A DNA stretch of 64,000 nt from Candidatus Woesearchaeota archaeon (GTDB lineage Archaea; Nanobdellota; Nanobdellia; Woesearchaeales; JACPIF01): positions 94,142 through 158,141 of the forward strand of contig JACPIF010000011.1 in assembly GCA_016188215.1 (NCBI GenBank), given 5' to 3'. The first letter of the stretch is position 1. Every line of letters begins with the position of its first letter. Made by a program: the position numbers and the translations under genes. Under the pieces are notes generated by a model that ran no database searches, was not told where the DNA came from, and worked only from the letters and a program-made list of their open reading frames with translations. This document shows positions 1 through 64,000 of this stretch, piece after piece.

Positions 1-1539
1 GATGCAGACATGAAGTTGATTCAGAAGCCGGTGAGAAGCCAGAGTGGCGTTTCAGTGGTAGCGGTAATGACTGCCCCAAGAAAATGCCGTCACGGGACCT
101 GTACCTTCTGCCCCGGCGGCCCCGGCTCAGTTTTTGGAGATGTTCCTCAATCATATACGGGAAGGGAGCCCAATCCAAGAAGAGCTGCCCGCAACTTATA
201 CGATCCATATATGCAGGTCTTCAATCGCCTGGAGCAGTATATTGTAACCGGTCATTTGCCGGAAAAGGTTGAGCTCATAATAATGGGGGGCACATTTCCT
301 TCGTATCCATTGGAATACCAGCATGAGTTTGTGGCATATCTCTTCAAGGCATTGAATGACTTCTCATCCTTGTTCATGCGTCAAGGAAGAATTGACATGC
401 AGGCATTCAAGGGATTCTTTGAGCTTCCCGGAGATATACAGGACGAATCCCGCGCCAGGCGCTTGCACGAAAAGATGCTTTCCCTCAAGGGAAAATATTC
501 AGGCTCCATGCTTGCTCATGAGCAGCTGAGGAATGAGAAAGCAGCATCCCGTTGCATAGCATTGTGCATTGAGACAAAGCCGGACTGGTGCATGCAGCCC
601 CACATTAGCCAGATCCTGCAGCAGGGAGCAACTCGTGTTGAGCTCGGTATCCAGACGATTTATGATGAGATATTAAAACTGACTAACCGCGGCCACACAA
701 ATCAGGATAGCATTCTTGCAACTAGGCTATTGAAAGATTCGTTCATGAAAGTTGGCTACCATGCCATGCCCGGGCTTCCAGATGTTTCCAGGGAAATGGA
801 CATGAAAGCTTTGCAGGAATACATTGATAATCCCGATTACAGGCCTGACGCTTTCAAGCTGTATCCTTGCATGGTATTGAAAGGCACTACATTATACAAC
901 CAATGGAAGCAGGGTAAATTTACTCCAATAACTACCGCAGAGGCAGCTTCCATAATAACAGACTTCAAGAAAATTGTGCCAGAATATGTGAGGATAATGC
1001 GCGTTCAGCGTGATATCCCCACAAACATGACTGATGCAGGCGTTGATAAGACTAATCTTCGGCAGTATGTTGGGCAGCTTGCAAGGGAAAAAGGGGTTGC
1101 GTGCAGGTGCATCAGGTGCCGTGAGCCAAAGGGCAGGAGCATTGCAATAGATAATGTAAAAATAAAGGCAGCCAGTTATGAGGCATCAAAAGGCACAGAG
1201 ATATTTATTGCAGCTGAAGATCTGCAGCAGGATATCCTGGTTGGATTCTGCCGGCTCCGGATCCCATACATGCCTTTCAGGCCGGAAATAACTCAGGGTA
1301 CTGCAGGCATACGCGAGCTGCATGTCTATGGAAAGGCAGTCCCCCTGGGCAAGAAGGACAGTACTGCACTCCAGCATCAGGGCTTCGGCTCGCAACTATT
1401 GGCAGAGGCAGAGAAGATTGCAAGGGAGCAATACGATGCAAGAAAGATGCTGGTCATCTCAGGAGTTGGTGCAAAAGAATACTATAGGAAGTTTGGATAT
1501 AAGACCGATGGGGTGTATGTGTCTAAAACTTTAGATTAA
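1..1539 (+). CDS. elp3: Elp3-family tRNA U34 modification enzyme, 5' end outside window
   Basis: Radical SAM plus acetyltransferase enzyme that begins cm5U-type modification of wobble uridine 34 in tRNA; archaea encode it without the other Elongator subunits. The frame is open through base 1, so the N-terminus (usually some 70-80 further residues) lies outside the window; the first internal ATG is at 10. Counting from that ATG, Cys26, Cys31 and Cys34 in CRHGTCTFC are the 4Fe-4S ligands. The last ~150 residues form a GNAT domain with an acetyl-CoA loop (QGFGSQLLAEAE). The gene overlaps the convergent downstream gene by 4 bases. Confidence 0.93.
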   Translation, partial: DADMKLIQKPVRSQSGVSVVAVMTAPRKCRHGTCTFCPGGPGSVFGDVPQSYTGREPNPRRAARNLYDPYMQVFNRLEQYIVTGHLPEKVELIIMGGTFPSYPLEYQHEFVAYLFKALNDFSSLFMRQGRIDMQAFKGFFELPGDIQDESRARRLHEKMLSLKGKYSGSMLAHEQLRNEKAASRCIALCIETKPDWCMQPHISQILQQGATRVELGIQTIYDEILKLTNRGHTNQDSILATRLLKDSFMKVGYHAMPGLPDVSREMDMKALQEYIDNPDYRPDAFKLYPCMVLKGTTLYNQWKQGKFTPITTAEAASIITDFKKIVPEYVRIMRVQRDIPTNMTDAGVDKTNLRQYVGQLAREKGVACRCIRCREPKGRSIAIDNVKIKAASYEASKGTEIFIAAEDLQQDILVGFCRLRIPYMPFRPEITQGTAGIRELHVYGKAVPLGKKDSTALQHQGFGSQLLAEAEKIAREQYDARKMLVISGVGAKEYYRKFGYKTDGVYVSKTLD

Positions 1540-2672
1540 TATTCCGGTTTATATGTTGCTAATCTCTCAAGGTGAACTGGGTTAACAAATAAACCTCTCA
1601 TTGGATCAAATAGTAAGCTTTGAGCCAGATCAATAGTAAGCATAGAATCAAGAGTTCCTTTTCTAAAGGCTAACTTTGTAGCTTGCCCCTTTGCTTCTGT
1701 ATTTGGGGTAAATCCTGCGGTATGTGCGGCTTCAGCCAAACTTTCAAGATAATTCTCATTAACATGCTGGAAGCTTAGTTCAGGGGATCCGTCATATCTG
1801 TATTTTCCGATTCTCCCCTTTGCAGCAATTGCACCTGCAAGAAAATAAGTCATTGCATCGTGCAGAGACATTCCTTCTAAATTAGGCCATTTCTTTGGTA
1901 ACTGGTATATCCGTTGTTCACCATCTTTGGCAGTATAGAAACGGAAATGCTTTCTTAGAAAGCTCGCATGTGCCTTAGAATCAATATAAATATCTAAAGA
2001 TTCGTAAGTATCTTGGCCAGTGGCCTGTGAGGTTCGTTCACGATCATTGGTCCCGGGCTCTATGTTAAAGAGTTCATAAATTAATGGTATGACCCGCTGT
2101 TTAATCAAGACTCTGTTTTTCTTTGTAGTGCCCAGAACGAATCTATCTCTGCCACTATCAAACCAGCCTACAGCAAAGTAAACTCCAAATAAGAAGAGCT
2201 CTCTTGCGCCGAGTATGTAAGGAATTTTCACGCCCCTTTGGAGATCTCCATCACTATACGATATCCCCCAGCGTGAAGCTGCCTGCTGGGCATTAACTCT
2301 GAAAGGCTTATGGTGGTAATTTTCAAATGTCATTCTTCGTATTTCATTAGTATGATTAAGAATATCGTCGCCAAAGAATGCCTTACGTATTGTGCGGCTT
2401 ACTTCTGAAACTTCCCTAGATGGATTTTCCCACGGGCCAAGCAATGCGGCTATATTAGTAATAGTAATTTGAGCTAAAGCGCTGTGTTTTGGCATTTGTC
2501 TTGTAAGGCAGCGCTGATAAATGAGGGATGCAGCAAAGAAAACATCTCTCAAGGTAAAATCTATTTTTCGTTCAAGTTGTGCAGGTTCAATGCCATAGCA
2601 AGCCCAGAAAAATTTGTCTCTTTGTAAAGGGTCAGATTCCATCAGTTCATTATGAGGTACAAAAGTTACCAT
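1536..2672 (-). CDS. LAGLIDADG-like protein of unknown role
   Basis: A 378-residue protein. Two stretches resemble divergent LAGLIDADG helices: LFGVYFAVGWFDSGRDRFVLG near residue 175 and YFLAGAIAAKGRIGKYRYDG near residue 285, each followed by the beta-rich segment expected of that fold. If correct this is a stand-alone homing-endonuclease-type or derived DNA-binding protein. The second acidic residue expected in a catalytic motif is not obvious in either stretch, so it could be a non-cutting derivative. A TATA-like CTTTATAAAA lies about 25 bases upstream of the ATG on the minus strand, which fits a leaderless transcript. Family assignment is by eye and tentative. Confidence 0.45.
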   Translation of the reverse strand: MVTFVPHNELMESDPLQRDKFFWACYGIEPAQLERKIDFTLRDVFFAASLIYQRCLTRQMPKHSALAQITITNIAALLGPWENPSREVSEVSRTIRKAFFGDDILNHTNEIRRMTFENYHHKPFRVNAQQAASRWGISYSDGDLQRGVKIPYILGARELFLFGVYFAVGWFDSGRDRFVLGTTKKNRVLIKQRVIPLIYELFNIEPGTNDRERTSQATGQDTYESLDIYIDSKAHASFLRKHFRFYTAKDGEQRIYQLPKKWPNLEGMSLHDAMTYFLAGAIAAKGRIGKYRYDGSPELSFQHVNENYLESLAEAAHTAGFTPNTEAKGQATKLAFRKGTLDSMLTIDLAQSLLFDPMRGLFVNPVHLERLATYKPEY

Positions 2673-2760
2673 AAGATTGACATTAAAGGTCTTTTTATAA
2701 AGATTATGCTATTAGATTATAACTGAACGATTTATAAAGCGAAATACATTCCTGGTCGCA

Positions 2761-3714
2761 ATGGAAACATTAGGAATCTCAGCAGACGGCAAAATCATAG
2801 AATTCAAGCTGAAGTTTATAGAGCGCTATTCCCAGCTCACGGATTGGGAAGCCTTTAAAAAAATTTCTTTGACGTTCCTAAGACGCTCCATCCGGGTCAA
2901 TACGCTGAAGATTTCCGTAGAAGATCTTAAGAAACGGCTGGAAAAAAACTGGAAGCTTGAGCAGGTGCCCTGGTGCAGGGAAGGCTTCTGGATTGAGCAT
3001 GCCCAAAAGGGAAGAAGAGACATTGGAAATCTTCCGTAGCATTCATTATGTTATATTTATGTGCAAGAAGCAGCTTCAATGATACCGCCTATTGTTCTTG
3101 ATCCTAAACCAGGTGAGCTTGTTCTGGACATGTGCGCTTCCCCGGGCAGCAAGACGACACAGATTGCAGCCATAATGAAAAACAAGGGCCTTATCATTGC
3201 AAATGATTACCAGGGGTTGCGGCTCAAGCCATTGGGCATCAATCTGCAGCGTGCAGGCACTACCAATGCGCTCGTCACATTGAGCCAAGGGCAAGGTTTC
3301 AAGGGCATGAAGTTTGACCGCATCCTGGTGGATGCCCCCTGCTCCGGCACAGGCACCATAAGGAAAAGCTTCAAAACTTTATTGATATGGAATCCTGTCA
3401 TGGTCAATCGCCTTGCCGGCACTCAAAAGCAATTGATAGAGACAGCATTCAGGAATCTTAAGGATGGAGGCACCTTGGTGTATTCAACCTGCACGCTTGA
3501 GCCGGAAGAAGATGAAGGCGTTATTGACTTCCTGCTCAGAAAATACGATACTGCCTCTTTGGAAGACATCAAACTTCCCATAAAGCGCAGCCCTGCAATA
3601 TTAGAATTTGAAGGCCAATCCTACAATCCAGAAATAAGGAAATGCTTGAGGATATGGCCACAGGACAATGATACAGAGGGTTTTTTCGTTGCCAAGATAA
3701 AAAAACTTAATTGA
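2761..3714 (+). CDS. RsmB/NOP2/Sun-type rRNA or tRNA m5C methyltransferase, interrupted by in-frame TAG
   Basis: SAM-dependent cytosine-C5 RNA methyltransferase. The whole 317-codon frame matches the family, but codon 93 (3037-3039) is TAG. The sequence before it (to GRRDIGNLP) and after it (YIYVQEAASMIPP) are contiguous family blocks in the same frame. The catalytic core is intact: SAM loop CASPGSKTTQ, VDAPCSGTGTIRKS with the first catalytic Cys, and YSTCTLEPEE with the second. The TAG stands where relatives usually have Glu. Three codons further on, a usually conserved Gly reads Cys; both could be single G-to-T changes. A GTG at 3061 or ATG at 3079 could restart translation to give the catalytic domain alone. 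It may be a fresh pseudogene, a sequencing error, readthrough, or a split gene. Confidence 0.8.
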
Positions 3715-4168
3715 TAAAAGGATGGAGTGCATATTCTAAATCCTTTAACTGCTTATATTCTTCAGTGTCCAGAGGCAGATAGCCTTGAGCAAAGCGCAAG
3801 AAAGTAAGTGCATGGTAGGGCTTACCATGAAGCGCATAATTTTTAGCAGCCAGCAGATTTACTCTTCCTACCATAAAAATTGAAGCTGGGTTTCTAATAG
3901 TCCTATTACATAAAGAAACTGCAGAAGCATAATGGCAGTATGCACTTTGCCTATCTCCCAATTGCATAAACAGACGACCCGCTTCAAAGTTAGCCTCTGC
4001 GCTTTTGAACAAAGCTTCCTGTTGCGTATCATACTTGCTAAAGGCGGCCTGCTCAAGATAGGATAGTGCAATTCCATATAATTGCAAAGCCCTTGTAGTT
4101 TCTAAAGTATCGCGGGCTTTCTTTAATGCAGCAGTACCCTGTGTAAACATTGACAAATATTCTGGCAT
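3707..4168 (-). CDS. Helical-repeat (TPR-like) hypothetical protein
   Basis: A 153-residue protein that appears entirely alpha-helical, with repeated A/Y/L-rich helix pairs (for example ANFEAGRLFMQLGDRQSAYC and RVNLLAAKNYALHGKPYHA) that recall tetratricopeptide repeats. No signal peptide or membrane segment. It overlaps the end of the convergent methyltransferase gene by 8 bases and stands alone. TPR-like proteins usually act as binding scaffolds; no specific function can be named. Confidence 0.6.
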   Translation of the reverse strand: MPEYLSMFTQGTAALKKARDTLETTRALQLYGIALSYLEQAAFSKYDTQQEALFKSAEANFEAGRLFMQLGDRQSAYCHYASAVSLCNRTIRNPASIFMVGRVNLLAAKNYALHGKPYHALTFLRFAQGYLPLDTEEYKQLKDLEYALHPFIN

Positions 4169-4199
4169 ATTTATAGAAGTACAGTATAATTAAAATATT

Positions 4200-4556
4200 T
4201 TACTGCTTCGCCCCGCAGTTTGGGCATATCAGGTCTTTCTCGCTGATGTACGCGCCGCACCGGTAGCATACCAGATTACCTTTTACTTCAACTTCCTCAT
4301 TCTTTTCGTGAGCATGGCTATGGCCAGTATGTAAATGCCTATGGTGAATTGCAGTTTTTGCAGCTATTAGTATCCCGAGAAACGTGACAAAGGCGCCTAC
4401 GACAAGTAAGGGAATTGCAAACACCCAGCCTATCAGCGGAATGAGCAGCAATATCAGGCCCGCAATGAACAGCGGGATGCCTATGAGTATGAAGATAAGC
4501 CCTATCCCTCTGCCGAACCGTGCTATAACCCTCCTAATCAATCCTGGCTTCTCCAT
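4200..4556 (-). CDS. Small membrane protein with His-rich linker and zinc ribbon
   Basis: 118 residues: a basic N-terminus, two hydrophobic segments at about residues 18-40 and 42-66, a His-rich linker (HHRHLHTGHSHAH, about 71-83), and a C-terminal zinc ribbon with two CxxC knuckles (CYRCG and CPNCG). The arrangement puts the zinc ribbon on one side of the membrane, probably the cytosol. The His cluster could bind metal. No family function known to me. Convergent with the gene on its left. Confidence 0.65.
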   Translation of the reverse strand: MEKPGLIRRVIARFGRGIGLIFILIGIPLFIAGLILLLIPLIGWVFAIPLLVVGAFVTFLGILIAAKTAIHHRHLHTGHSHAHEKNEEVEVKGNLVCYRCGAYISEKDLICPNCGAKQ

Positions 4557-4634
4557 ATTACCACTCTGTAATAGTAAAAGTTAGTAAAGTTTATATACTA
4601 CCTCTCATAGAAGTTACCTCTGGGGGGTATTACT

Positions 4635-5084
4635 TTGACTCTATTTAAAAAGGTTGCTAGAGTTGCGGGAGCAATACTTATGATACTGGTAAGTCTCTAC
4701 AGCGCCTACGCCCAGCCTTCATTGGTCTTTGACAAAGGCATTGACAAGGCAGCCATGAAGGGATTGCTCGCTGAGATCCCAGAGTCTTATTTTGAGGGTG
4801 TAAGCGCTATCTATTTTACCGACACGCCTTACCGCTACAACAGGGGCAATCAAATAACAGTAGGCATGTTCTATAAGGACTCAATTACATTATATGACGC
4901 AGATTCGTTCTCTTACGAATACGTAAAGGAAGTCCTTCTCCACGAGCTCGGCCACAGCCAATGGGCCAGGCTTTCAGAAGAAGAGCAGCAAACATACTGC
5001 CGCGGTGAAATTACAGGCGAATGTGAGGAGCAGTTTGCTGATGGGTTTGCTGAGAGGAATAACGATGTTAGAGTTGCCGCTTAG
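4635..5084 (+). CDS. Secreted HExxH zinc metallopeptidase-like protein
   Basis: 149 residues with an N-terminal hydrophobic signal (about residues 8-26, ending near SAYAQ), then a mature domain with HELGH, the HExxH zinc-peptidase signature, and a downstream acidic EEQFADGF that could supply the third zinc ligand. A minimal gluzincin-like extracellular or envelope protease is the simplest reading. The start is TTG at 4635, supported by the purine-rich GGGGGGT 7-8 bases upstream; an ATG at 4680 would cut into the signal peptide. Cysteines near the C-terminus (CRGEITGEC) could form a disulfide. Confidence 0.65.
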   Translation: MTLFKKVARVAGAILMILVSLYSAYAQPSLVFDKGIDKAAMKGLLAEIPESYFEGVSAIYFTDTPYRYNRGNQITVGMFYKDSITLYDADSFSYEYVKEVLLHELGHSQWARLSEEEQQTYCRGEITGECEEQFADGFAERNNDVRVAA

Positions 5085-5138
5085 TTATTATTCTACAACA
5101 TAATAAAGTATATATAGCAGCCATTCTTCTATAAATGT

Positions 5139-5276
5139 ATGGCACAAAACACAGTTACTATCCCGAAAGAAGAATACCAAAGACTAAAGAAGAAGGCCAA
5201 AATAGCAGATGATGCTCTAATTCAACTGCAATTAAGTCTTGAAGATATTAAGCACGGAAGAATCAGTAAATTTTAA
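5139..5276 (+). CDS. Small antitoxin-like protein of a type II toxin-antitoxin pair
   Basis: A 45-residue protein beginning MAQNTVTIPKEEYQRLKKKA and ending EDIKHGRISKF. This is the usual layout of small archaeal antitoxins: an N-terminal beta strand for dimerisation and DNA binding, then helices that wrap the toxin. An ATG four bases upstream (5135) is in another frame. TATA-like ATAAAGTATATA at about 5101-5113 fits transcription just before the ATG. The gene runs tail to tail into the RelE/ParE-like gene on the other strand, with a 4-base overlap, instead of the usual co-directional order. Confidence 0.7.
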   Translation: MAQNTVTIPKEEYQRLKKKAKIADDALIQLQLSLEDIKHGRISKF

Positions 5277-5581
5277 GCTAGGTTTCTTAAATATTCTAGT
5301 AATTCTTTCATATTTACTATAACAAAATTAATTATATTTTGCTGATCTTTCTTAGAGGCAAAGGCCACAAACAATATTCTTTTACTTTGTTCATCTATTA
5401 AATAATACAGTCTTTTATTTAGGTATTTCTTCTCCCTAAACCAAGCAAATTTAAGGATTTTACCAGTTAGATTTTCTTCTAGCTTAACCTTTATATTAGT
5501 TATCCATATCTGCTCGCTTTTATCCAAAGTAGCGTATACTTCCTTAAAAGTGTCAGTTGCAAATATAGTATACATTTTCAC
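5273..5581 (-). CDS. RelE/ParE-like toxin
   Basis: 102 residues with the RelE/ParE outline: an N-terminal segment MYTIFATDTFKEVYATLDKS (strand then helix), a central K/R-rich strand pair, RLYYLIDEQSKRILFVAF (the central hairpin common to these mRNA interferases or gyrase poisons), and a helical end. The GTG at 5581 or the ATG at 5575 could start it. Its natural partner is the antitoxin-like gene that converges on it and overlaps its stop. Toxin action is inferred from the family; the strand arrangement is unusual. Confidence 0.65.
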   Translation of the reverse strand: MKMYTIFATDTFKEVYATLDKSEQIWITNIKVKLEENLTGKILKFAWFREKKYLNKRLYYLIDEQSKRILFVAFASKKDQQNIINFVIVNMKELLEYLRNLA

Positions 5582-5634
5582 AAAAGAACCTGTTTATGGT
5601 AAGTATTTATATATTCCCTTTTTGGAGAAAAAAA

Positions 5635-5773
5635 TGGGAGTGGGGAAATTTGAATTCCCGACACCACGGTATCAGCCATTCATCGCGTTTCCGCTCAGAA
5701 TACCGTCTTCAGCCGTGCGCTCTATCCTGCACAGCAAGCCTAGTTGTTGTGTCCCAGGCTGAGCTACACTCCC
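5635..5773 (-). tRNA. tRNA-Phe (GAA) with two introns
   Basis: On the minus strand the acceptor stem is GGGAGTG (5773-5767) pairing with CACTCCC (5642-5636), discriminator A. The T arm is GGGAA-TTCAAAT-TTCCC. The anticodon stem is CACGG (5717-5713) with CCGTG (5669-5665) and the loop reads CTGAAG+A, anticodon GAA at 5710-5708. A 36-base intron (5706-5671) sits at the standard 37/38 position. The D stem GCTC/GAGC encloses 38 bases instead of about 10, so about 28 extra bases (roughly 5753-5726) form a second intron. Its ends CCTG/CAGG and CACA/TGTG can pair, as expected for a bulge-helix-bulge splice site. Removing both leaves a normal ~75-base tRNA. Confidence 0.82.
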
Positions 5774-5796
5774 GCAGGCTTATAGAAAAAGAGGTT

Positions 5797-5805
5797 GTTT
5801 AAAAG
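5797..5805 (-). promoter_or_regulatory. TATA-like box of tRNA-Phe
   Basis: CTTTTAAAC on the minus strand is centred 28 bases upstream of the first base of the tRNA, the spacing expected of an archaeal TATA box that starts transcription at or near the mature 5' end. Confidence 0.5.
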
Positions 5806-5819
5806 GGTTTTGGTTTGGT

Positions 5820-7259
5820 CTAGATATCTAAATCTTTTAAACCCTTTATAATCTCTGATTCCAATTCAAGAATTTGTTTCTTTAAAACCTCTGGTTTCTC
5901 ATATTTTACTTCTTCGTACTCTATATCCCTATATTTAGAGATACTTAGATCAAATTCTTTTTCTTCAATTTCCTTAATAGGTACAAGGAAATATTTCTTC
6001 TTCCTATCTAAAGGCTTTTCTTTTAACCTATTCTCAAACCGTTGTAATATATCTGGAATGTCTCCCCTCCCATCTATAAAAGTCCTCTTATCATCTAAAC
6101 TGAACCCATCAGACTCCATCTTATAGAAGAATACCTCTTTGGTAGGCTCTCCTTTGGTAAAGAATAAGATAGCCGTTGAGACACCAGCATATGGCTTAAA
6201 GACTCCAGAGGGCATGGATATAACAGCATCAAGCCTGCATTTTTTAAGTAGCATCTGTCTTATAGCTTTGTGTGCATTAGAGTTTCCAAATAAAACACCT
6301 TCAGGCACTATTACAGCGCATCTTCCTGATGGAGCTAACGTCATAAACATTAGTTCTAGGAACAACAGTTCTGTTTTAGTTGTTTTAATTCTAAACCTAT
6401 CACTTATTTCAGCTTCATTTAGACTTCCTTTAAATGGTGGATTGGCTAAAACAACATCATACATATTCTCTTCAGTATAGTTACCTGAGAGAGTATTTTG
6501 TCTCCTGACATTAGGTTTTTTAATGCCATGCATCATAAGGTTCATTAAGGCAATCCTGGTCATAGTTTCATCAATATCATACCCATATATTGAGCTTTCA
6601 TCTAAGATTTTCTTCTTAGAAGGAGTTAGGATGCTCACGGATTGTTTCCTATTAGCGTCTAATATGTGATTATAGGCATTTACTAAAAAACCAGCTGTCC
6701 CGCAGGCAGGATCTAAGATTTTATCCCCTATTTCAGGGTTTGCTAGGTCCACCATCAAATTAATGATATGCCTAGGTGTTCTAAATTGGCCATTTTTCCC
6801 TGAGGTTTGCAATTCTGATAATAAGTATTCGTAAAGGTCGCCTTGTGTGTCCTGGTTTTGCTCCTTGATATGCATATCATTGATTATGTTTACAGCCTCA
6901 ATGAGCAAGGATGCAGTTGGAAGCCCAAAGTTAGCCCCTTTCATATAATCTTTATAATTTTCATCACCGATGTTTCTCATGAAAGGAAATACTTTGTCTC
7001 TTACATGGTCTAATATTTCCTCTGCAGGCTTAATACTCCATACAGACCATTTACAGTCTTCCTTACCTTTGAATATTGATTTGTATTTTCCTCCAGTGAA
7101 ATCAGATTCTTGCTGTCTTTTATCATCTTCATCTTCTAATTTCTTCATAAAGAGCAGATAAGACATTTGCTCAATCGCTGTAATAGGGTTACTAAGTCCT
7201 GAACTCCAGAACCTATCCCAAAGCTTGTTTATTTTTGATTTAAGGTTTGAGTCTAACAT
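5820..7259 (-). CDS. hsdM: Type I restriction-modification DNA methyltransferase subunit
   Basis: N6-adenine methyltransferase subunit of a type I system. The helical HsdM N-terminal domain covers about residues 1-120, followed by the methylase fold with SAM motif DPACGTAGF (183-191) and catalytic NPPF (273-276). Length (479) is normal for the family. It is the last gene of the minus-strand island and ends 47 bases before the tRNA-Phe 5' end. It is separated from hsdR and hsdS by KilA-N, RusA-like and membrane-protein genes, an unusual gap for a complex whose subunits are normally adjacent. Confidence 0.93.
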   Translation of the reverse strand: MLDSNLKSKINKLWDRFWSSGLSNPITAIEQMSYLLFMKKLEDEDDKRQQESDFTGGKYKSIFKGKEDCKWSVWSIKPAEEILDHVRDKVFPFMRNIGDENYKDYMKGANFGLPTASLLIEAVNIINDMHIKEQNQDTQGDLYEYLLSELQTSGKNGQFRTPRHIINLMVDLANPEIGDKILDPACGTAGFLVNAYNHILDANRKQSVSILTPSKKKILDESSIYGYDIDETMTRIALMNLMMHGIKKPNVRRQNTLSGNYTEENMYDVVLANPPFKGSLNEAEISDRFRIKTTKTELLFLELMFMTLAPSGRCAVIVPEGVLFGNSNAHKAIRQMLLKKCRLDAVISMPSGVFKPYAGVSTAILFFTKGEPTKEVFFYKMESDGFSLDDKRTFIDGRGDIPDILQRFENRLKEKPLDRKKKYFLVPIKEIEEKEFDLSISKYRDIEYEEVKYEKPEVLKKQILELESEIIKGLKDLDI

Positions 7260-7260
7260 T

Positions 7261-7617
7261 TTACTTTAAACCTCCTAAAGCTTGATTATATGCATTATAT
7301 CCTTCTTTAGTTGTATTTACAGCGACATTGGCTCCATCCAATAGAACTCTTCCAGTAGGATTGCTCTCAAAGAAGTGTGTTACCCCAAATCCGAATGCAA
7401 GTAAGATTATAGATACTATTAAGATAATTATTCCAAATTCATGATTCCCTGTAAAGAATAAAATAACAGCTACGATCAATCCAGCAACACCAATCCAGAT
7501 AGCTAACTGCGCCAGAAAGTACAATACTAAGACTGTAATCACTACAGCTGCAATTATTGCAATGATTAAGCCAGAATTGTCACCTCTTTGTGCTTTCTTG
7601 TTGATACAAATTAACAT
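7261..7617 (-). CDS. Small membrane protein within the restriction island
   Basis: 118 residues with three hydrophobic helices (about 15-40, 42-60 and 65-85) and a short hydrophilic tail. No recognised family. It overlaps the end of the RusA-like gene by 7 bases and is followed by hsdM after one base, so it is probably co-transcribed and translationally coupled with the restriction genes. A membrane protein tied to a restriction system could be a defence accessory or simply cargo; the sequence does not decide. Confidence 0.6.
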   Translation of the reverse strand: MLICINKKAQRGDNSGLIIAIIAAVVITVLVLYFLAQLAIWIGVAGLIVAVILFFTGNHEFGIIILIVSIILLAFGFGVTHFFESNPTGRVLLDGANVAVNTTKEGYNAYNQALGGLK

Positions 7618-8186
7618 TTTGTTTCACCTTTGAATATTGCGTTAAATGATTTACAAGGTTCGTTAGTCTCGTTAAGTAAGTCCACTCTCACTATCACTTT
7701 CTCATATGCCCTGTAATATCTTTTGTCTTTTACTTCCATGTATTCAATCTTACTGGCGTAGAATTTAACTTGACTATCATCCTGGAAAAGACCTCCTTTT
7801 CGCAATGCATCAATAATATTTTTTGTAAAGTTATCTATATCTCTAATTTTCCTGGTTTTAACCATCTTATAAAGTAATAATACTTCTACATCTTTTTGTC
7901 CAATGTATTCCTTAATTGCTTTAACTTTAGGATCTCCTTGTAGTTCATTTATCATTGCAACTTGCATTTTTCTACCAGCAGCCGTCTGAAAGCTTGCAGG
8001 AAAAGCTCCGAAGACCCTCCAATAAAGACCTAGTTTCTTTGGGAGACAATCATGGACATCTTTGGATACAAGAGAAAGACCCTTTTTTTGAAGGCCTCTC
8101 CTAAGTATCTTCATTTTTACTTTTTGACTCCTTCTTTTAGGAATCTTCCGGCCAAATCTTTCTGTTAAAATATCTCTTGCGTTCAT
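7611..8186 (-). CDS. RusA-like Holliday junction resolvase
   Basis: 191 residues. The signature is in the second half: KTRKIRDIDNFTKNIIDALR followed by GLFQDDSQV, matching the D-x-D-N ... DD acidic cluster that binds metal in RusA-family resolvases, enzymes that cut four-way DNA junctions. RusA genes are typical of prophages and other mobile DNA. There is an extra basic N-terminal region (about 60 residues) rich in Arg and Lys. It overlaps the small membrane gene downstream. Its presence suggests the island came in through a virus or plasmid-like element. Confidence 0.7.
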   Translation of the reverse strand: MNARDILTERFGRKIPKRRSQKVKMKILRRGLQKKGLSLVSKDVHDCLPKKLGLYWRVFGAFPASFQTAAGRKMQVAMINELQGDPKVKAIKEYIGQKDVEVLLLYKMVKTRKIRDIDNFTKNIIDALRKGGLFQDDSQVKFYASKIEYMEVKDKRYYRAYEKVIVRVDLLNETNEPCKSFNAIFKGETKC

Positions 8187-8238
8187 GCTAATTCCTCTTG
8201 AAATGATTCTGTTGGTCTTTCATTTTTGTGTTTGCGCC

Positions 8239-9057
8239 TCATCTTAATTTTTTTATTTCGGGTAGTTTAGTCAATAACGTCATTTGTTCAATTGCTATTT
8301 TGTTCAGTTTTTCTAATCGTAATATTTTAGAGATTTCTTCTTTAATAAAATGGGCATTGAGATTTTCAAGATTGGATAAGCACACTAACTGGGTTACATC
8401 AGCATAATCCCGCATATTGCCTTCCATGGAAGGATTCTTTTCTCTCCACTCTTTTGCAGTCAATCCAAAAAGCGCAAGGTTTAAAATATCTGCTTCAGTT
8501 GCATAAATAAGTTTCTTCTCATCAATTGATATCTGTTCAGGTATAAGGTGTCTTTTAATCGCATCTGTATGAATTCTGTAATTTATTTTTGCTAGATTCC
8601 TTTTGATATCCCAGTCTAGAGATTTTCTTTCATTTTCTTCTTCCTTTAATCTCTGGAATTCTTTAATTAAGAATAATTTAAATTCAGCAGAAATCCATGA
8701 TGCAAACTCAAAGGCAATATCTTTATGAGCAAAAGTGCCCCCATTATTGCCAGATTTTGATATAATGCCAATAGCATTTGTTCTTTCAACCCACTTTTGA
8801 GGTGATAAAACAAAAGAATTACTTCCTGCTTGTCCAAGAAAGGAGGCGAATTCGACCCCTTTGAAATGCAAATTGTTTATCCTTTCCCAAAGCCCTAAGA
8901 ATTCGATAGTGTTTTTATTTCTTAGCCAGTTTTTAACAACATCTTTTGGTTCTTTGGGATTCTTGTATCTTGCGATGTCTGTTAGAGATATATAATCCTC
9001 TTTATTTTCATATGCTAATGATATTTCCTTGCCCAATACTTTAATCTTTTTATCCAT
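8239..9057 (-). CDS. KilA-N domain protein (full-length copy)
   Basis: 272 residues. The N-terminal ~120 residues form a KilA-N-like domain (SLTDIARYKN, NWLRNKNTIEFLGLWE, THKD-like FAHKDIAFEFASWIS), a DNA-binding module common in large DNA viruses and phages. The rest is helical and ends in a Leu-rich segment. Bacterial type I restriction loci sometimes carry KilA-N or RhuM genes between subunits, and this archaeal locus follows that pattern. A truncated relative sits 3 bases upstream. Role probably regulatory or phage-derived; not known. Confidence 0.7.
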   Translation of the reverse strand: MDKKIKVLGKEISLAYENKEDYISLTDIARYKNPKEPKDVVKNWLRNKNTIEFLGLWERINNLHFKGVEFASFLGQAGSNSFVLSPQKWVERTNAIGIISKSGNNGGTFAHKDIAFEFASWISAEFKLFLIKEFQRLKEEENERKSLDWDIKRNLAKINYRIHTDAIKRHLIPEQISIDEKKLIYATEADILNLALFGLTAKEWREKNPSMEGNMRDYADVTQLVCLSNLENLNAHFIKEEISKILRLEKLNKIAIEQMTLLTKLPEIKKLR

Positions 9058-9060
9058 TTT

Positions 9061-9285
9061 TTATACTCTAAACCCCTCGAATTCGAGGGGATTAAAACTG
9101 GGGTTGTTTATACGCTCCCAAATGCCCAGGAATTCAATAGTATTTCTGTTTCTAAGCCAATTTTGAATAACATAATCACTTCGTTCAGGATCTTTATACT
9201 TTGCAATATCAGTTATGCATATAAAATCATCTTCATTATACTTATAAAAGCTAACATCTTTGTTTAAGACTTTAATCTTGTCCAT
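9061..9285 (-). CDS. Truncated KilA-N domain paralogue
   Basis: 74 residues matching the start of the adjacent 272-residue KilA-N protein (both contain IARYK or IAKYK, NWLRN(K/R)NTIEFLG, WERINN), then stopping at EFEGFRV where the neighbour continues for ~200 residues. The two differ at many positions, so the duplication is not recent. The ATG overlaps the hsdS stop (TAATG), implying translational coupling. It may be a relic, or a short dominant-negative or independent DNA-binding piece. Confidence 0.6.
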   Translation of the reverse strand: MDKIKVLNKDVSFYKYNEDDFICITDIAKYKDPERSDYVIQNWLRNRNTIEFLGIWERINNPSFNPLEFEGFRV

Positions 9286-10418
9286 TATGCTAATTCACCT
9301 CTAAACGCCTTCTGCATCAATGAATTGAATAGATTGTCAATCTTTTCCTTGGATTGATTTTGTTTTTCTTTTAGATTTTCAACTCTTTTTACTATCTTTG
9401 CAAATTTTTCCTGGAGAGGAAGAGGTGGAAGAGGTATTTTTATCTTCTTTAGATTGATTATAGGTAATTGCGGTTGTGCAGTCCCAGAATTTGCTTGTTT
9501 AAATTGGTCTTGTATAATTGGCATATGAATCAAAAAAGACAAGAATCTAGGATTCATTCTTTTAAGGTTTGGTCTTAATAATACCATTCCGGAATTTATT
9601 CTAACATTCTTAAATGGTATTTCTTGACTATATAAAGCAACATTCCCTACAGTCCCTCTCGTAGTTAGGATAATATCATTTATCTTTGCTTTACCTTTTC
9701 TTAATTGTCCATCTTTTTCTTTAGTAATAAACATAACCTCATCAAAATTAAAGCCATTTTCCCTCACATTTCCAGTGTTCAAAAATAAACAATAACCTTC
9801 ATCAGAAAAATCATCACCATGCGGATAATTAACCCCTCTATCTCCATCAATTATTTCAAATATTTCACTATCGAATTCTTGTGGCTTGATTTTTCCAAAC
9901 ATCCCATAAAACACGCTCTGCAAATACTTCTGAGTCAGCCTATCAGCTTCTTCTCTTTTTTGTTTTAGTTTTTCTGCCTTCTCCAAAATTGAGACTATCC
10001 TATCCTGGATAGATATAGGCGGGATAACCACATCTAATGCTTTTAAGAATTTATAATGTCTACTATACCCATGAGACTCTATTTTTATATTTTTTAAGAA
10101 ATAAAACAGATACTTAGGATTAATATCAGATTTAGGCAATATAACCTTTACTCCATCAGCACCTAATGCAAAGGAAAATTCGATAAATTTTAAAATTCGT
10201 GTATGATCACCAAAGATTATTACTGGTCTGTTAATCTTTAATACCTTAGATTCATTGTCCGTATAACCTGCGATAAAATTATCTCCTTGATCAATAATAG
10301 GGAATTTACCCTTTTCCAAAAATTCACTCTGTGGGATCTTTAAGTTATTAGATGACGTTTCTCTTTCAACGCACTCTAATAAATTTCTCTTTATCCACCC
10401 CTTTGGTAACTGTTTCAT
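9285..10418 (-). CDS. hsdS: Type I restriction-modification specificity subunit
   Basis: 377 residues with two target-recognition domains, each followed by a long conserved helix: residues about 1-150 with the helix IVSILEKAEKLKQKREEADR, and about 185-345 ending FAKIVKRVENLKEKQNQSKE. PPISIQDRI and PLPPLPLQEKF are the usual entries to the spacer helices. Each half reads one part of the bipartite DNA target. Its start overlaps the end of the RHH gene by 4 bases. The methylation target cannot be read from the sequence. Confidence 0.92.
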   Translation of the reverse strand: MKQLPKGWIKRNLLECVERETSSNNLKIPQSEFLEKGKFPIIDQGDNFIAGYTDNESKVLKINRPVIIFGDHTRILKFIEFSFALGADGVKVILPKSDINPKYLFYFLKNIKIESHGYSRHYKFLKALDVVIPPISIQDRIVSILEKAEKLKQKREEADRLTQKYLQSVFYGMFGKIKPQEFDSEIFEIIDGDRGVNYPHGDDFSDEGYCLFLNTGNVRENGFNFDEVMFITKEKDGQLRKGKAKINDIILTTRGTVGNVALYSQEIPFKNVRINSGMVLLRPNLKRMNPRFLSFLIHMPIIQDQFKQANSGTAQPQLPIINLKKIKIPLPPLPLQEKFAKIVKRVENLKEKQNQSKEKIDNLFNSLMQKAFRGELA

Positions 10419-10786
10419 CCCTTAACCAACGCCTTCGGCACTGCTACACTTTTATCGTTTTTCTTCCCTAAAGTATCATTGCGCTTCTGTATTTGAAGCA
10501 TGATATTAGCCGACAAATCTTGTATAAATTCAAGATTAAGGTTTCTTAAAACCTCTACTTCTTTACCGTCATCAGGCTCTATGTTCCAGCTAAATGAGTC
10601 TGTATCTGGGTGATATTGGATTTTATTCTTTCCGGCTATATTAGAGACTGAGCCTGCTGCAAGTTTCTCAAGGATTGCATCCCTCATAAAGGTAGAGACA
10701 GCTACTCCGTTTAAGCTGCAAATCTTTTTAAGTAGAAGGTCATCCTCTTTCTCAAGCTTAACAGTTCGTGGTTTGTATTTACTCAT
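10415..10786 (-). CDS. Ribbon-helix-helix-like DNA-binding protein in restriction operon
   Basis: 123 residues. The N-terminal ~45 (PRTVKLEKEDDLLLKKICSLNGVAVSTFMRDAILEKL) have the strand-helix-helix pattern of ribbon-helix-helix proteins or plasmid-mobilisation-type antitoxins. The tail is charged and of unknown fold. It lies between hsdR and hsdS and overlaps hsdS by 4 bases, which suits a local transcription regulator, but no operator can be assigned. Confidence 0.6.
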   Translation of the reverse strand: MSKYKPRTVKLEKEDDLLLKKICSLNGVAVSTFMRDAILEKLAAGSVSNIAGKNKIQYHPDTDSFSWNIEPDDGKEVEVLRNLNLEFIQDLSANIMLQIQKRNDTLGKKNDKSVAVPKALVKG

Positions 10787-10852
10787 TTTTAGAAGCAGGA
10801 TATGGCTTTACTATTTAAACTTTTTGCTAAAAGAGGTATTATAAAATAATAC

Positions 10853-13588
10853 CTATTTAATCCTAATCTTACTTACTTCATTAACAATCATCTTAAGCTG
10901 ACCTGTACTAAACTTATCCAAAGGATTCTCATCAGAAAGGGGATGCTCGGTAAAATCCTTAGGAGTTAGATGTTTATTAATGGCAAAAAACTGCTCCAAG
11001 ATTCGCAGGAAATGGATCTGTTTTGCATTATACTCTTTATTATTCTCAACAATAAGCTTTTCAAATTGATCCTTTATCATCTCCTGGGGATCAGGCAAAT
11101 CCTTCAATTCTAAGATAGCCCTTAAGAACCCAACAAAATCCTGAGTTCTTTGTATGTTTTCTATAGTCCAATTAGGATTTAAATCCTTTAATTGTTTCTC
11201 TATCTCAAGGAGTTCTTTCCAAGTTATACCTTCTCGCATCATTTTCTGTAACAATGGGTTTTTCCTAATCTCGGCAAGTAGCGGATCTTCCTTCTTGGGC
11301 ATAGTAAAAGATTTGATAGTAAGAACACTATCGGGTGCATCAACCCTAATAATTTTCTTTCTCTCATGCTCATAATACTTCATTAGCGGGGCTATTACCC
11401 TTATCAAGAAGTCAATATCTGCAAAAGTTAGCTCTTGCCAGAACTTTTCCTGCATTATTCTTTGTATTGCGTCCTGCTTTGAGCGCACAGCTTGAAGATT
11501 AGAGCTCCAGATATTCTCTATTCTCTCCTGAACAAAGTCCTGCACCTCAAGAATGCTTTGCTTATCTCCTTCCTTCACATAAAAGAATAAGTCAACACAT
11601 CGTGAAATAAAAGTTTGGGCCTTACCGTCTCCAAATTCACTAAACCTAATCAGAGGGGCAATCTCATCCATTAAATCGTCAATATGTTCTTTGAGGTCAT
11701 ATTTTTTAGAAACAACCCTCTTAATAACATCAACTTTTGGCTTTACTATGAACGATTTCTGGTCAATTTTATTAATTGATTCTATTATATGTGTCTCAAC
11801 AATATCTTTTTCTTCATTTGTCAGCTTTTTCTTTAATAATTCGACTTCTTTCTTGAATATTTTAACTTTAGTATCCTCTATGATTTTAGATTTGTCAGCC
11901 TGCACTAATTGATGTGTCAAAACATTAGAATAATCTCCAAACTTAAAATCAAGTATTCTAAAATCATCTTTGGCTGGAGTTCCATCCTTTAAAGGAAGAA
12001 TCGATTTAATCCTACATGATTTAAAATTTCTAGTGCCTCTACCTAACATCTGCCAAAAGCGAATAGTCGAAAAAACAGGAGTCACAAAAACAAGATTCAT
12101 CATTTCAGGGATATCAATACCGGTATCGAGAACCCCCACAGATAACGCTATTCTTGGGCTTGGATCTTTTTTGAATCTCTTTACTCCATCCATATATCGT
12201 GCCTTTTCAGATACGATTACGTCAACTTCATCTGCCAGTTCAGGATGCAGCTTGCCAAACATACTGTTTAACGCCTCAGCATGTTCAACATTCACACAAA
12301 AAAATATTGTCTTACATGGCTTATCATCCTCAGATTTATAGCATCGATTCATGAATTCAGTAACTATAAGGGCATTTGTTTTGGCATCAGTAAAATATTT
12401 CGCGAATCGCTTTCCTGGAACTTGAAAATGATCAGGATCCTCCTCCTGTCTAATTAATTCTGTTTTCAAATCATTGTCCAAATCTATTCCTTTAACTCCC
12501 AGTTCCAATACCTTTGTAGAGATTATTTGAGCATCATATGGAACTAGTACCCCGTCTCGAACAGCCTCATCATAATCATATTTAACTGTAGGTTTTCCAT
12601 CAATACAATCAAATAATTCAAAGGTATCTTTTGCTTCAGTTTTAGAGGGAGTGGCTGTTAACCCTATTTGAATAGCATCAAAATACTTGAAAACTTGCCT
12701 ATCAGGATCATAATATGACCTATGTGCTTCATCAAAAATAATTATATCAAAGAAGGCTGGGCTAAACCTTTGCAGATTAGCTCCTCCTTCTTTCCTTTTT
12801 TCCTTTAAGGTTTGGACTGTAGAGACATATACCCTTTTATCACTGTCAAAGTCCTTAAATTGATTCAGCAAAGTTCTAGGTTCTGAACCTAAAAAATCAC
12901 CAAAGGCATCATATGCTTGTTTTCCAAGGGCAATCCTATCTACAACGAATAAGACATTTCGAACATAACTAGTCCTAATTAGAGCATCAATTATTGCCAT
13001 TGACACCCGGGTCTTTCCTGTTCCAGTTGCCATATTAATGAGTACTTTCCGATTACCTTTCTCAAGATGGTCTAGAACCTGCCTAACTATCTCCATATTT
13101 TTTGATCGATCTATAATTCTAGGACTTATCTCTATATCCGATAATTTTTGTCTTCCTTTTGATAGTATCATCCTTCTATGGAGATCAGATTGTGAAAAAT
13201 GCCCTGAAATCTTTCTGATTGGAAGGCCCTTTTCTTTGATATACCAATCTTTCCCATTTGTTAGGAATACTGGAACTGTATATTTAGTTTGAGTTTCAAT
13301 ATCTTTTTGATATGTTGTGGCCTGTATAGTACCTTTTTCAGCATTTACGGAGAACCTTTTGGCTTCAATTATAGCTAAAACGCTTTTATCAGAATCAAGG
13401 AGAACATAATCAATAAATCTGGATTCCCCTTCATCTTTCGGGTTATAATTGAGCTCATACTTCTTAAGTTTAAAGTCCGATTTAATTGAGTTAACTTCTC
13501 TTTTAAGAGATTCTTCTTTCCAACCAGCATCAATCAGCTGGGGATCTATTATGCCCTCTCTTGTCTTTTTCTCAGACAAATCAACCAT
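10853..13588 (-). CDS. hsdR: Type I restriction enzyme motor/endonuclease subunit
   Basis: 911 residues. An N-terminal PD-(D/E)xK nuclease (Asp60, Glu75-Ala-Lys77 in IIEAKR) is followed by a superfamily 2 helicase with Walker A ATGTGKT (187-193), DEAH box (286-289), LTATP motif III and QMLGRGTR motif VI, then a helical C-terminal region. It translocates DNA and cuts it when the HsdS target is unmethylated. It is the first gene of the island; a TTTATAAAGC-like TATA lies about 25 bases upstream of the start on the minus strand. The island is visibly more AT-rich than ychF next to it. Confidence 0.93.
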   Translation of the reverse strand: MVDLSEKKTREGIIDPQLIDAGWKEESLKREVNSIKSDFKLKKYELNYNPKDEGESRFIDYVLLDSDKSVLAIIEAKRFSVNAEKGTIQATTYQKDIETQTKYTVPVFLTNGKDWYIKEKGLPIRKISGHFSQSDLHRRMILSKGRQKLSDIEISPRIIDRSKNMEIVRQVLDHLEKGNRKVLINMATGTGKTRVSMAIIDALIRTSYVRNVLFVVDRIALGKQAYDAFGDFLGSEPRTLLNQFKDFDSDKRVYVSTVQTLKEKRKEGGANLQRFSPAFFDIIIFDEAHRSYYDPDRQVFKYFDAIQIGLTATPSKTEAKDTFELFDCIDGKPTVKYDYDEAVRDGVLVPYDAQIISTKVLELGVKGIDLDNDLKTELIRQEEDPDHFQVPGKRFAKYFTDAKTNALIVTEFMNRCYKSEDDKPCKTIFFCVNVEHAEALNSMFGKLHPELADEVDVIVSEKARYMDGVKRFKKDPSPRIALSVGVLDTGIDIPEMMNLVFVTPVFSTIRFWQMLGRGTRNFKSCRIKSILPLKDGTPAKDDFRILDFKFGDYSNVLTHQLVQADKSKIIEDTKVKIFKKEVELLKKKLTNEEKDIVETHIIESINKIDQKSFIVKPKVDVIKRVVSKKYDLKEHIDDLMDEIAPLIRFSEFGDGKAQTFISRCVDLFFYVKEGDKQSILEVQDFVQERIENIWSSNLQAVRSKQDAIQRIMQEKFWQELTFADIDFLIRVIAPLMKYYEHERKKIIRVDAPDSVLTIKSFTMPKKEDPLLAEIRKNPLLQKMMREGITWKELLEIEKQLKDLNPNWTIENIQRTQDFVGFLRAILELKDLPDPQEMIKDQFEKLIVENNKEYNAKQIHFLRILEQFFAINKHLTPKDFTEHPLSDENPLDKFSTGQLKMIVNEVSKIRIK

Positions 13589-13758
13589 AATAGAAGTAGT
13601 TATTTCTTCTTTTATAAAGCTTGTTCAGTTTTATACGTAAAATACTGCACAGAACCCCTTTATATACCTCACGCGCACATGTCCAGTGACCAGTGTACTA
13701 AGAAATAGCTCAATAAAGGCTGCATCACTAGATAAGAAGATTTATAGGGTGTCCAGTG
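13589..13758. other. Intergenic stretch between hsdR and ychF
   Basis: Holds the hsdR promoter region at its left end and, further right, two copies of GTCCAGTG (about 13681 and 13749) with CCAGTGT between them. No gene or clear hairpin seen. It marks the boundary between the AT-rich restriction island and core genes. Confidence 0.4.
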
Positions 13759-14955
13759 CTATTTCCCTGCAACAATCTCAATAACATCCTTGTTCTTCAA
13801 TAAATAATCCTTCCCGATAACCCGTTTTGTCCTGACATCAATTGCCCGTATGAAATTCTTCCCAAAATCAGTATGCAGCCTGAAGGCAAAATCAAGAGCT
13901 GTAGATCTCGGCGGCATTAAAAAGACATCAGGCAGCCTTCTCCCTTCGCTGTCCTCCAGTTTGTTTACGCCGCCTGGAAATATTGCAACGTACTTCAATA
14001 ACTCAAAAACAGCTTTGTCAACAACCTGCTGTACACCCGTGCTCCCATACTTCTCTAAAATATTTGCCCTGATAAACTCAAGCGCCTGCTTCTGCTTATC
14101 ATTTAGCTTCTCAGCTTTCAATATCTCAAAGCTGTTTTCTCCCGGGACATAGGAAATAAGCTCATGCTTTGCCGCTTCCCGCAGCGCAAGCTCAGCCTCA
14201 GCGGAGCATGTCACCAGAATATGCTCTGGAAATTCCTTCTTAAGGCGCTCAAAATTCTCATTGCCGGTGGCTACATCAACCTTATTGCAGGCTATCACCA
14301 TCGGTTTGGTCAGTTTTCGCAGCGTAACTGCAAGCCGCCTCAACACAGACGCATCCCACTTCATTATATCCTCTGGAAAACCTTCCTTTTGGATAACCTC
14401 CTCGGCCAAAAGTTCAGTAATCCCTAACCCGGACAGCTGCTTTGCCACAGCCTTTGATACTTTTCCTTTCTCCTGCTGCACTGTTCTGGCAAACTTCTCC
14501 CAGCCTTTCTCAACCAGCCTGAAGTACCACATATCAAGCTCAAACTCAAGAAACTTGATATCATTTGCAGGATCATAGCTGCCTGCCGCAACCATCTCTC
14601 CCTTCTCATTGGTGCTGCCGGAAACGTCAATCACGTGTATCAGCACATTTGCCTGCCTTAAGTCATCAAGAAAAGCGTTTCCCATTCCTTTTCCCTCATG
14701 CGCTCCCGGCACTAGGCCAGCAACATCCATCAGCTCAACAGGTACAAACCTCTTGTGCTGCATGCAGAATCCCTGGCGGGGATTGCACTGGGTATTGAAT
14801 TCCTTGTCGACGCATTCAACCTTTACATATGCAACGCCTGAATTAGATTTTATTGTAGTGAACGGATACGCAGCTATGTCCACTTCCGCCAGAGTTATGG
14901 CTTTGAAAAACGTGCTTTTTCCTACTGATGGTTTTCCGACTATTCCTATAAGCAT
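13759..14955 (-). CDS. ychF: YchF/OBG-family translation-associated NTPase
   Basis: 398 residues. P-loop GKPSVGKS (7-14), switch region DVAGLVPGAHEGKG, base-recognition CNKVD (in this family often ATP- as well as GTP-binding), a helical insertion, and a C-terminal TGS domain (ALDFAFRLHTDFGKNFIRAI). It belongs to the archaeal branch, which has the Cys-rich insert CNPRQGFCMQHK about residues 57-68. YchF proteins associate with the ribosome. Core gene, not part of the restriction island. Confidence 0.93.
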   Translation of the reverse strand: MLIGIVGKPSVGKSTFFKAITLAEVDIAAYPFTTIKSNSGVAYVKVECVDKEFNTQCNPRQGFCMQHKRFVPVELMDVAGLVPGAHEGKGMGNAFLDDLRQANVLIHVIDVSGSTNEKGEMVAAGSYDPANDIKFLEFELDMWYFRLVEKGWEKFARTVQQEKGKVSKAVAKQLSGLGITELLAEEVIQKEGFPEDIMKWDASVLRRLAVTLRKLTKPMVIACNKVDVATGNENFERLKKEFPEHILVTCSAEAELALREAAKHELISYVPGENSFEILKAEKLNDKQKQALEFIRANILEKYGSTGVQQVVDKAVFELLKYVAIFPGGVNKLEDSEGRRLPDVFLMPPRSTALDFAFRLHTDFGKNFIRAIDVRTKRVIGKDYLLKNKDVIEIVAGK

Positions 14956-14995
14956 GATATCAAAGAAAAGAGCTTATTTTAAAAGGCTTTTGATG

Positions 14996-15134
14996 TTATT
15001 GAAAATTCATGGGTTTAAAACCCCTTGCTTTAGCATGAATTTTCAATCCCGCAAACTTGCCTATCAATCACGAGGCGCAATCAAAACCCCAGCTTTTAAG
15101 CTTGGGATTGCGCCGAGTGGCAAGTTTGCGTTAT
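14996..15134 (+). repeat. 139-bp nested-hairpin repeat, copy A
   Basis: Two adjoining hairpins. The first has arms ATTGAAAATTCATG and CATGAATTTTCAAT (14 bp, perfect). The second has outer arms GCAAACTTGCC and GGCAAGTTTGC (11 bp) and, inside its loop, a further hairpin with arms GGCGCAATC/GATTGCGCC and CCCAGCTT/AAGCTTGGG. The whole unit reappears inverted at 16151-16289 with the same length and a single mismatch visible by eye. Confidence 0.9.
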
Positions 15135-15382
15135 TTAAGAATGCCCATTGCTTTCAGGTATTTTCTGGCGTTGCGCTTGAACTCTTCACCTGTGCCAAAC
15201 CTGTTCCTGAAATATTCATCTCTAGTTCGCATTTCTTTTTCCAGAAAGAATTTATGTAATTCAAAGAGAGTAGCATTATGTTTTAGATGGGTTGCGAAAT
15301 CTGAAACGAACTCTAACTCGGTAGTGCATTGTATTGTTTTCCCGCAACAATTAAAACTTTTAAAGAGTAATGTATTTGTCAT
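15131..15382 (-). CDS. Small hypothetical protein between the inverted repeats
   Basis: 83 residues, beginning MTNTLLFKSFNCCGKTIQC and ending in a basic helical tail (EEFKRNARKYLKAMGILK). It contains two Cys in the first quarter plus a third, and no membrane segment. Its stop codon falls inside repeat copy A. No family recognised. It and the ACT-domain gene are the only genes enclosed by the inverted repeats. Confidence 0.5.
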   Translation of the reverse strand: MTNTLLFKSFNCCGKTIQCTTELEFVSDFATHLKHNATLFELHKFFLEKEMRTRDEYFRNRFGTGEEFKRNARKYLKAMGILK

Positions 15383-15427
15383 GGTATATAAGCGATAAAC
15401 TTTTATTATTAAAACATTTGCTTTTTT

Positions 15428-16087
15428 TTACACTTTCTCCTCAATCAATTCCTGCAGCACCTCAAACGCTAGCGCTGTATCTTTCTTTGGGATGATAAAG
15501 GTAAGCTCTTTGCTGGTAGAAACTATCTCCACGACATTTATATTATTCCAGGCTAAAACCCTTGTAAAAGAGAAGAGCACACCTGGCGTATCAACATAAT
15601 CCTTGGAAAAATTGATTGAAACCGAGCTTAAATTCTCTTCAGTTACATGAATCCGCTCATCCTTGAGAATATCAAGCAGTTTCTCCTTGTATTTCGCATT
15701 TATGACAATAGAGATCTCATAGTTCCCCTGAATAATATTAAGGGTATCACCCTTCTCAAAATCAGCCAGGTCATATATATCTTCAAGCCTCGTAAAGAAA
15801 CTGTGCGTCTTGAGCACTCCCACATCCACCAGGTTGCTCTTCATTATGATTTCAGCATTGAAGCTGAACTTCTGCTGCTCTTTGCTCTGCCCCTGCAATT
15901 TTTCAGCATGCCTCCTGAGAGCCATGATAATCGCAGGCACATGTACCTCCTTTCCAAGCTTCTCTGCTATCTTGGCCTGCAGCTGTTCAGCCATCGCACT
16001 GTAGCTCACAATACCCTGTGTCAGTGCTTCCTGAAGCAAAGGCCTTCTTTTTATTTCATTCTCAATGAGGTTGCTTACGGTCACCAT
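15428..16087 (-). CDS. ACT-domain regulator with N-terminal helical DNA-binding-like region
   Basis: 219 residues. The N-terminal ~70 (LIENEIKRRPLLQEALTQGI, VHVPAIIMALRRHAE) look like a helix-turn-helix type segment. The remainder contains two ACT-like beta-alpha-beta units (about 75-145 and 150-219; TPGVLFSFTRVLAWNNINVV is typical), the ligand-sensing fold of amino-acid metabolism. Next to it is aspartate kinase. A near-palindrome in its own promoter (16101-16116) matches a perfect palindrome in the dapF promoter, so an amino-acid-sensing repressor of the lysine branch is a reasonable inference. Confidence 0.7.
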   Translation of the reverse strand: MVTVSNLIENEIKRRPLLQEALTQGIVSYSAMAEQLQAKIAEKLGKEVHVPAIIMALRRHAEKLQGQSKEQQKFSFNAEIIMKSNLVDVGVLKTHSFFTRLEDIYDLADFEKGDTLNIIQGNYEISIVINAKYKEKLLDILKDERIHVTEENLSSVSINFSKDYVDTPGVLFSFTRVLAWNNINVVEIVSTSKELTFIIPKKDTALAFEVLQELIEEKV

Positions 16088-16100
16088 AGTTCAAACAAAT

Positions 16101-16139
16101 TGTTATTATTATAACATTAAGTTTATAATCTATATAAAT
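16101..16139 (-). promoter_or_regulatory. Promoter and candidate operator of the ACT-domain gene
   Basis: On the minus strand a TATA-like TTTATATAG (16138-16130) is followed by TGTTATAATAATAACA (16116-16101), arms TGTTAT/ATAACA, then the ATG at 16087. The 16-base element differs from the dapF palindrome only in the centre and holds the same place relative to TATA and start. Consistent with autoregulation. Confidence 0.5.
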
Positions 16140-16150
16140 TTTCTGTTTTT

Positions 16151-16289
16151 ATAACGCAAACTTGCCACTCGGCGCAATCCCCAGCTTAAAAGCTGGGGTT
16201 TTGATTGCGCCTCGTGATTGATAGGCAAGTTTGCGGGATTGAAAATTCATGCTAAAGCAAGGGGTTTTAAACCCATGAATTTTCAATAA
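16151..16289 (-). repeat. 139-bp nested-hairpin repeat, copy B (inverted relative to A)
   Basis: Reverse complement of 14996-15134 across its full length, with one substitution seen (CCCCAGCTT here against CCCAAGCTT). The pair encloses 1,016 bases with two genes. From here to the aspartate kinase start at 16452 no gene is seen. Confidence 0.9.
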
Positions 16290-16451
16290 TGAATTTAGAC
16301 AGTCAGTACACTACGGATAAGAGTAATAGCAATGGGCATTGGGATAGCAAATGGCTTTCCGCCTACATTACTTCGGGGCAGCCTAATCAACTAAGGTTTT
16401 GTCGCAAGACAATTAAAGTCAAGCGCTAGAGCGTTAAAATTCTAAGGTGCA

Positions 16452-17819
16452 ATGACAATGGTGACAGTGGGAAAATTTGGAGGGGAACCGTTAAAGGATG
16501 CAAAAAGCCTGGTTTGGGTAGTTGAGAACATAATTGCAAAGGACCCGGATTTAAGGGTAATTGTTCCCTCTGCACCTGCTGGCATAACTAATCTGCTTAC
16601 TAAGGCAGCTGAACACAGGTATCGTGGGCAAGATGGCATGCAAGAAATAGACGAAGTTAATGGACAATTTAAACAAACAGCGCATGACATAAGAATGGCG
16701 CTCAGTGAACTTCAATTTGAGGAATTGTCCAGGGCCATAAGAGAGGATGGGGGTTATAAAACAGAAAAGCAGTATGTCGATGCTATTGCTCCCCATGGGG
16801 AAAGGAGAAATGCGCGCATGCTTGCTCATGTAATGGGTCAAGCGGGTTTGAAAACTGCAATTTATTTCCCAGAAAGTGGGTTGATTACAGATGGAAGATT
16901 TGGAAATGCTAAGGTTCTCCCTGAATCTTATGCAAAAGTTGGTTCTAATATTAGGGACTTGCTTCAACAGGAATTTAGAGTCATAGTTCCGGGATTCTAT
17001 GGGGTTGATCATAGAGGTAGCTTTACTACTTTCAAGCGCGGAGGTTCTGATTATTCAGAAGCAGTCATTGCAAACGCAATTGATGCAGATCTTGCAGAAA
17101 ATTATAAGGATGTTGATGGTGTCAAGCAGGCAGACCCGACCGTTGTAAAAAATGCTGAAACAATTGCGCACATGAACTATGACGAACTTGAGGAGATGGG
17201 TATGATAGGTTCTAAAGTAATCCAGTTTGATGCGATAGCTCCTCTGATAGCAAAAGGAATTCCTTTAAGGGTTCGAAGTGTCAGGCACCTTGATAGAAAG
17301 GGCACATTGATTGATGGCAATGGCTCGAAAGGCTATGCTGGAATCACTGGGATTTCGCATAGAGATAACTGTTATCGTCTGAGTTTATTCAGAAGGGGTA
17401 TCTCAAATGTTAGGGGATACGGTGCCGCTTTCTATAATGAATTAAGCGAGCATGGGGTATCGTATGCGTATACAGCCGATGCAAGCAACACGATAGAGGT
17501 CCTTCTTCATTCGGTAAGGCAAGATAAGGTGGAAGAAGTACGGGAGGCATTGTTGACTAATCCAACACTTTCTCCGGATAGTGTAACTGTTCAGAGCGGC
17601 AAAACCATCATTGGCGTAGTAGCGCAGGGTTTGGAAATGCAACCTGGAGTTGGATACGCATTAATGGGTATCCTTAAGCAGGATGATGTAAATATTGAAC
17701 GTCTTGCCCAAGGCGGTCCACATAGTATATACTTTGTAGTTGACGGGAAAAATGGTCATCAAGCTGTGCGTGCTCTTTATCAGGGCCTGAGGGAGCAGGA
17801 TGCCTTCAAGAAGTACTAA
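16452..17819 (+). CDS. lysC: Aspartate kinase
   Basis: 455 residues. Phosphorylates aspartate, the first step towards lysine, threonine and methionine. Starts with the kinase signature VGKFGG, contains the amino-acid-kinase fold over ~300 residues (FTTFKRGGSDYSEAVIANAI is the aspartate/nucleotide region), then two ACT domains (GVVAQGLEMQPGVGYALMG and following) that normally bind the end-product inhibitor. GGTG at 16446-16449 can serve as ribosome site; it lies 2 bases from the ATG at 16452 and 8 from a second ATG at 16458, so the latter (MVTVGKFGG) may be the true start. Confidence 0.9.
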   Translation: MTMVTVGKFGGEPLKDAKSLVWVVENIIAKDPDLRVIVPSAPAGITNLLTKAAEHRYRGQDGMQEIDEVNGQFKQTAHDIRMALSELQFEELSRAIREDGGYKTEKQYVDAIAPHGERRNARMLAHVMGQAGLKTAIYFPESGLITDGRFGNAKVLPESYAKVGSNIRDLLQQEFRVIVPGFYGVDHRGSFTTFKRGGSDYSEAVIANAIDADLAENYKDVDGVKQADPTVVKNAETIAHMNYDELEEMGMIGSKVIQFDAIAPLIAKGIPLRVRSVRHLDRKGTLIDGNGSKGYAGITGISHRDNCYRLSLFRRGISNVRGYGAAFYNELSEHGVSYAYTADASNTIEVLLHSVRQDKVEEVREALLTNPTLSPDSVTVQSGKTIIGVVAQGLEMQPGVGYALMGILKQDDVNIERLAQGGPHSIYFVVDGKNGHQAVRALYQGLREQDAFKKY

Positions 17820-17923
17820 GTTAACTCGCCGCAAAAAACAGCATTTCAATTTTTTGTGCTCGGTAGAAAACTTTATAAATTAATAGCTGCCTCCAAAGTG
17901 CTATATCTAATAGTTGTGGGACT

Positions 17924-18931
17924 ATGGATGGACTAACATATGTTATTGATGTTGCTCCCATGACTGTCCAGAGAAGGGGACAGTGGCCGAGCAAAAGATT
18001 CAGTGACCACCTGCCGTCACTCTTTTTTGCTGATTTCATCTGTCGGGGAGGTTCTATAGAGGGAGTAACGGCTGACACGAGGAATGGGCACCTCGTCGTG
18101 CCGGTCGTTGACTGTAAGGATGGCAGCTATGAGCACTGGAAGCCGCAGATAATGGCTGATTTCTCACGCGTGGTGGATCCTGCGTCATTACACCTCATTG
18201 ACGAGCGTGCAATAAAGGAGCTTCCGCTGAACAAATGGAATTTTAGCCAACATCCTCTCTATGAAACATGGATGCGGTTCTTGAATTCCATACCGATTGC
18301 ATTCCTCGAGCTGATAGATAGGCAGGACCTGGCAGAGAAAGGGTATCCAAATGTGCAGCAGCAAGCGGGAAAAGTTCAAGGCCTACAGGGAACCCTTTCA
18401 TGCACCATGGCTGAACTGCTGGTCTATGTAGCGAAAATTGACTTGCTGCGGCAGCGAACTGCTGATATTAAAGATCCCACAGTACTGCTCACCGCGTACC
18501 ATGAGGAGTACCTGCCATTATACGGGGCCCGGAGCCCTTTTAGGGAAGCTATCCCACATATTGAAGCAGCCCTCAATGAAACGTTTGCAGCCTCCTCTAT
18601 TCACTTGGTTCCCCTCATGTACCTAACAAATTCAGGCAGGTTTAATCTACCCGAGTATGACGCTGCGCGGTATGCGCAGTTGACGCCTGAAGCGCAGCTG
18701 GATGTGTATGTCCGTAATGTGCTGTGGGTTGCGACAACATCACATGCCTTGGACCAGGGAGATATACATGATGCGGATAAGGCGCGGGCGCTTCTGCACG
18801 AAAGGCTGAAAGGGCATATGCAAAGGGATAGGGAGAGAATGTATGCAATGGCAAACCTTGTAGGGGCTTCTCTGACAGAGCGCGATCAATATCAAAATGC
18901 ATCGAAGTTGGTGCACGACACGGTGATGTAA
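17924..18931 (+). CDS. Hypothetical protein coupled to lysS
   Basis: 335 residues, soluble, no family recognised. Visible features: an N-terminal beta-rich segment (GLTYVIDVAPMTVQRR), VTADTRNGHLVVPVVDCKDG, and a mainly helical C-terminal two thirds. It ends 1 base before the lysS ATG, so the two are surely one operon. A TATA-like ACTTTATAAAT is found at about 17868-17878. Position between aspartate kinase and LysRS suggests a link with lysine supply or tRNA charging, but nothing in the sequence shows a reaction. Confidence 0.75.
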   Translation: MDGLTYVIDVAPMTVQRRGQWPSKRFSDHLPSLFFADFICRGGSIEGVTADTRNGHLVVPVVDCKDGSYEHWKPQIMADFSRVVDPASLHLIDERAIKELPLNKWNFSQHPLYETWMRFLNSIPIAFLELIDRQDLAEKGYPNVQQQAGKVQGLQGTLSCTMAELLVYVAKIDLLRQRTADIKDPTVLLTAYHEEYLPLYGARSPFREAIPHIEAALNETFAASSIHLVPLMYLTNSGRFNLPEYDAARYAQLTPEAQLDVYVRNVLWVATTSHALDQGDIHDADKARALLHERLKGHMQRDRERMYAMANLVGASLTERDQYQNASKLVHDTVM

Positions 18932-18932
18932 C

Positions 18933-20411
18933 ATGTCAGGTGAATTGCAGAGCAGGGTACAGACACTAGAAAAAGTCAGAGAGTTAGGCATGAATCCATT
19001 TCCGCATGCCTATAGGCGCACGCATGTGCTTGCTGAAGTGCATGATCAGACTAACTATGCATCGGTTGCAGGTAGAATCATGGGTATCAGGGATCATGGC
19101 CGGACAACATTCATGACAATCCAGGATACCTCGGGACAGCTCCAGCTATATTTTATGAAAGATATTAATGACCCAAGTCGTTATGATACCATGCGTGAGA
19201 TATTCCATAGAGGTGATTTCATAGGGGCATCAGGTAGGGTTTTCAGGACTCGTCGCGGTGAGCTCACAGTTGAGGTTCAGGATTACACGTTTCTTTCGAA
19301 GTCGCTTCGCCCGCTGCCAGAGAAGCATGCAGGCTTGCGGGACACTGAGATCAGGTATAGGCACCGGACCCTTGACTTGATCGCCAACCCCGAATCACGG
19401 GAAGTGTTCATAAAGCGCAGCCAGGCGATAAGCCTTATGCGCCAGTTCCTAGATGCGCACGGTTACCTTGAGATTGAAACCCCATTGATTCAACCAATCT
19501 ACGGCGGAGCAAACGCAAGGCCTTTCATAACAAAGATACATGCTTTGGACGATCAGGTTGCGTATCTCCAGATATCTCCTGAACTATACCTGAAACGGTT
19601 GCTTATCGGTGGTCTTGATCGAGTATATGCCTTGACGAAGAACTTCAGGAACGAGGGAATAGATACAACCCATAATCCAGAGTTTACCATGATGGAATGC
19701 TATGCAGCATACGCGGATTACCATGACATGATGGATCTGACCGAGCGCATGTACGAATTTATCTTCAAGAAAATTAACGGTACTACGGCAGTGGTGCACA
19801 GGGATGCAAGCGGTGTTGAGCATTCCATTGACGTCAAGACTCCATGGAGGCGCATTCGCATCTATGAAGCCCTTGAACAAATTGTAGGAGTTAATCCTAC
19901 CGGCTTGAGTCCTGATAAATTGAGAGAGGTTGTGCAACAGCGCCGTCTGCTCCCGGGCATTGATTCTGGAAGGATGGCAAAGTGGGAATTGGTGATGGAG
20001 CTGGTTCGCCTGCATGTTGAACCTACATTGATACAGCCGACGTTCCTGCTGGATCACCCTCAGGAGACCACGCCTCTCTGTAAGGTACACCGGGAAAATC
20101 CCGATCTGATAGAGCGGTTTGAACCTTACATCGTCGGCATGGAGATAGGGAACGCGTACACTGAGCTGAACGATCCAATACACCAGAAAAGGCTCCTTGA
20201 GCAACAGGCACAGCTTCGCGAGAAAGGGGATGAAGAAGCTCACCCCATGGATAAGGATTTTATTTACGCCATGGAGCATGGCATGCCACCAACGGGTGGG
20301 CTCGGACTGGGTATTGATAGGCTTGTTATGCTCCTTACCAGACAGTATTCAATTAAAGATGTTATTGCATTCCCCATGATGAGGGTAGAGGAAAATGGCC
20401 ATAACGGTTAG
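18933..20411 (+). CDS. lysS: Class II lysyl-tRNA synthetase
   Basis: 492 residues. Charges tRNA-Lys. N-terminal OB-fold anticodon domain (VAGRIMGIRDHGRTTFMTI), then the class II catalytic core: motif 1 GYLEIETPLIQPIYGGANAR, motif 2 FRNEGIDTTHNPEFTMMECY, motif 3 GLGLGIDRLVMLL. Many archaea use the unrelated class I enzyme, so this bacterial/eukaryal-type form is worth noting as a lineage trait or transfer. Follows the 335-residue gene by 1 base and ends convergently, 8 bases from the next gene. Confidence 0.95.
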   Translation: MSGELQSRVQTLEKVRELGMNPFPHAYRRTHVLAEVHDQTNYASVAGRIMGIRDHGRTTFMTIQDTSGQLQLYFMKDINDPSRYDTMREIFHRGDFIGASGRVFRTRRGELTVEVQDYTFLSKSLRPLPEKHAGLRDTEIRYRHRTLDLIANPESREVFIKRSQAISLMRQFLDAHGYLEIETPLIQPIYGGANARPFITKIHALDDQVAYLQISPELYLKRLLIGGLDRVYALTKNFRNEGIDTTHNPEFTMMECYAAYADYHDMMDLTERMYEFIFKKINGTTAVVHRDASGVEHSIDVKTPWRRIRIYEALEQIVGVNPTGLSPDKLREVVQQRRLLPGIDSGRMAKWELVMELVRLHVEPTLIQPTFLLDHPQETTPLCKVHRENPDLIERFEPYIVGMEIGNAYTELNDPIHQKRLLEQQAQLREKGDEEAHPMDKDFIYAMEHGMPPTGGLGLGIDRLVMLLTRQYSIKDVIAFPMMRVEENGHNG

Positions 20412-20419
20412 GTAGAACA

Positions 20420-20977
20420 TCAATCATCAAATAGGTTAAAAGCTTCCTCAAAGTGCCCATGTATCAGGAGATTGAATATGTGCACGAGTGCAGTTCTCTT
20501 TCCGTCTGGATTCTTGAACAGGTATAATCCCCTGTTCAGATCCAGTGGTTGGAATTGATCAGCATTATACACGGAGACGCATGTCTTGTTCTGGTATCGC
20601 CTGGGTCCCTGCGTACCGAGAATATGGATGAGCATATCCTCAGTAGAAAGGTGCAACTTATCAGCTTCTGGGAATTGGCTTTCTTCCCACTTATGCGAAT
20701 CCGAGCTTCGGTCTGTCCCTTTCAATACTACGTACTCCAGCCTTCCCGGGTCAAAGCAGCGGTACAAAAGAGACGGATTGTAGATGCTCCTTTCCTTTAG
20801 GCTCTGGAGCAGAAGCTTTGTAACGGCACGCTCAAACTGCCCATGGGCGGGTACAGCAAGCTCTCGCATAAGCACTCCTCCTGCAATGTAATCTCCAGAG
20901 GCAACAGCCTCAGCAGTAATCCTAGAAAACGGTATGCTTGCCAATGGGATACCGTATGCTGGTAGGAGAGTCTCCAT
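20420..20977 (-). CDS. Hypothetical protein
   Basis: 185 residues, soluble, not recognised. It has a helical start (ITAEAVASGDYIAGGVLMREL), a central STEDMLIHILGTQG motif, and a Phe-rich helical end (HIFNLLIHGHFEEAFNLFDD). Convergent with lysS and divergent from homoserine dehydrogenase, so it is likely transcribed alone. Confidence 0.55.
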   Translation of the reverse strand: METLLPAYGIPLASIPFSRITAEAVASGDYIAGGVLMRELAVPAHGQFERAVTKLLLQSLKERSIYNPSLLYRCFDPGRLEYVVLKGTDRSSDSHKWEESQFPEADKLHLSTEDMLIHILGTQGPRRYQNKTCVSVYNADQFQPLDLNRGLYLFKNPDGKRTALVHIFNLLIHGHFEEAFNLFDD

Positions 20978-21070
20978 TCATTTCATGAAAAATTTACTTT
21001 CCTATTAATATTTTGTGTTGTGAAAATGTCAGTTTCTCATTTGTCGCTCCGTTTTGTCCCATTTTGTCAT

Positions 21071-21081
21071 AAACTTTAAAA
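21071..21081 (+). promoter_or_regulatory. TATA box of homoserine dehydrogenase
   Basis: AAACTTTAAAA lies 25-35 bases before the ATG at 21106, the spacing of a leaderless archaeal transcript. Just upstream, TTTGTC occurs three times within 30 bases (about 21041-21068), a possible binding site. Confidence 0.5.
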
Positions 21082-21105
21082 GTCTCTTGTTCATGTCACG
21101 TCCTT

Positions 21106-22407
21106 ATGTGGGTCAAAGTAGGGATTCTGGGAGCAGGCACCGTTGGAAGCGGAGTATTTGAGTCTTTGACGAGCGGTCATTTCAGGCGCATTTCTGACAG
21201 TTACTCTGTAGGGGTTAGCAAGGTCTTGATTAAAAATTCAGAGAAAGCCAGGTCACGAGATATGCAACCTTACCTCACTACCTCCTTCAATGAGGTTCTT
21301 GAAGAGAGCGACATTGTTATTGAGCTCATGGGTGGCATCAACCCCGCTATGGAGTACATGCTTGAGGCTATCAGGAAAGGGAAAGGGGTGATAACGGCAA
21401 ACAAGGCTGTCATCGCCTCGCATGGAAAGGAACTGTTTGAGCAGGCGGTGCAAAGTGGCACCAACATCCGCTTTGGAGCAGCCGCAGGAGGCGGCCTGCA
21501 ACTTGTGGATAGGCTGTTCTCCTCGGCAGACAACATTAGGAAGGTCCAGATGATTATCAACGCCACCAGTAACTATGTACTTACGGGAATGAAAAACCTA
21601 CAGTTTCAGGAAGTAATCGCTGAGGCCCAGCGACTCGGCTATGCAGAGCAGGATTACCACTCAGATATATCTGGCATCGACAGCGCATACAAGCTTGCTA
21701 TTGTTGCCACACTTGCCTTCAATCAAGTGGTGGACCCGAGAAAGCTCTTTGAGAGCGGTCGGGTCCGGGGGATTGAGGATGTAATAAGGGAGGATTTTGA
21801 AGCGGCCCGGCAGTTCGGTTTTGACATCAAGCTCCTTGCGATAGCAGAAAAGAATCAGGAAACGTATGATATCAGGGTAGAGCCCTGCTTTGTTCCTGTA
21901 GGCAACAAGCAATATGGCACGCACCAGTTGGCCGAAGTGCATGGAGTATTTAATGCAGCAATCATTGATGGCCAGCTTTCCGGTATTCAGAAATTTGAAG
22001 GAAGAGGAGCCGGCAAGGAGCCCACGACAAGTGCTGTGCTCTATGATCTGAAAAAAGTCCTGGATAATATGGCTAAGGGAAAAATTGATGAAATTCATAG
22101 TTGGTCAAATCCGCCTGCCAGCATCTCTGATATGGACACTTCAGTAGTGACCGGTTGCATAAGGACCGTATCATCAGACAGACCCCTGACTGTCCATTAT
22201 ATTACAGGGATTCTAGGGCATGAGGGCCTGAACCTTGGCAATGTTTACCAAAAGCGGGGCATCCATTCTGGTGACTTTACTCCAGACTGGTTCTTTTTTG
22301 ATCCAATTAGCCTGGATGCTGTTCACCGAGCACTGTCAAAGCTGGAAGCTTCAGATTTTGTACAAGGCAAACCAGTATTTTACCGCATTGAGCCAGAACT
22401 TAAATAG
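21106..22407 (+). CDS. hom: Homoserine dehydrogenase
   Basis: 433 residues. Reduces aspartate semialdehyde to homoserine, the branch to threonine and methionine. Rossmann motif GAGTVG (9-14), the NAD(P)-binding MGG and ITANKAVIA blocks, and the catalytic segment DYHSDISGIDSAYKLAI with its Asp and Lys. The last ~90 residues (RPLTVHYITGILGHEGLNLG) form an ACT-like regulatory end. Start fixed by the TATA box 30 bases upstream. dapF follows 67 bases later with its own promoter. Confidence 0.9.
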   Translation: MWVKVGILGAGTVGSGVFESLTSGHFRRISDSYSVGVSKVLIKNSEKARSRDMQPYLTTSFNEVLEESDIVIELMGGINPAMEYMLEAIRKGKGVITANKAVIASHGKELFEQAVQSGTNIRFGAAAGGGLQLVDRLFSSADNIRKVQMIINATSNYVLTGMKNLQFQEVIAEAQRLGYAEQDYHSDISGIDSAYKLAIVATLAFNQVVDPRKLFESGRVRGIEDVIREDFEAARQFGFDIKLLAIAEKNQETYDIRVEPCFVPVGNKQYGTHQLAEVHGVFNAAIIDGQLSGIQKFEGRGAGKEPTTSAVLYDLKKVLDNMAKGKIDEIHSWSNPPASISDMDTSVVTGCIRTVSSDRPLTVHYITGILGHEGLNLGNVYQKRGIHSGDFTPDWFFFDPISLDAVHRALSKLEASDFVQGKPVFYRIEPELK

Positions 22408-22410
22408 AGG

Positions 22411-22439
22411 GTATATAATATTTTGTTATTATAATAACA
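22411..22439 (+). promoter_or_regulatory. dapF promoter with 16-bp palindromic operator candidate
   Basis: TATA-like GTATATAATATT (22411-22422) is followed directly by the perfect palindrome TGTTATTATAATAACA (22424-22439), ahead of the ATG at 22475. The palindrome lies between TATA and the expected transcription start, where a bound protein would block initiation. The same motif, less perfect, has the same place before the ACT-domain gene. Confidence 0.6.
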
Positions 22440-22474
22440 CTAAGTTTTTAATATGCTTAAGCTTTTGGCCCATT

Positions 22475-23374
22475 ATGCAGCTTGCATTTGAAAAGTATCA
22501 AACCAACGGAAATGATTTCATCATAATTGATGAGCGCAGGGTCTTACTTTTTTCAGATAGTGACAGGGGCAGGGTAGCAAGGGTGCTATGTAATCGGAAA
22601 ACTGGAATAGGCGCAGACAGCGTATTATTCCTTTCCTCATCACAGAAGGCTGATGTCCGCATGAGGATTTTCGAAGCTGATGAGTCTGAATCTGATATGT
22701 GCGGCAACGGGCTTTGTAGCATCGGGGATTTTATCGCTTCTAGGTCTGGCCTAAGCAACATCACCGTCGAGACTAACGTAGGTATATACGAGGTTAGCAA
22801 GAACGAAGGAGACTTGTACTGTATCAGGATGGGCTCCCTGCAGCCGCTTCATGACTATATTAATGAAGAAACGCTGCAGGGCGGTTACGTGTATCCCTCT
22901 ATCTTCAAGACAAGCCTTCTTAAGGTACCGGTGTATATCCTGAGGGTTGGTGAGCCTCATGCAGTTCTTTTCGTGCATGACGTTGAGGCCTTTCCCATAG
23001 ACTCATTCCTGAAGATCATCCAGGACCGGGTCCTTTTTCCGCACGGAATTAACATAAATTTTGTGCAGATCCTTAAGCAAAACCACATTAAGATGCGGAC
23101 TATTGAGCGGGGTGTATGGGACGAGACCCTAAGCTGCGGCACAGGGGCTACATCAGTTGCTATGCTATACGCGCACCTGAACTATATGCCCGATGCAGTA
23201 ACCATAGAGACGAGCAGTGGCCAGACAACAGTTAGCCTTAAAGAAGGTATTGCCTACCTTGCTGCCCGCGGGGCACATGTATTTTCCGGGACAGTGAAGC
23301 TCGTGCTTCCAAAAAAGCTCCCATCACTAAGAACTTATGATGGAAAGAGCAAGACTGAACATGGAATCTGTTAA
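22475..23374 (+). CDS. dapF: Diaminopimelate epimerase
   Basis: 299 residues. Converts LL- to meso-diaminopimelate, the last step but one in lysine synthesis. The two catalytic cysteines are present: Cys76 in DMCGNG and Cys221 in SCGTGATS. The start at 22475 (MQLAFEKYQTNGNDF) is the family start; an upstream in-frame ATG at 22235 would overlap hom by 170 bases. With lysC, hom and lysS nearby, it shows that this archaeon makes lysine by the DAP route, at least in part; dapA, dapB and the middle enzymes are not in the window. Confidence 0.93.
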   Translation: MQLAFEKYQTNGNDFIIIDERRVLLFSDSDRGRVARVLCNRKTGIGADSVLFLSSSQKADVRMRIFEADESESDMCGNGLCSIGDFIASRSGLSNITVETNVGIYEVSKNEGDLYCIRMGSLQPLHDYINEETLQGGYVYPSIFKTSLLKVPVYILRVGEPHAVLFVHDVEAFPIDSFLKIIQDRVLFPHGININFVQILKQNHIKMRTIERGVWDETLSCGTGATSVAMLYAHLNYMPDAVTIETSSGQTTVSLKEGIAYLAARGAHVFSGTVKLVLPKKLPSLRTYDGKSKTEHGIC

Positions 23375-23446
23375 TTCCCTCTTTCCTATACCAATATACC
23401 AATCAATAGAAAGCTTTATAAATCATTTCTTCAATAATAGCTCCGC

Positions 23447-24088
23447 ATGGTAGAGTCAGTTACGCGCGATATTGTTCAGCATCGGTATCAGGATATTCCG
23501 CTGGGAAATTATATTGAGGCTGCTCCCCGCTTCAGGGTCAAGTACAAGGATTACTTCCATATGAAGAACTTGTACATCATGATGCGCGAATGGCTCATTG
23601 AGGAGGGGTTTGTCCCAAGGACAGACACAGAATTCAATGAGGAGCTTTATTTGCAGCGCGAGCATCAGAAGGCAGGCGAGGAGCTCTGGATCTGGTGGAG
23701 GTTCATCAAAAAACCTCATCGTGGCGGTAATTACTGGGCATATTCCCTTGACATAGATTTCCACGTCATTCTTTTAAGGGAAGTTGAAGTCATGCATCAG
23801 GGCGTTAAGTACAAGACAAATTGGGGCGAGCCTGAAATTATAATGACTGCCCGCCTGATAGAAGATTATGAAGGGTTATGGAGAAAAAACGCTTTCATGT
23901 CAGAGTTGCACAAGATTTTCATCAAAAGGCTGTTCAAGAAAGAGCTTGAATCGCATCGCCTGGAGCTCTACAGGGAAGTCTACCGGTTGCAGGAAGCAAT
24001 CAAGACATACTTCAAGCTCAAGACCTTCCTGCCTGAGCCCGAACTCCAGAAATGGTGGCCGCAGCAGGGCATCGGTGAGGTTGAATAA
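23447..24088 (+). CDS. Paralogue family member 1, unknown function
   Basis: 213 residues. Shares a layout with the next two genes: a segment like F(x)LYxMMxxWLxEEGF, a central WxxWRxxxKP/xxY motif with aromatic residues, an extended beta region, then DYEGLW and a long helical C-terminus ending in hydrophobic/aromatic repeats. No known family or catalytic motif recognised. TATA-like AGCTTTATAAATC lies 25-36 bases upstream of the ATG, so it heads the cluster. Its TAA overlaps the start of member 2 by 1 base. Confidence 0.75.
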   Translation: MVESVTRDIVQHRYQDIPLGNYIEAAPRFRVKYKDYFHMKNLYIMMREWLIEEGFVPRTDTEFNEELYLQREHQKAGEELWIWWRFIKKPHRGGNYWAYSLDIDFHVILLREVEVMHQGVKYKTNWGEPEIIMTARLIEDYEGLWRKNAFMSELHKIFIKRLFKKELESHRLELYREVYRLQEAIKTYFKLKTFLPEPELQKWWPQQGIGEVE

Positions 24089-24621
24089 TGGTCCTCATAG
24101 AATCAAAGCTGCCTCCCTGGAGATTGAAGTTCAACGGCATATTTGATTTTGACGGGCTCTACAGGCTGATGTACAACTGGTTTCAGGGCATGGGATTTTA
24201 CTTTGAAGAGGTCATGTACAAGCATAAGGTTCCCACGCCAACAGGCGCTGAGCAGGACATTGAATGGAGCGGCTGGCGCAAGATCACTGAATATTCAAGG
24301 TATTGGATCAAGCTATTCATCAAGCTGTATGACATGAAGGAGATTATAGTAGTAAAGGATGGTCAGAAGAAGAAGCTGACCAAGGCAAGGCTGATGATAG
24401 AATTTTATCCCCAGGTGGATGTTGATTATGCAGAGCGGTTCAGCAAGGAAAGCAAGCTGGCGCTGCAATTGCAGGATTTTTACCACAAGTATATTATAAA
24501 GAAGAACATCCAGAACATATGGGAAGACCAGATATGGTATTACACGCTTAAGCTTTTCACCATCATAAAGGAATACTTGGACTTTGAAAGCAAGGGCAAT
24601 GCATTTTACGATATGTGGTAG
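24088..24621 (+). CDS. Paralogue family member 2, unknown function
   Basis: 177 residues homologous by layout to its neighbours: FDGLYRLMYNWFQGMGFYFE, WSGWRKITEYSRYWIKLFIK, MKEIIVVKDGQKKKLTKARL, VDVDYAERF, and a helical tail (KYIIKKNIQ). The start overlaps the stop of member 1 (TAATG), so the two are translationally coupled. Soluble; rich in Tyr, Trp and Lys. Confidence 0.75.
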   Translation: MVLIESKLPPWRLKFNGIFDFDGLYRLMYNWFQGMGFYFEEVMYKHKVPTPTGAEQDIEWSGWRKITEYSRYWIKLFIKLYDMKEIIVVKDGQKKKLTKARLMIEFYPQVDVDYAERFSKESKLALQLQDFYHKYIIKKNIQNIWEDQIWYYTLKLFTIIKEYLDFESKGNAFYDMW

Positions 24622-24639
24622 GTGCAAAATCACCTAGCA

Positions 24640-24880
24640 CTTTAATTAAGCTGGGCATAAAGCCCAGCGAATCGGACAAGTTCGGTTCGTGGGATTGCAA
24701 ATCCCACTTAACTAAAGCGCCAGCCGATTTGGCGGCTGGGCGGGTTCGCTCTGCTCACCCACCAAGCTCACTGGCGTTCGCGCGACTTACAATCGCGCAA
24801 CAAGCGTAGTAGGCTGTCCGCAGGACTAGGATAGTGCGCGAGGCTTGCCGAGCGCAAACGGCGCAGCCGTCCAAATTAAG
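24640..24880. repeat. String of short hairpins between paralogues 2 and 3
   Basis: The 300 bases between the two genes hold no ORF but at least four hairpins in a row: AGCTGGGC..GCCCAGC, GTGGGATTGCAAATCCCAC, GCCAGCCGATTTGGCGGCTGG, GCGCGACTTACAATCGCGC. These are followed by GTCCGCAGGACTAGGATAGTGCG, which is nearly repeated at about 60851. GC-rich against AT-rich surroundings. Confidence 0.75.
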
Positions 24881-24922
24881 TTTAGAAAGAAAAAGAGCAT
24901 AAAGCAAGTTTAGTGCGATACA

Positions 24923-25468
24923 ATGGCAGAAAGGGAAATCGTAGTGGATCATTTAAGGCTCACTTATGAAGGCCTGTTCAACGTAACAGAGTTCTACAAG
25001 ATGCTGGATATCTGGTTCAGGGATATGGGGTATGATAAGCGCGAGCTCAAGAACATTGAGCGTGTCGGTCCTGATGGAAAGTACATAGAGATGGAATTCC
25101 TGCCGTGGAAGAAGATGACTGATTATGCTGTCAATGAGATAAGGCTGAGGATTGTCATACAGAATGTCAAGGAGGTTGAGATTGAGCAGGACGACCAGAA
25201 GGTAAAGCTTAACCAGGGCAGCATCCAGATGGTTTTTGACGGCTACCTGACGACTGACTATGAGAACAGGTGGGAAGGCAAGCCGCTCTTCTATTTCATG
25301 CGCACCCTTTTTGACAAGTACTTCTTCAGGTCATACACCTATGGCTACAGGCAGAATGTCGTTGATAACGTAAATAATCTTATCACTCAGATAAAGTCAT
25401 TCCTGAACCTTTACCGCTATACAGAGACGCCTTGGACAAAGCCCGCATACAGCTTCCCGCAGCAGTGA
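24923..25468 (+). CDS. Paralogue family member 3, unknown function
   Basis: 181 residues. FNVTEFYKMLDIWFRDMGYD, LPWKKMTDYAVNEIRLRIVI, VKEVEIEQDDQKVKLNQGSI, LTTDYENRWEGKPL and the helical KYFFRSYTYGY region align with the two upstream genes. It is separated from them by the hairpin string. No function can be assigned; three copies in a row suggest subunits of one heteromeric assembly. Confidence 0.75.
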   Translation: MAEREIVVDHLRLTYEGLFNVTEFYKMLDIWFRDMGYDKRELKNIERVGPDGKYIEMEFLPWKKMTDYAVNEIRLRIVIQNVKEVEIEQDDQKVKLNQGSIQMVFDGYLTTDYENRWEGKPLFYFMRTLFDKYFFRSYTYGYRQNVVDNVNNLITQIKSFLNLYRYTETPWTKPAYSFPQQ

Positions 25469-25515
25469 GCTAAACACAAATCTTTTTAAATCACTATCCT
25501 ACCCTTCTGCAGTGT

Positions 25516-25604
25516 GCCTCCGTAGCACAGTAGCTAGTGCGCCTGACTTGTATTCTATAAGAACAGTGATCAGGAGGTCGCCGGTGCAACTCCGGCCGGG
25601 GGCT
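25516..25604 (+). tRNA. tRNA-Thr (TGT) with a 16-base intron
   Basis: Acceptor GCCTCCG (25516-25522) with CGGGGGC (25597-25603), discriminator T. D stem GCAC/GTGC; anticodon stem CCTGA (25542-25546) with TCAGG (25570-25574); loop CTTGTA then A, anticodon TGT at 25549-25551. The bases 25553-25568 are an intron at the standard 37/38 site. T arm GCCGG-TGCAACT-CCGGC. A TATA-like TTTTTAAATC (25485-25494) lies at the right distance. Confidence 0.85.
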
Positions 25605-25900
25605 TTTCCAATAAACCTATTCCCGTCTCATAGGCTGCTGCCTCTGCCGCATTCTTCCTGCCCTGCTGGGCTTCCCTCTTCTTTTGGCCATGCTCAGTGT
25701 AATTCATCCTTTCTTAAATCTTTTTTGATGTTCCGGGGGCATATCTTCATCTCCCTGTCACAATATGCACCTGAGGCATGGCTCCGGAAAAGTATACCTT
25801 ACCGCCACATAGAAAGCCAAGAAAATCAAAGATTTTCTGGTCTTCGAAAACAAAATGTTTTCGAAAGCCTTAAAAACAGGCCCAGTATTCTCCTCGTCTG
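25605..25900. other. Intergenic stretch with two hairpins
   Basis: No gene seen. Near the right end are GAAAATCAAAGATTTTC (about 25820) and CTTCGAAAACAAAATGTTTTCGAAAG (two halves pair; about 25842-25867), part of the hairpin population found between genes throughout the window. The remainder shows nothing recognisable. Confidence 0.5.
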
Positions 25901-26365
25901 ATGTCTGAAATTAAAAAAACCTATGCAAGCCTTGCATCCAGATACAAGCTTCCGGATTTTGAGGCTCTGGACAAGGCATTTGAGATAATCACGCTTGAGC
26001 ATGATGAATTTCTCCTGAGGGAAATCCGCAGGAAGATTGCAGACAGGCTTGAGTTCTACACACACATTATTGAAAGCATTATGCAGCCCGACACTGCTTC
26101 TGTTTCCCACATGCATGAATACCGCTTTTTTGACGAGCCAAAGAAGAAGGCTATGTTTAGCCTGTTCAGGGAACTCATGGGATACCACCGCTGGTCTTTA
26201 AAGCTTGAATCCAGGCTTGGTGATAAGGATGATGCTGCTTTTATCAATGATATCTGGCACAAATGGGAGCAATACCGCAAGGAAATGGAGGGCATCTGCG
26301 AGCAGATGGAGCTTTCCTGGAAGGCCGAGGCAGATGCAGCAGAGGACTTGGAATACTTAGGGTAA
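25901..26365 (+). CDS. Conserved-looking helical hypothetical protein before adk
   Basis: 154 residues, soluble, almost wholly helical and acidic, starting MSEIKKTYASLASRYKLPDF. RYKLPDFEALDKAFEI near the N-terminus and a Trp-containing helix region (WHKWEQYRKEMEGICEQMEL) look constrained. It sits 16 bases upstream of adenylate kinase with a strong ribosome site between them, so one transcript is likely. No family named. Confidence 0.7.
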   Translation: MSEIKKTYASLASRYKLPDFEALDKAFEIITLEHDEFLLREIRRKIADRLEFYTHIIESIMQPDTASVSHMHEYRFFDEPKKKAMFSLFRELMGYHRWSLKLESRLGDKDDAAFINDIWHKWEQYRKEMEGICEQMELSWKAEADAAEDLEYLG

Positions 26366-26381
26366 AAAGGAGGTCATTAGC

Positions 26382-27029
26382 ATGAGAATCTTATTGATTG
26401 GCCGGCAGGGCTCCGGCAAGGGGACACAGGCAAAGCTTGTGGCAGAGCGCCATAAGATCCCAAACATCTCTACAGGCGATATTTTCAGGGATGCTTCAGC
26501 ACTGAGGACTGACCTTGGCATGAAGGCAGAGGCATACATGAAAAAAGGGCATCTTGTGCCGGACGAGATAGTCACCAGCCTTGTAAAGGAGCGTGTAAGG
26601 CAGAAGGATTGCCGCGACGGATTCGTGCTGGACGGGTTTCCGAGGAATATTTCGCAGGCAAAGGCGCTTGACAAGATAACAAACCTTGACAAGGTATTTG
26701 TCCTTAAGCTGAGTGACGACCTGGCAATAAAGCGGTTAAGCCAGAGGAGGCAGTGCAAAAAATGCAAATCTGTATATGGCGGGATCATTGCCACAAGGAA
26801 GAAAGGCATCTGCGACAAATGCCACGGCAAATTATACCAGCGTGAGGATGACAAGCCTGCAGCCATCAGGAAGCGCCTGAGCATCTACCACAAGGAAACT
26901 GAGCCTTTGGTTGATTACTACAAGAAAAAAGGCATAGTGCATCTCATCAATGCAAACCAGCCTGTTGAAAAGATTGCAGCAGAGATCAGCAGGCATCTCT
27001 ATCATGAAGCAGATATGCTAGAGCTGTAG
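26382..27029 (+). CDS. adk: Adenylate kinase
   Basis: 215 residues. Interconverts ATP + AMP and 2 ADP. P-loop GRQGSGKGT (7-15), AMP site STGDIFR, and a lid with four zinc-binding cysteines (125, 128, 144, 147) as in the zinc-type bacterial enzyme; most euryarchaea have a different AdkA, so this is the bacterial-type form. A strong GGAGGT stands 8 bases upstream of the ATG. The gene end overlaps the end of truD on the other strand by 44 bases. Confidence 0.93.
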   Translation: MRILLIGRQGSGKGTQAKLVAERHKIPNISTGDIFRDASALRTDLGMKAEAYMKKGHLVPDEIVTSLVKERVRQKDCRDGFVLDGFPRNISQAKALDKITNLDKVFVLKLSDDLAIKRLSQRRQCKKCKSVYGGIIATRKKGICDKCHGKLYQREDDKPAAIRKRLSIYHKETEPLVDYYKKKGIVHLINANQPVEKIAAEISRHLYHEADMLEL

Positions 27030-27987
27030 TTGCATAGCATCCGGTGTCAAGCTGAAACTTTATTTTTATCTTTTGTTTTCCTGTATTTAGCTCATCATCT
27101 TCCTTTTCTACTGTTTCCAGGCCATAAATCCTTGCGAATGCATGCCGTACGGCCCCTGCGCTGCTCAACTCAGGCATGGCCCTTGAGATAAAATCCCTAG
27201 CTGTTATCTGCTCTTCAGCCATAATCTCTGAATATAGTGCTTCAATTGTCTCATTCTCAAGCTCAGTTGCAAATCCCAGGATTGGGATGTTCAGCCCATC
27301 CAATCTCTCAGGTATAGCACCAGCATCTATATGTTCCTTCTCTAAAAATCGCGCCAAAACTATGTTCCACAGCTTTGACTGGTAGCTGTGCACATAAAGC
27401 TTTAGCAGTTTCCTGGGGAGCAATCTCAATGCGCCCGCATAGTCATTTGGCCTGGCATCAAGAGCTTCTTTCATTATTGAAGCCCCGTTCCCGTTTTCCA
27501 GCAGCAGCTCAACAGCTTTCTTATAATCCTGCTTCACCAGCAATTTCCCGATTTCAGGATTGTTCTTTGAGAACCTCTGCTTGTCAAAGAAATTTGGAAA
27601 ATATTCCAGAGAATTTAGTGCAGGCTTACTGTCAAAATTCCTTGCTGTCATAATAAACTCATTCTTCTCATGCTCTCCCAGGCGGATTGGCTCATCCCCG
27701 TATCCAAGGAATCTTAATTCAATTCCAGGAAGGTGCAGCTCCCTTCCCTTGCCTAAGATTGCAATGGCCTGTTCAGTCACTGCCCGCCTGTCTTTATTCC
27801 CTGCAAAACTGATATTTTTAAGCTCAATATGCAGCTGCTCCGCAACCTTCTGTATCGCCTGCAGCGTTGTATAGTTCCGTTTTCTGAGCGTATAGTAAGA
27901 GAACCTGCCTTTGTCCTTCAGCTTTCTGGATATGTCAAATATTTCCTTTACTATGAAATCCTCAGGAATTTGTTTTAGTGTATACAT
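26986..27987 (-). CDS. truD: tRNA pseudouridine synthase TruD (U13)
   Basis: 333 residues from the ATG at 27987. Catalytic Asp66 in FAGNKDRRAVT, the TruD signature; LRLLPRKLLKLYVHSYQSKLW is the conserved central block. An upstream in-frame ATG at 28035 would overlap the promoter: a TATA box at 28010-28019 is centred 27 bases above 27987, which supports the shorter, leaderless start. Convergent overlap with adk. Confidence 0.92.
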   Translation of the reverse strand: MYTLKQIPEDFIVKEIFDISRKLKDKGRFSYYTLRKRNYTTLQAIQKVAEQLHIELKNISFAGNKDRRAVTEQAIAILGKGRELHLPGIELRFLGYGDEPIRLGEHEKNEFIMTARNFDSKPALNSLEYFPNFFDKQRFSKNNPEIGKLLVKQDYKKAVELLLENGNGASIMKEALDARPNDYAGALRLLPRKLLKLYVHSYQSKLWNIVLARFLEKEHIDAGAIPERLDGLNIPILGFATELENETIEALYSEIMAEEQITARDFISRAMPELSSAGAVRHAFARIYGLETVEKEDDELNTGKQKIKIKFQLDTGCYATTALAYLLHDRDAC

Positions 27988-28009
27988 TAAAAAAAAGAAA
28001 ATGGATAAG

Positions 28010-28020
28010 TTATATAAATA
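28010..28020. promoter_or_regulatory. Symmetrical TATA box between truD and tRNA-Arg
   Basis: TTATATAAATA on the plus strand reads TATTTATATAA on the minus. Its centre is about 28 bases from the first base of tRNA-Arg (28043) and about 27 from the truD ATG (27987), so one box may set transcription in both directions. Confidence 0.5.
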
Positions 28021-28042
28021 GAGGGTATTCATCAAGGATTAA

Positions 28043-28173
28043 GCGCCGGTAGCTCAGCTTGGAGAAGCAAAATACGCTTCGGGCAGATGGAGCGAGAGGT
28101 TCCTAACCTCTAGGTCGGGAGCGGTTGCTGAGTTAAAAACTCTTCACCCCGAATTCAAATCTTCCCCGGCGCG
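28043..28173 (+). tRNA. tRNA-Arg (CCT) with introns in D loop and T arm
   Basis: Acceptor GCGCCGG (28043-28049) with CCGGCGC (28166-28172). Anticodon arm AGAGG-TTCCTAA-CCTCT (28095-28111) is uninterrupted, anticodon CCT at 28102-28104. The D stem GCTC (28052-28055)/GAGC (28090-28093) encloses 34 bases, about 24 more than normal. The T stem GGGAG (28117-28121) is followed by 32 extra bases (28122-28153) before loop TTCAAAT (28154-28160) and CTTCC. The T-arm insert begins and ends with pairing stretches (TCGGG..CCCGA and GAGTT..AACTC). Removing both leaves about 75 bases. Confidence 0.8.
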
Positions 28174-28220
28174 CTTTCTTTATCACTACTTTTATAAATT
28201 CTCAAGGGAAAGGTATAGGC

Positions 28221-29315
28221 ATGTACAAGCCCATCCACCTAATCAAGGCACTAGGCATGTGGCGGCGTGCCCGCAGGGTAAGGAAGCATGGAGTTAAGCG
28301 CTACACAGGCTCGGCTGCTGACATATGCACAAATATAATCAAGGACTGCTGGAACAGCTCATTCTTCCAGGCATCCAACGGCCATTTCACTGACTTCTGG
28401 CTTCGCGATTTCTCATGGTGCCTTGAGCCATTGCTCCGCCAAGGCTATAAGGAAGAATGCATCAGCTCCATGAAATTTGCCCTTGATGCTTACCAGAAAA
28501 ATGGCAAGGTTACCACAACCATCACCAAGCGCGGCTACTGCTATGATTTCCCTGATTATGCGGCAGACTCCCTTCCGTATCTTATTAGAAATATTCGCAT
28601 TCTTGCAGACAAAGATATTCTCTACACGTATGAAAAATTCCTAAACCATGAGATAGAAAAATATTACGCACAAGTGATTGACCAGCGTACTGGTTTGGTA
28701 AGGAAAGACAGGAATTTCTCTTCAATGAAGGATCATGCGTTGAGGATCAGCCCATGCTACAGCAACGTAATGGCAGGCATGCTTTCAGTGGATCTTGCCA
28801 GGATTGGCATCCTGAACAACCCATTTAAGGCCCACAACTACCGCAGGCTTATCTGGGAGCACTTCTGGAACGGTGAATATTTCCTTGACGATTTGTCAGG
28901 CAAGAAATATGTTGCAGGCGATGCCAACATCTTCCCATTCTGGTCAGGCCTTTTTAATGAAACTCCAATGCTAAAATATTGCATCACAAAGATCAGGGAG
29001 GCTGGCCTGGATCACCCATTTCCCTTGAAATATACTGGCTCAGCATCTGACTTAAAAATGATTTCAGCAGGCAGATTTGCGCCTAACTATGAAGGTACTG
29101 CTGTATGGACTCATATGGGCCCTATCTATATCAAGCTTGTAAAAGAGGTTGCGCCTTTAAAAGCGAGGGAATATGTAGAGAAGTACAGTAAAATTATAGA
29201 GAAATACGGCAATTACCTTGAGGTCTTTGAGACCAATTCCCAGCCCTACCAGACCCGTTTCTATTATGCAGACGAGGGCATGCTCTGGGCTTCCATGTTT
29301 CTGGATTTGTTGTGA
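28221..29315 (+). CDS. Six-hairpin glycosidase-like protein
   Basis: 364 residues, probably cytosolic. Helix pairs with conserved aromatic and acidic loops (HFTDFWLRDFSWCLEPLL, ALRISPCYSNVMAGMLSVDL, NYEGTAVWTHMGPIYIKLV) suggest the (alpha/alpha)6 barrel of glycoside hydrolases such as amylo-alpha-1,6-glucosidase, trehalase or neutral invertase. Asp in WLRDF and Glu in YEGTAVW are possible catalytic acids. Substrate unknown. It starts 48 bases after tRNA-Arg. Confidence 0.6.
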   Translation: MYKPIHLIKALGMWRRARRVRKHGVKRYTGSAADICTNIIKDCWNSSFFQASNGHFTDFWLRDFSWCLEPLLRQGYKEECISSMKFALDAYQKNGKVTTTITKRGYCYDFPDYAADSLPYLIRNIRILADKDILYTYEKFLNHEIEKYYAQVIDQRTGLVRKDRNFSSMKDHALRISPCYSNVMAGMLSVDLARIGILNNPFKAHNYRRLIWEHFWNGEYFLDDLSGKKYVAGDANIFPFWSGLFNETPMLKYCITKIREAGLDHPFPLKYTGSASDLKMISAGRFAPNYEGTAVWTHMGPIYIKLVKEVAPLKAREYVEKYSKIIEKYGNYLEVFETNSQPYQTRFYYADEGMLWASMFLDLL

Positions 29316-29459
29316 GCTATTTTCTTAGTTTAAATCTTTTAGTCATTTTTAATTTTGCTTTGATTTCTTTATAAGCATAATCCTCAGCTTTAAGATGTGT
29401 TCTTTTCCTCATACAAAGTATTACGATACCTTTTTATTTATAAATACTTTTATCATGCC

Positions 29460-30689
29460 ATGAACATCCCCCGCAAGCAACACAGAGGCTATAACCCGAT
29501 AGGAGACTGCGGCAAGGGAAGGTGCCCTGTCTGTGCAAGAAACAATGCAATGTATAGGATTAAGGCCAAATTAGATAAAGAGCAGTTTATGAGCGATGGC
29601 ATCTCTCCGTTTGTAGGCCGCTTCGGCTATCCCAATATCAATGTAGGCATAATGACTCCGCCTGAGCAGCATGATGATGCCTGGCTCTTTGACGCGCCAA
29701 AATACTGGTCAGCTGAGAATTATGCTATCCCTAAGATAGTAGACTTCCGCTCCTCTCTACTAAATTCCCGTTCAGTATTAAACATAAGACAGCACACTAA
29801 ACTATTGGAACTTTCACAAGATATTGCCATGTCATCAAAGCCAGTTGATGTGGAGATCCATCTGAAGGAAAAGCCTAAATTCAGATTGCAATTAGACAGC
29901 CACATGGCTCCCACAGGAGCCCAGGCCCAGCTAAAGCAGGCCACACTTGCAGAAAACCCAAAGATACACACGAAAGTTTACAAAGTTTTTGATGATATAG
30001 ACCTGAAGGCACAGGATGCCGTCACCTATCTCTACGAGAACAAGTTTGATGAGAATTTCCTGACAAGGGTGCTGAGTGTTGGTGTTCTTGGAGCCAAAGC
30101 AAACAGGAAACTGGTGCCAACCAGATTTTCAATAACAGCTACTGACGATATAATAGGCAAGCATCTCATTGAAACTATTAAAGATTATCAAACATACGGC
30201 TATGCAGCTTACTTTGGAGGTTATCTAGGCAATTATTTCCTGGTTTTATTTTTCCCAGAGGTCTGGTCTTATGAGCTATTTGAGATGTACGCCCCTTCAA
30301 CCTCTTATGCCTATGTACCAAAATATACAACTGACTATGAAGATTACTATTGCAGAAAGAGTTATGTAGAGGAAACTGCAGGCGGTTATTATGCGTCCAG
30401 ATTACCTGCTCTAGAAAAATTAAATGAGCTAAAAAGGCAAAGTTCTTGCCTTGTTCTTCGCTTTATAACTGATGAATATAGCATGCCGCTTGGCGTCTGG
30501 GTAGTGAGAGAAGCTGCAAGGAAATCATTGAGCAGCAGACAAATAGAGTTCTCTGACAAAGAACTAATGCTAAACTATGCAAAATCCTTGGCTAGAAAGA
30601 AGTTCGGGTTGAACATAGAGCCAATCTTAAGGAAAAGCTCGCTCCTGCAGAACATCAAGCAGCAGTCTAAATTATCGCAGTTTGTCTGA
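29460..30689 (+). CDS. nreA: Archaeal DNA repair protein NreA
   Basis: 409 residues from the ATG at 29460; the longer in-frame start at 29397 adds a segment lying over the TATA-like TTTATTTATAAATA region. N-terminal Cys cluster Cys17, Cys22, Cys25 in DCGKGRCPVC and the family blocks SPFVGRFGYPNINVGIMTP and VLGAKANRKLVPTRFSITATD. It ends QSKLSQFV, a PCNA-interacting (PIP) motif as described for archaeal Nre proteins, which act in repair of DNA damage together with PCNA. Confidence 0.9.
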   Translation: MNIPRKQHRGYNPIGDCGKGRCPVCARNNAMYRIKAKLDKEQFMSDGISPFVGRFGYPNINVGIMTPPEQHDDAWLFDAPKYWSAENYAIPKIVDFRSSLLNSRSVLNIRQHTKLLELSQDIAMSSKPVDVEIHLKEKPKFRLQLDSHMAPTGAQAQLKQATLAENPKIHTKVYKVFDDIDLKAQDAVTYLYENKFDENFLTRVLSVGVLGAKANRKLVPTRFSITATDDIIGKHLIETIKDYQTYGYAAYFGGYLGNYFLVLFFPEVWSYELFEMYAPSTSYAYVPKYTTDYEDYYCRKSYVEETAGGYYASRLPALEKLNELKRQSSCLVLRFITDEYSMPLGVWVVREAARKSLSSRQIEFSDKELMLNYAKSLARKKFGLNIEPILRKSSLLQNIKQQSKLSQFV

Positions 30690-30695
30690 CTTGTA

Positions 30696-31346
30696 TTAGG
30701 ATTCTTCTGGTAACTGTAGCTTGCTCTCTAACATGCTCTGGTCTTGCGGTATTGTCTGTTGGAACTCTCTCTCAGTCTTTACCTGCAGCCCCATAGGTAA
30801 TATACCCAAATTTCTGATATCCCTTAATATATCAACATATCTCCTAAAGTTAATAGTAAGCTTTTCAAGAATATCTACGATTGCTGTTCTTCCTCCGTCA
30901 ATTTCAAGTCTATAGCCTGCAGCAAAAGCATAATGAGTTTGTCCTCTATCAATATACGCGGCCTCAGGCAAAGCCATATGTGAAGGTTTACCGAACAGTC
31001 CGAGAGTAAGCAGCAGGAAATCACCATTTACCTTATTCAGCAGATATTTTTGTGAACGCGGCATATGTTCTGCTTTTGTTGCTAAATCACTATGATGCGT
31101 GAGCACATATTTCCTCATCAATGCTAATGTCGCTGGGTGAAATAAGGAAGAAAGACCGTGGATTAGGTACATATTTACATCTTCTTCAAATAATCGGTCA
31201 TTAGCTTTACTGCCTTCAAGTTCGGCTATGTGCCCTCTATTAGACGGTTGTCCGCTCTCTATTCTTGCTCTCCCAAAAATATCTGCAAAGAACCCTTCAG
31301 CAGTTTCCCTTTTTTGCGATGCCACATCTGTGTACCATACACCCAT
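30696..31346 (-). CDS. Hypothetical protein
   Basis: 216 residues, soluble, not recognised. Notable parts: NMYLIHGLSSLFHPATLALM, HYAFAAGYRLEIDGGRTAIV and an acidic C-terminus (EESLQ-type). Convergent with nreA, 6 bases apart, and divergent from the zinc-ribbon regulator, suggesting single-gene transcription. Confidence 0.5.
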   Translation of the reverse strand: MGVWYTDVASQKRETAEGFFADIFGRARIESGQPSNRGHIAELEGSKANDRLFEEDVNMYLIHGLSSLFHPATLALMRKYVLTHHSDLATKAEHMPRSQKYLLNKVNGDFLLLTLGLFGKPSHMALPEAAYIDRGQTHYAFAAGYRLEIDGGRTAIVDILEKLTINFRRYVDILRDIRNLGILPMGLQVKTEREFQQTIPQDQSMLESKLQLPEES

Positions 31347-31406
31347 ACACTAATTTTTTGCAGTGAGATTTTTATATTTTTCCCTCTTCTACTATACTGT
31401 TATGCC

Positions 31407-31718
31407 ATGACGCGCCGCCAGCAAATAATCCAGATACTCAGGCAGACCCCTCAAACAGTAAAACAGCTTGCAGACTATTTTGAGGTTACAAGAGGCGAGA
31501 TAGAGACAGACCTTGTGCATATTGAGAAATCAGTAAGGGCAGAGAACCAAAAGCTTGTAATCCAGCCGGCATCCTGCAGGGAGTGCAGCTTCGTGTTCAG
31601 GGAGCGTTCCAGGCTAAGGAAGCCAAGCAAATGCCCTCGCTGTAAATCAGAGGCAATAACAGAGCCCGTCTTCAGCATTAGCTCTCAAAATCCTCAACAG
31701 GGAAATTCTCAGAGATGA
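31407..31718 (+). CDS. HTH plus zinc-ribbon predicted transcription regulator
   Basis: 103 residues from ATG 31407. Residues 1-48 form a winged-helix HTH (QQIIQILRQTPQTVKQLADY, then GEIETDLVHIEKS) and residues 54-83 a zinc ribbon with CREC and CPRC knuckles. This pairing is a known archaeal family of small predicted transcription regulators. An earlier in-frame start at 31230 would cross the divergent gene's coding region. Overlaps the next convergent gene by 41 bases. Confidence 0.8.
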   Translation: MTRRQQIIQILRQTPQTVKQLADYFEVTRGEIETDLVHIEKSVRAENQKLVIQPASCRECSFVFRERSRLRKPSKCPRCKSEAITEPVFSISSQNPQQGNSQR

Positions 31719-32079
31719 ACTTGGCCATGACAGTATTCCCCATGGTTGTATAGACATTGGAGGCTGTCTCAAACAATCGTTCCCTTAAGCAGATCTCCGC
31801 AATCCTGTTCTGCCGCTCTTTATCATCCGTTGGTATGATTGCCTGCGCAGCCTGCTTGTATCTCCGCTGCTCCATCAGCCAGTCAGACAGCTCAACAAGC
31901 TTCTCGCGGTTCTCAGCCATTGCAAACAGCCGCACCGCTTCAGGTATGTTATTCTTCTTGGCATACTTTTCCGCGACATGGCTCAGGATATTCCTGCGCT
32001 TTTCAGGCGTCAGCATAGTCAGGTTTACATTATCAATGCCTTTCTCCATGATCATGTCCGCAAGTTTCTTGTCGTTCAT
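31678..32079 (-). CDS. Helical hypothetical protein
   Basis: 133 residues, predicted all-helical with repeats of the type NIPEAVRLFAMAENREKLVE and YKQAAQAIIPTDDKERQNRI, reminiscent of TPR/HEAT pairs. No known function. Its 3' end overlaps the zinc-ribbon regulator on the other strand by 41 bases. Confidence 0.6.
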   Translation of the reverse strand: MNDKKLADMIMEKGIDNVNLTMLTPEKRRNILSHVAEKYAKKNNIPEAVRLFAMAENREKLVELSDWLMEQRRYKQAAQAIIPTDDKERQNRIAEICLRERLFETASNVYTTMGNTVMAKFISENFPVEDFES

Positions 32080-32123
32080 TGTTTTTGATTAATTTCTGAT
32101 TTCTATACTTTTCTAATGAGCAT

Positions 32124-32222
32124 CTGCGCGCTTCGCGCGCCTGTGCCAATGGTCCGCGAATTTTGGATGTGCAATCGCGATTCGCGGACCCACGTCACCA
32201 CGGAGCTCACGTTTACGTGAGC
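32124..32222. repeat. Intergenic hairpin element of the GTCCGCGA family
   Basis: GCGCGCTTCGCGCGC is followed by GGTCCGCGAA (32151-32160) pairing with TTCGCGGACC (32181-32190), then CACGTCACCACGGAG and a CTCACGTTTACGTGAG hairpin. Arms, and the GTCACCAxGGAG tail, recur at 37113 and in part at 39911. Confidence 0.75.
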
Positions 32223-32258
32223 GACTCCCTATGCTAAGTTAGTTTAACAACCTCGTCT

Positions 32259-34766
32259 TTAATCTTTCAGCTTTTCCTTGATCTCCCTGATAAACCTCTG
32301 CGCAGTCTTGGGCACATGCTCCTTCTGCGTCCGCAGTATCTCGGCAGCTTTGGCAAGCACGTCCCCTTTGTACTCAACAGTTGAGCTCAGTTTAAATGGT
32401 ATTTTCTTCCCCTTCTTCACAACATCTTTCCACAGCCTGAACAATTCCTCAAGCCTTCCGGGGATCTGCATAGTCTCGCAGCCAAGGATTCGCGCAGTTT
32501 CCTCCAGCACTCCTTTCTCACCGCTCTGGGTCTGCTCAGCAGCCTTTCCGGCAGTATACGTGACTCGCACGATGCCGTCAGAGACTTTAGTAGCTTTCAA
32601 TACCTTTATCTTTCCCACTTCAGAAGTGTCATGAAGATGTGTTCCGCCGCATGCCTCAACATCATAGCCTTTTATATTGACAATCCGTATCAGCTTTCCC
32701 GGAACTACGCCGCCCTGGTATATGCCCATGCTGAACTCCTGCTCTGCCTCATTCCTTGGCATGAAGCTCAAGCTTATTGGCACTTTCTTCCGCGCAACCT
32801 CATTCGCAACCTTCTCCATTTCCTTGAGCTGCTGCTCTGTAATGCTTGCATAGTGCGTCACGTCCAGCTGCCCTTTTTCCATTGTCTTCTTGGCAGAAGC
32901 CTGGTTTGCATGCTTCCCCAAGACAGTTCTCGCAGCATACGTCATGATATGTGTTGCGGTGTGGTGCTGCGATAATTGCTTCCTTCGCTCCCAGTCAATC
33001 TTCCCGTGCACAGTATCCCCTGCCTTGAATCCCGGCTTATCTGCCATGACATGCACCACATGACTGCCCTGCTTGAACACATCAATTACTTTCTCACCAT
33101 TAATTTCACCGGTGTCATGCAGCTGCCCGCCAGAGGTCGGATAGAAATATGTCTGGTCAAGCAGCACCTTAGCATCAAGCACTTTGACAACCTTTGCAGT
33201 AAATTCAACCTTTTTGTAGTCTGAAAAATACAAAGCTTTGGTTTCAGGCAATCCCTCCAGCTCCAATTTTTCTTTCTTTCCTGTCGCATGCTCCTGCTCC
33301 TGCTTCTCATGTAGTTCCGCAACCTTTGCATAGAAATTCTCAGGCACCTCTATCCTCTTGCCAAGCTTCTCAGCTTCTTCTCTTACAAGTTCAGGAGTTA
33401 TTCCCTGCGAGTCATACAGCTCAAGCAGCTTTCTTTCATTAACGTCCTGCTTGGCAATCTGCGCAACAACCTGCTTTGTTTTTTCTTTTGTTGCAGCATA
33501 CTTCTGCGCCTCAACATCAAGGATTGTATGTACCTGCTCCAGGTTTTCCAGCAGCTCCGGGAATAATGGCTTAAGGTACTCAGCATGTATACTGGAAAGC
33601 TCTTTAAGGTCAATGTTCCAGTTGTACTTGTCAATAAGGCTTACAGCTCTTCGGTACAATACCCTGAGGTTGTAGCCGCCGCCTACATTGCTTGGCAGGG
33701 CGCCGTCAGACAGCGCAACTAATAATGCCCGGCTGTGCTCTGCTATTGAATACAGTGCAGCGCTCGGCATGATATATTCCCGCAGCTCCGCAACTGGCAC
33801 TCCAACCTTCTTTGCAACATCCTTCCATGCCTTGTCAATATCCTCAACCTCGTCAATGTTGAGGTAGGAGGCATACGGCAGGAATTTCTGCATCAGCTCA
33901 GGATTTGCCCTGAATCCTGTCGTTTTATACAAGTGCTTCATTACGCTTGGAAAAGTAGTTTCATAGCTTGTTGACATCCCCTGGGAAAACCATGCATTCC
34001 GCTCATGTCCCATTCCCATGTCAAGCACTTTCAGCTTCAGCTCTTTGCTGCCTGAAGGCGTAACCTCATACATCATGTACACCTGGTTTCCCAGCTCCAA
34101 TCCCCTTGAGAAATATTCCATGCACGGCCCGAAATTCCCCCCGCCTGCCCAGGCATCCTCGTGGAATGTTATCTCCTCATTCTTTAATCCAAGCCCCTCT
34201 TTCAGCCAGTTATGGATATCCCTGAAGTACTTTGCCTGGTCCCATTTATCAGGCGGCATGAAGGCATGCTGGCCTATCATGACAAAGCAGCTGTAGTGCG
34301 CACCCGTTATGCCAATATTATCAATATCATTGAACCTAAGGCACGTCTGCGGCACAACTAACGGATTTGCAGGGGGGTCAACCTCTCCAGACACAACATA
34401 CGGCTGGAAATCATAGATAGATGCCTGCACAAAATCAGTATCCTCCCTCCATCTTGCGACCACAGGATACCTTTTGATGGGTGTATAGCCCCATTTCTTG
34501 AATAATCTTGAGAATTCCTTCCATACCTCAATATAGTCAAGCTTTTTGGTTGCAGGCGTGTTGCCTATAAACCTGAAGCCGCCTGAGCAGCTTGGGTCTC
34601 CACAAACTTTTTGCCCAGCATTGACAGTCCAGTAGAATGTGCCGCATTTCCCGCACTTCCCTCTGTGGAAGCCTTCTTCCTTGAGCACAGAGGTGGCATA
34701 GTACTGCTCTGGGTTCTTGCTCGCCTTGGCTTTAAAGTCTTTTTTGATGTCTTTGTCTGTAGGCAT
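32259..34766 (-). CDS. alaS: Alanyl-tRNA synthetase, archaeal type
   Basis: 835 residues. Archaeal-type N-terminus with a zinc cluster (KCGKCGTFYW, CGDPSC) ahead of the class II catalytic core (RPVVARWREDTDFVQASI region), the middle tRNA-binding domain, and the editing domain with QHHTATH and CGGTH zinc ligands that clears Ser and Gly from tRNA-Ala. The C-terminal oligomerisation part is shorter than in many archaea (usual total about 890-920). Single gene, flanked upstream by an AT-rich promoter region. Confidence 0.95.
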   Translation of the reverse strand: MPTDKDIKKDFKAKASKNPEQYYATSVLKEEGFHRGKCGKCGTFYWTVNAGQKVCGDPSCSGGFRFIGNTPATKKLDYIEVWKEFSRLFKKWGYTPIKRYPVVARWREDTDFVQASIYDFQPYVVSGEVDPPANPLVVPQTCLRFNDIDNIGITGAHYSCFVMIGQHAFMPPDKWDQAKYFRDIHNWLKEGLGLKNEEITFHEDAWAGGGNFGPCMEYFSRGLELGNQVYMMYEVTPSGSKELKLKVLDMGMGHERNAWFSQGMSTSYETTFPSVMKHLYKTTGFRANPELMQKFLPYASYLNIDEVEDIDKAWKDVAKKVGVPVAELREYIMPSAALYSIAEHSRALLVALSDGALPSNVGGGYNLRVLYRRAVSLIDKYNWNIDLKELSSIHAEYLKPLFPELLENLEQVHTILDVEAQKYAATKEKTKQVVAQIAKQDVNERKLLELYDSQGITPELVREEAEKLGKRIEVPENFYAKVAELHEKQEQEHATGKKEKLELEGLPETKALYFSDYKKVEFTAKVVKVLDAKVLLDQTYFYPTSGGQLHDTGEINGEKVIDVFKQGSHVVHVMADKPGFKAGDTVHGKIDWERRKQLSQHHTATHIMTYAARTVLGKHANQASAKKTMEKGQLDVTHYASITEQQLKEMEKVANEVARKKVPISLSFMPRNEAEQEFSMGIYQGGVVPGKLIRIVNIKGYDVEACGGTHLHDTSEVGKIKVLKATKVSDGIVRVTYTAGKAAEQTQSGEKGVLEETARILGCETMQIPGRLEELFRLWKDVVKKGKKIPFKLSSTVEYKGDVLAKAAEILRTQKEHVPKTAQRFIREIKEKLKD

Positions 34767-34918
34767 TTAAAACCCAAAATAAGCCTTATTATATATATTT
34801 TTACTAGAGCACTATAGGCTTTACTGACACTAAAGGATACTACTTGTAAGTAGTTAAATAACCGAAAGATTTATATATGCAATGCTTATCAAAATACCAA
34901 AAGTCGGAGGTTTTAACA

Positions 34919-35203
34919 ATGGGATTAAGGGAATATGCTATAGTAGGCGCAACCGCAGTTGCGGCATTTGCTGGAGGAGCCTATGTAAATCAGGGCTATC
35001 TAACTGCAGCAGGCAGGAGCATGACAGAGCCATTAGCTGTAGTTTACAGTGTGGTAAAAAATGTTCCAGAGGCAATTGAAAACACCCGCATAAACCCTGT
35101 AAATGGCCTTGTAGGGACTTTAGGCGGCGCAGGTATCGGATTAGGATTATCGTGGGGAGCCGCTTGGGGATTGGGCAAACTAAGGGATTTTGTAAGGAAA
35201 TAG
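34919..35203 (+). CDS. Small two-helix membrane protein before transglycosylase
   Basis: 94 residues with hydrophobic helices at about 5-27 and 63-85, the second Gly-rich (GTLGGAGIGLGLSWGAAWGL). Start at 34919 is chosen because CGGAGGT lies 7-12 bases upstream; an earlier in-frame ATG at 34877 lacks one and overlaps TATA-like TTTATATATG (34869-34878). It lies 22 bases before the lytic transglycosylase-like gene, so the two may act together at the membrane, holin-like, but that is inference. Confidence 0.65.
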   Translation: MGLREYAIVGATAVAAFAGGAYVNQGYLTAAGRSMTEPLAVVYSVVKNVPEAIENTRINPVNGLVGTLGGAGIGLGLSWGAAWGLGKLRDFVRK

Positions 35204-35225
35204 GGGATTTGTTTTTTGGATACAC

Positions 35226-36344
35226 ATGGCAAGAACTACACCTAAAACATCACCTAATAAAACCATAGGTGGAAAAATATGGGATAATGTCAAATTTCCT
35301 TTCTTAGTTGCAGCAGGTGCTACAACAGGTATTCTTTTAAATGAATTTTATTTTATTCCAAACATTATTGCAGACAACGCCGGAATTATCCAAAAGAAGA
35401 TTGGAGAATGGGGGTATGCTGCACTACCGTGGACTGAAAGGATTGTAGTCAATGGAATTGCTTTAACTTCTGCATATAGGACGCTTGAGAACATGGTGCG
35501 TGAAGATACTAAGCCATGGAGAGAGCGCACCAGACAATGGAAAAACAGGGCAATAATTATAGGAGCGCTTGCAACCGCGGTTACTGCATCAATTCCTTAT
35601 ATAGTTCCGTATATCAGAGGAGAAAGACCCGCAACATATGTTAGTAAAAAACCAACTGATATGCAGGCTGAAAGGATTAAACGAGACAGAATAACTTACT
35701 GGGAGATTCTTCAAACGAGCAATCAAGTTGAATATTCTGAAGAATTCTACCAAATCGTACAGGAAGGGAACAGGCGAGTTAAAAAGAAGGTTACAAAACC
35801 AGTTACTTATAGGGAAAGCCTTGTCAATAGAGTCAGAGGCGCAATGTCTCATGCTGATATACATCAAAAAGCCTACAAGACTGCTTTGGCGCAATATCCT
35901 GATTTGAAAAACTACCCCGAATTTAATCCTAATTTAACCATTGCACTAGAGGCGCAGGAGAGTGGAGGCAATAATAACTTACGCTCAAGAGCTGGCGCCG
36001 AAGGAGTGATGCAGTTTATGCCAGGCACAGGAAGAGAAGAGGGCCTTTCAAGAGCAGAGTTGCGTGATCCGCGCAGAGCTATACCCGCAGCTGTAAATTT
36101 ACTTGCTCGCTACGCCATTGAATTTGATTCAGTACCTACTGCTCTTGCTGCATATAATCATGGGGTAAATGGAACTAGGCGCAAGACTAAAAGACAAGAT
36201 ACAACTAATTACTGGAGAATAGAGCAGGATTTTCCATCAGAAACTCAGAAATATGTTCCAAGGGTTTTAGCTACGGCAAATCTTATTCAGGACCCAGACA
36301 AATATAGATTAAGTTTTTCGTTTCCAACTCAGGCAGCTAGATAA
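35226..36344 (+). CDS. Membrane-anchored lytic transglycosylase (SLT/lysozyme-like) domain protein
   Basis: 372 residues. Two hydrophobic segments (about 24-44 and 109-131), then a domain from about residue 232 with the SLT signature: ALEAQESGGNNN with catalytic Glu245, GAEGVMQFMPGTG, and ALAAYNHGVNG. SLT enzymes cleave the glycan of bacterial peptidoglycan. An archaeon has no murein of its own, so the target could be a bacterial or host wall, or a pseudomurein-like or other glycan. Topology (N-terminal anchors, catalytic domain outside) follows from the helices. Ends convergently with radC, overlapping by 8 bases. Confidence 0.8.
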   Translation: MARTTPKTSPNKTIGGKIWDNVKFPFLVAAGATTGILLNEFYFIPNIIADNAGIIQKKIGEWGYAALPWTERIVVNGIALTSAYRTLENMVREDTKPWRERTRQWKNRAIIIGALATAVTASIPYIVPYIRGERPATYVSKKPTDMQAERIKRDRITYWEILQTSNQVEYSEEFYQIVQEGNRRVKKKVTKPVTYRESLVNRVRGAMSHADIHQKAYKTALAQYPDLKNYPEFNPNLTIALEAQESGGNNNLRSRAGAEGVMQFMPGTGREEGLSRAELRDPRRAIPAAVNLLARYAIEFDSVPTALAAYNHGVNGTRRKTKRQDTTNYWRIEQDFPSETQKYVPRVLATANLIQDPDKYRLSFSFPTQAAR

Positions 36345-37026
36345 TCCCCTTCTCCTTCATGCTCACATACTTGTTCTTCCCGATGACGATATGATCGGCT
36401 ATCTCAATCCCCATCAGCTCGCCTATCTGCACCATCTTCTTGGTCAATTTAATGTCATTGACACTGGGCGCAGGATCCCCTGACGGATGGTTGTGGCAAA
36501 GGATGATTGAAGCGGCGCTCTCCGCAATCGCCAGCTTGAACACCTCGCGCGGATGCACCAGGCTTGCATTCAGGCTTCCGATAAATATAGTGGCGTCGCG
36601 CAGCAATCTGTTCCTTGTGTCCAGAAAGATGCCCTTGAAGTGCTCCTGCTCAAGCATGCTCATTGTCGGCATCAGCATATCTGCAATGTCTTTTGCATGG
36701 TTCAGGTAAACTTTATTCCCGTTCTTCTCCGCAAGCGACCTTCTTCCCAGCTCAAAGCATGCAGCCAGCAGGCAGGCATTTGCCGCGCCTATCCCGTGCA
36801 TTTTCATGAGCTCATGCGCGCTAAGCCTGGACAATTTATCAACGCCGTTCTTGTTCAGCACCTTGTTCGCCAGGTTTAACGCAGTTTCCTTATAGTTTCG
36901 CTCCCCAATCCTCAGCAGCAGCGCCAGCAGCTCGGTATTGCTGAGGCTCTGCGCACCATACCGAAGCAGCCTTTGCCGCGGCCTCTCGGAAACAGGAAGG
37001 TCCTTTATGCGAAACCCTTTTGTCAT
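36337..37026 (-). CDS. radC: RadC-family JAB/MPN+ protein
   Basis: 229 residues. Helix-hairpin-helix-type N-terminal region (MHGIGAANACLLAACFELG) and a C-terminal JAMM metalloprotease-like domain with His178, His180 and Asp184 in HNHPSGDPAPS. RadC is widespread in bacteria and its proposed DNA-repair role is uncertain. In an archaeon it points to transfer. Converges on the transglycosylase gene. Confidence 0.9.
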   Translation of the reverse strand: MTKGFRIKDLPVSERPRQRLLRYGAQSLSNTELLALLLRIGERNYKETALNLANKVLNKNGVDKLSRLSAHELMKMHGIGAANACLLAACFELGRRSLAEKNGNKVYLNHAKDIADMLMPTMSMLEQEHFKGIFLDTRNRLLRDATIFIGSLNASLVHPREVFKLAIAESAASIILCHNHPSGDPAPSVNDIKLTKKMVQIGELMGIEIADHIVIGKNKYVSMKEKGII

Positions 37027-37094
37027 GCAGAGAAAGAATTGCGCTTATTATTTAAAGCTTTATTAGTTAGTAACTTTATTTGCAACTGGCTGCG

Positions 37095-37235
37095 CCCCTC
37101 CACCATAGGGAAGTCCGCGATTAGCTGCCTTACATTTATAATCGCGGACCCCCGTCACCATGGAGGTGACATTTTAGAATTGCCTAGCAATTCTAAAGCC
37201 AAGGAAATACTTGCATTTCCTATGTTTATGTCACC
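37095..37235. repeat. Intergenic hairpin element of the GTCCGCGA family
   Basis: GTCCGCGATTA (37113-37123) pairs with TAATCGCGGAC (37139-37149). It is followed by CCCCGTCACCATGGAGGTGAC, AGAATTGCCTAGCAATTCT and GGAAATACTTGCATTTCC, three more hairpins. The 250-base gap between radC and the next gene holds no ORF. Confidence 0.8.
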
Positions 37236-37278
37236 GACTACTATCCTCATTATACGTTAGCACAAAACACAAGAAAAT

Positions 37279-37536
37279 CTATTCAACTACCTTAAATACA
37301 GTATCATTCCTGTGGCACTTTCCTTCTACTTTAACTGCAACCTCTTGCCCTGCCTCTGCCTGCTCCACAGCCTTGTGCTCAATCTGCATTGACGCGACTT
37401 TCTGGTTGAAATTTGTTGAATTTCCCAGCACGTGGATTGAATCGCCTAATTTCAGCGAATCTTCCTGAACGCCGATCACTGCAACCTGCGCCTTGTCAAA
37501 GAAATGCGTGACCTTGCCTATCTCTACCTCATCCAT
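37279..37536 (-). CDS. Elongation-factor domain II-like small protein
   Basis: 85 residues resembling the beta-barrel second domain of EF-Tu/EF-1A-type GTPases (VEIGKVTHFFDKAQVAVIGV, LKLGDSIHVLG, VASMQIEHKAVEQAEAGQEV, AVKVEGKCHRNDTVFKV) without any GTPase domain. Stand-alone domain II proteins occur in several archaea; function unknown. Divergent from maf, whose ATG is 43 bases away. Confidence 0.75.
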   Translation of the reverse strand: MDEVEIGKVTHFFDKAQVAVIGVQEDSLKLGDSIHVLGNSTNFNQKVASMQIEHKAVEQAEAGQEVAVKVEGKCHRNDTVFKVVE

Positions 37537-37578
37537 GGCAGCTTTATATACTTCCTGTTATTTAAACGTTTTGGAACG

Positions 37579-38145
37579 ATGGACATATTGCTTGCATCAA
37601 GCTCGCCCAGGAGGATAGCCCTTATGCGGCAGTTTAGGATACCGTGCAAGGTAGCTGCAGGCACGTTCCAAGAAAATAATAGCCTAAATATGTCTCCAGT
37701 AAAGCTCGTCCTTTACAATGCAGTGCAAAAGGCACGGTCAGCGAAGCGTAGAGCAAGTAAGGACGCATTAATCATAGGAGCAGATACTGTCGTGGTGTCA
37801 GGAGGCACAGTGTTGGGCAAGCCCGTGACAGCTAAGCGTGCACTAAAAATGCTCAAAGCCATTCGCGGCAAAACAGTTAAAGTTATCTCTGGCGTAGCGG
37901 TCTACAATACAAAAACAGGAAAACTCTACAAGGCATACGATACTGCATGGGTAAAGATGAAGCATTACTCAGGCGCTCAAATCAATCGCTACATTGCCAC
38001 TGGCGAGCCTTTGGACCGTGCAGGCGCATTTGCCGTCCAGGAAAAGGGTGCCGCATTGGTTGCGTCAATAAAAGGGGATCTCAACACAGTTATTGGCATG
38101 CCAATGAAGAAACTGCTCATGCTGCTGAAGAAAGCAGGAGCCTGA
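37579..38145 (+). CDS. maf: Maf-family nucleotide pyrophosphatase
   Basis: 188 residues from ATG 37579. SSSPRRIALM signature at the N-terminus, GADTVVV metal-binding segment, and the YIATGEPLDRAGAFAVQEKG substrate loop. Maf proteins hydrolyse non-canonical or modified nucleoside triphosphates such as dTTP/UTP derivatives. An earlier in-frame ATG at 37504 would overlap the divergent gene. Confidence 0.92.
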   Translation: MDILLASSSPRRIALMRQFRIPCKVAAGTFQENNSLNMSPVKLVLYNAVQKARSAKRRASKDALIIGADTVVVSGGTVLGKPVTAKRALKMLKAIRGKTVKVISGVAVYNTKTGKLYKAYDTAWVKMKHYSGAQINRYIATGEPLDRAGAFAVQEKGAALVASIKGDLNTVIGMPMKKLLMLLKKAGA

Positions 38146-38146
38146 T

Positions 38147-38419
38147 TTACTTGACGCTCTCGTCCTTATTCTTTTTATAAAGCTCCGCGCACTTTTCAGA
38201 GCAGAACCTGTAGATTGAAGTTCCTACCTGCCTTTCAATAAAATCTTCAATAAGGATGCGGCCGCATCTCCTGCATTTTGCCCCCTGCCCGCCGCCTTTA
38301 GCCCCTTCCATGAAGCCCTCTTCCCAGGGCGCTATCTCATCCCCTTCTCCCAGGTCCTCCAGCCCCTCGTCAGTATAGACGTCAGCATCCCTGCCGGACG
38401 CATTATCTCCTTTTTTCAT
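38147..38419 (-). CDS. Small zinc-finger (TRASH/MYM-like) protein
   Basis: 90 residues from ATG 38419; an in-frame start at 38491 would run over a hairpin. Acidic Gly-rich N-terminal half, then CRRCGRIL..FCSEKC, four Cys spaced as in TRASH/MYM-type fingers that bind zinc or sense metals, and a Lys-rich end. Convergent with maf, 1 base apart. Confidence 0.65.
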   Translation of the reverse strand: MKKGDNASGRDADVYTDEGLEDLGEGDEIAPWEEGFMEGAKGGGQGAKCRRCGRILIEDFIERQVGTSIYRFCSEKCAELYKKNKDESVK

Positions 38420-38460
38420 AGTACATAGGCAGAATGAAGCTATTATTAAAGTTTTTGGAA

Positions 38461-38523
38461 CTGTGTGCCAAAAACCAGAAATGCTTTGCATTTCTTTGTT
38501 TTTGGAAAGCTATGCTTTCCAAC
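38461..38523. repeat. Two short intergenic hairpins
   Basis: AGAAATGCTTTGCATTTCT (about 38477-38495) and GGAAAGCTATGCTTTCC (about 38504-38520), both perfect, in the 115 bases between the zinc-finger and MFS genes. Same style as the hairpins at 37218 and 48176. Confidence 0.7.
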
Positions 38524-38534
38524 AGCTAGGAACA

Positions 38535-39725
38535 TCAGCTCCTAAGTTCTCCAGTTTGCAGGTGAGCTTCATCCACTCGTGCAAAAAACGCAAAAATGAA
38601 AGTGAGAAATGCCAAAAGCCCAATTGCATGGTATACTGAGATGTCTGCAAGGAATCCTACGATTGGGTACAGGATACCAATCATCATCCGTTGAAGCATT
38701 GATTGGGCGGAAAGGACAGTAGCTCTGTCTTTTGAAGGGATGTGCTTATTCATGAAGTGGTCAAATAACGGTTGCCTGAGCACCTGGGCTGTTGCAGTGA
38801 TCAGGATTGCAGTCACTATCAAAAGCCAGCTGCTCACAAAAACGAGCGATGCAAATGTAATTGCCGGTATAAGAGCTGTGAGAAAAAGCAGCCGCCTTGT
38901 TGGGATAGCCTTTTCCAGATATTTCAGGTTATAAAGCGCTATCACCGCCAGGATATTGAATCCGGCTGCAATGAAGCCAAGGAACCAAATCGGAATGCCT
39001 GCATTTATGGCAATGGGCTGGTAGAACCAAAAAATGAAGAAGGTGGTTGCTGAAACTAAGATGTTGTCTATTGCAAATGAGCGGAGTGCCCTGTGCTTAA
39101 GCAAATAGGTTGTTCCTTTAAAGCCCTGCTTTATAAGGCTCTCTGTATGCGATTTCCTGCGGACCTCTTTAAATGAGAATGCGAACAGGAATGATGTAAA
39201 AATAGGGATTGAGGTAAGCAGCATCGCAATGCGAAGGCTTTCAGGATAGTTGAAAATAGATGCGCCTGCAAGGAGTGAGCCGAGGGGCATCGCAACAATA
39301 AAGCCAAGGTTCCCGGCAAGCATATAATGGGAGAAGAATGCTCCTGAATTCTTTTTCTGGCTGCGGTTCAAGCTATCATACAATAAAGCCTTGTCTGCCC
39401 CGCTCTTGAATGCCATGCCTATTGCAAAGACAAGCTCAGCCAGCATGAAGAGGTAAAAATTAGGTATTATGGCATAAGAGAGAACTCCGAGCGCTGTAAA
39501 AGCTCCTGACAGCAGCAAAGAGAGTTTTCTTCCAAATGTATCGGCAATTGCTCCAGTGGGGACTTCTAGCACAAATATCCAGAAAGTAAACCAGATCTGG
39601 AGCAGGAATATCTGCTTATAATTGAGGTGTGCCCAATCAAGGAAAAACGGCACTCCAATTGCGCCAAAGAGTACAAAGCTGTGCAGGAAATTGTAAACAT
39701 AAAGCTTTTGGATATTAGTAAGCAT
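38535..39725 (-). CDS. Major facilitator superfamily transporter
   Basis: 396 residues with about 12 hydrophobic helices in two bundles of six. The loop between helices 2 and 3 reads GAIADTFGRKLSLLLSG, the MFS signature. Substrate unknown; the family includes sugar, drug and metabolite carriers. TATA-like region follows the tRNA-Val gene on the right. Confidence 0.88.
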   Translation of the reverse strand: MLTNIQKLYVYNFLHSFVLFGAIGVPFFLDWAHLNYKQIFLLQIWFTFWIFVLEVPTGAIADTFGRKLSLLLSGAFTALGVLSYAIIPNFYLFMLAELVFAIGMAFKSGADKALLYDSLNRSQKKNSGAFFSHYMLAGNLGFIVAMPLGSLLAGASIFNYPESLRIAMLLTSIPIFTSFLFAFSFKEVRRKSHTESLIKQGFKGTTYLLKHRALRSFAIDNILVSATTFFIFWFYQPIAINAGIPIWFLGFIAAGFNILAVIALYNLKYLEKAIPTRRLLFLTALIPAITFASLVFVSSWLLIVTAILITATAQVLRQPLFDHFMNKHIPSKDRATVLSAQSMLQRMMIGILYPIVGFLADISVYHAIGLLAFLTFIFAFFARVDEAHLQTGELRS

Positions 39726-39772
39726 TATTATAAGATTATCAGGAATCTATAAAAATTCATAGGATGAAAAAA

Positions 39773-39844
39773 TGGGCCCGACCAGAATCGAACTGGTGAC
39801 CTTAACCGTGTGAAGGTTACGTCATGCCGCTAGACCACGGGCCC
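39773..39844 (-). tRNA. tRNA-Val (CAC), no intron
   Basis: 72 bases on the minus strand: acceptor GGGCCCG with CGGGCCC, discriminator A. Anticodon arm TAACC-TTCACAC-GGTTA, anticodon CAC. T arm ACCAG-TTCGATT-CTGGT. Uninterrupted, in contrast with the other three tRNAs of the window. Confidence 0.92.
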
Positions 39845-39910
39845 GACTATTATTAATGCACACCGTAAAGGTTGAGAAAAAGAGTATTCTTTTTAAAACT
39901 TGGGAAATCT

Positions 39911-40020
39911 GTCCGCGATTCGAGCTACAACTCGCTGTTCGCGGACTACCGTAACCATGAGACGAGGTTCACCACGACTAGTGGTTCCGAGACGAAGTCT
40001 CGATATCTCGTCTCTTTCCT
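39911..40020. repeat. Intergenic hairpin element of the GTCCGCGA family
   Basis: GTCCGCGA (39911-39918) pairs with TCGCGGAC (39939-39946), with an inner CGAG/CTCG stem, followed by ACCGTAACCATGAGACG and a series of GAGACGA/TCTCGTC-type complementary pieces that fold back on each other. Confidence 0.7.
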
Positions 40021-40052
40021 TGCTCATATAGTTGCTCATAGTCACTATAATA

Positions 40053-40979
40053 TTACTCACTCTTTAGCCCAAGCAATAAGGCCGCGGGTATCAGATACAT
40101 CTTGCCATCGCGCTCCACAAACATCCCGAAGATCCCGCCGTCATGCGCCGCAGCAGCTCCAGCCGGAACAGCATACGGTATTGATTCCTGCCCAATCCGC
40201 TGCTGCTTGGTAAGCGGTATGGAAACCAGATAATCCTCTATCTCATAATCCTCGGTCTTGCTCTTATAATACACATCAGCCTTGGCAGCTGCATCAGTGA
40301 ACACGGGTAGTTCAGTGTACTGGTTCGCAGTTTTTATCACTGCAACTTCACCAATACCAAGATGCTCTGCCTTAACCAGATTCCCTTTTACAAGCTTATC
40401 TTTGCCCTGCCATATGATGATGTCTTTGCGGACAGAATACAGGGAAGCAGCGCCGAGCTTATATTGCTCAGGAATGTCTGTAAGAAGGTTGAGAGAAGCA
40501 AGTGCAGCAAGCTTTATCTCCCTATCGTTTGGGACTACTGTTGCAGGCGCAGCTACAGTATGCGCCTCAATGACAATTCCCTGCGAAGGAAGCATGATAT
40601 TAAATTCCCTGACAATGCTTTTATTTGACATAAGGATAGTGTCCCCTGAAACTTTAGGCAAGAACACTTCTATAGTCCCGCTCACCTGCGCCTCAATGAG
40701 CACATGCCCTGGTATTCCCGCTGCAACGCGCTCAGCAGAGACAGGAGCATTAGAAGAGCTTAGCACGAACAGTATTATTGCTCCAAGCACAACAATCACA
40801 GCAATCACGCCAAAAATCAGGTACTTTTGGGGTGCAATATTTTGGGTATCAAGATATTCTGCAATTACCTTCTCATCATACCCGCGCTTTTTCAGCATAT
40901 CCCTGATTGCATCAGCGCTATATCCTTTCTTCCTGGCTTCAGAAATCCATTGCGCTAGCTCGTCCACAGAATAATTCAC
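40053..40979 (-). CDS. Membrane-anchored hypothetical protein with N-terminal helical domain
   Basis: 308 residues. The first ~45 form a small helical domain (VDELAQWISEARKKGYSADA, a short UBA/SHOCT-like fold), then one membrane helix (about 54-74) and an extracellular beta-rich domain of ~230 residues (VLIEAQVSGTIEVFLPKVSG). No catalytic motif seen. Members with this start-TM-outer-domain pattern are common in DPANN genomes, mostly uncharacterised. Confidence 0.65.
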   Translation of the reverse strand: MNYSVDELAQWISEARKKGYSADAIRDMLKKRGYDEKVIAEYLDTQNIAPQKYLIFGVIAVIVVLGAIILFVLSSSNAPVSAERVAAGIPGHVLIEAQVSGTIEVFLPKVSGDTILMSNKSIVREFNIMLPSQGIVIEAHTVAAPATVVPNDREIKLAALASLNLLTDIPEQYKLGAASLYSVRKDIIIWQGKDKLVKGNLVKAEHLGIGEVAVIKTANQYTELPVFTDAAAKADVYYKSKTEDYEIEDYLVSIPLTKQQRIGQESIPYAVPAGAAAAHDGGIFGMFVERDGKMYLIPAALLLGLKSE

Positions 40980-41006
40980 CTCTTTATGCTACCTATTACA
41001 GTTCTA

Positions 41007-41435
41007 TTACAGCACAGGTTTAAAACCTTTCTTCTCGTAAGAATGCGCAGGCTTCCTAAGCTCCTGGATCCATTTCAGTCCGATCCGTATGAGCTCCTTG
41101 TTGAACTTGTCAGACAGCTTGTATGTTTTCTTGTACAGGTCATAATCAATGAGCCCCATGCTCTTCATGGGAGTAAGGATGCGGTCATAGAATTGCCTCT
41201 TGTTATAGCTTAACTTGACTTTCTTGCCCCTGAACTCCGGCTCGTCAATCTCCGCTATAAGATTGCCTTCATGCAGCCGCGTTGCAAAGAGGGACATCTC
41301 TGTCTTGGTCATCTCGCCGCCTTTTTCCTTCATCTCCTGCGCGAGCAGTTTCGCAACGATCTTCTGCTGCTTTGTCGCGAAGATGATCTCATAGATGTCT
41401 TCAGGCAGGTTAAACCTGTCAAATAATATTACCAT
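41007..41435 (-). CDS. Winged-helix-like hypothetical protein
   Basis: 142 residues, basic, with several helices and a beta pair (EFRGKKVKLSYNKRQFYDRI, SMGLIDYDLYKKTYKLSDKF) consistent with a winged helix. No family named. It lies downstream of the divergent PHP gene promoter and 27 bases from the membrane-anchored gene's start. Confidence 0.5.
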   Translation of the reverse strand: MVILFDRFNLPEDIYEIIFATKQQKIVAKLLAQEMKEKGGEMTKTEMSLFATRLHEGNLIAEIDEPEFRGKKVKLSYNKRQFYDRILTPMKSMGLIDYDLYKKTYKLSDKFNKELIRIGLKWIQELRKPAHSYEKKGFKPVL

Positions 41436-41567
41436 CCCGTCTAAAGGGTTTCCTTAAGAGTATATAAAGATTATGTTTTGCTATACTGGTATACCTCTTA
41501 GTTTAATTGAGAAACTTATTTTTGACCATACAAAGTTTTAAATAATTGAGCCAAAAGAGCAATTTGC

Positions 41568-42431
41568 ATGAAATCTTCCGAGGGAAACCTAAATGACTAT
41601 GTGTTTCTTGATGCGCACGTGCACAACCTGATATCCTGCTTCAAGATTTTCAACAAAAATCATTTGACCTTGAATCCGCAGAAGCTGAGAAACAATGTTG
41701 CCAGATTGTTTTCGCTTGGGCTGAGTGCCGTATTCACTGATCACGGGACATTAGAGCCTTACAAGGCGCTGCAGCGCAACCAGTATAAGGGGGAAAGGAT
41801 ACTTGACAATTCGCACACGATTATTGACCATGGCAGGTTTCTTGAGATCCATAAGGATGGCCGCAAGCTCTACATCATCTGCGGCGAGGAGTTCATGACT
41901 CGCGTCAACAAGAGGCCCGCAGGCCACATACTCGCATTCGGGCTGAAAGAGGCGATAAAGGACCGCATGACGCCGCATTCAACAATTGAAGCCATTAAGG
42001 CGCAGAAAGGCATCGTTATCCCTGCCCACCTGTTCTTCGTGAGCGGACTCCGCGTGAGATACCTAAAGCAGTTCTATCACGAGTTTGATGCAGTTGAATT
42101 GACTGCAGCAGATGTCTTCAACATAGCCAACAAGCGCGCCATCAAGTTCATAAGAAGGCAGCAGCATGTCCGCCGCCTCAACTACATCTTTGATTCAGAC
42201 GCACATCTGGCAGACAGCATCGGCAAGGGCTTCTGGGGCTTCCCCAAGAGCCTCATAGAAGGCAAGACCGATACGCAGTTCATTTCCAACCTCAAGCAAT
42301 ATCTGCGCGATCCTGCCAGCTGCATCCCCTGCAACATGGGCCGCTACAAATTTAAGGACGTTACATTGCACTATCCCCGGAAATACATGGAACTGATCCG
42401 GCACTATAATGGAAGGAAGGTTAGGCATTAG
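41568..42431 (+). CDS. PHP-domain metal-dependent phosphoesterase
   Basis: 287 residues. Metal-binding residues are spread as in PHP enzymes: DAHVH (15-19), TDHGT, GEEF, IPAHLFF and DSDAH. PHP proteins hydrolyse phosphate esters, from histidinol phosphate to nucleic-acid ends. The usual YHTH-type first motif is replaced by DAHVH. Substrate not deducible. TATA-like TTTTAAATAATTG lies about 25 bases upstream. Confidence 0.85.
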   Translation: MKSSEGNLNDYVFLDAHVHNLISCFKIFNKNHLTLNPQKLRNNVARLFSLGLSAVFTDHGTLEPYKALQRNQYKGERILDNSHTIIDHGRFLEIHKDGRKLYIICGEEFMTRVNKRPAGHILAFGLKEAIKDRMTPHSTIEAIKAQKGIVIPAHLFFVSGLRVRYLKQFYHEFDAVELTAADVFNIANKRAIKFIRRQQHVRRLNYIFDSDAHLADSIGKGFWGFPKSLIEGKTDTQFISNLKQYLRDPASCIPCNMGRYKFKDVTLHYPRKYMELIRHYNGRKVRH

Positions 42432-42474
42432 TTCTGCAGAATATTTATATAGTGGTTTATTATTTGTTGTACCT

Positions 42475-42678
42475 ATGAAACTGACAATTGTTTTAGAACC
42501 CCAGGATGAAGGAGGATTTACAGCTTATGTACCTTCTTTGCCGGGTTGTATTTCTCAGGGAGAAACAAAGGAAGAGGCAATCAATAATATTAAAGAAGCT
42601 GTTGAATTATATCTAGAGGCAGATACAAACGAGCTTATTTATAGCAACAAGGCAGAAAGGTTCTCATGTTCGGCTTGA
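42475..42678 (+). CDS. hicB: HicB-like antitoxin, probably truncated
   Basis: 67 residues: MKLTIVLEPQDEGGFTAYVP, LPGCISQGETKEEAINNIKE and AVELYLEAD are the HicB core (partial RNase H fold). The last ~12 residues (ELIYSNKAERFSCSA) are not family-like and overlap, in another frame, the remnant of hicA. Start chosen at the ATG 42475, where the family begins; TATA-like AATATTTATATAG is centred about 30 bases upstream. Confidence 0.75.
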   Translation: MKLTIVLEPQDEGGFTAYVPSLPGCISQGETKEEAINNIKEAVELYLEADTNELIYSNKAERFSCSA

Positions 42679-42805
42679 AAAGACCACGACTGATAAGCTA
42701 ATTAAAATAACAGTACCATTGCATTCTGAAATGAAGAAAGGCACACTTAATAGAATAATTAAGGATGCAGGTTTAACATTAGAAGAATTTGAACAACTAA
42801 AATAG
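42641..42805 (+). pseudogene. hicA: hicA toxin remnant, N-terminus lost
   Basis: The frame reads ATRQKGSHVRLEKTTTDKL, ..KITVPLHSEMKKGTLNRII and KDAGLTLEEFEQLK, the second half of HicA including GSHV with its catalytic His. There is no start codon: the frame is closed by TAG at 42614-42616 and the usual first ~30 residues are missing. It overlaps the hicB end, so a deletion joined the two genes. Confidence 0.7.
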
Positions 42806-42812
42806 AAACAAC

Positions 42813-44693
42813 TCAAGCATTGCCAAAAAACCCCCTGATCTCCTTCACATAATCCCTGCTCATCTTTATGTTCCAGTCCTGGGGAAAGCACCGTGCATAC
42901 TGCTTCCAAAGGTAGCGCTCATCCAGGAGGAAGATTATCCCCCGGTCTGTCTCGCTCCTGATGCATCTCCCTGCATTCTGCATGCACTTGGTCATGGCAG
43001 GCAGCACATAGCCGTAATCCCATCCCTTGCCGAACTTCTTGTCATAGTACTGTATCAGCTCCTTTGTCTCCATATCAGGAACTTGCAGTGGCAATCCCAC
43101 GACAACGACGCACTTCAGCAGCCCCGGCAGATCGATCCCTTCGGCAAAATTGGCAGAGCTGACCGCCATCAAAACAGCGCCATTCTCCTTGTACTCCTTG
43201 AAGCGCTCAAGCATCTCAAACTTGTCTTTCTTTCCCATCTTCTTGCTTTCAAGGAACACAGTTTTCCTGGACTGCGGATAGAACAGCTCCTGTACTTTAT
43301 CCCTGATATCATAGCTCGGGAAAAATATGATGCTGTTGCCAGGCACCGCATTCGTGATGTCTGCGCAGTGCTGTGCAATCTTTTTGTACTGCTCTGCGCT
43401 CCGTGCAGTGAACTTCGTAGTAACATCAGGCACGATTAAGCTTAGCTTGTTGTGTGCAGGGAAAGGATTAGGGTATTCCTTGATGACTGCATCCTGTTTA
43501 AAGCCGAGCACGTCGCGATACATCTCAGCAGGCTTCAGCGTTCCTGACATGCATATTATGGAATGCGCGCGCTCAACCACTTCACTAATCACGAGCGATG
43601 GGTCAAGGCATTTGTATGAAAGCTGCAGCACCGTCCCCTTTAATCCCTGCTTCACTGCCGCAATCCTTGCAAAGCCCTCATCCTGCCCTCGCCACGCCGT
43701 CAGGAATTTTGAGAGCATGTGCAGATAGCTCACCTTCTTCTGCTCCAGCACGTCATCCCCCACAAACTCAAGGTCTGACACCAATACATCAACATCAGCC
43801 TCTTTCCGCAGCTCGTCCAGGAATTCCTCCCTCCCGACAAGCTTCTGGCCGTTCTTCGGCAGCCCGGCTGCAACAGCCTCAAGCGCTTTCTCAAGCGCCA
43901 TAAGCTGCCTCAGTAATTCTGGCTCATCACCCCCTTTAAGCTTTAGCCATTCCTCAGCTTCACGCATTCCCCTGCGTATCATGCTGCTTGAGATGCTGCT
44001 GCTCAGGAGATGCCTGACCCTTTCCGGCAGATTATGTGCCTCATCAACGATGACAATGCACTGCTCCAGCTCTTTGCTTGTTTTCTTGAGGAATGAGTCC
44101 CTGATAGCTGGGTTGAACATATAGTTATAATCCGCCACGGTTACATTGCACAGCTTTGCCTGCAGCACCGCTACTTCATACGGGCACAGCCTCTGCTGCT
44201 TCGCATACGAAACACTTGTTTCTGAATGCATCGGCCCTATCGTGATCAGCTGCTCCACAGCCTGCTCCGCAGATTTCGTCGCTTTCCCGCCCTTCCGCGT
44301 GTTGAGGTATTGCTCGCACCCGTCATCATCCCGAAGCTTCTTGCAGTAAGTAGGAAACTCGCTGCTGTAAAGAGTGGCAGCCTCAGGCCGCGCGCACATG
44401 AACTTCTTGCCGATCATGTCAACTACGTGCAGCTTTCCCTTGTACAGCATATTAAGCTCCTGCAATGTCTCAATCGCTATCTTGTGCTGCGTATGCCGTG
44501 ATGTCAGGAAAAACACTTGCAGGCCTTGCTTGACCGCAAACGCCGCCGCCGGTGATAATACTGCTGCAGTCTTTCCCATCCCGGTTGGCGCGTGCGCAAT
44601 CAGCCGCTTCCTTCCCTGTATGGTTGCAGTTATGTCAGCCACCAGTTCCTGCTGCACCCGCCTCATTGTCTTGTGCGGAAATAGAAGCTCCAT
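42813..44693 (-). CDS. XPD/Rad3-family 4Fe-4S DNA helicase
   Basis: 626 residues. Superfamily 2 5'-3' helicase: Walker A APTGMGKT (35-42), DEAH at 217-220, and the C-terminal helicase half with NFAEGIDLPG and QNAGRCIRSETDRG. Four cysteines (100, 117, 126, 170) match the iron-sulfur domain of XPD. It probably acts in DNA repair. Closely follows the hicA remnant on the opposite strand; its upstream side is the 513-base gap that holds the 13-bp tandem repeats. Confidence 0.9.
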   Translation of the reverse strand: MELLFPHKTMRRVQQELVADITATIQGRKRLIAHAPTGMGKTAAVLSPAAAFAVKQGLQVFFLTSRHTQHKIAIETLQELNMLYKGKLHVVDMIGKKFMCARPEAATLYSSEFPTYCKKLRDDDGCEQYLNTRKGGKATKSAEQAVEQLITIGPMHSETSVSYAKQQRLCPYEVAVLQAKLCNVTVADYNYMFNPAIRDSFLKKTSKELEQCIVIVDEAHNLPERVRHLLSSSISSSMIRRGMREAEEWLKLKGGDEPELLRQLMALEKALEAVAAGLPKNGQKLVGREEFLDELRKEADVDVLVSDLEFVGDDVLEQKKVSYLHMLSKFLTAWRGQDEGFARIAAVKQGLKGTVLQLSYKCLDPSLVISEVVERAHSIICMSGTLKPAEMYRDVLGFKQDAVIKEYPNPFPAHNKLSLIVPDVTTKFTARSAEQYKKIAQHCADITNAVPGNSIIFFPSYDIRDKVQELFYPQSRKTVFLESKKMGKKDKFEMLERFKEYKENGAVLMAVSSANFAEGIDLPGLLKCVVVVGLPLQVPDMETKELIQYYDKKFGKGWDYGYVLPAMTKCMQNAGRCIRSETDRGIIFLLDERYLWKQYARCFPQDWNIKMSRDYVKEIRGFFGNA

Positions 44694-44879
44694 GCCAGCG
44701 GGCAGTATTTATCAAGTTATAAATGTTCTCAAAAACTAAAAATCAAGTGAAGCAGGAAAAGGCGGGAAAAGAAGGGGAAAGGCGCCGCAGGCCCATGTCC
44801 AGCTGTCCAGTTCTTTGCGCTCCGCAGGTGTATGTATCCTGTATGTAAGTAGACAGATGTTTCAGCAGATACATGCCCA

Positions 44880-44957
44880 TTATAGTAAGCTCTTATAGTA
44901 AGCCCGTATAGTAAGCTCATATAGTAAGCTCATTGTAATAGCTCATATAGCAAATTT
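44880..44957. repeat. Six 13-bp tandem repeats
   Basis: Six consecutive 13-base units with consensus nTATAGTAAGCTC (the fifth and sixth degenerate) in a 513-base gap (44694-45207) between divergently transcribed helicase and winged-helix genes. The rest of the gap has GTTTCCATGAAAC (about 45013) and no credible ORF. Confidence 0.85.
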
Positions 44958-45121
44958 TCTAAACTATTGGCAATGTGCAGTATTAGTTAAGCCTCAGGAC
45001 ACTCTCGGCAAGTTTCCATGAAACCTGCGGTGCTGAAACATAAATGGCTGAGTCCAAGTGCTGCGCACGGCCTTTCTGTCTTTATGTGCTTTCTGCCCAT
45101 TATGTAAATTAGTCTTTCGTA

Positions 45122-45134
45122 AAGTTTATATATT
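45122..45134 (+). promoter_or_regulatory. TATA box upstream of the winged-helix gene
   Basis: AGTTTATATATTC; transcription would begin near 45155 and leave a ~50-base leader that includes AGGGGGT (about 45193-45199), a ribosome site 9 bases before the ATG at 45208. Confidence 0.5.
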
Positions 45135-45207
45135 CTTAAAAATATACTATTAATCATACAACAGTCAAAAATAGAGGATTAAAGCTAACTTTTAGGGGGT
45201 AATTGCC

Positions 45208-45477
45208 ATGAAGAATCCAAAAATATTTAATATATTCTTCAGGGAAAAGCCGACCATGATGTTGGTTAACCTGAAGAATGCAAAGGGCGAGGTATACGCG
45301 TCTGCCCTTGCAAAATCAGTTGACTGCACCTACAGCCACGTCGTCAAGATACTGCAGGAGATGGAAAAAGCAGGCCTGATCAATTTTGAGAAGCAGGGCA
45401 GGCTGAAGCTGCTTACGCTTACAAAGACGGGCAGTGAGATCGCAGATCATATGGAGCAGATACGGAACATTATGTAG
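45208..45477 (+). CDS. Winged-helix transcription regulator
   Basis: 89 residues: MarR/PadR-like winged helix (VYASALAKSVDCTYSHVVKI is the HTH, EKAGLINFEKQGRLKLLTLT the wing). Small archaeal regulators of this type often control a neighbouring gene; the nearest candidates are itself, the helicase and the recJ-like gene. Strong GGGGG ribosome site. Confidence 0.8.
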   Translation: MKNPKIFNIFFREKPTMMLVNLKNAKGEVYASALAKSVDCTYSHVVKILQEMEKAGLINFEKQGRLKLLTLTKTGSEIADHMEQIRNIM

Positions 45478-45483
45478 TAAATA

Positions 45484-46995
45484 TTACGTAGTTCTTACTG
45501 ACAGCTTCTGCACCATGGCAGGCAGCATTGTGTCAAGCACATCCTGCGCCTGCGCAATGAACAGTGTTTCCTGCGCGCATGGTATTACTGCGCCGGCTGC
45601 CTGGTAATGCCCGCCCGATGAGGCCCCTTCAATCTTTGCAATGATTGCGCTTATGATGGCACTTAAGTCTATTGGATAATCCCGTTTGTTCCCTGCTATC
45701 CTTGTAGAGATCTTGATAGTCTGCTCTTGCGTCCTGGCCATGGACACGATTACTGTCCCTTCCCTTAACTCATTTGATTTGGCGATGATGGAGGCAAGTG
45801 TCCCTGTTACAGTAGACAGGATATTATCCTGCGCATTTATGATGATGTAGCCGTTTCCCTTGACAAGATTCCTGCTGCCCTGCGCTTCCTTGTACCAATT
45901 AAGTGCCTTCAGCAATTCTTTCCTGTATGCTGCCAGGTTGTCAAGAGCTGCTTTCTTTGCCTTTTGCTCGCCGAGCAGCGCCCCTATCCCCAGGGAAGCT
46001 TTCTGCATCCTGCCGCATGAGTTCAATAATGTTGCGAACTCTTTCGCGTCTTTGAACGGGCTTCCTTCCTTTTCATGCGCCAGCAGGTAGACGTTGCCGA
46101 AAATATCCTCAGGATTCTCATGGTTGTCCTGCATCCGCTGCAGGATTATGGCAGAGCTCAGCTTTGCCATATCCTCTTCCGACAGGTGCATGCCACGTTT
46201 CCAGTCTTTTCCATTCTTCGGGTCAATCCCTATGTGGTGCAGCCATTGGATTGCCGAGCTTTCCGAGCCGGTGACGCCAGGGATATAAGGGTCATTGCTG
46301 TATTCAAGCACCTTGTGCAGGGGCCTGGTCTGCATGCCGAAAAAGCGCAACCCCCTTTTCACCGTTATAGTGCCTGTTGCCAGCGCATCCTGCAGTATCT
46401 CATTATTAAGGCTCAAAAATCCGTTATGCTCCTGCACTTCACCTATAGCTCCGATGACTGCAATATGGGCAGATGCCTTATTCACAGGATTCAGGATTCT
46501 TGCAAAAAGATAGGTTATGCCTGCTCCGCATATCTCGCGGCCGCCGTCAACCCCGAACAGCACAGGATTCACATGAACCACATGCTCGTATGCAGTTATG
46601 GCTTTCAGCGCCTGCTCCGCATCATGCTTCGCGCTGATGACACGCTGCGAAATCTTATCCTTTGGGTCAAGCTCGTGATGGTCAAGCACAAAAACCTTTT
46701 TGCCTTTGAAGATGCTCTCCACAAGGCTTACCTGGCTAGAGCCAAGGTCAGTAAAGAAAAAATATTTGAAATTCTCTGCATTCAGCTCACGCATCGCCTT
46801 CTCATTCAATTGCTGCACGATGGAAACCGTATAGTTGCGATGCTCATGCTGCAGCGCCCGTATCAGTATGGCAGAAGACGAGATACCATCGCAGTCAAGA
46901 TGGCTGACAATTCTTATGGTTTCCTTCTTGTCCAGCTTCCTGAACTCGTCAACTGCTCTTTTCAGCCCCTCTTTGAAATACGTGTAGCTGTCCAA
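45484..46995 (-). CDS. DHH-family RecJ-like single-strand nuclease
   Basis: 503 residues. DHH-superfamily motifs: SHLDCDGISS (31-40), FTDLGS, DHHELD (105-110), and a C-terminal DHHA1 part with GGHYQAAG. It is of the archaeal RecJ/GINS-associated nuclease type, which trims single-stranded DNA or RNA and can join the replisome. No further partner nearby. Convergent with the winged-helix gene, 6 bases apart. Confidence 0.88.
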   Translation of the reverse strand: MDSYTYFKEGLKRAVDEFRKLDKKETIRIVSHLDCDGISSSAILIRALQHEHRNYTVSIVQQLNEKAMRELNAENFKYFFFTDLGSSQVSLVESIFKGKKVFVLDHHELDPKDKISQRVISAKHDAEQALKAITAYEHVVHVNPVLFGVDGGREICGAGITYLFARILNPVNKASAHIAVIGAIGEVQEHNGFLSLNNEILQDALATGTITVKRGLRFFGMQTRPLHKVLEYSNDPYIPGVTGSESSAIQWLHHIGIDPKNGKDWKRGMHLSEEDMAKLSSAIILQRMQDNHENPEDIFGNVYLLAHEKEGSPFKDAKEFATLLNSCGRMQKASLGIGALLGEQKAKKAALDNLAAYRKELLKALNWYKEAQGSRNLVKGNGYIIINAQDNILSTVTGTLASIIAKSNELREGTVIVSMARTQEQTIKISTRIAGNKRDYPIDLSAIISAIIAKIEGASSGGHYQAAGAVIPCAQETLFIAQAQDVLDTMLPAMVQKLSVRTT

Positions 46996-47075
46996 TCTCT
47001 CAACCTTTTTGGAGAATGCAGCTATAATAGATTACTTATTAATATAGGTTTGGATGCGAAAGTTCAATTTAAAGC

Positions 47076-47549
47076 TTAAAGTCCTCTTTTAGCTTGTGCA
47101 AGTGTTTCAAAATGCCTTGCAACTCTCTCAGAAACATAGCTCGGAAATCCTTCTTTAGGAACTGCATTAACAACACCAGCGTCTACAACTAACTCAAGAA
47201 CTCCCCTATCAACAAGTCTTGCAAGATCCACATCGCTATTAAGAGTTCCTTCAGGATGCTCCCTAAGAACTCCTGCCCTTCTCTCTGCATCAAATTCTTC
47301 CACAAAAGAGGGTTCATTAGCTAATCTAATTCCTACCCATCTATCATATTTAGCTGATTCAGCTACTATTCCGCCTAATATATCCGGGACATGGCCAGGC
47401 GTACCACCAAAAAATAACCAGTGAGAAATTGAATCACTAAATCTACCTGTTCTCCAAGCTTCAAGTGTGGCACCAAGTACCTGAGCTACAGGATACTGCG
47501 CTGTAAGCCTGTCCAATTCAGGACTAGTGTATTGTAATTCGACTGTCAT
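47076..47549 (-). CDS. Hypothetical protein
   Basis: 157 residues, soluble, no family recognised. HWLFFGGTPGHVPDILGGIV is a distinctive block; the C-terminus is helical and basic. Lies alone between recJ-like and rpsO genes with ~100-base gaps on each side. Confidence 0.5.
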   Translation of the reverse strand: MTVELQYTSPELDRLTAQYPVAQVLGATLEAWRTGRFSDSISHWLFFGGTPGHVPDILGGIVAESAKYDRWVGIRLANEPSFVEEFDAERRAGVLREHPEGTLNSDVDLARLVDRGVLELVVDAGVVNAVPKEGFPSYVSERVARHFETLAQAKRGL

Positions 47550-47651
47550 TTACTTGACCTCTTGAATTAAGAGAATATAGAACTTATATTTAAATTTATG
47601 TGCATTTATCATTTCATAGTGATTAAGGATGTGAGGCAGTTAGCTTAGAAC

Positions 47652-48107
47652 CTACTCCACATACAAGCTTACAGACTTCGGGTCATACTTCCATTCAACA
47701 GGCAGCCTTTCTGACCTTTTGTAGTACTTGACCAGCCGTTTTATTTTGGACTGCGTCAGCTGGAATCCGCGCAATACAGGCATGTCATGCTTGTTTGCAT
47801 CCAGGTGTTTCTGCAATCGCACGCTTTTCTTGATTAGTGCCATCAGGTCTTCAGGTATATTGCTCAGCAGCGCCTTTTCCTTAAGGATTCCAGTGACAGA
47901 ATTGCCGGCCGCTGCCTTTATATCGGGAATGCCGTATGTGTCCCGCATTACCAGGCCTATCTGCGATGGCTGCTTTCCTTCCTTGGCCAGCTTCACCACC
48001 AGTAATTCTATCTCTTTCGGTTTGTAGCGCATCCAGCCCGGCTTGATGTGCGTGCTCGGCCTTTTGCTGCCGGACTTTCCACGCTTCCTTGAATGCATCT
48101 TTGCCAT
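47652..48107 (-). CDS. rpsO: Ribosomal protein S15 (uS15), archaeal type
   Basis: 151 residues. Archaeal/eukaryal uS15 with an N-terminal extension (MAKMHSRKRGKSGSKRPSTH) absent from the ~89-residue bacterial protein. LAKEGKQPSQIGLVMRDTYG and the 16S-binding RRLVKYYKR-like end are conserved. Binds the central domain of 16S rRNA early in 30S assembly. Confidence 0.96.
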   Translation of the reverse strand: MAKMHSRKRGKSGSKRPSTHIKPGWMRYKPKEIELLVVKLAKEGKQPSQIGLVMRDTYGIPDIKAAAGNSVTGILKEKALLSNIPEDLMALIKKSVRLQKHLDANKHDMPVLRGFQLTQSKIKRLVKYYKRSERLPVEWKYDPKSVSLYVE

Positions 48108-48169
48108 TTTTGAGTTTTGCTTCCCCTGTTTGACTTTGCTTTACTTTTAACGTGCATTACTGCGCGAAA

Positions 48170-48273
48170 CCAACGAAATGCTGTGCATTTCGAGGGTTTC
48201 GAAAATCTTCGATTTTCGCAATGCGCGCCCCAACAAGTCCGCGATTATAACCGTAAGCCCACAATTCGCGGAC
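48170..48273. repeat. Intergenic hairpin element of the GTCCGCGA family
   Basis: CGAAATGCTGTGCATTTCG and CGAAAATCTTCGATTTTCG hairpins, then GTCCGCGATT (48237-48246) pairing with AATTCGCGGAC (48263-48273). The 290 bases between rpsO and the next gene hold no ORF. Confidence 0.75.
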
Positions 48274-48399
48274 CACTTACCAGATAAAAAGATTAGAATA
48301 CAAATCCCATTATCCAGCGTAAGCGAGCTGCGCCAACTTACCTTTCAGCGCTTGGTAAAAAGCCAGTAGTATTTAAGGCTTTTGTTCGCCTCGAATTAC

Positions 48400-48723
48400 T
48401 CAGTACTGTCTCTGCAATTCATCCATTGAGCTGTAAAACTCAGGAGTCCCTGATCCCAATACCTTAACACGATCACTCATAAAAGCAACTGTTAGTGGAA
48501 CTCTCACAATTTTGGCTTCGGTGGGTATTGGAGAGCCCAGACATCCTTCTGTAAAGCGTAGATATTTCTCATCTACAACAATACCGGTTGCTCCTTCTGG
48601 CCTTATTACGCGCACTTCTCCATCCATTACAGGCGACTGCGAATTCACGCCTGGGCAATTTAATCTTACTCTTCCACTTTTGTCTAACTGGTGTAACCGC
48701 ACGCTTTCTCCCAAATCACTCAT
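48400..48723 (-). CDS. Hypothetical protein
   Basis: 107 residues, beta-rich, not recognised (VRLHQLDKSGRVRLNCPGVN, GEVRVIRPEGATGIVVDEKY). No membrane segment. Possibly a small beta-barrel; no function proposed. Confidence 0.45.
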   Translation of the reverse strand: MSDLGESVRLHQLDKSGRVRLNCPGVNSQSPVMDGEVRVIRPEGATGIVVDEKYLRFTEGCLGSPIPTEAKIVRVPLTVAFMSDRVKVLGSGTPEFYSSMDELQRQY

Positions 48724-48920
48724 TTATTTCCCCTCCCTACAGCTCACTCTCTGCCCGCTTTAGAGCATTGAGAAGCAGTTTTCCTTTTTGGCCAGCCAGA
48801 ATTTCAGGCCAGCCTCACAAAATAACCACTAGCAAAATCAGGTTCAAGAGCAATAATCTATGCACGCTAGTGTAAATCATCTATGGAGAAGATATAAGGA
48901 TCTATATATAAAGATATTGC

Positions 48921-49313
48921 TTACTGTTTGGAAAGCATAACTATTCCTTTTTGACCTGTGCGCAGCAGCTTTACCAGTTCCCTGCTCAATTCCATGCTTC
49001 CCTTGTCCGCATGTATCATAAGAGTTCTGCCAGAAACAAAACTGCTCTTCCGCAGCACAATCTCTGTTTCATGATTAAATGCAGGGTTTGCAGTTCCGGT
49101 GATGCGCTCGATATAGTTCCCGACTCGTAGCTCAGCCACTAACTTTCCCTGCACCTCTTTGATAAACTGTTTCACCGCAGTCGGTTCAAAATCAGCAGAT
49201 ACCCCTACAATGCAGTCCCCCTCCACACCAAGCTCACTGTCCCTAGTAAATTCTATCGTGGTAGGATGCTCTGCCGTAATTAACCTGTGGCCCTGTATCT
49301 TGAACGTATACAT
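48921..49313 (-). CDS. DUF371-family protein
   Basis: 130 residues matching the archaeal DUF371 layout: HPTTIEFTRDSELGVEGDCI near the N-terminus, a central beta region (AELRVGNYIERITGTANPAF) and the helix MELSRELVKLLRTGQKG. Beta-rich soluble protein; function not known. It follows the long coiled-coil gene by 31 bases and may be read with it. Confidence 0.75.
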   Translation of the reverse strand: MYTFKIQGHRLITAEHPTTIEFTRDSELGVEGDCIVGVSADFEPTAVKQFIKEVQGKLVAELRVGNYIERITGTANPAFNHETEIVLRKSSFVSGRTLMIHADKGSMELSRELVKLLRTGQKGIVMLSKQ

Positions 49314-49344
49314 AAGCTAGGAGAAAGCGCGCTTGCCCTATTTA

Positions 49345-52020
49345 TTACTTGGTCTTTCCTGGCATGTTAAGCTCCTTGACGAGGGCATACACGCCGGTTA
49401 TTGTTTCATACAGGTATTTCTTTGCATCAACGCTCAGCTTGTCAGAATGCGCAATGCTATCATATACCTTCTTCAGGACAGCATACTGTTCCAATGCGCC
49501 TGCAGCATCCTTCTTCTGCACCCTCTCTTTCACAGAATTAAGAAGCTGCTTGAACTCATTGATCTTCTGGTATATGACATCCTCTTCTGCAGCTTTCTGC
49601 ACAGGTTTTCCGAACCCTGAGAATATCCTCTGGAAAAATCCGGGCTGCATCTCCTTGAGCTCTTTCCGGAGGTGCTCAACAGCTTCCTGCTTCTCTTTAA
49701 GCAGCGTATCAAAATTCTTCAGCCTTGCTGCAGCTGCATTTATCTTGCGCTCCAGTCTTCCTGCCTCTGCCTCTGTCGCCTTTACTCCATCCTGGCGCTC
49801 ATGCTCAAGTGTCTCAATTTGTGCAGCCAGCTCATGCATCTGCGGCTTGCTTCCGCTGGATTTTGCTTTAGCCTGCAGCTCTTTCTGCAGTGCTTCGCGC
49901 TGCTGCCCCTGCTGGACTTCAAATGCCTTGAGTGCAGCCTGCTGCTCCTGCTTGAATGCTTTCTGCCGCTTCCTGACTTCACTGGTGACTTCAAGGCTCT
50001 TGAGCTGCTGGAATGTTGCCCTTTCCTTCTTGGTCAGGGTTTCCATCTTGCTCTTCATGGCTGCGGTCTCCTGCTGCAGGTAATTGTCAAGCTCCTGCTG
50101 CTGCGCCTCCTGTGCAGCTTTCTGTTTAGCCATGAAATCTTTTTTTGTATCATCAATCTCCTTTAGCGCATTAGCATGCCGCTTGCGCGCCTCTGCAGCT
50201 GCATCTTTTTGCGCAGCCTGTTGCTGCTCAACCTCATGCACCTTCTGCTGCATCTCTTCAATCTTTTTGTGCAGGCCTTGCTCTGCTGCAGCCCTCTTGC
50301 CCTGCACCTGTGCAAGCTCCTGCTCCATTTTGCCTTTCTCTTCAAGCAGCCCGTCACGCTTATGCTTGAGCAGTTGCAATTCCTGCCCCATAGTATCAAG
50401 CTTCTTGAGCTTCCGTGCCTTAGCCTGTGCAAGCTCCTGCTCCTTGCGCTGTGCTTCTTGCTCCTCCTGCAGCTGCTCGGCCTTTCTTGCCCGCTCTTCC
50501 CGCTCTGCCTGCAGCTTCCTCAGCTCAGCTGCCCGCTGTTGCTTCCGTGCAATCTCCTCTCGCTGCTTTTGCTCGGCCTCAATCTGCTTCTTCCGCTCCG
50601 CTTCCTCGCGCGCAATTTGTTTTTTCCGCTCCCCTTCTTCCCGCTGCCTCTGCAGCATAGCTACTTTCTGCCTCTGCAGCTCTAATCGTGCTGCCTCTGC
50701 AGCCTTCCGCTGTTCTTCTGTATCTCTGCTTGATTCAGCTTGCTTCTTGCCCTCTTGTTCGCGCTGCGCTTCAAGCTGCGCTTGCTTCTGTTTTTCTTTT
50801 TCCCTTCTCAGTTGCTCAGCTTCTGCCTGCTCAACTTTCTGCATCTGCTCCTTCACTTTTTGCCTTGCCCTGGCTTCCTGTGCAGCTTTTTCCCGCATAG
50901 CTTTCAGGTGCTTTTCGGCATTTTGAAGTGCCCTGCCAAGGTGGCTGAAGGGATTATAACTGAACGAAAGCCATGCACTTATAGTAAGATAAGCAAAGAC
51001 TATGACCAGTACAGCGAGCAATACAATAAAGGAAAACAGGCTCCAGCAGTACATATCCCCCTGGCATGCTGTTAAAATTCCGCTCCTTTTCTGCTGTTTT
51101 TCTGCCTGTGCCGGAACTCCTGAAACATCAAAAAGATAGGATGCTGTTCCTGTTGAGCTTCCATAGGTTGCTGCAACTGTAAAAACATAGCTTCCGGGCG
51201 AGAAATAATTAGGTATAGGGATGCTCTTGGTAAAGCTGCCCTGTGTCTTTATTGTTATGCTCTCTTTCTCGCTGATGAGTGCATTTCCTTCAAGGTCTTT
51301 TATTGCATAAGCGACTTCAACCGCGTTCTTCTGCATCTGGTCCAGGTTGAACATGCGGATGTCAAAGATTGCCTCGCCTCCCGGCCTTATGCCCCGCTCT
51401 GCAGTAAGCGCTGCTATTGTCATGTCAAAGAATACTTTCTTGCTTTCAACCTCAACAATAATCGGTATTGTCCTGATGCTTCCTGAAGAGCTCACCACCA
51501 GGCTTCCTGTATAAACTCCTGGTGCATAATGTACTTCCTTGCCTGGCGCCGCTGAAAAATTCAGAAGTATTGACTTGACCTGTCCAGGTTCAAGGCTGAA
51601 CGACGCCTCGCTGATTGTAATCAGCTGCTCAAGTCTCGGCACTGAAAGCGTGAATGCAAGCGCCTGCTCACCCACATTAGCTATCTTAACCTGCTTGGTA
51701 AAAAACTCATCTTCCTTGAAAAGGACTTTAATGACAACCTGGTCAACAGTAAACGGCTGTGTTGCCGGCAGCGCCTGCTCTGCGGGTTGTGAATAGAACA
51801 GATAGTAGAAGCCTGCAAATGCAAGTATAAGGACTGCGCTCAGCAGCATGAGCGTAAGCAGCCTGCTGCTCCTCACTTTTTTCTCAGGCTTCCGGTGATC
51901 CTTGCCTATATACACAGACCTGACTTTCCCGTCTTTGCGTACGTTCTGGTAATAATATGGTCCTATCTGCTTCCCGTCCTTTTTTATGTAGCGCTTAAAG
52001 ACCACTGCCAACACCTGCAT
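49345..52020 (-). CDS. Membrane protein with external beta domains and ~450-residue cytosolic coiled coil
   Basis: 891 residues from ATG 52020 (an in-frame ATG at 52047 adds 9 hydrophobic residues). Order: a short basic motif (KRYIKKDGKQIGPYYYQNV), membrane helix about 53-76, external beta-sandwich-like region to ~325 (LEPGQVKSILLNFSAAPGKE), second membrane helix about 330-357, then from ~370 to ~790 an uninterrupted heptad-rich Gln/Glu/Lys/Ala coiled coil, and a helical C-terminal domain of ~100. Both ends are cytosolic. No enzyme motif. It is third in a row of membrane proteins with the same two-helix layout. Confidence 0.75.
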   Translation of the reverse strand: MQVLAVVFKRYIKKDGKQIGPYYYQNVRKDGKVRSVYIGKDHRKPEKKVRSSRLLTLMLLSAVLILAFAGFYYLFYSQPAEQALPATQPFTVDQVVIKVLFKEDEFFTKQVKIANVGEQALAFTLSVPRLEQLITISEASFSLEPGQVKSILLNFSAAPGKEVHYAPGVYTGSLVVSSSGSIRTIPIIVEVESKKVFFDMTIAALTAERGIRPGGEAIFDIRMFNLDQMQKNAVEVAYAIKDLEGNALISEKESITIKTQGSFTKSIPIPNYFSPGSYVFTVAATYGSSTGTASYLFDVSGVPAQAEKQQKRSGILTACQGDMYCWSLFSFIVLLAVLVIVFAYLTISAWLSFSYNPFSHLGRALQNAEKHLKAMREKAAQEARARQKVKEQMQKVEQAEAEQLRREKEKQKQAQLEAQREQEGKKQAESSRDTEEQRKAAEAARLELQRQKVAMLQRQREEGERKKQIAREEAERKKQIEAEQKQREEIARKQQRAAELRKLQAEREERARKAEQLQEEQEAQRKEQELAQAKARKLKKLDTMGQELQLLKHKRDGLLEEKGKMEQELAQVQGKRAAAEQGLHKKIEEMQQKVHEVEQQQAAQKDAAAEARKRHANALKEIDDTKKDFMAKQKAAQEAQQQELDNYLQQETAAMKSKMETLTKKERATFQQLKSLEVTSEVRKRQKAFKQEQQAALKAFEVQQGQQREALQKELQAKAKSSGSKPQMHELAAQIETLEHERQDGVKATEAEAGRLERKINAAAARLKNFDTLLKEKQEAVEHLRKELKEMQPGFFQRIFSGFGKPVQKAAEEDVIYQKINEFKQLLNSVKERVQKKDAAGALEQYAVLKKVYDSIAHSDKLSVDAKKYLYETITGVYALVKELNMPGKTK

Positions 52021-52230
52021 TAAGAACAAGGGCAATGCTATGCACACCGCAGTGGCTCGCTGCCAGAACTGCTATCCCCTCTTTTCCCCCAGCAACATCT
52101 GCCTGATACATCAGACCCCTTTTTTTCTACAAACTGATGCGCCACATTGTGACAATAACCAGGTCTCTTTATAATACAACTATAGTGTAACTGCACCTGC
52201 TCGTAGTGTAACAAAAAGCTGCTTAACTTG

Positions 52231-52241
52231 CTTTATATACT
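52231..52241 (-). promoter_or_regulatory. TATA-like box in the 253-base gap before the coiled-coil gene
   Basis: AGTATATAAAG on the minus strand (plus CTTTATATACT) would start transcription near 52205. The same gap has TAGTGTAAC twice (about 52183 and 52203), a possible binding-site pair. No ORF in the gap. Confidence 0.4.
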
Positions 52242-52273
52242 TTTCGGTGAAAAACCAATTGTCTCAGATTGCC

Positions 52274-53002
52274 TCAATTTCTGCGCTGCACTGCATACAG
52301 CGCCCGCAGCCTTAGTGCAAAGTAGGTAATCAACGCACTGAGTACTGCAAACATGAAAAGCACAACAGCTTGTTGCCTGAAGATGGTACGCTCCTGCGCC
52401 AGCATGAGAAAGCTCTTTGGCGTAATAGTAATTTGCTGTGTTGATACAGCAAATGAGCCTTCAGCCCTGGCCTGCACCCCAAGTATATAATTTCCTTGCT
52501 GCAGGTATTTTGTTTCAAAGGCAACTGGATACGAGACTTGCTTTCTTACTGTAACAATCTCAGACCTTTCAAAGAGCATGCTGCTGTCAGTGTCTTGTAT
52601 GAAATAAGTGACAATAGTATCAATCTCCTTTCCAATAATATTAAAGATAGTGACCTGCACCCGTAAATTCTCCCTGAATGGAAGGGAAGTTTGCTCCGGA
52701 AGCATTTCAAGCCGTACATCCAATCCCGAGCTTGATGCACTTGCGGCCTGTGCCACTGTATTATTGCTGCTATTACTATTACTTTCAGTAAGGACAACAT
52801 ACCCTGTTGGCCAATCACTTGTCATAAGGCCAGGCAGCATTGGCTTGATGGCAAACAGGCCGAATCCTAGGGCAAAAAATACAAGTACTATCAGGCTGAT
52901 TTCATATGCTGCTGTTTCCTTGTGAAGATCCTGCTCTAAAGGCTTCCCTGGCTTTTTGTACTTGCCATTCTTCCCGTGCTGCAAAATAGTGCTCACCTGC
53001 AT
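52274..53002 (-). CDS. Two-helix membrane protein of surface cluster
   Basis: 242 residues from ATG 53002 (MQVSTILQHGKNG); a start at 53077 would overlap the upstream gene by 26 bases. Membrane helices at about 33-55 and 210-232 enclose an external beta domain (LDVRLEMLPEQTSLPFRENL) with an Asn/Ser-rich linker (ESNSNSSNNT). 49 bases after the lipase-domain gene, so co-transcribed with it. Confidence 0.65.
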   Translation of the reverse strand: MQVSTILQHGKNGKYKKPGKPLEQDLHKETAAYEISLIVLVFFALGFGLFAIKPMLPGLMTSDWPTGYVVLTESNSNSSNNTVAQAASASSSGLDVRLEMLPEQTSLPFRENLRVQVTIFNIIGKEIDTIVTYFIQDTDSSMLFERSEIVTVRKQVSYPVAFETKYLQQGNYILGVQARAEGSFAVSTQQITITPKSFLMLAQERTIFRQQAVVLFMFAVLSALITYFALRLRALYAVQRRN

Positions 53003-53051
53003 CTGATTGTAACATCTGCATTTAAAGGTTTTTGCCTTTTCCTTCGCCTTT

Positions 53052-56000
53052 CTACTCAAGGAGTATGATCTCCGCATCCCCTAATAAAGGATAATGGATT
53101 TTGGCCAGCTTGTTGTCTTCCAGTATCCTGGCCCATTCTTCAGCCTGTACCTTGCTTATGCCGAAGTTTGCTGATACTTGGCTCAACTTCAGCTTTTTTT
53201 TCTCAGCGAGCATCCTGTATAGAAGGTCAATGTCAGTCTGGTAACCTTGCGGTATTTCTGTTACCTTTCTTACCGGCTTTACCTGTTCCTGCTTGATTTT
53301 TTTCCTGGACCACACTTCAAAGCTAAGCCTCTTCACTGGCTTCTTCTCTTCACTGGTCACATACTTCCTGCCCATTATCCGCGAGACAATAAACAGTGCA
53401 GCCAGCAGCCCCAACAGTATAAATAGTATAAGCCTTTTGTCAAGCTGCAGCCTGAATCCTGTGCAGTCCTTGGGGCAATTCCGCTCTGTTTCTCCTATCC
53501 CGCATGCCCCATTGCCGCAGCTGCAGGCAAAGGGATCATACGCCTTCTCCCGGCTGATTTTCCTGCCTATCACAATGAACTTGTCCCCTGCATCGCATCC
53601 TGCCTTGATCTCGTAGTATGCGTTGAATCCCGGCATTGGCATGTCACCCAGCGCAGAGTTTACTTCTTTTGCTATGAGCTGCTCTATCAGCTTGCGCGCA
53701 AGGAAATCGTCAATCAGCTCAGTATGGGTCACATTCAGGCTCCAGTAATTTACGCAGTGCTCTCCCAAAGGCGCATCACCGACTAGCTGGGCGCTCTTCA
53801 CCCCCACTATGCCGTCATTCTCCTCATCGCCAAAAAAGCTGCTGCTTGACAGCTTGGCAAAGATCGCATCTATCTCATACGGCCGTGTCCCTGCAATCAC
53901 GTAGTACTGCACCCATGGCACCCGCGGAGTTGCAAGCCCCTGCAGCATCGCTCCGGTCAGCGCATGTCCAGGCTTGAAAGAATTGTAGAGGTTCCTGCTG
54001 TTCACCACGAAATTGATGAGGTTGTAGTAGAACCCGGCAACTGGCGTCCCGTTGTTTGGTGTTGCGATCAGTATCATCTTCCGGGCCCGCCTCACATACC
54101 CATGCTTGCTGCTGTCATTCGCATTGAGCATATAGCTGTCATGCAGCGCCCGCTGCGCAATCAGTCCGCCGGCAGAATGCGCAACCACATAAAAAGTATC
54201 ATACTTGTCAGAATTTGCCTGCAGGAACTCGGCAAGCTCCGCCGCATTCTCCTCAACACCCCTGTAGCTAGGATATCCGAATGTCCATACCTGCCACGGC
54301 TGCCGTGTAAGCTTGAAATCGTCAATCAGTTCCTGGTATGTTGCCGGGCTGCTCGCGATACCGTGTACCAGTATGATGGCATCCCTGCTCCGGATAACAG
54401 GATTATAAACCTGCTTGAAATCCGTCCTGAGGCAGTTGATGCACACGCTTCCGATGACTGCTACCATAAGCTCGCCCCGTGCATCCAGCAGGCTTGAAAC
54501 ATCGCTCAGGTTTCCTGTCATTATTTTCTGCCCTGCATCTATCTCTCCGCCAAAATACTTCCAGCTGTTGTTATGCCTGAAATACATGCCAAGGCTCTGC
54601 TCGTCAATATTCTCGGGCACAGTATAAGGCATCGTTATGATTGAGTCAAGGCTTCCTTCAAAGTTCTCAAGCCTTAGGACAAATGTATTCAGGATTACTG
54701 AGCTTGGGTTTGGCGGCTGCGGTATCCGCTCTTCGGGAAATATTATGGATGCAGTCAGCCCTTGGAACTTGTCCCCTGAGAATTTAACCGTATTCTTGCC
54801 TTGTTTCAACACGTCCTCAAACGAGCTGAAGTTGAGCGTAGTTATGTTGACCTCCACAAAGCGCGGCTGGTAGAATAGTTCTTTTCTTGAAACCTCTTTT
54901 GCCATCTCATTTCCGCATCGCAGCTCAGTTACCTCAACAGCATTCTGCTCACTGCAGTTTGCCTTGCTGCACTTGAGCGCCTTCACGTCAATGTATGATG
55001 TAGGCACTGTAATGGTAAATTGGAGCTCTTCCTGCCTGCAGTTGACATTGAAGGGGGGGATAATGATCTCATAGCCTTCTGGTATAATGCCGCTGCCGCT
55101 GTAATGCTCTTTCTTGCCCTCATCCTCCCTGCTAATGTTGAAAATAAACGGCTCTGCCCGGTCTGTCCGCGTGGTCACCACGCAGGGTATTGGATTTGGA
55201 TTGATAGTCTGCAGGTCTATCGTGCTTGCATTCCCTAGGCTGTACTTCATTGACTCTGTTATCCTGACCTGCGGCGCCATGCCGAACAGGACGCTTGTGG
55301 GCGCCTGGTATTCCTTTGGCTTTGCCGAAGCTTGCTGCATTTTCTGCTGCTCTGTCCGGCCGGTAGGCTGCCCGGTCTGTGAATTATAAGGGATATCTGG
55401 TGTTTCATCGGAAGCCTCTTGCAGTATAATGCTGCCATTTGGCCTGCTCGGCAATGGGCAATCAAGAGGGCAATTGGCTGCATCTTCTCCGGGCTCGCAG
55501 CCGTCCAAGCTGCAGTCTGCTGTAGGCAGTACAGTCAGATTGAACTCATTGCTTACCGCAGTATAAGTCCCGTCTGATGCCTCAATGACTGCAGTTTCTG
55601 TCCCATGCCAGTTTTCAGCAGGAGTGAAAATTGCTGTGTGCCTGGCATCAATTGCAGCAGTGATATGCTGCAATCCCTTTATCATATATGTTAATGGCTC
55701 ATTATTTGCATCATAAAAATACCGGTCCAATTCCAGTGCTCCAGAAGTGTCTTCAAGCCATGCAACCCCTGCGATGCGTGTTTTGATCACTGGCGCTATC
55801 CTGATCTGCTGCTCAGGTTTGATAAGCACTCCGCTCAGGTTTCCTGCAATGGGTCTCACTTTTTCCTGCTGGCCGGAAGCGAAGTAAGCATAATTATAGT
55901 AGCTGAAGCTTGCGAGGCTCGCAAGCATGATTACGCCGACAAGCACTGCAAGGATTGCCTTATAGCGTTCCTGCCGCTGCCTTATATCAGGCACATATTG

Positions 56001-56384
56001 CACATTAAGCGCCTGCTCCCCGAGCTTCCTAAGTTTTCCTGAGCGTTCCTTCTGTATGCTCTCAATGATCTCATGCTCAATATCCTTTATTCCCACGTGC
56101 CGCCTCCTGATCCTCGGCAGCCCTTTCAATTCATAGAACGCATCCTGCAGCTTTATGAGCAGCTCGGTCTTTGCATTATTATCCAGGCCGGAAGAATATA
56201 TCTTGAGGTAAATATCAACATAAGCAAGGAACCCTTTCCGGTACAAAGAGACTTTGTCTCGTGTTCCGAAATCCGCTGGATTTCTATATTGCTCCTCTGA
56301 TCTTCCCTTCCGGTGCAGGGCAGCGAGTGCAGCCAGCTCCCTGATCTGTTGCTCAAACCCATTATCATCCTCTTTTTTCAACAT
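53052..56384 (-). CDS. Large membrane protein with external lipase-like alpha/beta hydrolase and internal winged helix
   Basis: 1110 residues. Order: cytosolic helical region 1-140; membrane helix about 142-168; external beta domains; CSLDGCEPGEDAANCPLDC (near 300), a Cys/Asp calcium-loop-type repeat; a large beta region; an alpha/beta hydrolase with the nucleophile Ser737 in VVAHSAGG, an oxyanion ILVHGIASSP, and later GDEENDGIV and NVTHTEL as likely acid and His; a second loop repeat CGNGACGIGETERNCPKDC; membrane helix about 983-1005; and a ~100-residue cytosolic tail ending in a winged-helix-like unit (LKLSQVSANFGISKVQAEEW). A surface lipase/esterase joined to a cytosolic HTH is unusual. 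Head of the three-gene membrane cluster. Confidence 0.8.
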   Translation of the reverse strand: MLKKEDDNGFEQQIRELAALAALHRKGRSEEQYRNPADFGTRDKVSLYRKGFLAYVDIYLKIYSSGLDNNAKTELLIKLQDAFYELKGLPRIRRRHVGIKDIEHEIIESIQKERSGKLRKLGEQALNVQYVPDIRQRQERYKAILAVLVGVIMLASLASFSYYNYAYFASGQQEKVRPIAGNLSGVLIKPEQQIRIAPVIKTRIAGVAWLEDTSGALELDRYFYDANNEPLTYMIKGLQHITAAIDARHTAIFTPAENWHGTETAVIEASDGTYTAVSNEFNLTVLPTADCSLDGCEPGEDAANCPLDCPLPSRPNGSIILQEASDETPDIPYNSQTGQPTGRTEQQKMQQASAKPKEYQAPTSVLFGMAPQVRITESMKYSLGNASTIDLQTINPNPIPCVVTTRTDRAEPFIFNISREDEGKKEHYSGSGIIPEGYEIIIPPFNVNCRQEELQFTITVPTSYIDVKALKCSKANCSEQNAVEVTELRCGNEMAKEVSRKELFYQPRFVEVNITTLNFSSFEDVLKQGKNTVKFSGDKFQGLTASIIFPEERIPQPPNPSSVILNTFVLRLENFEGSLDSIITMPYTVPENIDEQSLGMYFRHNNSWKYFGGEIDAGQKIMTGNLSDVSSLLDARGELMVAVIGSVCINCLRTDFKQVYNPVIRSRDAIILVHGIASSPATYQELIDDFKLTRQPWQVWTFGYPSYRGVEENAAELAEFLQANSDKYDTFYVVAHSAGGLIAQRALHDSYMLNANDSSKHGYVRRARKMILIATPNNGTPVAGFYYNLINFVVNSRNLYNSFKPGHALTGAMLQGLATPRVPWVQYYVIAGTRPYEIDAIFAKLSSSSFFGDEENDGIVGVKSAQLVGDAPLGEHCVNYWSLNVTHTELIDDFLARKLIEQLIAKEVNSALGDMPMPGFNAYYEIKAGCDAGDKFIVIGRKISREKAYDPFACSCGNGACGIGETERNCPKDCTGFRLQLDKRLILFILLGLLAALFIVSRIMGRKYVTSEEKKPVKRLSFEVWSRKKIKQEQVKPVRKVTEIPQGYQTDIDLLYRMLAEKKKLKLSQVSANFGISKVQAEEWARILEDNKLAKIHYPLLGDAEIILLE

Positions 56385-56396
56385 ATCATCCTCTTT

Positions 56397-56492
56397 TTAT
56401 TGAAAATTCATGCTAAATTCATGGGTTTAAAACCCATTGCTTTAGCGAATTTTCAATCCCGCAAACTTGCCTCGTGGCAAGTTTGCGTTATA
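56397..56492 (+). repeat. Nested-hairpin repeat, short copy C
   Basis: Same order as copies A/B: ATTGAAAATTC..GAATTTTCAAT around GGGTTTAAAACCC, then GCAAACTTGCC-TCGT-GGCAAGTTTGC. It lacks the inner GGCGCAATC hairpin found in A/B. Two further hairpins follow (CAAAAATCTGAGATTTTTG and GGAAATCTGGGATTTCC, about 56508-56543). Confidence 0.85.
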
Positions 56493-56624
56493 TTAGTCGT
56501 CAAAAATCTGAGATTTTTGGAGCCTAGGAAATCTGGGATTTCCCACGCGTCGCAGACTTCCCTGTGCTGGAGTGGCGAAGCCCGTTGCAAATTTATAGTT
56601 TCCTTTTCATTTTTCCCTTCTAAT

Positions 56625-56864
56625 TCATCTCTTAACCATATTCTTTTTCACCCTTTCAAATATCCTCAAGTGCTTGTGCGTGAACACCTCTGCCACCAGT
56701 CCCCTTCCTTTGAGGTAGTTGAGGTGCAGCTCAGTAGTCCTCCAGTTGATTCCAGCAGCCTGTGCAATCTCGTAGATAGACATCTCTCCCCTGATGCGCG
56801 CAAGAATGCGGTTCCTCAGCTCATGGTTGGTGCGCCGCTCCACGGGCCCTATTTCAGCAATCAC
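56625..56864 (-). CDS. Winged-helix DNA-binding protein
   Basis: 79 residues: an ArsR-like winged helix (MSIYEIAQAAGINWRTTELH recognition region, GRGLVAEVFTHKHLRIFERV wing). It could regulate the downstream membrane cluster, which begins 240 bases on, past repeat C. An AT-rich TATATTAATAC region lies upstream. Confidence 0.75.
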   Translation of the reverse strand: MIAEIGPVERRTNHELRNRILARIRGEMSIYEIAQAAGINWRTTELHLNYLKGRGLVAEVFTHKHLRIFERVKKNMVKR

Positions 56865-56943
56865 CTATATAAATTATTCTATATAATCTTACAGTAAGTC
56901 TATATTAAATATATTATTAAACTATTTTAGTACTATATTAATA

Positions 56944-59900
56944 CTATAACTTTCCTCGCTCTTTCTTGCTTACATTCTCTATGTTTCTGCACTTGGGATA
57001 TTGGTCGCATGCAAGGAAGCTGCCGTACACGCTTTTCCTTAGCACCATCTTCCCTTTCCCGCACTTGCTGCACATCTTGTCCTTGTACAGGCTCTCGTCA
57101 ACATGCTTCTCAGGGCAGTCCGGATTCAGGCAAACTTCCTGCGGCCGCTTCCCTTTCCGTATAATGGTGAGCATGGGATATGTGCAGTGCGCGCATGTAT
57201 TCTTTGACGGCAATATCATGCCTGATGCAGGCAGCTTGAATGTCGTCTTACAATCCGGATATTTTGAGCATGCGGCAAACCTGCCGAACTTCCCCCGCCT
57301 TACCATGATGGTGCCTTCCTTGCAGATAGGGCATGCCCCCAGGGTGTTTTCCGCATCCCTTGTCTCAAGATTTGCTTTCCTTAATCCTGCGCCTATCTCT
57401 TTCTCCTTGCCCTTGAAATCCTTGAGCACTTTCGTGAGCACAGCCTTGGCTTCAGTCAAAACCTCGTCCTGCTTTTTTTTCCCTTCCCGTATCTCTTCCA
57501 TCTCTATCTCAAAATGCCTTGTGAGTTCCTCATCAAGTATTTCCGGCGAATACTGCTCAAGCACCTCAACAGTATGTATGCCCAGCTCAGTCGCCTCAAT
57601 AGCCTTTCCCTTGACATAGCCGCGCTGGAATAGTGTGTCAACAATCTCGCTGCGAGTGGAGTTATGAACGACAATCCCGTTGCTTAGAATAAAATTAGGA
57701 TTATCAGTGTCATTAGTTATGTCATATACAAAACCATTGTAGTCAATTTTCTTGATTGCAGTAATAGTTTTTGTTATAAAGTCTGGGCTGATAACTTTCT
57801 CGCCTATATAAATATAAAATGTTCCTTCTAGAGAGCGAATTAACTTATAGGTCATTATTTTTCTTGGGTATTCTGATATGCCTGCTATTTTTTGCTCAAT
57901 AAAACCTTTTTTCCTTAGCAAAACCACAAGGTACTTAACATTAGAGACTGAAAGCCCTATATGTCTTGCTATTTCTTTAAGCGTTAATTCTTTATTTGGT
58001 GTAAGAGATAAGAGCGCTAAAATATCTCTTTCTTTTCTTAGCATGGGATATTTTTTCCATGAGTATTTATTAGTGAGGCTATCTATGAGCCGCTGCTTCT
58101 TCTGAACAGAATGAATTGGAATTTTCTCCAAGAATTTTTGCAAATCCTCTTTTCGTCTGATATAGAGCTTAAACTGCTTTCTATCCCGCGAAGAGTGAAT
58201 GCCTAATGTAGAAAGCATTTCCTGTAAGGCTTCTAGAAGAGCAAAATTTGTATTTGAGATAAATATTTTTGGTTCAGATTTCATGGAGTGTCCTTCATCG
58301 TCAAATAACGCTCCAATAAATTCAGTGTAAAACCCTTGTGGAACACTAGAAGCATTTTTCTTAATAATCTCTGGAAACAAAATGGAAAAAATTCTGCCTA
58401 CGATAGCAGGTACCCTGACGTAGTATGTAGGAAGATGCCCTTCTTTCTCTTTTGCCAAGCGTATGCTTAGCTTAATGCCAAAGATGTTCTCAATATCCTG
58501 AGCAAATCTATTCATCAGGCTACTATTAGTGTTATGATACCTGAAATCATAGCAATTTTCTCTTCTTATCTTAAAAGAGTCTATAGAACCATCCCCCACA
58601 AGGTTTGCGAGAATCCTTGCAAGTGAAGAAGTCATATATAGTGGAAAAGGATTTTTTATAGTTTTTGCATGATTTCCGGAACTAAGAGTTTCTGGCTTGG
58701 ATAATTGCAAATTCTTTACCACATAAAGAGGGGCTAACCCTGCTCTTTCGTAGACAGATACCCTCGACTGTAGCAGCCTGTACTTGCCTCCAAATGAAGC
58801 TTGGGAAACATTTTCTCTTCCTCGTAAGGATTTTACTTCACTTGTTACTCCATATAACCTTGTATAAAGTGAGCAGCGCTTCAGAAACTGTTCCCAAGTG
58901 CATAGTATATCACCTTTTTTCTCAGGAAAAGCTACGGAAGCTACAGATTTCATGCCTTTTTGAATTTGTTTTGCAGGAATATAGGCTGCAATTTCTGAAG
59001 CTTCATCAAATATTAATATAGGATGTTCTTCAGTAACTTCTATAAAGCTTCCATCTGCATACTCAATTCTAAAAACCCGCTCATTTTTCTCTAAAGGCCG
59101 TTTGCTTACAAGTTTAAACTGCGATGTGCTCTCATCAAATCCATTGATAGAAAAGCAAGCTTTTCCTTGATTTATTGCGATTTCCATACTTTTGCCTGCT
59201 TGTATTGGCAAACCGCCGTATAAATCATCAAAAAGTCCTGCAATATTCTCATTATGGATTTGATTATCGGCAAATATTTTAACAAAATTATTGGCAGTCA
59301 AACATTTTGTCCCAAGGTTCCTTTTCTCAAGCTCCCTGACAATGGATGCTGGCGTGTACCGCTTCGGCGGCTTTGTCTCGTCTGCATGCAGCTCAATCTT
59401 CTTGATTGCGACTTCCTCCCCCTTCTCAACTTTCACGAGCTCCTGCTCTTCAAGCTTTACATAAGGATCATAGAACGCATGCCATCCTCGCTTCACCGTC
59501 CTGGTCCCCTGCGCAATAAACAATTCGCCGCGCACGTCTATGGTTGCTGTCTGCGTCTCCCGCTCGGCAGGCTCGGCAAACGTAGCCAGTGTCCGCTTTA
59601 CGATAAGGTCATAGATTTTCTTCTCCCGTGCTCCCAGCTGCTTCGGCTTTTCACCCGTGGGATATAGCGCTGGATGCGCCGGATCTGTCTTCTTCCCGTT
59701 ATGCGGCCGCAGCTCTTTTTGCGCAAGCAGTTTCTGGCACAGCTCCTTGTACTCAGTCTGCTTGGCAAGTGCAGTTAGGACCTTCCTGTATCCTATGGAA
59801 GGCGGCAGTATCTGGCTGCTTGTCCTCGGATATGAAATCGCTCCTGCAAGGTATAGGTTCTGGGCAAGCGACAACGTCTCCTTCGGATTTATTCCAAAGC

Positions 59901-60780
59901 ATCTGTACGCTTCTGTTTGCAGGGTAGTCAGGTCAAAGGGGAACGGCGCGCTTTGCGTGAACAATCTCTTTGCAACATCTGCTATGGCACCTTTTTTCTC
60001 GTGCTGAACCTTCTTCATGACAGCTTCAGCCTTATGCGAATCCCAGAACTTGCCCTCTTTATGCCATGCCTCCAGCTTCCCGTGCTTAACCTCTCCCTGC
60101 AGTGAGATCTGCCAGAACGGCACTGGCTTGAATGCCTGTATCTCCCGCTCCCGGTCAACAATGATCTTCAGCCCTGGCCCCTGCACTCTTCCGGTGGACA
60201 TGAGCTTGAACATCCCGTCTTTCTTGATGGCCGCAGTCAATGCCCTGCTGGTGTTGATTCCCCAGAACCAGTCCAGTTGATGTCTTGTTTCGCCTGCAGT
60301 CGCCAGCCCCCAGTCAAGATGCTTGCTCTTTTCCCTGTACGCTTCAACAAGCTCCGGCTTGGTTAGGGTTGAGTATTTCATGCGGTTTGCATCTTTCTGG
60401 TTGCAGATAAACCTGATGCAGTTCAGCCCAATGACCTCTCCTTCGATATCATAGTCAGTTGCTACCGTAAACTCTTTTGCCTCTTTGCTCAATTTCTTTA
60501 TTGTCTCCACATACTTCTTGGTGAATCCCGCTGACTTAGATGTCTCATAGTTCGGCTTCCACACTATATCAAACACAGGATACGTCCATCTTTTCTTGTC
60601 TTTCTCCCCTAAGCCAAAGAGATGGCCTACAGCGCACGCAACGATGATATCTTTGCCATCATGGCTTATCTTGTAGTATGCCACCCCCTTGCTTGATTCC
60701 TTCACCATCTTGCCGTCGGCAAGGCTCTGCGCAATCCTTAATGCGGATTTAGGCTTTTCCGTTATGATTAACTCAGTCAT
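56944..60780 (-). CDS. topA: DNA topoisomerase I (type IA) containing an intein
   Basis: Precursor of 1278 residues from ATG 60780; removing the 548-residue intein gives a 730-residue enzyme. TOPRIM acidic residues (TEKP start, Asp109, Asp111, Glu113), active-site Tyr317 in GAISYPRTSS, and three C-terminal four-Cys zinc fingers (CPIC..CSKYPDC, CAHC..CLNPDC, CSKC..CDQYPKC). Relaxes negatively supercoiled DNA. The intein interrupts the RNLGTK|STRSEIV block, a highly conserved place close to the active site. An in-frame ATG at 60846 would add a hydrophobic stretch absent from the family. Confidence 0.95.
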   Translation of the reverse strand: MTELIITEKPKSALRIAQSLADGKMVKESSKGVAYYKISHDGKDIIVACAVGHLFGLGEKDKKRWTYPVFDIVWKPNYETSKSAGFTKKYVETIKKLSKEAKEFTVATDYDIEGEVIGLNCIRFICNQKDANRMKYSTLTKPELVEAYREKSKHLDWGLATAGETRHQLDWFWGINTSRALTAAIKKDGMFKLMSTGRVQGPGLKIIVDREREIQAFKPVPFWQISLQGEVKHGKLEAWHKEGKFWDSHKAEAVMKKVQHEKKGAIADVAKRLFTQSAPFPFDLTTLQTEAYRCFGINPKETLSLAQNLYLAGAISYPRTSSQILPPSIGYRKVLTALAKQTEYKELCQKLLAQKELRPHNGKKTDPAHPALYPTGEKPKQLGAREKKIYDLIVKRTLATFAEPAERETQTATIDVRGELFIAQGTRTVKRGWHAFYDPYVKLEEQELVKVEKGEEVAIKKIELHADETKPPKRYTPASIVRELEKRNLGTKCLTANNFVKIFADNQIHNENIAGLFDDLYGGLPIQAGKSMEIAINQGKACFSINGFDESTSQFKLVSKRPLEKNERVFRIEYADGSFIEVTEEHPILIFDEASEIAAYIPAKQIQKGMKSVASVAFPEKKGDILCTWEQFLKRCSLYTRLYGVTSEVKSLRGRENVSQASFGGKYRLLQSRVSVYERAGLAPLYVVKNLQLSKPETLSSGNHAKTIKNPFPLYMTSSLARILANLVGDGSIDSFKIRRENCYDFRYHNTNSSLMNRFAQDIENIFGIKLSIRLAKEKEGHLPTYYVRVPAIVGRIFSILFPEIIKKNASSVPQGFYTEFIGALFDDEGHSMKSEPKIFISNTNFALLEALQEMLSTLGIHSSRDRKQFKLYIRRKEDLQKFLEKIPIHSVQKKQRLIDSLTNKYSWKKYPMLRKERDILALLSLTPNKELTLKEIARHIGLSVSNVKYLVVLLRKKGFIEQKIAGISEYPRKIMTYKLIRSLEGTFYIYIGEKVISPDFITKTITAIKKIDYNGFVYDITNDTDNPNFILSNGIVVHNSTRSEIVDTLFQRGYVKGKAIEATELGIHTVEVLEQYSPEILDEELTRHFEIEMEEIREGKKKQDEVLTEAKAVLTKVLKDFKGKEKEIGAGLRKANLETRDAENTLGACPICKEGTIMVRRGKFGRFAACSKYPDCKTTFKLPASGMILPSKNTCAHCTYPMLTIIRKGKRPQEVCLNPDCPEKHVDESLYKDKMCSKCGKGKMVLRKSVYGSFLACDQYPKCRNIENVSKKERGKL
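57661..59304 (-). mobile_element. Intein with LAGLIDADG homing endonuclease in topA
   Basis: 548 residues, Cys1 (codon 59302-59304) to Asn548, followed by Ser of the C-extein. Splicing blocks: Cys-Leu at the N end, block B FIEVTEEHPIL (87-97), block F NGFVYDITNDTDNPNFILSN and terminal HN. Homing-endonuclease motifs LARILANLVGDGS (228-240) and TEFIGALFDDEGHS (327-340). A winged-helix-like unit (NKELTLKEIARHIGLSVSNV, about 436-455) lies between endonuclease and block F. AT-richer than the extein. Confidence 0.93.
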
Positions 60781-60848
60781 GCCATTTAAAAATGGCAGAT
60801 GATTTAAAAATGTTGTTAAAAGACTAAAAAAAATGGAGAGCTTCACAA

Positions 60849-60903
60849 TGCCGTCCGCAGGACTAGTATAGTGCGATAGTGCGCGAGCATGCGAGCGCCT
60901 TTC
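60849..60903. repeat. Short repeat shared with the hairpin string at 24.8 kb
   Basis: GTCCGCAGGACTAGTATAGTGCG and a following GCGCGAGCATGCGAGCGC. The first part is a one-base variant of the sequence at about 24813. Confidence 0.65.
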
Positions 60904-60990
60904 AAAGTAAAAAGTTTTTCATCTTTTAAGTTATTTTTCTGAAAAATATTTAAATAAAGAGTCCCACCATACAACTAAGGGGATGATACA

Positions 60991-61095
60991 ATGCCAAAAA
61001 GGAAAGGAAAACTAAGAAGTGACGAATTTGTTCAACCAGATTTCTTTACTGGTGTACATAGAATTAGAAGAACGAAAAGGTTAAAGCTATTTTAG
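60991..61095 (+). CDS. Tiny basic protein of 34 residues
   Basis: MPKRKGKLRSDEFVQPDFFT followed by GVHRIRRTKRLKLF, net strongly positive. A ribosome-site-like AAGGGGATGAT stands just before the ATG, and TATA-like AATATTTAAATAAAG is found at about 60944-60958. Short, so coding is not proven, but promoter, ribosome site and composition all agree. No family known. Confidence 0.45.
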   Translation: MPKRKGKLRSDEFVQPDFFTGVHRIRRTKRLKLF

Positions 61096-61217
61096 AGACA
61101 GCATACATAATAAGAATATTTTTCTATTGGCAGCACTGCACAATATTTATATACTGAATTCTTTTAGTTAAGCGGCTTTTCCGAACATTAAAAGTTGACA
61201 AAGCTGAGGTAAAACAC

Positions 61218-62261
61218 ATGATTGAGCAAAAGATACTGGAGCACTTGAAAAAGACGTTTGCAAAGGAAAAAGACGCATTTCCCGACATTTTAGGCCAGGA
61301 GCATGCAAAATTCCAGTTAAAGTCAGCCCTGTTGATGGGCCGCCACGTGATAATAGTCGGCCCTCCGGGAATAGGCAAGACAACTCTAGCAAAAAACGTT
61401 GCAAAGTTGCTGCCTGACGCTGAAGTCGTTGAAGAGTGCAGCTATCACTGCAGCCCTGCAGCCCCTGTCTGCCCGGAATGCAAGTCTAAAGGAAGCAAGC
61501 TAAAGAAGCGCACGAGCAAAGGAATTGAGCGCTTCATCCGTGTCCAGGGCTCTCCTGACCTGTCGGCAGAGGACCTATTGGGCGATATTGATCCAATCAA
61601 GGCATTGAAATTCGGCCCAACCTCTATAGAATCCTTTACTCCTGGAAAAGTATTCAAGGCAAACCAGGGCATCTTGTTCTTTGACGAGCTGAACAGGGCT
61701 CCGGAAAAATTGCAGAACGCTCTTCTGCAGGTTTTGGAGGAAGGCAAGGCAACCATCGGCAGCTATGATGTTGACCTGCCTGCCAACTTCATCTTTATAG
61801 GCACAATGAATCCCCAGGATGCAAGCACAGAGAAATTGAGCGAAGTTTTCCTTGATCGTTTTGATATTATCTACATGGATTACCCGGAAAAGCTGGACAT
61901 TGAGAAGCAGATCGTGCAGCTCAAAGGAAAAACAATACTGGAATTCCCGGAGAGGTTATTGGCAAACTCAATATATTTTGTCCGCCTATTGCGTGAAAAC
62001 GCAAAAGTGGAGAAGAAGCCAAGCGTCAGGGCGTCAATCGGCATCTACGAGCGTGCCCAGTCAAATGCATTCCTCAAAGGAAGGAAGGCTGTTGCATTTG
62101 ATGATGTCAAGGACGCCATAATCTCAGTCCTGTCCCACAGGATTGAGCTCAAGCCATCTGCCCGCTATCTCCAGAGCCCTGAAGATTTTGTCAGGGAGGA
62201 ATTCAAGAGATTCTCGGAAAATATCTCGGAATTGAAGCAGAAGCAGGGTGATGCCCCCTGA
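61218..62261 (+). CDS. MoxR-type AAA+ ATPase with Cys cluster
   Basis: 347 residues. Walker A GPPGIGKT (48-55), Walker B ILFFDEL, sensor 1 GTMNP, arginine-finger/sensor 2 region. Between Walker A and B it has Cys74, Cys78, Cys85, Cys88 (CSYHCSPAAPVCPEC), probably a metal-binding insertion not typical of MoxR. The end overlaps the start of the VWA gene by 14 bases, so the two form one operon; MoxR-VWA pairs act in activation of target proteins with metal cofactors or in stress response. Confidence 0.88.
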   Translation: MIEQKILEHLKKTFAKEKDAFPDILGQEHAKFQLKSALLMGRHVIIVGPPGIGKTTLAKNVAKLLPDAEVVEECSYHCSPAAPVCPECKSKGSKLKKRTSKGIERFIRVQGSPDLSAEDLLGDIDPIKALKFGPTSIESFTPGKVFKANQGILFFDELNRAPEKLQNALLQVLEEGKATIGSYDVDLPANFIFIGTMNPQDASTEKLSEVFLDRFDIIYMDYPEKLDIEKQIVQLKGKTILEFPERLLANSIYFVRLLRENAKVEKKPSVRASIGIYERAQSNAFLKGRKAVAFDDVKDAIISVLSHRIELKPSARYLQSPEDFVREEFKRFSENISELKQKQGDAP

Positions 62262-63432
62262 CGCTGATGTCAGGTTAGTTGAAGGCACTTCAATAGACGA
62301 GATGCAGGGCAAGCTGAGATTCACTTCTGTGGACAACAAGCTCATGCATGCTGTTCTGGAGAATGACCGCAAGGTAATTGATGAAGGAAAATTGATCAGG
62401 GAGAGCATCAGCAACAATATAGGCGCCTTTACCCCTGACCTGATGTTTGAGCAGATAGTAAAGAACTATTCCCTGACAAAGCAATTATTCGGCGATTCGC
62501 TGCTAAGGCGGTTGACAGGCTACGACGCCCGCTACATTGAGAAGAATCTCCATATCCCTGAATTCAGGCGCGAGTTGAGGAGCAGGCTCGCAGAGACTAT
62601 TGAGCACATGAAAGATGAGGGTTTTGTTGAATCTTCCGGTGAAGTCACGCAGAAAGGCCTGGAGCTTGCATCTTTAGTATTATACACTGAAGAGCTTGAC
62701 CATCTTGCTCCTAAAGGGGCTTTTGGCGAGAAGCTTCACAAGAAGTTTTCAGTCTACGGCGACAAGGCAGAAGACAAGCGGTTCAGGAAAGGTGACACCT
62801 ACCGGAACCTTGCCCTTAGGAAATCTCTCAAGATGGCTATTAGAAGGTCTCATGCAGAATTATTGCGTGAGGACCTCAAGACTTTTGAGCGCCAGAGCAA
62901 GGGGCAGATATATATCATCTATGCCCTGGACGCATCTGGCAGTATGCGCGGCCGCAAGATAGATACTTGCAAGAAGGCAGGCGTTGCACTTGCTTTTAAC
63001 GCATTGAGGAAACAGGACAAAGTCGGCCTGATTGTGTTCGGCTCTGACATCAAGACCAGCATACCGCCTACAGATAATTTCACCCAGCTCTTGAAGGAAA
63101 TTACCAGGATAAAGGCAGCCAAGGAAACAAACATTGCAAAAACCATACAGAGGGCAACTGAATTGTTTCCCGCAACAGATGCCACCAGGCATTTAATCCT
63201 GCTTACAGATGCGCTCCCCACAACTGGAGAAGACCCCCAGCAGGAGACCATTGAGATGGTATCCCTTGCCCGAAGCATGGGCATCACAGTCTCGTTGATA
63301 GGCATCCAGCTGGATGAGAAAGGAAAGAAGCTTGCAGAAAAAATAGTCGAGCTTGGACAAGGAAGGCTTTATGTGGTCAGGGATTTGGAGAACCTGGACA
63401 AGATTGTATTGGAGGATTATTATGCTTTATGA
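62248..63432 (+). CDS. Von Willebrand factor A domain protein, MoxR partner
   Basis: 394 residues. N-terminal helical part (about 1-215) and a C-terminal VWA domain with MIDAS DASGSMRG starting at Asp228, and further metal residues in TNIAK and LTDALPT. It is the partner of the AAA+ ATPase upstream, which it overlaps, in the way of Mg-chelatase I/D-type pairs. No signal peptide, so cytosolic. Confidence 0.88.
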   Translation: MMPPDADVRLVEGTSIDEMQGKLRFTSVDNKLMHAVLENDRKVIDEGKLIRESISNNIGAFTPDLMFEQIVKNYSLTKQLFGDSLLRRLTGYDARYIEKNLHIPEFRRELRSRLAETIEHMKDEGFVESSGEVTQKGLELASLVLYTEELDHLAPKGAFGEKLHKKFSVYGDKAEDKRFRKGDTYRNLALRKSLKMAIRRSHAELLREDLKTFERQSKGQIYIIYALDASGSMRGRKIDTCKKAGVALAFNALRKQDKVGLIVFGSDIKTSIPPTDNFTQLLKEITRIKAAKETNIAKTIQRATELFPATDATRHLILLTDALPTTGEDPQQETIEMVSLARSMGITVSLIGIQLDEKGKKLAEKIVELGQGRLYVVRDLENLDKIVLEDYYAL

Positions 63433-63774
63433 GGTTCTTTGATATGCTACATATACTGCGAAAAGTTCAGAAATATTAGTTTCCCCGTCCATGCATGCAT
63501 CAACTCTGCTGCTGACGCGGCGCGCAAAATCTTGCATGACCTGAAAAGAAAAATGACTCCAATAGCAGGTCTCAAATATCTTGCCTTGCGGCCCTGAGAT
63601 GCATGCGGAGGTTATATACGCAGGGCTTGACTTAGTATTTATGATTACTGCCTGCGCTTCTAATAGAGAGTTTTGGGAAGATCTTCTAAAAAATAAGAGT
63701 GTATCAATACTTCCATCCACAACCCATCCACTTTGGCGCAATAAATCAACAGATTCATTTACCGTAAATCCCAT
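63427..63774 (-). CDS. Hypothetical protein
   Basis: 115 residues, soluble, not recognised (GWVVDGSIDTLLFFRRSSQN, ISGPQGKIFETCYWSHFSFQ). Ends overlap the VWA gene by 6 bases. Upstream lies a short direct repeat TCCAATAAG x2 (about 63778-63794). Confidence 0.45.
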   Translation of the reverse strand: MGFTVNESVDLLRQSGWVVDGSIDTLLFFRRSSQNSLLEAQAVIINTKSSPAYITSACISGPQGKIFETCYWSHFSFQVMQDFARRVSSRVDACMDGETNISELFAVYVAYQRTS

Positions 63775-63858
63775 AAGTCCAATAAGTCCAATAATTTACT
63801 ATTATTTAAAAATATTATGACAATCACCTTTAAATATCAATTATATATACCCAAAGCC

Positions 63859-64000
63859 ATGAAGCTCTTGGCATTTACTGACCTCCATTTATCATTGACT
63901 AATTTTGCAAAGATAGAGAAGCTTGCGAATAAGGAGAAGCCGGATTTTATAGTCTGCTGTGGGGACATATCTATCTTTGAGGATAACCTTGAGTTCATCA
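63859..64000 (+). CDS. Metallophosphoesterase, 3' end outside window
   Basis: First 47 residues visible: MKLLAFTDLHLSLTNFAKIE with the DLH metal motif and CCGDIS with the GD motif of calcineurin-like phosphoesterases. The gene continues beyond the window. TATA-like CTTTAAATATC is at about 63829. Target unknown. Confidence 0.8.
   Translation, partial: MKLLAFTDLHLSLTNFAKIEKLANKEKPDFIVCCGDISIFEDNLEFI

Follow-up and report, generated by a model that had tools for sequence, protein, structure and literature searches.

A predicted surface hydrolase of lipase type encoded before a conserved envelope gene pair in a Woesearchaeota-type genome

In our judgement there is about an even chance that protein A, described here, is a surface ester hydrolase seated in an envelope scaffold made by its neighbours B and C, with a cytosolic tail that is one of several interchangeable ones. 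Its gene lies in a run of four minus-strand genes, transcribed in the order H, A, B and C according to the ORF list, within the window, i.e. the whole stretch of 64,000 nucleotides that was analysed. The source genome is archaeal (1.11 Mb, 91% complete) and the host organism is a relative of Woesearchaeota; the 60 nearest relatives compared are all from the same order and none is from the same family. The A-B-C arrangement is real and unusual, and it is neither a described nor a conserved three-gene machine. A literature search on Woesearchaeota lipases or on the A-B-C layout, for which subscription journals were mostly beyond reach, returned no relevant paper. The positions given for the four genes in an earlier note on this DNA agreed with the ORF coordinates, which are as follows, together with the neighbouring landmark gene.

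56625–56864, minus strand: H, 79 aa, GTG start, a winged-helix-like ORF
53052–56384, minus strand: A, 1110 aa, predicted surface hydrolase, two membrane helices, putative cytosolic wHTH tail (from the ORF, Pfam and homologues)
52274–53077, minus strand: B, 267 aa, two membrane helices and one external Ig-like domain (from homologues)
49345–52047, minus strand: C, 900 aa, two membrane helices, an external Ig-like region and a cytosolic coiled coil
48921–49313, minus strand: DUF371 gene (PF04027, 1.7e-33), the landmark of the conserved B-C locus

The anatomy of A, B and C as described in the earlier note was confirmed. By hydropathy, each protein has two membrane helices (residues 59–77 and 232–250 in B, 63–81 and 338–356 in C; those of A are listed below), and C shows an extra weak peak at residues 1–19 that hinges on the chosen start codon. 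Positive charge was found on the inner side of the first helix in A, B and C and of the second helix in A and B, and because of this distribution the N-termini of all three proteins were placed inside. In A, 18 of 18 cysteines lie between the two helices and none in the cytosolic parts, which gives strong independent support for its topology. Hydropathy, charges and the cysteines of A agree on a layout of cytosol, membrane, outside, membrane and cytosol common to three consecutive proteins. The parts of A are arranged as follows.

55959–56384, minus strand: N-terminal cytosolic region, residues 1–142, an orphan by sequence
55902–55958, minus strand: first membrane helix, residues 143–161 (hydropathy, positive-inside rule and Cys distribution)
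55557–55757, minus strand: Ig-like Big_9/cadherin-like domain, residues 210–276 (Big_9 at 3.5e-4, below the Pfam cut-off)
54465–55085, minus strand: beta-rich pre-domain, residues 434–640 (conserved Cys; beta strands in the model)
53580–54395, minus strand: predicted alpha/beta hydrolase, residues 664–935, with the triad Ser737, Asp857 and His887
53463–53525, minus strand: CGNGxCG-type Cys motif, residues 954–974
53394–53450, minus strand: second membrane helix, residues 979–997 (hydropathy)
53067–53261, minus strand: putative wHTH tail, residues 1042–1106, kin of proteins of type IV pilus operons

Residues 670–792 of A matched Abhydrolase_6 above the Pfam cut-off, with Ser737 as the nucleophile in the sequence AHSAGG. 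Ser737, Asp857 and His887, the HG pair at 674–675 and several cysteines were invariant in 16/16 aligned members, so that a hydrolase domain with Ser737 on the outside, as proposed in the earlier note, comes with a complete triad in every aligned homologue; the lack of a full triad in relatives, which the earlier note had named as a ground for refutation, was thus not seen. The beta-rich pre-domain was kept together with the hydrolase in the 16 aligned members, and the CGNGxCG-type motif in 15–16 of them. By profile, the nearest solved structure was the lipase BlEst2 (7e-9). An AlphaFold2 model of the hydrolase domain (mean pLDDT 74), submitted to Foldseek, again gave BlEst2 as the top match (3.7e-9, TMt 0.69), followed by lipases of Proteus, Burkholderia and Pseudomonas; model and search both returned the alpha/beta hydrolase fold, and a lipase-type fold of the domain is supported by this model. 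Like the bacterial lipases and esterases of the BlEst2 and family I type (6wpx/6wpy, 1ex9, 4hs9), A has the Ser-Asp-His triad and the HSxGG-type nucleophile elbow; unlike them, its module belongs to a large archaeal surface protein, anchored in the membrane, that carries the conserved beta pre-domain and the CGNGxCG motif, and its identity to the top lipase structures is 14–17%. A would be a surface ester hydrolase.

Contigs were scanned for hydrolase relatives with a profile from an alignment of six closer rows. The hydrolase module (A residues ~430–1000) was found in ~50 of the 353 genomes from the order, with identities mostly between 30 and 44%, and at full length it occurred in the same order only; searches outside the order gave just short or partial matches to hydrolase stretches or to the Cys motif, and no full-length module. 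Where the relatives bear names, these are Candidatus Woesearchaeota, with some labelled Nanoarchaeota. The ORFs that carry the module range from ~700 to 5000 aa and have a C-terminal membrane helix and varied tails. Outside the module, the Ig-like domain of A has many homologous stretches in large proteins of relatives, and the N-terminal region (residues 1–142) had a significant match in 0/60 relatives. Its assignment to a known domain was rejected as no homologue was found, and the idea, arising by eye, that it shares one domain with the C-terminus of C was dropped after a profile detected nothing.

The cytosolic tail of A has relatives of another kind, namely 17 small proteins in other genomes, to the nearest of which it is up to 44–48% identical. 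In nearly all cases the directly adjoining gene encodes a type II/IV secretion ATPase, and the platform protein often comes after it (L025, L026, L028, L093–L100 and L103–L106; one ATPase was checked, PF00437 at 5.9e-36, and the others were assigned by reading), while L029 adjoins pilin-like genes and L107 has no pilus gene in the piece examined. The profile of the tail family matched the winged-helix structures of eS25, IclR, ArsR and LrpA, and by this criterion the tail of A is a winged-helix relative; the copy in A had no Pfam family match, and a single-sequence model of it (pLDDT 59) was too weak for a fold search or to confirm the wHTH. A basic linker with 14 K/R in 45 residues precedes the tail. 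The recognition helix has a mean net charge of −2.5 in the family and is acidic or neutral in 18/18 members; a helix of this kind differs from the usual DNA reader and speaks against canonical binding. Given this helix and the pilus-locus kin, DNA binding by the tail of A is unlikely, and the tail is more likely a protein-docking piece common to pilus machinery than a DNA switch. The HTH-like tail seen in the earlier note thus stands as a winged helix by profile, but a direct link to gene expression finds no support, considering the pilus-locus family and the acidic recognition helix. The wHTH proteins of archaeal type IV pilus loci, which lie beside TadA/PilB-type ATPases, carry the same domain, which often follows membrane helices and a basic linker, whereas A has a large ectodomain and a genome that shows neither a pilus ATPase nor a platform gene. 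The main text of a 2016 review (PMC4858521) does not contain the terms wHTH, HTH or winged.

In the genome of A itself, 91% complete, the best PF00437 match reached 24.2 bits, below the cut-off, and was rejected as a pilus ATPase, being read as a PIN/KH-type ATPase; no match to PF00482, the platform protein, was obtained, so that the two genes expected of a type IV pilus were both missing from the assembly. Neither a second copy of the tail in this genome nor a wHTH tail on any other hydrolase found was detected. The fusion seen in A was therefore encountered a single time, and the genome that has it did not yield the usual partners of the wHTH domain.

Elsewhere the hydrolases end in the cytosol in different ways: some with a helical hairpin or a coiled coil, others with a longer helical region or hardly any tail. 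Several of them share the helical hairpin found at the end of the C orthologues. These comparisons show that the tails of the hydrolase family are interchangeable cytosolic modules. In addition, 7/36 loci have, immediately next to the hydrolase gene, a small gene encoding sigma-70-region-4-like HTH repeats (for instance L035:8479–8901, L040:6026–6475, L034:6284–6796 and L042:2992–3462), where 36 is the number of hydrolase loci with downstream sequence and where six neighbours were found by script and the seventh, in G050, was seen behind a frame-broken hydrolase; the background was four such genes in ~900 kb of other loci. They give a real hint of a regulatory link, which may be just regulation of the hydrolase gene itself. 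The G050 hydrolase gene (L040:6472–11464) runs in two different frames, owing either to decay or to an error of assembly.

With these observations we weighed the reading that A is a membrane one-component regulator, similar in principle to ToxR/CadC, which would sense a lipid outside and control genes through its wHTH tail. Such regulators likewise have an external domain, a membrane helix and a cytosolic winged helix, and the basic linker, the IclR, ArsR and LrpA regulators among the profile relatives and the DNA-binding-type HTH genes abutting hydrolases speak for it; however, in A the external part is enzyme-like and the wHTH lies at the C-terminus and has an acidic recognition helix, the tail family consists of membrane or coiled-coil proteins in pilus loci, the recognition helix is positive in none of its 18 members as opposed to +2 in H, and no other hydrolase found carries the domain. 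We regard this regulator as unlikely. Docking of A to a type IV pilus motor through its tail, with the lipase as part of a pilus-like export or contact machine, would fit the close identity of the tail to proteins encoded beside the pilus ATPase, but is very improbable in a genome where neither the ATPase nor the platform gene was found, even though a single operon missing from the assembly could hide them. A bolder proposal combines these elements: a surface lipase would have captured a pilus-system wHTH as a transmembrane switch that passes outside contact to a docking partner or to DNA, with B-C as scaffold, and elsewhere the separate neighbouring HTH protein would make the link. This we put forward as a speculation with a small chance of being right.

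B and C form a real conserved gene pair. Their external domains had no confident Pfam match and were assigned to families from homologues. The features of C are as follows.

51043–51780, minus strand: external Ig-like (CARDB-like) region, residues 90–335 (orthologue alignment)
49633–50961, minus strand: cytosolic coiled-coil-like region, residues 363–805 (composition)
49360–49572, minus strand: candidate C-terminal helical hairpin, residues 826–896 (by-eye likeness to the ends of orthologues of C and of tails in other hydrolases)

Many genomes have C orthologues that keep both membrane helices, and the external region of C is 33–42% identical to them over nearly its full length. The coiled coil of over 400 residues claimed for C is a fair description by composition, with three proline breaks: the 443 residues of 363–805 are 69% K/R/E/Q/A and include 3 prolines, and the longest proline-free run is 368 residues. 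The hairpin profile did not detect the copy in C of this genome. B is a short member here: its relatives begin with a signal-like stretch, include a Cys-rich part and have a longer external portion. Gene order bore out the pairing of B with C, the gene immediately upstream of C and on its strand being B in at least 17 of 23 loci, and DUF371 followed within a few genes in 13 of the 23. The order B, C, DUF371, S15 of this genome recurred in G053, and in L185–L202 and L083 B-C stands beside DUF371, often accompanied by genes for an asparagine-synthase-like protein and a GTPase.

The same did not apply to A. Among 353 genomes the A family occurred in 50 and the C family in 26, with 2 genomes shared against 3.7 expected (counts that ignore relatedness), which shows that the two families occur independently and that A is an addition to B-C. 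A homologue of A adjoins a C relative in just one other genome, G050, where it is divergent. The A-B-C trio is thus peculiar to this genome among those searched, and as a conserved system, the unit foreseen in the earlier note, it was rejected. A hydrolase is found in the DUF371 neighbourhood in G032 and G050, the latter having another one next to its C relative, and this neighbourhood is a preferred home for surface genes. From such a distribution, and from the fact that A and B-C each have their own conserved setting elsewhere, it could be argued that the lipase gene simply landed before an unrelated conserved operon and shares no function with it. The overlap of A with B by 26 bp on the same strand and the hydrolases in the same DUF371 neighbourhood in the two genomes speak against a chance placement, which we consider rather unlikely but well worth keeping in view. 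As A and C do not co-occur beyond chance, a functional A-B-C complex would have its basis in the local adjacency with its overlap and in the case of G050.

On the preferred reading of a hydrolase in a B-C scaffold, A would be a lipase-like ester hydrolase kept on the outside of a Woesearchaeota-type cell by its two membrane helices and an Ig-like spacer, its gene having joined the B-C operon of this genome at the 5′ end. B and C would represent an older, widely conserved envelope pair, in which C crosses the membrane and extends into the cell with a long coiled coil that terminates in a helical hairpin, possibly as a scaffold or anchor. The tail of A, as a docking module, may tie the enzyme to something inside, and the targets of A outside may be ester-linked lipids or acyl groups that it meets when the cell touches other cells or feeds on them. 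The core lipids of archaea are ether-linked, so a serine hydrolase could not cut those of an archaeal partner and the substrate must be something else: it would consist of bacterial or eukaryotic ester lipids, or else of acyl groups attached to sugars or proteins. The genome encodes a polyprenyl synthase, and whole dependence on others for isoprenoid lipids was therefore rejected; in this the host appears to differ from the nanohaloarchaeon of PMC11035636, which depends on others for isoprenoids. Of the contact or lipid-sensing machine linking the outside to gene expression that the earlier note had imagined, the triad, the lipase-type fold, the layout and the B-C pair are retained, but not the trio or the direct link to expression.

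Woesearchaeota are widespread and largely uncultured, and little is known of how they touch and feed on other cells. The locus offers three handles on this problem, all open to tests with expressed domains: an order-specific surface hydrolase family whose triad is intact, an envelope gene pair that is conserved and keeps a fixed position next to DUF371, and a pilus-locus winged-helix family, lacking a Pfam match in the A copy, that a surface enzyme has borrowed.

Regarding the head of the cluster, the winged-helix gene placed there by the earlier note, H, does show weak winged-helix matches below the cut-off (HTH_45, 1.3e-4), but it is an orphan with a homologue in none of the loci examined and a dispersed multi-copy repeat separates it from A.

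56397–56491, no strand: internally shortened copy of a double-hairpin repeat between H and A (repeat matches; fold z = −6.3 for the interval)

The full repeat is 139 bp long, bounded by TTAT and 98–100% identical in most full copies, some copies being shortened; further copies lie at 14996–15134 and 16151–16289 and at other places in the genome. It resembles a small non-autonomous mobile element and may be of the IS200/IS605 kind. Beyond H, the topoisomerase gene at 56944–60846 contains an insert of ~540 residues absent from the relatives L090 and L092, which ends in ...HN before S and is, by reading, a probable intein.
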